Part shown: positions 1 through 12,594 of the stretch, piece by piece
How positions within the stretch are numbered: the first letter of the stretch is position 1
Layout of the letters: each line of letters starts with the position of its first letter
From: Deltaproteobacteria bacterium RIFOXYA12_FULL_61_11
Lineage (GTDB): Bacteria > Bdellovibrionota_F > JAHFAK01 > YA12-FULL-61-11
Direction of reading: 5' to 3'
Length of the DNA: 12,594 bases
NCBI GenBank assembly: GCA_001799195.1
Contig: MGSU01000096.1
Span: forward strand, 1-12,594
Notes under the pieces: generated by a model
What the model saw: only the letters and a program-made list of their open reading frames with translations
The model's database searches: none
Told to the model about the DNA's origin: nothing
Position numbers and translations under genes: made by a program

Positions 1-931
1 AGAAAAGCGCGACGAGCAAGAAGAAGGCGATCTTGTGAGCAAAGGAGAAAGTGAGAAGACCCCAGGAATGATGGAAATGGTGATGGCCGAGTTCATGGGC
101 GATAACCGCGAGGACCGCCCTGTCGGAGTGCCCGCCGAGCAAGGTGTCGAGGAGGAAAATGCGTTTGGTCGGCCCCAAGCCGCTAGTCATGGCATTTGGC
201 CGCACCGAACGCCTGGATCCATCCAGGATGCGTATATTCCCGGGTGGGAAGGTCTGAGCCATCGCGAGACGCACAATCGCCTGTCGCAAGGTCCCTTCGG
301 GAAGTGGTTTCACGGTATTGAACAGCGGATAGATTACCAGCGGGAAGAGAGTCATCCAGACTACATCCAAGAACATCCAGCCCACAGCACTCGGCAACCA
401 ACCAGCGGGGCCGAACAAGGAGAAAAGAGCAAGGATCATCGCAACGGCAGGTCCAGCGGTAAAGAGAGTCAGGAACCCACCTTTCAATCGATCAGCCAGG
501 AAGGTGTGAAGGGACGTTGTACTGAACCCCCAAGGTTTCTCGACGGCGAAAAGGTGTAGTGCTTGGAATGGCAGGGCAATGATCCGTCCAATGAGCGCGA
601 GGGTGCCCAGGAAAAGTAACCCTTCGAGCAGTGGGGGCAGCGCGAGTGCAGCACATTGCCCTTGGTACCACACCGTCCCCCCACGAAGGAGAAAGATCGA
701 TAGAATGACGAGCAGGGTGCTCCTATGCACAAGATTGAGGATGAAACGCCTCCGGTGATAGCGGCGCGCTCGCAGGTAGCGGCTCCAGCCATACCAGGTT
801 GCCACTCTGTGAGGATCTGAGAGGGGTATTGTGCTGAGATTCAAGGCGTGAGCAACGAGGACTAGGCCTTCCATGGCGAGGATTGGCAAGAGGACCAGAA
901 ACCAGGGTGAATGGCAAGTGAGGATCTGCAT
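1..931 (-). CDS. M48 family metallopeptidase, Ste24/CAAX prenyl protease 1-like (partial, C-terminus outside window)
   Basis: Reading the minus strand from the ATG at 931 gives 310 residues open to the left edge. Seen: an N-terminal hydrophobic helix (about residues 10-30), further membrane segments (about 70-85, 98-125, 152-175, 182-203), then the zinc site HELGH at residues 279-283 (bases 97-83), followed by HHFHH and another hydrophobic stretch. Blocks characteristic of the Ste24 family are present: FSTTSLHTFLADRLKG (136-151), YPLFNTVKPLPEG (201-213), and RSVRPNAMTSGLGPTKRIFL (241-260) just before the zinc site. Family knowledge: these are integral-membrane zinc proteases with a large internal chamber; in eukaryotes they cleave CAAX proteins, and bacterial substrates are mostly unknown. 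The third zinc ligand (a Glu) lies beyond the window. The ATG is the first after an in-frame stop upstream, but it has no good Shine-Dalgarno sequence. Codon use looks less C-ending than in the genes right of 2200. Family assignment is secure; the substrate is unknown. Confidence 0.9.
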   Translation of the reverse strand, partial: MQILTCHSPWFLVLLPILAMEGLVLVAHALNLSTIPLSDPHRVATWYGWSRYLRARRYHRRRFILNLVHRSTLLVILSIFLLRGGTVWYQGQCAALALPPLLEGLLFLGTLALIGRIIALPFQALHLFAVEKPWGFSTTSLHTFLADRLKGGFLTLFTAGPAVAMILALFSLFGPAGWLPSAVGWMFLDVVWMTLFPLVIYPLFNTVKPLPEGTLRQAIVRLAMAQTFPPGNIRILDGSRRSVRPNAMTSGLGPTKRIFLLDTLLGGHSDRAVLAVIAHELGHHHFHHSWGLLTFSFAHKIAFFLLVALF

Positions 932-969
932 AACAACTAGTCTATTCGCGAGGTTTCAAGAATGCTAGC

Positions 970-1257
970 ATGGGTAGGCCCTTAGTGGCGAACCTCACCT
1001 TGCTCGCAGTACTGATGGGGACGATGGACCCCGGGAACGGCAACGTTGTTCCGGGTTCCGAGGTGAGCACCTTACAATCCAAGTGGGGAAACATCGTCTG
1101 GGTTCATCGGTATCGAACTCTTCTTGAAGCAGGCTTCCTCTGTCGGGAGCAGGAGTTGCTCCGTTCCTGTTACCGCATCCGGCCCTCCCGTGGCCTCTAT
1201 CTTCTCGCTGGATCCTACCACCGAAGTCGTGGCATACAAAAGGGGGGTCATACATGA
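970..1257 (+). CDS. Doubtful small ORF (95 aa), unrecognised
   Basis: I do not recognise this protein. It begins MGRPLVANLTLLAVLMG, a short hydrophobic run that could pass for a weak signal or anchor segment, and continues as an Arg/Ser-rich tail with no motif. There is no convincing ribosome binding site before the ATG. Its stop (TGA at 1255-1257) overlaps the ATG of the next small frame at 1254 as ATGA, an arrangement typical of translational coupling and the only positive argument for it. Another frame, open from 1067 to 1348, carries equally protein-like stretches (for example PPVASIFSLDPTTEVVAYK), so the segment may instead be a decayed gene or plain leader DNA. It lies in the 483-nt stretch between the M48 peptidase and the HisA-like gene, where I see no other gene. 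Confidence 0.2.
   Translation: MGRPLVANLTLLAVLMGTMDPGNGNVVPGSEVSTLQSKWGNIVWVHRYRTLLEAGFLCREQELLRSCYRIRPSRGLYLLAGSYHRSRGIQKGGHT
1030..1055. repeat. Imperfect inverted repeat
   Basis: CCCGGGAAC at 1030-1038 and GTTCCGGG at 1048-1055 can pair with one bulged G around a 9-nt loop. No T-run follows, so it is not an intrinsic terminator. A role in leader structure is possible but unsupported. Confidence 0.3.
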
Positions 1258-1391
1258 GCACAGTGGTTTTGGTAGAAGTGCGAAAAGTACGGTCCCCTTC
1301 CTTCTACCTCAGGCACTTGAAACCTTGGTTGTCGGTCAGAGTACTTAGGGCTCGACCGAACGCAGTTATCTCACCGAGACCAGAAGGCTGA
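1254..1391 (+). CDS. Doubtful very small ORF (45 aa), basic, unrecognised
   Basis: The frame starts at the ATG at 1254, preceded by AGGGGGG at 1241-1247 with a 6-nt gap, an acceptable Shine-Dalgarno position. It ends at TGA 1389-1391, 23 nt before the preferred start of the HisA-like gene. The product begins MSTVVLVEVRKVRSPSFYL and is strongly basic (9 Arg, 2 Lys). I recognise no motif. The ribosome binding site, the ATGA overlap with the preceding frame and the position just before the HisA-like gene are consistent with a coupled leader peptide or small operon gene. A 45-codon open frame can also arise by chance in this base composition. Confidence 0.22.
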   Translation: MSTVVLVEVRKVRSPSFYLRHLKPWLSVRVLRARPNAVISPRPEG

Positions 1392-1400
1392 CACGACGGA

Positions 1401-1408
1401 AAAGGAGA
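1401..1408 (+). promoter_or_regulatory. Ribosome binding site of the HisA-like gene
   Basis: AAAGGAGA is a strong Shine-Dalgarno sequence. It abuts the first ATG (1409), too close for that codon to be the start. It lies 6 nt from the ATG at 1415 and 9 nt from the ATG at 1418, so translation most likely begins at 1415 (or 1418). Confidence 0.7.
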
Positions 1409-1414
1409 ATGGCG

Positions 1415-2104
1415 ATGATGATAGTGCCAGTGCTGGACCTCATGCATGGACGCGCAGTGGCCGCGTGCGCCGGGCTGCGTGCTAAGTACAGACCCCTTGC
1501 GACCTCTTTCTGTACAGATGGCGATCCCCGACGGGTTATCGCGCACGTCTTGGCGACTTACGGCCTCAGCCTGTGGTATATTGCCGACCTTGATGCTCTC
1601 ATGGGGCGGCCGTCCCAAGCCTCGATGGTGAGGACCCTCTGCGCCGAGTTCTCCCTCACCTGCTGGTACGATGGGGGCTTCCGTAGTCGGGCGGAGATTG
1701 TAGCCTCGGCAACCAGCACACTGTTGCGGCCGGTATTAGGGACGGAAACCATGTCCGCCGATCAACTCCTCGAACCCTTCGCAGCTCCGGCGCCCGTGGC
1801 GAGCATCGATACCCGTGGTGGTGTGACCATGGGGGCAGCTACTGGTGTAGAGCTATCGGTCCTCCTGGATCGGATTCTCGCTGCAGGCTGTGAAGACGTA
1901 TTGTTGCTCGATCTCGCAGCGGTTGGTACCGGAATGGGGCTCTCGCCAACGCTGTTAGGAACACCACGCGTCAAAGCAGGTGGGCGATACTATTACGGTG
2001 GCGGCGTACGCGGCCGGAGTGACCTCGATCGGCTCGAACAAGCAGGTTTTTCGGGCGCCCTCGTCGGCCGGGCTTTGCACGAGGGCTGGATCGTTCCCGA
2101 TTGA
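1415..2104 (+). CDS. HisA/HisF-related TIM-barrel protein
   Basis: The 229-residue product is a (beta-alpha)8-barrel related to HisA, the ProFAR isomerase of histidine synthesis. Seen (numbered from the upstream ATG at 1409): strand 1 IVPVLDLMHGRAV with the catalytic-type Asp10; YIADLDAL (58-64), a hallmark of the HisA/HisF-related subgroup; the second catalytic-type Asp134 in ASIDTRGGV; LLDLAAVGTGMG (166-177); and the C-terminal phosphate-binding strands YYGGGVR (195-201) and GALVGRALHEG (216-226). Both barrel aspartates are kept, so an active isomerase-like enzyme is plausible. No his genes are adjacent. Family knowledge: relatives of this subgroup (distinct from true HisA) occur in methanogens and in bacteria using tetrahydromethanopterin-linked C1 metabolism; a role in such cofactor synthesis is an inference. 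The start at 1415 is chosen from ribosome binding site spacing. True HisA cannot be wholly excluded, but DLDAL and the shortened middle argue against it. Confidence 0.85.
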   Translation: MMIVPVLDLMHGRAVAACAGLRAKYRPLATSFCTDGDPRRVIAHVLATYGLSLWYIADLDALMGRPSQASMVRTLCAEFSLTCWYDGGFRSRAEIVASATSTLLRPVLGTETMSADQLLEPFAAPAPVASIDTRGGVTMGAATGVELSVLLDRILAAGCEDVLLLDLAAVGTGMGLSPTLLGTPRVKAGGRYYYGGGVRGRSDLDRLEQAGFSGALVGRALHEGWIVPD

Positions 2105-2174
2105 ACCTTTCCTTGGCAGAATTTGGACAGAAGGCCGGCGAGGCTCACGGATCGCTCTCCCTGAAGCACCTTCG

Positions 2175-2203
2175 TTGCGGCAAGCCTTTTATGCTGCTAT
2201 ATC
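2175..2203 (+). promoter_or_regulatory. Candidate sigma70-type promoter before the MATE gene
   Basis: TTGCGG (2175-2180) and TATATC (2198-2203) are separated by exactly 17 nt. Transcription would start near 2210, giving a very short or absent leader before the ATG at 2213. That fits the lack of a Shine-Dalgarno sequence there. This is a pattern match only; the gene could also be read from the promoter of the HisA-like gene. Confidence 0.25.
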
Positions 2204-2212
2204 CCTCGGCTG

Positions 2213-3613
2213 ATGGGTGGTACGAGCATCCCTGTGGAAACCCCGAGATCCCGCGAGCACCTGCTCGAACTCTGGCGCATCGCCTACCCTCTGGTGATCA
2301 GCTCCAGCTCTTCCACGGTGATGATGTTCTCCGACCGGCTCTTTTTGTCCCTCTATTCCAAAGAGACTTTGGCTGCTTCACTCCCCGGGGGGCTCAGCAG
2401 CTTCGTGCTGCAGTGCCTCTTCTTCGGTACCGTCGGCTATGTCAGTCCCATGGTCGCTCAACACCTCGGCGCAGGTCGTCCCGATCGGGGGGGGGCGATC
2501 ACATGGCAGGGTTTGTACGTGGCGCTCTTCGGCGCACTTGCGCTGCAGCTCTTCATACCTCTCGGACCTTCCTTCTTCGCCCTGGTAGGCCACTCCGCGG
2601 AGCTGGTGGAGTTGGAGAGCCAGTACTTCGCCATTCTGCTGCACGGGGCCTTCTTCAATCTCGGCGCCAATGCCCTGTCCAGCTTCTTCTCCGGCATCGG
2701 CCGGACGAAGATCGTGATGGTGGCCAATCCTCTGGGTATGGTGTTGAACCTCCCCCTGAGTGTGCTGCTCATCTTCGGCTATGAGCCGCTCGGGTTGCAG
2801 GCCCAGGGTATCGCGGGCGCCGCCTATGGGACGGTCGCCTCTTCGGCGTTGACCTTCTTCATTCTCCTGCGCAGTTTCCTCTCCCCAGCATACCGAGTTC
2901 ATCGCACGCGGAACTGGGCTCCGGACCGTGGGTTGTTGGCCGGATTGTGGCGTTTCGGCTTGCCCTCGGGAGTGCAGATGCTCTTCTCGGTCGGTGCCTT
3001 CAACTTCTATGTCTTGGTACTGGGAGGCTTGGGTATCGACGAACAAGCGGCGGTAAACATCACCTTGTCCTGGGATCTTATTGCCTTCCTGCCTCAGCTC
3101 GGTTTCGGCGTGGCGGTGGCCTCTCTCGTCGGCCGGTACGTTGGAGCCGGGGACTACGACACCGCGGTGAGTATTCCTCTGGTCGGTATGATCTTGGCTT
3201 ATGGCTATGGCGGCTTCATGGCCCTAACCTTCTTCTTCTTCCCCGGCCCGCTGATCACGCTCTTCGGTGGGGTGGGCGATCACCTGACCTACGAGCGGGT
3301 CCATTTTCTTGCCACGGCGATGCTCCGTTTGACCTCGCTCTATATCATGGCTGACGCGACCATCGCGCTCTACCGCAATGCGCTGCACGGAGCCGGCGAC
3401 ACCCGCTTCTGCATGTGGATGGCCAGCGCTTTCTCGTGGTTCGGCCTGGCGCTACCCTCCCTGTTCCTCGTGCGTGGGCTTGGGGTCGGCCTCCTCGGTG
3501 CTTGGAGTTGGCTGACCGGCTACCTGGCTGTCATGGCGGTCGTCTATATCCTACGTTTCCGCTCCGGTCGGTGGCGCCATCTGTCCGTGATCGTGGAAGA
3601 CCCTTCGGCGTGA
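2213..3613 (+). CDS. MATE-family cation-coupled efflux transporter
   Basis: The 466-residue protein has about twelve hydrophobic segments and the usual length of the MATE family (NorM/DinF-type), inner-membrane antiporters that export drugs or metabolites in exchange for H+ or Na+. Family-like features seen: MMFSDRLFLSLYS with a conserved Asp41 in helix 1; SPMVAQHLGAGRPDR (78-92) after helix 2; SSFFSGIGRTK (156-166); QGIAGAAYGT (198-207) between helices 5 and 6; a second-half repeat starting FGLPSGVQML (248-257); LVGRYVGAGD (305-314); and a late LHGAGDTR. The two halves show the expected internal repeat. The ATG at 2213 is the first start after an in-frame stop at 2162-2164, and no ribosome binding site precedes it. 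The hybrid kinase gene follows after 64 nt on the same strand, so co-transcription is likely. The substrate cannot be told. A nine-G run at 2487-2495 lies inside the gene. Confidence 0.92.
   Translation: MGGTSIPVETPRSREHLLELWRIAYPLVISSSSSTVMMFSDRLFLSLYSKETLAASLPGGLSSFVLQCLFFGTVGYVSPMVAQHLGAGRPDRGGAITWQGLYVALFGALALQLFIPLGPSFFALVGHSAELVELESQYFAILLHGAFFNLGANALSSFFSGIGRTKIVMVANPLGMVLNLPLSVLLIFGYEPLGLQAQGIAGAAYGTVASSALTFFILLRSFLSPAYRVHRTRNWAPDRGLLAGLWRFGLPSGVQMLFSVGAFNFYVLVLGGLGIDEQAAVNITLSWDLIAFLPQLGFGVAVASLVGRYVGAGDYDTAVSIPLVGMILAYGYGGFMALTFFFFPGPLITLFGGVGDHLTYERVHFLATAMLRLTSLYIMADATIALYRNALHGAGDTRFCMWMASAFSWFGLALPSLFLVRGLGVGLLGAWSWLTGYLAVMAVVYILRFRSGRWRHLSVIVEDPSA
2487..2495 (+). repeat. Homopolymer run G9 within the MATE gene
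   Basis: Nine consecutive G cover the codons for Arg-Gly-Gly (about residues 92-94) in the loop after helix 2, flanked on both sides by CGATC. Gain or loss of one G would shift the frame and truncate the transporter after about 95 residues. The frame is intact as given. Confidence 0.95.
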
Positions 3614-3677
3614 CCCGGGCTCCTCCTCGTGGTAGGGTCTCCTTCCCGGCCGACCCGGTTTCCAACTCGAGGCCTCC

Positions 3678-5747
3678 ATGGACAGTCGTCGTTTTGCCGA
3701 ACTCCTCACCTCGCACGAACCTTGGCTGATGGAGCGCCTCCTGCGCTATGCTTTGGAACGAGGGTACACCCGCTATACCTCGACCCTGGTCGAGGCCTGG
3801 AGGATCTCGATCGCCGGCCTGACCTCATCCTTCCTCGAGGCCCTCGCTCTCCCCACCGAGGCCCTCGAACACAGCCCCGAACCCCCGGTCGGAGCCGACC
3901 CGATCGCCGCTTTCGCGGTACGCGAGGCGCGCCTGCACAGGGAACGCGGGGTCTCTCTGCGGATGTTCCTCGGTCTGATGACCTACTACCGTCGTACGTA
4001 TCTCGAGCTGCTCGAGGAACGCAGCGGCTTTGACGCTGCGGAGCGGTCCGCCTGCTCCCGGCATCTCGATCGTTGCTTCGAACGGCTCGAGCTCGCCTTC
4101 TGCAGTGAGTGGACGGAGCAGGGCGAAGCCGGCTTGCGCCATGAATTGCAGGAGCGCAACCGTATGTTGACCAACGAGAAGAACCGGCTCTTGACCGTGT
4201 TCGAGAGCCTGCCGCTCCCCTCGCTGGTACTCGATGACCAAGGCTCGGTCGTGGCCCTCAACCCGGCAGCCCTGGACCTCCTGGAACAGCAGGCTATTCC
4301 CGGCAAACAATACTACGGCATCACCGTGGGCAGCGTGGTCGAGGCCGCCGAGACTCTTGCCGGTAGCGGAGCCTCCTTGCTCGGCCTCCCCCATCTCGAA
4401 CTCTTCCCCTGGCTTGGCCAGACCACAGCAGCCCCTCCTCTCGAGAGCTCGGCCGTGGAACTGCACCTGGCTGGTCCGCCCGAACGGTTCTTCCTGGTCC
4501 ACCGCGCTCCAATGTTGGACGTTAGTCGAAAATATTGCGGGCAGGTGGTGACCATCGAGGAGGTGACGCATGCACGACTTGCGTACCGCGAACTGCAACT
4601 CGCCAAGTCGGCCGCCGAGGAGGCCATCAAGATCAAGGCCCGTTTCCTGGCCAATCTGAGTCACGAGTTCCGCACCCCGCTCACCGGTATCCTCGGCCTG
4701 ACCGCTCTGCTCGAACGAACCGCCATGCCCGCGGAGGTCGCCGAACATCTCGGCCTGCTCAGGCGAGCCGCCGACAACCTGCATCACCTCGTCAATGATA
4801 CTCTCGACTATACCGCGCTCCAGGGGGCTAGTCTTGGCCTCCACGAAGCGCCCTTCGATCTCGTCGAGTTGCTCCGCTCCAGTTTCGAACTGGTCTGCCT
4901 TTCTGCTCGGGAAAAAGGGCTGCACTGCAACGTGATTCTGCCGGCCGAGCTGCACCGGTACCGCCGCGGAGATGCAGTGCGGTTGCAGCAAATCGTGCTC
5001 AATATGCTCACCAACGCGGTAAAATATACGAAAGCGGGGTCCATCACCCTGAAGGCGGAACAATCGCACGCCGACGATCCCGCCCTCTCGATCCTCGTCA
5101 GCGACACCGGCATCGGCATACCCGAGGATAAACTCGGTACCATCTTCGAGAGCTTCGTCCAACTCGACCCCGGCTATACCAAGACCGGTCGAGGCGTAGG
5201 GCTTGGCTTGGCCATCGTTCGCGGCCTGGTCGAACGCATGGGTGGAACCATCACGGTACACAGTGTGCTGGGCAAGGGCTCGACCTTCTCGGTGCACCTC
5301 GAGCTGCCCCTCTGCGAGGAACCTGCTAGGCCCGTGGACGACCGCGCGAGCTCGACCGAGCTTCGCGGCGCTCGGCTGCTCTTGGCCGAAGACAACGCCA
5401 TCAACGCGCTCTATCTCGAAACGGTCCTGGGTGAACAGGGAGTCGAGACAACGGTCGTGGCCGATGGCGCCGCTGCTCTCGAGCAATACCTCCGCCATTC
5501 CTTCGACCTGCTCCTGCTCGACATCGGCTTGCCCGAGCTCAGCGGTGCGGAGGTTGCCCGCAGGGTGCGGGAGCACGAACGCCTCGGTGACCGGCCGAGG
5601 GTTCCGATACTCGGTCTGACCGGGTACAACCAACCCGAGGAGGTCGCCGCCTTCCTCGAGGCCGGTATGGATCGGATCCTTGCCAAGCCCATCGACGAGC
5701 GGGAACTACTCTCCGTCCTGATCGAACTGCGTACTACTCGGTCCTGA
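3678..5747 (+). CDS. Soluble hybrid sensor histidine kinase (N-terminal helical domain, PAS, HisKA, HATPase, receiver)
   Basis: The 689-residue protein has no signal peptide or membrane segment, so it should sense in the cytoplasm. Domains seen: an all-helical N-terminal domain (about 1-145) with YTRYTSTLVEAWRISIAGL and HRERGVSLRMFLGLMTYYRR; a coiled-coil stretch (about 148-172); a PAS-like domain (about 173-300, starting FESLPLPSLVLDDQG); a HisKA domain with phospho-acceptor His329 in HEFRTPL; an ATPase domain with N-box NMLTNAVKYT (Asn446), DTGIG (476-480) and GRGVGLGLAI (504-513); and a receiver domain with acidic pair Glu571-Asp572, phospho-acceptor Asp615 in LLLLDIGLPELSG, Thr648 and Lys670. 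All catalytic residues are present. There is no DNA-binding output, so phosphate probably passes on to a phosphotransfer protein or regulator not encoded here. The start has GAGG 5 nt upstream of the ATG. It follows the MATE gene closely; whether it regulates that transporter is unknown. Confidence 0.93.
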   Translation: MDSRRFAELLTSHEPWLMERLLRYALERGYTRYTSTLVEAWRISIAGLTSSFLEALALPTEALEHSPEPPVGADPIAAFAVREARLHRERGVSLRMFLGLMTYYRRTYLELLEERSGFDAAERSACSRHLDRCFERLELAFCSEWTEQGEAGLRHELQERNRMLTNEKNRLLTVFESLPLPSLVLDDQGSVVALNPAALDLLEQQAIPGKQYYGITVGSVVEAAETLAGSGASLLGLPHLELFPWLGQTTAAPPLESSAVELHLAGPPERFFLVHRAPMLDVSRKYCGQVVTIEEVTHARLAYRELQLAKSAAEEAIKIKARFLANLSHEFRTPLTGILGLTALLERTAMPAEVAEHLGLLRRAADNLHHLVNDTLDYTALQGASLGLHEAPFDLVELLRSSFELVCLSAREKGLHCNVILPAELHRYRRGDAVRLQQIVLNMLTNAVKYTKAGSITLKAEQSHADDPALSILVSDTGIGIPEDKLGTIFESFVQLDPGYTKTGRGVGLGLAIVRGLVERMGGTITVHSVLGKGSTFSVHLELPLCEEPARPVDDRASSTELRGARLLLAEDNAINALYLETVLGEQGVETTVVADGAAALEQYLRHSFDLLLLDIGLPELSGAEVARRVREHERLGDRPRVPILGLTGYNQPEEVAAFLEAGMDRILAKPIDERELLSVLIELRTTRS

Positions 5748-5749
5748 GA

Positions 5750-5786
5750 CCTGTTCCTGTCCTCCCCTGTCCCCCCTCCGTCCCTC
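5750..5786 (+). terminator. Candidate Rho-dependent termination region after the kinase gene
   Basis: Directly after the kinase stop codon comes a C-rich, G-poor pyrimidine tract with CCTGT repeated three times and a run of six C. Such composition is typical of Rho-loading regions. It lies in the 61-nt gap between convergent genes, and no intrinsic hairpin with a T-run is present. Inferred from composition only. Confidence 0.25.
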
Positions 5787-5808
5787 GGCGGTGCCTCTCG
5801 GTAGTTCC

Positions 5809-6783
5809 TCATGCCGAGCTGTCGAGCCAAGCCAGGAGTTCCTCGAAAGGAGGGGGAAGTGGAGCCTCGAACTCGAGCCACTGCTCGAGGAAGGGGTGTT
5901 GGAAGCCTAATCTGTGGGCGTGGAGCAGGTAGGTCGGTAAGCCGCTCAGCCGTTGTCTGACTTCGACCGGCAGCTCTCGATACGCGGCGATCGGACGGCT
6001 ATAGGTTGCATCCCCGATCACGGGGCAGCCGATCGAGGCGAGGTGGACCCGGATCTGATGGGTTCGCCCGGTCTCGATGCGCACGTTCAGGAGGTGGATG
6101 CAACCGAACCAGGATTTTGTGCGGCGATAGTGGCTGAGAGCCTCTCGGCCGCCGTTGGTGACCACGCGATAGCGCGTGCGATCGGAGGGGTCGCGCGCGA
6201 GAGAGGTTGCGATGGAGCCTACCTCGGCGCGCAGCTTGCCGTGGACCAGGGCCAGGTATTCCTTGTGGATCGCGTGCTCCTGGAACAAGGCCGCCAAACG
6301 GAGGTGGGCTTCATCGGTACGAGCAACGAGAAGGAGCCCCGAGGTGTCTTTATCCAAACGGTGGACCAGCCCGACCTTCTCGGCGCCGCCAAGCGAGCTG
6401 AGGGTTCCTCCGAAGCGCTGGAGCAAGGCATCGACCAGGGTCCCACCTCGGTGACCCTTGGCCGGATGCACGACCAACCCGGCCGGTTTGAGCACGACCG
6501 CGAGCTCGTCGTCCTCGTAGAGAACCTCCAGAGGGAGCAGTTCGGCTGCCGGACGTTCCACAAGTGCCTCGACGTGCCAAACGGCCTCCACCTGTTCCCC
6601 CAGTTCGAGCCGCCGACTGCAGCGCTCCCGGCGGCCATCGACCGTGGCACCTCCGGCCTCGATCCGGCGCTGCACCACGCTGCGCGAACACCCGCCCCCA
6701 CGCGCGGTCAGGGCCTGGTCCAAGCGGACCCCCACCAGGTCGGCCTCTACGGTGAAGGTGATTTTCTCGTCCGGTTCAACCAT
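5809..6783 (-). CDS. rluD: RluD/RluA-family 23S rRNA pseudouridine synthase
   Basis: The 324-residue cytoplasmic enzyme converts uridines to pseudouridine in 23S rRNA; RluD itself acts on helix 69. Seen, numbered from the ATG at 6783: an N-terminal S4-type RNA-binding domain (about 15-75, VGVRLDQAL); the start of the synthase domain with LYEDDELAVVLKPAGLVVHP (88-107); catalytic Asp144 in HRLDKDTSG (141-149); KEYLALVHG (174-182); and the late RIETGRTHQIRVH (235-247). Length and domain order match RluD, although RluA/RluC-type specificity cannot be excluded by eye. The ATG at 6783 is preferred over an upstream extension because GAGAGG lies just before it. It overlaps the end of rsmI by 8 nt, so the two are translationally coupled. 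The gene is convergent with the kinase gene. Confidence 0.92.
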   Translation of the reverse strand: MVEPDEKITFTVEADLVGVRLDQALTARGGGCSRSVVQRRIEAGGATVDGRRERCSRRLELGEQVEAVWHVEALVERPAAELLPLEVLYEDDELAVVLKPAGLVVHPAKGHRGGTLVDALLQRFGGTLSSLGGAEKVGLVHRLDKDTSGLLLVARTDEAHLRLAALFQEHAIHKEYLALVHGKLRAEVGSIATSLARDPSDRTRYRVVTNGGREALSHYRRTKSWFGCIHLLNVRIETGRTHQIRVHLASIGCPVIGDATYSRPIAAYRELPVEVRQRLSGLPTYLLHAHRLGFQHPFLEQWLEFEAPLPPPFEELLAWLDSSA

Positions 6784-7642
6784 TGTCGTCCTCTCTTCGA
6801 CCGCGCACCCGGCGCAGAAGGTCATAGGCTTGGTTCCCGGTTAGACCGAAAAACTCGGCGACGACCTTGGCCTGGTCGCGTGGCCCGAGCTTTCCGCTCC
6901 GATCGAGGGCTGCGAACAATCGTCGCGCCGCTTCTTCGTCCACTCCATCCGGGGATTCGCTGACCGGCCCGAGGTAGAAGGCCAGGGTATACTCGCCCTG
7001 GATCCGCTCCCGCAGGCGCAATCCGGCGCACAGGTCGGCCGGGGTGCCGAGGAGCAACTCTTCGTGGAGCTTGGTCAACTCCTTGAGCAGCAGCGTTTGC
7101 ACCGGACCGAAGGTCTTTTCCAGCCAGACCAGGGTGCTCAGGAGACGGTGCGGTGCTTCGTAGAGCACCACGACCGCCTCGCGCCTCCGCAGCCAGGCCG
7201 TCAGCTCTTCGTTCCTTCGCTCCCGCTCGTCCAGAAAACCCAAGAAGATACCCGGGCAACCCGGCCGTCCTAGAATAGAGAGGGCCACGGCTTGGGCCGA
7301 TGGTCCCGGCACCACGGCCACCGGCAGCCCCCGTTCCAAGGCGGCGCGGACCACGGCTGATCCGGGATCGCTGATACCGGGTGTGCCGGCATCGCTGACT
7401 AGGGCAACGGATTTGCCCTCTTCCAAGAGGGCCAAGACCCTGGCCGAGGCCCTGCGTTCGTTGTGTTGGTGCAAAGCGAGCATCGGGGTACGCAGGCCCT
7501 TGGCCGAGAGCAGTTTGGCGGTGTGGCGGGTGTCCTCCGCGGCGATGAGATCGACGGTGCCGAGCACCTGTTCGGCCCGGACCGAGAGATCGCCGAGATT
7601 CCCGATCGGCGTGGCCACGAGGTACAGCGTCTTAGAGTTCAA
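6776..7642 (-). CDS. rsmI: 16S rRNA (cytidine(1402)-2'-O)-methyltransferase RsmI
   Basis: RsmI uses S-adenosylmethionine to methylate the 2'-O of C1402 in the decoding centre of 16S rRNA. Seen from the proposed TTG start (288 residues, the usual length): LYLVATPIGNLGD (6-18); AAEDTRHT (34-41); LVSDAGTPGISDPG (81-94); VPGPSA (111-116); LYEAPHR (160-166); and a C-terminal helical tail KLGPRDQAKVVAEFFGL (251-267), all diagnostic of the family. No ATG gives a proper N-terminus. The TTG at 7642 has GAGG 6 nt upstream and overlaps the stop of the preceding barrel gene as TTGA (4 nt), so it is the likely start. A longer frame reaching 7759 would lie inside that gene. The 3' end overlaps rluD by 8 nt. 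Confidence 0.94.
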   Translation of the reverse strand: MNSKTLYLVATPIGNLGDLSVRAEQVLGTVDLIAAEDTRHTAKLLSAKGLRTPMLALHQHNERRASARVLALLEEGKSVALVSDAGTPGISDPGSAVVRAALERGLPVAVVPGPSAQAVALSILGRPGCPGIFLGFLDERERRNEELTAWLRRREAVVVLYEAPHRLLSTLVWLEKTFGPVQTLLLKELTKLHEELLLGTPADLCAGLRLRERIQGEYTLAFYLGPVSESPDGVDEEAARRLFAALDRSGKLGPRDQAKVVAEFFGLTGNQAYDLLRRVRGRREDDNG

Positions 7643-8727
7643 TAGATCCCTCGTAGACCGAGGTGCAGGAGTTGCCGGTTGAACGCGAGTTCCATGTCCG
7701 ACAGTTCGTTCGAATACCTGCGGTACTGTATCTCGAGGGCAAGATACCGGTTCAGCCATCGGGAGAGGGCGAGGGCGAAGACGTTGAAATTTTCCTCCTC
7801 GCTGCTCGTGCGCAGGATCCGCACCCCTTCTTGCTCGATATAATAGGCAACGTTGTCGCTGTAAGCGCGGAGCAACGCGGAACCGGAGAGAATCATGGTG
7901 AGACCGAGCGGCAAGGACGTACTCCAGCGGGCGGACAGCACGAGAGAGCGGCTGTCGAGTTGGGGAATATTGGAATCACTGTGCCTGAGCAGGAGATCGA
8001 ATACCAAGATGGACGAAGCGTGGAAGGAGGCATTGAGGCCGAGTTCGTGGATGAGGTCGAGCCGACGGTCGAAACCGATCTGACGTTCGAGGAAATTCCG
8101 GTGGGCGAGATGATACTGGAGACCGAGGAGCCAGGCCCTGCCGATTCCTTGTTCGAGGCGTCCCCCGCCCCGGAGGAGCCGGAAGCTGTATAGTCCTTCA
8201 TCCTGGAACCTGAACTGCTCGAGGTGGAGGTCGAGGGTCTGTATGGGCACCGAACCGAACAAGGAGGGGAGCGGGAGCAACGAACGCTCCTCGAGGTATT
8301 GGGTGAGTTGGTCGAAATCCTCGTCGCCCGCCCTCTCCAACTTGCAGCGCCCCACGCTGCGAGAGGCGAGATCGAAGGGACCTACGGGGGCGGTCAAGCC
8401 GAGCTCGGCCACACCGATTACATTGTCTTTGGAACGTTCGGTGAGGAACTGTTTGGCGCCGAGTTGCACCCCGCCCTGCGCTTGACCGTGCTCCGAGGAG
8501 TACAAGAGGTGCCTCCCGATGAGCGAGCCTCGAACGAGCCAGTCGTCGATGACTCCGTCCTGACCCATCTGTTTGTAGATATTGGTATCGTATCCAAGAT
8601 CCAGCTTTCCCGCGAGGCTTCCTTGCCGCGGCTCTGAGTTCTCGGCACACGACTCGGATATCGGCTCCAGGAGCAGGACGAGGAGCAGAACCGGTGCAAA
8701 GAGGTGCAACCGGGCCGAGGACGACAT
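7639..8727 (-). CDS. Predicted outer-membrane beta-barrel protein, unknown function
   Basis: The 362-residue product begins MSSSARLHLFAPVLLLVLLL, a clear signal peptide with a plausible cleavage after Ser-Cys-Ala (26-28). The mature part is made of alternating hydrophobic/polar strands (for example LAGKLDLGYDTNIY, LHLEQFRFQDEGLYSFRLL, LVLSARWSTSLPLGLTMIL) and ends LHLGLRGIY with a C-terminal aromatic residue, as in outer-membrane barrels. The early GYDTNIY resembles the DSN-type start of several barrel families, but I cannot name one. The ATG at 8727 is chosen because it begins the signal peptide; the longer frame would run back through the divergent gene's start. The ribosome binding site is weak (GGGG about 8 nt upstream). 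The gene is first of a unit with rsmI and rluD and overlaps rsmI by 4 nt. It is divergent from the 936-residue fusion gene, which suggests shared regulation. Confidence 0.75.
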   Translation of the reverse strand: MSSSARLHLFAPVLLLVLLLEPISESCAENSEPRQGSLAGKLDLGYDTNIYKQMGQDGVIDDWLVRGSLIGRHLLYSSEHGQAQGGVQLGAKQFLTERSKDNVIGVAELGLTAPVGPFDLASRSVGRCKLERAGDEDFDQLTQYLEERSLLPLPSLFGSVPIQTLDLHLEQFRFQDEGLYSFRLLRGGGRLEQGIGRAWLLGLQYHLAHRNFLERQIGFDRRLDLIHELGLNASFHASSILVFDLLLRHSDSNIPQLDSRSLVLSARWSTSLPLGLTMILSGSALLRAYSDNVAYYIEQEGVRILRTSSEEENFNVFALALSRWLNRYLALEIQYRRYSNELSDMELAFNRQLLHLGLRGIY

Positions 8728-8759
8728 CAAGGACCCCGCCGAGAGAGCAACGGGCGATC

Positions 8760-8788
8760 TTAACTTCGCACCGGGGATACTGTACAGT
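8760..8788 (+). promoter_or_regulatory. Candidate promoter with palindrome in the divergent control region
   Basis: TTAACT (8760-8765), 17 nt, then TACAGT (8783-8788) make an acceptable sigma70-type promoter for the gene at 8842. The -10 element lies inside the perfect palindrome ACTGTACAGT (8779-8788). A repressor bound there would block this promoter and might also affect the divergent barrel gene. The 114-nt region between 8728 and 8841 holds nothing else I can name. Pattern match only. Confidence 0.35.
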
Positions 8789-8841
8789 GGAAAACCCGGT
8801 GGTTCCGTCGCTGCCGGTCCGTATGGCAGAGAGGCACTTCC

Positions 8842-11652
8842 ATGACCAAGGGCATCCTTCTTTACGGCTTTCTCCTGGTCCTCTCTCTGCCCACCGCGCC
8901 GCATGCTACCGAGGACGCCTCTCCCATGTCCTCGGGCAGACAGATCGACGTCCTGTATTTCGGAGGAGTGGACCCGAACGTCGATCTGCGCGCCTGCGAA
9001 CTCCTAGAACGGTTCCTGCGCACGCAACCGGACCTCGCGGTGCGCAAGGTCACACGGCACCTCATCCAGGCTGCCGGTGCCCGGCTCGCCGGCGGGAACG
9101 ACCTCGCGCTGTTCGGTTCAGCCCCCCGGATCACGGTCCTCGAGACCGGCACGGCCTGGTACCTCGTGCCCGGGGATGCCTCCGGTGACCTCGCTACCGC
9201 TCTGCACGACACCCTGCGGCAGTGGTCGAGCGAGCGCGAGGACGTGCGTCTGCTCGGCCAAGACGTGCTGCTCCCCTCCGACCCTGTTGGGGAGGAACCC
9301 GAGGTGCGGGGGATCGGCCGACTCGAACGCGGCACCTTTGTTCCCGGCGAGTTCTGGCAACCCTTGGTGGCCTATGGTTATCGACTTGGCTCGGGGGAGC
9401 GGGAGACCACGCTCGTCGTCGTTGCCAAGACCTTCGGCGGTTTCTCCCGGCTCGTTCCCGCGCTGCGCTCCCTCCGTGCGGGCAGTCCTTTCGCGGTGGC
9501 GGTCGGCACCGGTGCCGCTCTGCCGCAGAACGAGGCCGAACGGGCTGAAGCGCTGCGCGGTCTCTCCGGGTTGGTCGAGGCCCTGGTGCCCTCCGAGCAC
9601 CTCCTCGAACAGGCCCCTCCCGCCACCTCTGTCCCCTTTGTCGCTGCTAACATCCTGAAGGGAAAGACTCCGCTCTACCCGCCCTTGCTGGTTATCGAAC
9701 GCGACGAAGTGCGGGTCTGCGTGATCGGTTTGGCCAGAGTGGACCACCCCGAGCGCTTGCAGAACCTCGGTCTTTCGGTAGAACCCGCGACCATCAGCCT
9801 GGCCTCGCTGGAAGCGCGGGCCACCACCGAATGCACGCTCAACGTGGTCGTCTCCGAGCTCGGCGACGAGGAACATCGCGCACTTGTGGCCCGCTACCCC
9901 TGGATCGACCTGCTGGTCGGGACGCGCGTCGCGGACTCTCCGCCCTATCCCCGAGAAATTTTCAGCCAGCCGAGCGCGGAGCATCGGCTCAACCTGTCGA
10001 TCACCGGCAAGATCACTCCGGGCCGCAGCCTCGGGGTGGTCTCCTTCCGTTTCCGCGAGGCCGCGATTCCCAGCGCGATCCTGCACACCCGGCACGGTCT
10101 GGATACCGGGGTGACCGCCGAGGCAGAATTCCTGGACCTCGATCGTCGGCTCTCCACCCTGTTCTCGACGTCGGGCCGCATCCTCCTGCCCGACGTGCAC
10201 CACCTCTGGCCCGAGCACCTCTTCCTCGAGCCGGGACAACTGGCGTCGTTCTTGGGCGTGGCCATGTTCGAACGCACCCCCAGCGAGGTAGTCCTCCTGC
10301 CGGTGCCCGAGGGAGGGACGTTACCCCCCGGGGGCCTCTCCGCGGAACAATTGGCGACCTATTACCCTGCCGAGGACAAACTGGTCAGCGTCAGCATCCC
10401 CGGCAGCGAGCTCAAACGCCTGTACGACTATGTCCAGCGCGGCAATCAACATCGGCCGCGCTATTTCCTGGGTGGGCAGCAGAGTCGCACTCTGGTCACA
10501 GGGCTGCCCATCGCCGACGCGACCTACTACCACCTCCTGACCTCTTCAGCTCTGCTGGCCGAATTACGGGCGGCCTATGATCAGTTCACGCTCGAACGCC
10601 CCGAGGATCGTTTCCGGCGCGAGGGCGAGCGCTTCGTACCGGATCCCGAGGGCGATCCGGTCAGCCTGCACGAGGCCCTGACCTCGTCCCTCGCCGCAGA
10701 GGTCCCCGAGGAGACCATCCAGCGACTTGAGGAAGGCTCGACGCTGCCCGCCGACCAGGCCGTGCTCCAGCACCTGCGCGATGGTCTCAACGGCACGGCG
10801 GATTATGACCGGGTGGTCTACCTGGTCGACGTGCGCAACCTCCGGCTCGACCTGGCCGATACTTCGGTAGAGCGGCGGGAGAGTTATGCCAACGTGCGCA
10901 ACGCCCAGGTCACGGCCAATACCCAGCGCGCAATAGGCACCCTGGGCGAGGCTTACTTCCTGGTCGATCACGCCCAGGCCAGCCTCAAATTCGGCGTCTT
11001 GCTCGACTTCAGTCAGGTTCGCCTCAAGGAAACCGACGGCACGACCGTGGAGAACGAACAGCGCGACAACGGTCTGCTGACCGGGGAGGGTTTCTACAAG
11101 TGGCGGACTGTCGAGGTCTTCTCCACGGCCTATGTTCTCGGCCCCATGCTCAGCCTGCAATACGACACCGAGTTGCGGCGCAATAAAGCTACCGAGGGCC
11201 CGGCTCTTCTCCCCAGGGAACGGATCGGTCGCCTGCTCACCGGCCTGAAGCTCTATGACGGCGCACTGATTAAGAATTTCTCCGCCGGTCTGATCATGGA
11301 TTTGGATTACACCGGAGATCACGATGATCTCGAGTATGGTGTCTTCTCGCTGCTCAACCTCACCAGGGCCTTCTCTCTCCCTCGTTACAACATCCAGTAC
11401 GATCTGACTCTGGACACGCGCTGGTTTGCGCCCTCCGACCAGGACACGGACGACGACCTCGGACTGGAACTGCTCCTGCGCAATCAGTTCAAGATCCCGC
11501 TGCTCGGCTATCTCAGTTTGACCCCCATGGTCGACCTCTTTGTCTTCCGCGGCAAGCTGCCGGCCACGGAGCACCTCGGCCACAACCTGACCTTCGGCGT
11601 GGCCCTGTCGTACTCTCGGATCATCAAACCCCAGTTCGAGCGCTGGCTGTGA
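8842..11652 (+). CDS. Exported fusion: degenerate 5'-nucleotidase (UshA/SoxB-like) domains plus predicted C-terminal beta-barrel
   Basis: The 936-residue protein has a signal peptide (1-22, cleavage near PHA/TED). Residues 33-187 form an unidentified domain starting QIDVLYFGGVDPNVDL. Residues 188-408 follow the metallophosphatase order of 5'-nucleotidases: TTLVVVAKTFGGFSRL, then FVAANILKGKTPLYPPLLVI (266-285), VRVCVIGLARVD (290-301), NVVVSELGDEEH (334-345) and WIDLLVGTRVAD (354-365). The metal ligands are lost: DxHG reads KTFGG, the Asp of the second motif is Gly, SHLG reads SELG, and GGHxH reads GTRVA. Residues about 440-585 match the 5'-nucleotidase C-terminal domain (YYPAEDKLVSVSIPGSELKR; later VTGLPIADATYYHLLTSSAL). 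After a charged linker, about 700-936 alternates like barrel strands (QASLKFGVLLDFSQVRLK, LGYLSLTPMVDLFVF). The ATG has GAGAGG 7 nt upstream. Inference: a non-catalytic, perhaps ligand-binding, outer-membrane protein. Precise function is unknown. Barrel topology is less sure than the nucleotidase relationship. Confidence 0.8.
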   Translation: MTKGILLYGFLLVLSLPTAPHATEDASPMSSGRQIDVLYFGGVDPNVDLRACELLERFLRTQPDLAVRKVTRHLIQAAGARLAGGNDLALFGSAPRITVLETGTAWYLVPGDASGDLATALHDTLRQWSSEREDVRLLGQDVLLPSDPVGEEPEVRGIGRLERGTFVPGEFWQPLVAYGYRLGSGERETTLVVVAKTFGGFSRLVPALRSLRAGSPFAVAVGTGAALPQNEAERAEALRGLSGLVEALVPSEHLLEQAPPATSVPFVAANILKGKTPLYPPLLVIERDEVRVCVIGLARVDHPERLQNLGLSVEPATISLASLEARATTECTLNVVVSELGDEEHRALVARYPWIDLLVGTRVADSPPYPREIFSQPSAEHRLNLSITGKITPGRSLGVVSFRFREAAIPSAILHTRHGLDTGVTAEAEFLDLDRRLSTLFSTSGRILLPDVHHLWPEHLFLEPGQLASFLGVAMFERTPSEVVLLPVPEGGTLPPGGLSAEQLATYYPAEDKLVSVSIPGSELKRLYDYVQRGNQHRPRYFLGGQQSRTLVTGLPIADATYYHLLTSSALLAELRAAYDQFTLERPEDRFRREGERFVPDPEGDPVSLHEALTSSLAAEVPEETIQRLEEGSTLPADQAVLQHLRDGLNGTADYDRVVYLVDVRNLRLDLADTSVERRESYANVRNAQVTANTQRAIGTLGEAYFLVDHAQASLKFGVLLDFSQVRLKETDGTTVENEQRDNGLLTGEGFYKWRTVEVFSTAYVLGPMLSLQYDTELRRNKATEGPALLPRERIGRLLTGLKLYDGALIKNFSAGLIMDLDYTGDHDDLEYGVFSLLNLTRAFSLPRYNIQYDLTLDTRWFAPSDQDTDDDLGLELLLRNQFKIPLLGYLSLTPMVDLFVFRGKLPATEHLGHNLTFGVALSYSRIIKPQFERWL

Positions 11653-11763
11653 GCGAGGTGTCCTGAAAGTCCTCGGGATTGAAGATGCTCAGACTAGCCA
11701 GGCGCGAGGTGGGGCTGTGCCGGGTCATCCAGACTCTGCTCTGCATGGTGCTGTGGAGGTCGC

Positions 11764-12396
11764 TCAACCGACCGATACCTTCTTCAGAAGGGACTTCGCG
11801 GCCTTTCGTAGGGTTGGACGGGCATGGTTTCCGAATGGCTCGGCCAGCTTCAGGATCTCGGGGATGAGCTTCGGAGCGACCGCGGCGAGTTTCTCGAGAC
11901 CGCGTAGCACGCGAGCGGCGTGTTTCGACTCCCATGCAACCAGACCCTCTCGGAGGTACGGCATCGCTGCGGCCGCTGCCCGAGGGCCGGTAGTGCCATA
12001 GGCCGCAATGGTATCGAGCACATAGTCGCGCACAATGACGCTCTTGTCACATGTTGCACGTTGGCCGAGGTCCTCGAGGCGGTCGCCGATGAAGCGAGGG
12101 ACCTCTTTTGCCACCAGGGCTACCGCATGGGCCGCTTCCCACCGAACCCGCCCGTTCTTGTGCTCCAACAACGAGTAGAGAACCTCGACGTGAGGTGCCA
12201 CGAGCGCCGGCCGCTGCTCGGCAACCTTGGTCAGGACCTCGGCGCAGTCGCCGACGAGTTGCGCGCTTGTGTCAACGAGGTGTGCGGCGAGGTCCGGAAG
12301 AAGCTCCGGCTCTGCGACACAAAGGCGGGCGACCTCGATGTTGGCCTCTTCGCTCCGCGATCCGATTTGAGAAGAAAGCTTGGCGATGACGTCCAT
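11764..12396 (-). CDS. HEAT-repeat-like alpha-helical protein, unknown function
   Basis: The 210-residue product has no signal peptide or membrane segment and is built of about five or six helical-pair repeats of 35-40 residues. Examples are VLTKVAEQRPALVAPHVEVL, the segment NGRVRWEAAHAVALVAKEVP, then KSVIVRDYVLDTIAAYG, and a last HARPTLRKAAKSLLKKV. The D/R-x-V-R-W/D pattern is typical of HEAT/ARM-type scaffolds, which bind proteins; no catalytic motif is visible. The ATG at 12396 is preferred, with GGGA 7 nt before it. A TTG at 12426, directly after an in-frame stop, is an alternative adding 10 residues. It is convergent with the 936-residue gene, 111 nt apart, and no intrinsic terminator is visible between them. 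Its upstream side borders a possible insertion-sequence end. Partner and role are unknown. Confidence 0.75.
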   Translation of the reverse strand: MDVIAKLSSQIGSRSEEANIEVARLCVAEPELLPDLAAHLVDTSAQLVGDCAEVLTKVAEQRPALVAPHVEVLYSLLEHKNGRVRWEAAHAVALVAKEVPRFIGDRLEDLGQRATCDKSVIVRDYVLDTIAAYGTTGPRAAAAAMPYLREGLVAWESKHAARVLRGLEKLAAVAPKLIPEILKLAEPFGNHARPTLRKAAKSLLKKVSVG

Positions 12397-12436
12397 GACG
12401 TTTCCCGTCTCCGATACTTCCGGCAATCATCTGGCA

Positions 12437-12466
12437 TCTATCCTGTACCGGAAGGTGAGCTGTCAA
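12437..12466 (-). promoter_or_regulatory. Candidate promoter of the HEAT-repeat gene
   Basis: On the minus strand a perfect -35 hexamer TTGACA (12466-12461) is followed after 18 nt by GATAGA (12442-12437), a weak -10. Transcription would start about 35 nt before the ATG at 12396. The -35 box coincides with the outer tip of the possible insertion-sequence end described separately. Confidence 0.35.
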
Positions 12467-12527
12467 GCACCCCACCGTAGTAGGGGGTAAGCCTTCAGAG
12501 AAGTTCAGTTTTGGGTGAATTGCACTT

Positions 12528-12539
12528 GAGTGATCACTC
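12528..12539. repeat. 12-bp perfect palindrome
   Basis: GAGTGATCACTC is a perfect inverted repeat, 51 nt before the ATG at the right edge. It could be an operator or a transposase-binding element. CGGGGGTCCCCCG at 12560-12572 is a second inverted repeat close by. Confidence 0.5.
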
Positions 12540-12580
12540 CATCGACGGGGTGGCACCGACGGGGGTCCCCCGCCACGCGC

Positions 12581-12593
12581 AAGGATGAGCATG
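12581..12593 (+). promoter_or_regulatory. Ribosome binding site and start codon of a gene leaving the window
   Basis: AAGGA (12581-12585) is followed after 5 nt by ATG (12591-12593), the ideal spacing for a translation start. Only the start codon and one more base are in the window, so the product cannot be identified. If the surrounding DNA is an insertion-sequence end, this would be its first gene. Confidence 0.4.
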
Positions 12594-12594
12594 G

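Follow-up and report, generated by a model that had tools for sequence, protein, structure and literature searches.

What does a 5'-nucleotidase fold do once its metal ligands are gone and it has been joined to an outer-membrane barrel? This question is raised by one gene in a stretch of 12,594 nucleotides (the window, meaning the whole stretch of DNA that was analysed; contig MGSU01000096.1 of Deltaproteobacteria bacterium RIFOXYA12_FULL_61_11, assembly GCA_001799195.1). An initial annotation, made from the letters of the sequence, had proposed that the gene encodes a signal peptide, the N- and C-terminal domains of a 5'-nucleotidase and a barrel-like tail (about residues 700-936) in a single frame of 936 residues. 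The frame is intact, its codon-position GC (0.70/0.44/0.80) is as in the adjacent genes, and the purine-rich stretch AGAGAGG precedes the ATG by about 8 bases. The N-terminus is hydrophobic and signal-peptide-like when judged by eye, in keeping with the proposal. Cysteines are found at positions 52, 293 and 331 only. The product, hereafter P0001, can be divided as follows.

8842..11652, + strand: whole gene, 936 aa, very probably a fusion of a pseudo-5'-nucleotidase with an outer-membrane barrel (open frame, codon GC, upstream AGAGAGG).
8842..8910, + strand: signal-peptide-like start, residues 1-23, MTKGILLYGFLLVLSLPTAPHAT (hydrophobic, sequence judged by eye; helix 2-14 in the model).
8977..9405, + strand: residues 46-188, probably inserted into the N-terminal domain (about 140 aa not present in intact or KSB1-type proteins; mostly low model confidence).
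9406..10101, + strand: metallophosphatase-like domain without metal ligands, residues ~189-420 (NF041198 match at 254-367; hhalign alignment from 261; model; structural match).
10114..10641, + strand: 5_nucleotid_C-like domain without NxGGIR and GGDGY, residues ~425-600 (hhalign alignment to 582; weak Pfam match; motif table).
10819..11625, + strand: predicted 12-strand outer-membrane barrel, residues 660-928 (model strands; PDB barrel matches; homologous barrels in L033, L059 and L058).

The best named family match of P0001 is the 'UshA-like' (seleno)protein family of NCBIfam, NF041198, which matches residues 254-367 (E 1.2e-9) with a score of 37.3 bits, below the curated cut-off of 275. Members of this family likewise have eroded metal motifs, but P0001 lacks PCGU/PCGC after motif I, and the PCGU proteins are separate in the tree. 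When P0001 was compared by hhalign with a profile built from 21 intact UshA homologues, a profile comparison of the kind that the initial annotation had suggested, the fold was detected over residues 261-582 (prob 95.7, E 9e-9). Pfam sees almost nothing in the protein beyond a weak, sub-threshold match to 5_nucleotid_C at residues 493-543 (E 0.022). Together, these matches bear out the proposed order of a 5'-nucleotidase N-terminal domain followed by its C-terminal domain. Used as a query, P0001 had no match among named genomes or plasmids, and a sequence search against solved structures gave as its best match a nucleocapsid chain (E 1.3), which was taken as chance. The AlphaFold2 model is of low-to-moderate confidence (mean pLDDT 59.4, pTM 0.49), with better values for the metallophosphatase core (mostly 64-89 over residues 201-300 and 320-360). 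A metallophosphatase fold is predicted, and residues ~90-652 of the model align with 5'-nucleotidases in VIA-align (Z 23-24.5); this structural match is not independent of the input alignment, because intact UshA rows were included there and guided the nucleotidase part.

Structure prediction of the full chain, also advised by the initial annotation, places 12 long antiparallel strands in the C-terminal third, within residues 660-928. Foldseek matches of the model include the barrels CymA, OmpG and PcoB, in a list that consists mostly of nucleotidases and says little on the exact family of the barrel. With its export signal (by eye) and a predicted C-terminal set of long antiparallel strands that is even in number, P0001 agrees with what is expected of an outer-membrane beta-barrel. 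A relative from the KSB1 phylum (L107) is modelled with higher confidence (pLDDT 85.4, pTM 0.80) as a nucleotidase fold plus 12 barrel strands, so the barrel-like tail is recovered both in P0001 and, confidently, in a relative. Altogether, an UshA-type two-domain 5'-nucleotidase fold followed by a C-terminal 12-strand barrel is, with high confidence, the architecture of P0001.

The barrel (window 10798-11649) has no direct match in Pfam, including DUF3078 (PF11276, gathering score 25 bits), yet it is homologous to two DUF3078-like barrels, L058 and L033, which score 29.0 bits (cut-off 25) and 24.1 bits with that family. These two stand alone with only a signal peptide and, because such copies exist, the barrel can be regarded as an independent outer-membrane module. 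Related DUF3078-like barrels are also fused to a different exported hydrolase-like domain in two further genomes (G685 and G687); these frames of about 1200 aa (L106 and L105, respectively) represent a second type of fusion. The relative's model also matches a DUF481 protein of a viral library structurally, and no sequence match to DUF481-type barrels was found. DUF3078 proteins in the papers found are without a nucleotidase fusion; one of them, PG1786 of Porphyromonas, is listed as a hypothetical component of the type IX secretion system (T9SS) (PMC9722745). In the open literature on DUF3078, on metallophosphoesterase pseudoenzymes with the outer membrane and on UshA with barrel domains, no such fusion was found, which agrees with the earlier remark that no described protein of this architecture was known. 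The stand-alone barrel L058 comes from a record named 'Bacteriophage sp.', unverified and derived from human faeces (MT838386.1), where it occurs with a UvrD/Rep-like helicase frame. A phage origin was considered on the strength of this record and rejected; the record is unannotated and, with its helicase frame, resembles bacterial chromosomal DNA.

Whether the nucleotidase part could still work as an enzyme depends on the residues that hold the two metal ions. The motifs were located by alignment with intact and fused relatives.

8947..8976, + strand: residues 36-45, DVLYFGGVDP, the likeliest place of the first strand and of motif I; no D-x-H (follows the signal peptide; pairs with TGNTGG of G447).
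9427..9453, + strand: KTFGGFSRL, residues 196-204, which probably corresponds to the GGLARR segment and not to motif I (aligned with relatives, both intact and fused).
9502..9516, + strand: probable motif II, residues 221-225, VGTGA in place of DxGD (alignment, motif table).
9583..9600, + strand: probable motif III, residues 248-253, LVPSEH in place of GNHEFD (motif table).
9853..9864, + strand: motif IV, residues 338-341, SELG in place of SHLG (hhalign, motif table).
9919..9933, + strand: motif V, residues 360-364, GTRVA in place of GGHxH (hhalign, motif table).

The ligands of the two metals (D-x-H, DxGD, GNHE, SHxG and GGHxH) are all replaced. The only D-x-H in the whole of P0001 is D451-H453, outside the metal motifs, and there is no HxH. 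The initial annotation had stated that all recognisable metal-ligand motifs are replaced, and the losses stand, including SHLG to SELG and GGHxH to GTRVA, which the alignments confirm. Its placement of motif I does not: the KTFGG that it read as the remnant of DxHG is probably mispaired and, as part of KTFGG-FSRL, aligns with the downstream GGLARR segment. It had not placed motifs II and III, which probably correspond to VGTGA and LVPSEH. Motif I is more likely found at residues 36-45, although the alignment given to AlphaFold2 and the resulting model put residues 96-101 there instead. No candidate placement keeps D-x-H. If motif I lies at 36-45, residues 46-188 are probably an insertion, whose counterpart in G447, at the equivalent position, is about 210 aa long. 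The substrate motifs of the C-terminal domain are lost as well (NxGGIR to PEGG, GGDGF/Y to LRAAY). On these alignments, the two-metal site has very probably been lost. Compared with secreted 5'-nucleotidases of the UshA, CD73 and SoxB type, P0001 is therefore alike in its two-domain fold, domain order and export signal, whereas it lacks the metal ligands and base-binding motifs and adds the C-terminal barrel and the probable 140-aa insertion near the N-terminus.

The same nucleotidase-barrel fusion is present in at least 13 other proteins, found by searches with P0001 and then with barrel alignments. Members of the fusion are G045, G053, G083, G128, G145, G196, G264, G328, G447, G673-G676 and L136; G672 holds a partial fusion frame running off a contig end. 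Nine of 386 broadly sampled genomes carry it, the window's genome counted, and named records come from candidate division KSB1, Thermoanaerobaculia and Polyangiaceae MAGs. Two genomes of the window's phylum were sampled, the window's own included, and the fusion gene is absent from the other. Chance or an assembly artefact was ruled out, because the architecture recurs in independent assemblies. In a tree, fused, PCGU-type and intact proteins form three groups, with the fused proteins on one side of a branch of modest support (86/57; found in 82% of bootstrap trees), so that a single origin of the fused proteins is allowed, not shown. The end branch of P0001 is very long, at about 3.8 changes per column. 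P0001 is an extreme member of a fused family that spans several phyla.

Among these relatives, the erosion of the metal site follows one general pattern. All 21 intact homologues have the same N, D and H residues in their metal motifs. The HxH of motif V is missing from every fused protein, and the histidine of motif I from all those that could be aligned. G053 retains GNHEFD, and G128 and G264 retain GNHEFS; the KSB1 type retains D, DTGD, N and the H of motif IV and, in its C-terminal domain, mostly NxGxxR and GGDGY. In G083, G447 and P0001, nearly all metal ligands are gone, and in G196 and G328 the N-terminal domain is almost absent and the barrel is still there. As read from the aligned motifs, the loss is graded yet universal in the fused family, with no member having a complete site. 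The comparison of homologues that the initial annotation had called for therefore indicates ligand losses conserved in kind, and no alternative set of ligands elsewhere in the relatives is visible. The window's genome also encodes an intact, unfused paralogue (FNDLHG, DAGD, GNHSFD, GHIH), a division of labour that counts in favour of a pseudoenzyme. A weakened metal site is not confined to the fusion, since unfused PCGU-type UshA-like proteins have eroded motifs too. Seven such PCGU/PCGC members (L008, L009, L018, L019, L023, L026 and L030) have eroded metal motifs despite nucleotidase-like names, and several of them have an in-frame TGA at the U position.

The explanation that accounts best for the whole, and that we hold with moderate confidence, is that P0001 is a pseudoenzyme anchored in the outer membrane, a non-catalytic domain tethered to a barrel. 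After export, the C-terminal 12-strand barrel would insert into the outer membrane, judging from its homologues and the predicted structure. Barrels with an even number of strands normally keep both termini on the periplasmic side; the UshA-fold domain should accordingly face this compartment rather than the outside, and would probably hang at the mouth of the barrel. Because motifs I to V have lost all metal ligands, P0001 is in all likelihood unable to use the two-metal mechanism of UshA. Tentatively, the domain may serve as a binding or scaffold module that brings a partner or ligand to the barrel, with plugging or gating of the barrel as a further possibility. For relatives in which the C-domain pocket is kept, a ligand resembling a nucleoside phosphate or sugar phosphate is plausible, and so is nucleotide binding by the KSB1 type; for P0001, an envelope protein, glycan or lipid is the more likely partner, because this pocket is eroded too. 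The central proposal of the initial annotation, an exported non-catalytic UshA-fold module fused to an outer-membrane barrel, is thus supported by the fold, the ligand losses and the 12 strands. Its further suggestion of a receptor or uptake device for nucleotides finds no support for P0001, in which NxGGIR and GGDGF/Y are lost (several relatives keep them).

Several other readings can be weighed against this anchored pseudoenzyme. It is possible, if somewhat doubtful, that the barrel is a mere anchor and the domain a structural scaffold for envelope complexes, with neither ligand nor gating. The joint loss of metal and base-binding motifs in P0001 fits this, as does the joining of the same barrel type to another hydrolase-like domain (in G685 and G687), which would be expected of a generic anchor; however, the several relatives that keep NxGxxR and GGDGY without the metals suggest selection for binding in at least that branch. 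The more specific idea of a family of pseudoenzyme receptors, in which a dead nucleotidase under a 12-strand channel would sense or carry a ligand and gate the channel, is rather doubtful. It is unlikely that the barrel acts like an autotransporter, exporting the pseudo-nucleotidase to the cell surface as an adhesin or binding protein. A helix (residues 637-649) does precede the 12 strands in the P0001 model, one of the Foldseek matches is the autotransporter AaaA (9oqa), and autotransporter-domain proteins are among the weak viral-library matches of the relative; however, P0001 has no autotransporter family match in Pfam, a passenger as large as this, with two mixed alpha/beta domains, would be unusual, and the homologous barrels of L033 and L058 occur alone with only a signal peptide, unlike autotransporter translocators.

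The very long branch of P0001 and the persistence of the barrel in G196 and G328, where the N-terminal domain is nearly gone, could also be taken to mean that the nucleotidase part is a decaying relic under little selection and that the barrel alone matters; the rapid divergence of P0001 would likewise be compatible with a loss of function. Such decay seems distinctly unlikely, given that the 936-aa frame is intact with normal codon composition, that the fold of P0001 is still detectable by profiles and that fusions of full length are maintained in different phyla. An enzyme that is still active through a rearranged site or a single metal is highly improbable, for P0001 contains no HxH, and the one D-x-H that it has (451-453) falls outside the motifs, although weak activity may be possible in some relatives, judging from the GNHEFD of G053 and the part of the ligands kept by the KSB1 type.

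To our knowledge, pseudoenzymes are well studied inside cells and have been little described within outer-membrane proteins. The 13 or more relatives with similarly eroded sites, drawn from several phyla, suggest an overlooked family of outer-membrane-anchored enzyme look-alikes. The parts of the fusion are known and their combination is new, recurrent and, as far as the searches and the open literature show, undescribed. A nucleotidase that is always incomplete is repeatedly paired with the same type of barrel, and the loss runs from nearly intact proteins (G053 and G128) to ones that can hardly be recognised (P0001, G196 and G328); this natural series lends itself to asking what role an enzyme fold has after catalysis. 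The fusion also links a domain to the DUF3078-like barrel. Annotation pipelines would probably label several of the relatives as active 5'-nucleotidases, and probably wrongly.

Gene neighbourhoods vary among the fused relatives and indicate no pathway; they were set aside as a guide to function, no neighbour being common to these relatives. In the window, a divergent gene (7642-8727, - strand) encodes a protein of some 360 aa whose N-terminus resembles a signal peptide and whose sequence is barrel-like; about 115 bases lie between its start and that of the P0001 gene. It has no match in Pfam, NCBIfam or PHROGs, and it was rejected as a homologue of the P0001 barrel, no relation being detected by hhalign (prob 0.1). 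Further upstream, a gene for a HisA-like protein of 231 aa (1409-2104, + strand; by eye) lies directly upstream of a MATE-type transporter gene and is not within any histidine cluster in the window. In G447, the fusion adjoins a frame with serine/threonine-kinase-like and caspase-like parts, as judged by eye (L104, 10303-12240, - strand).
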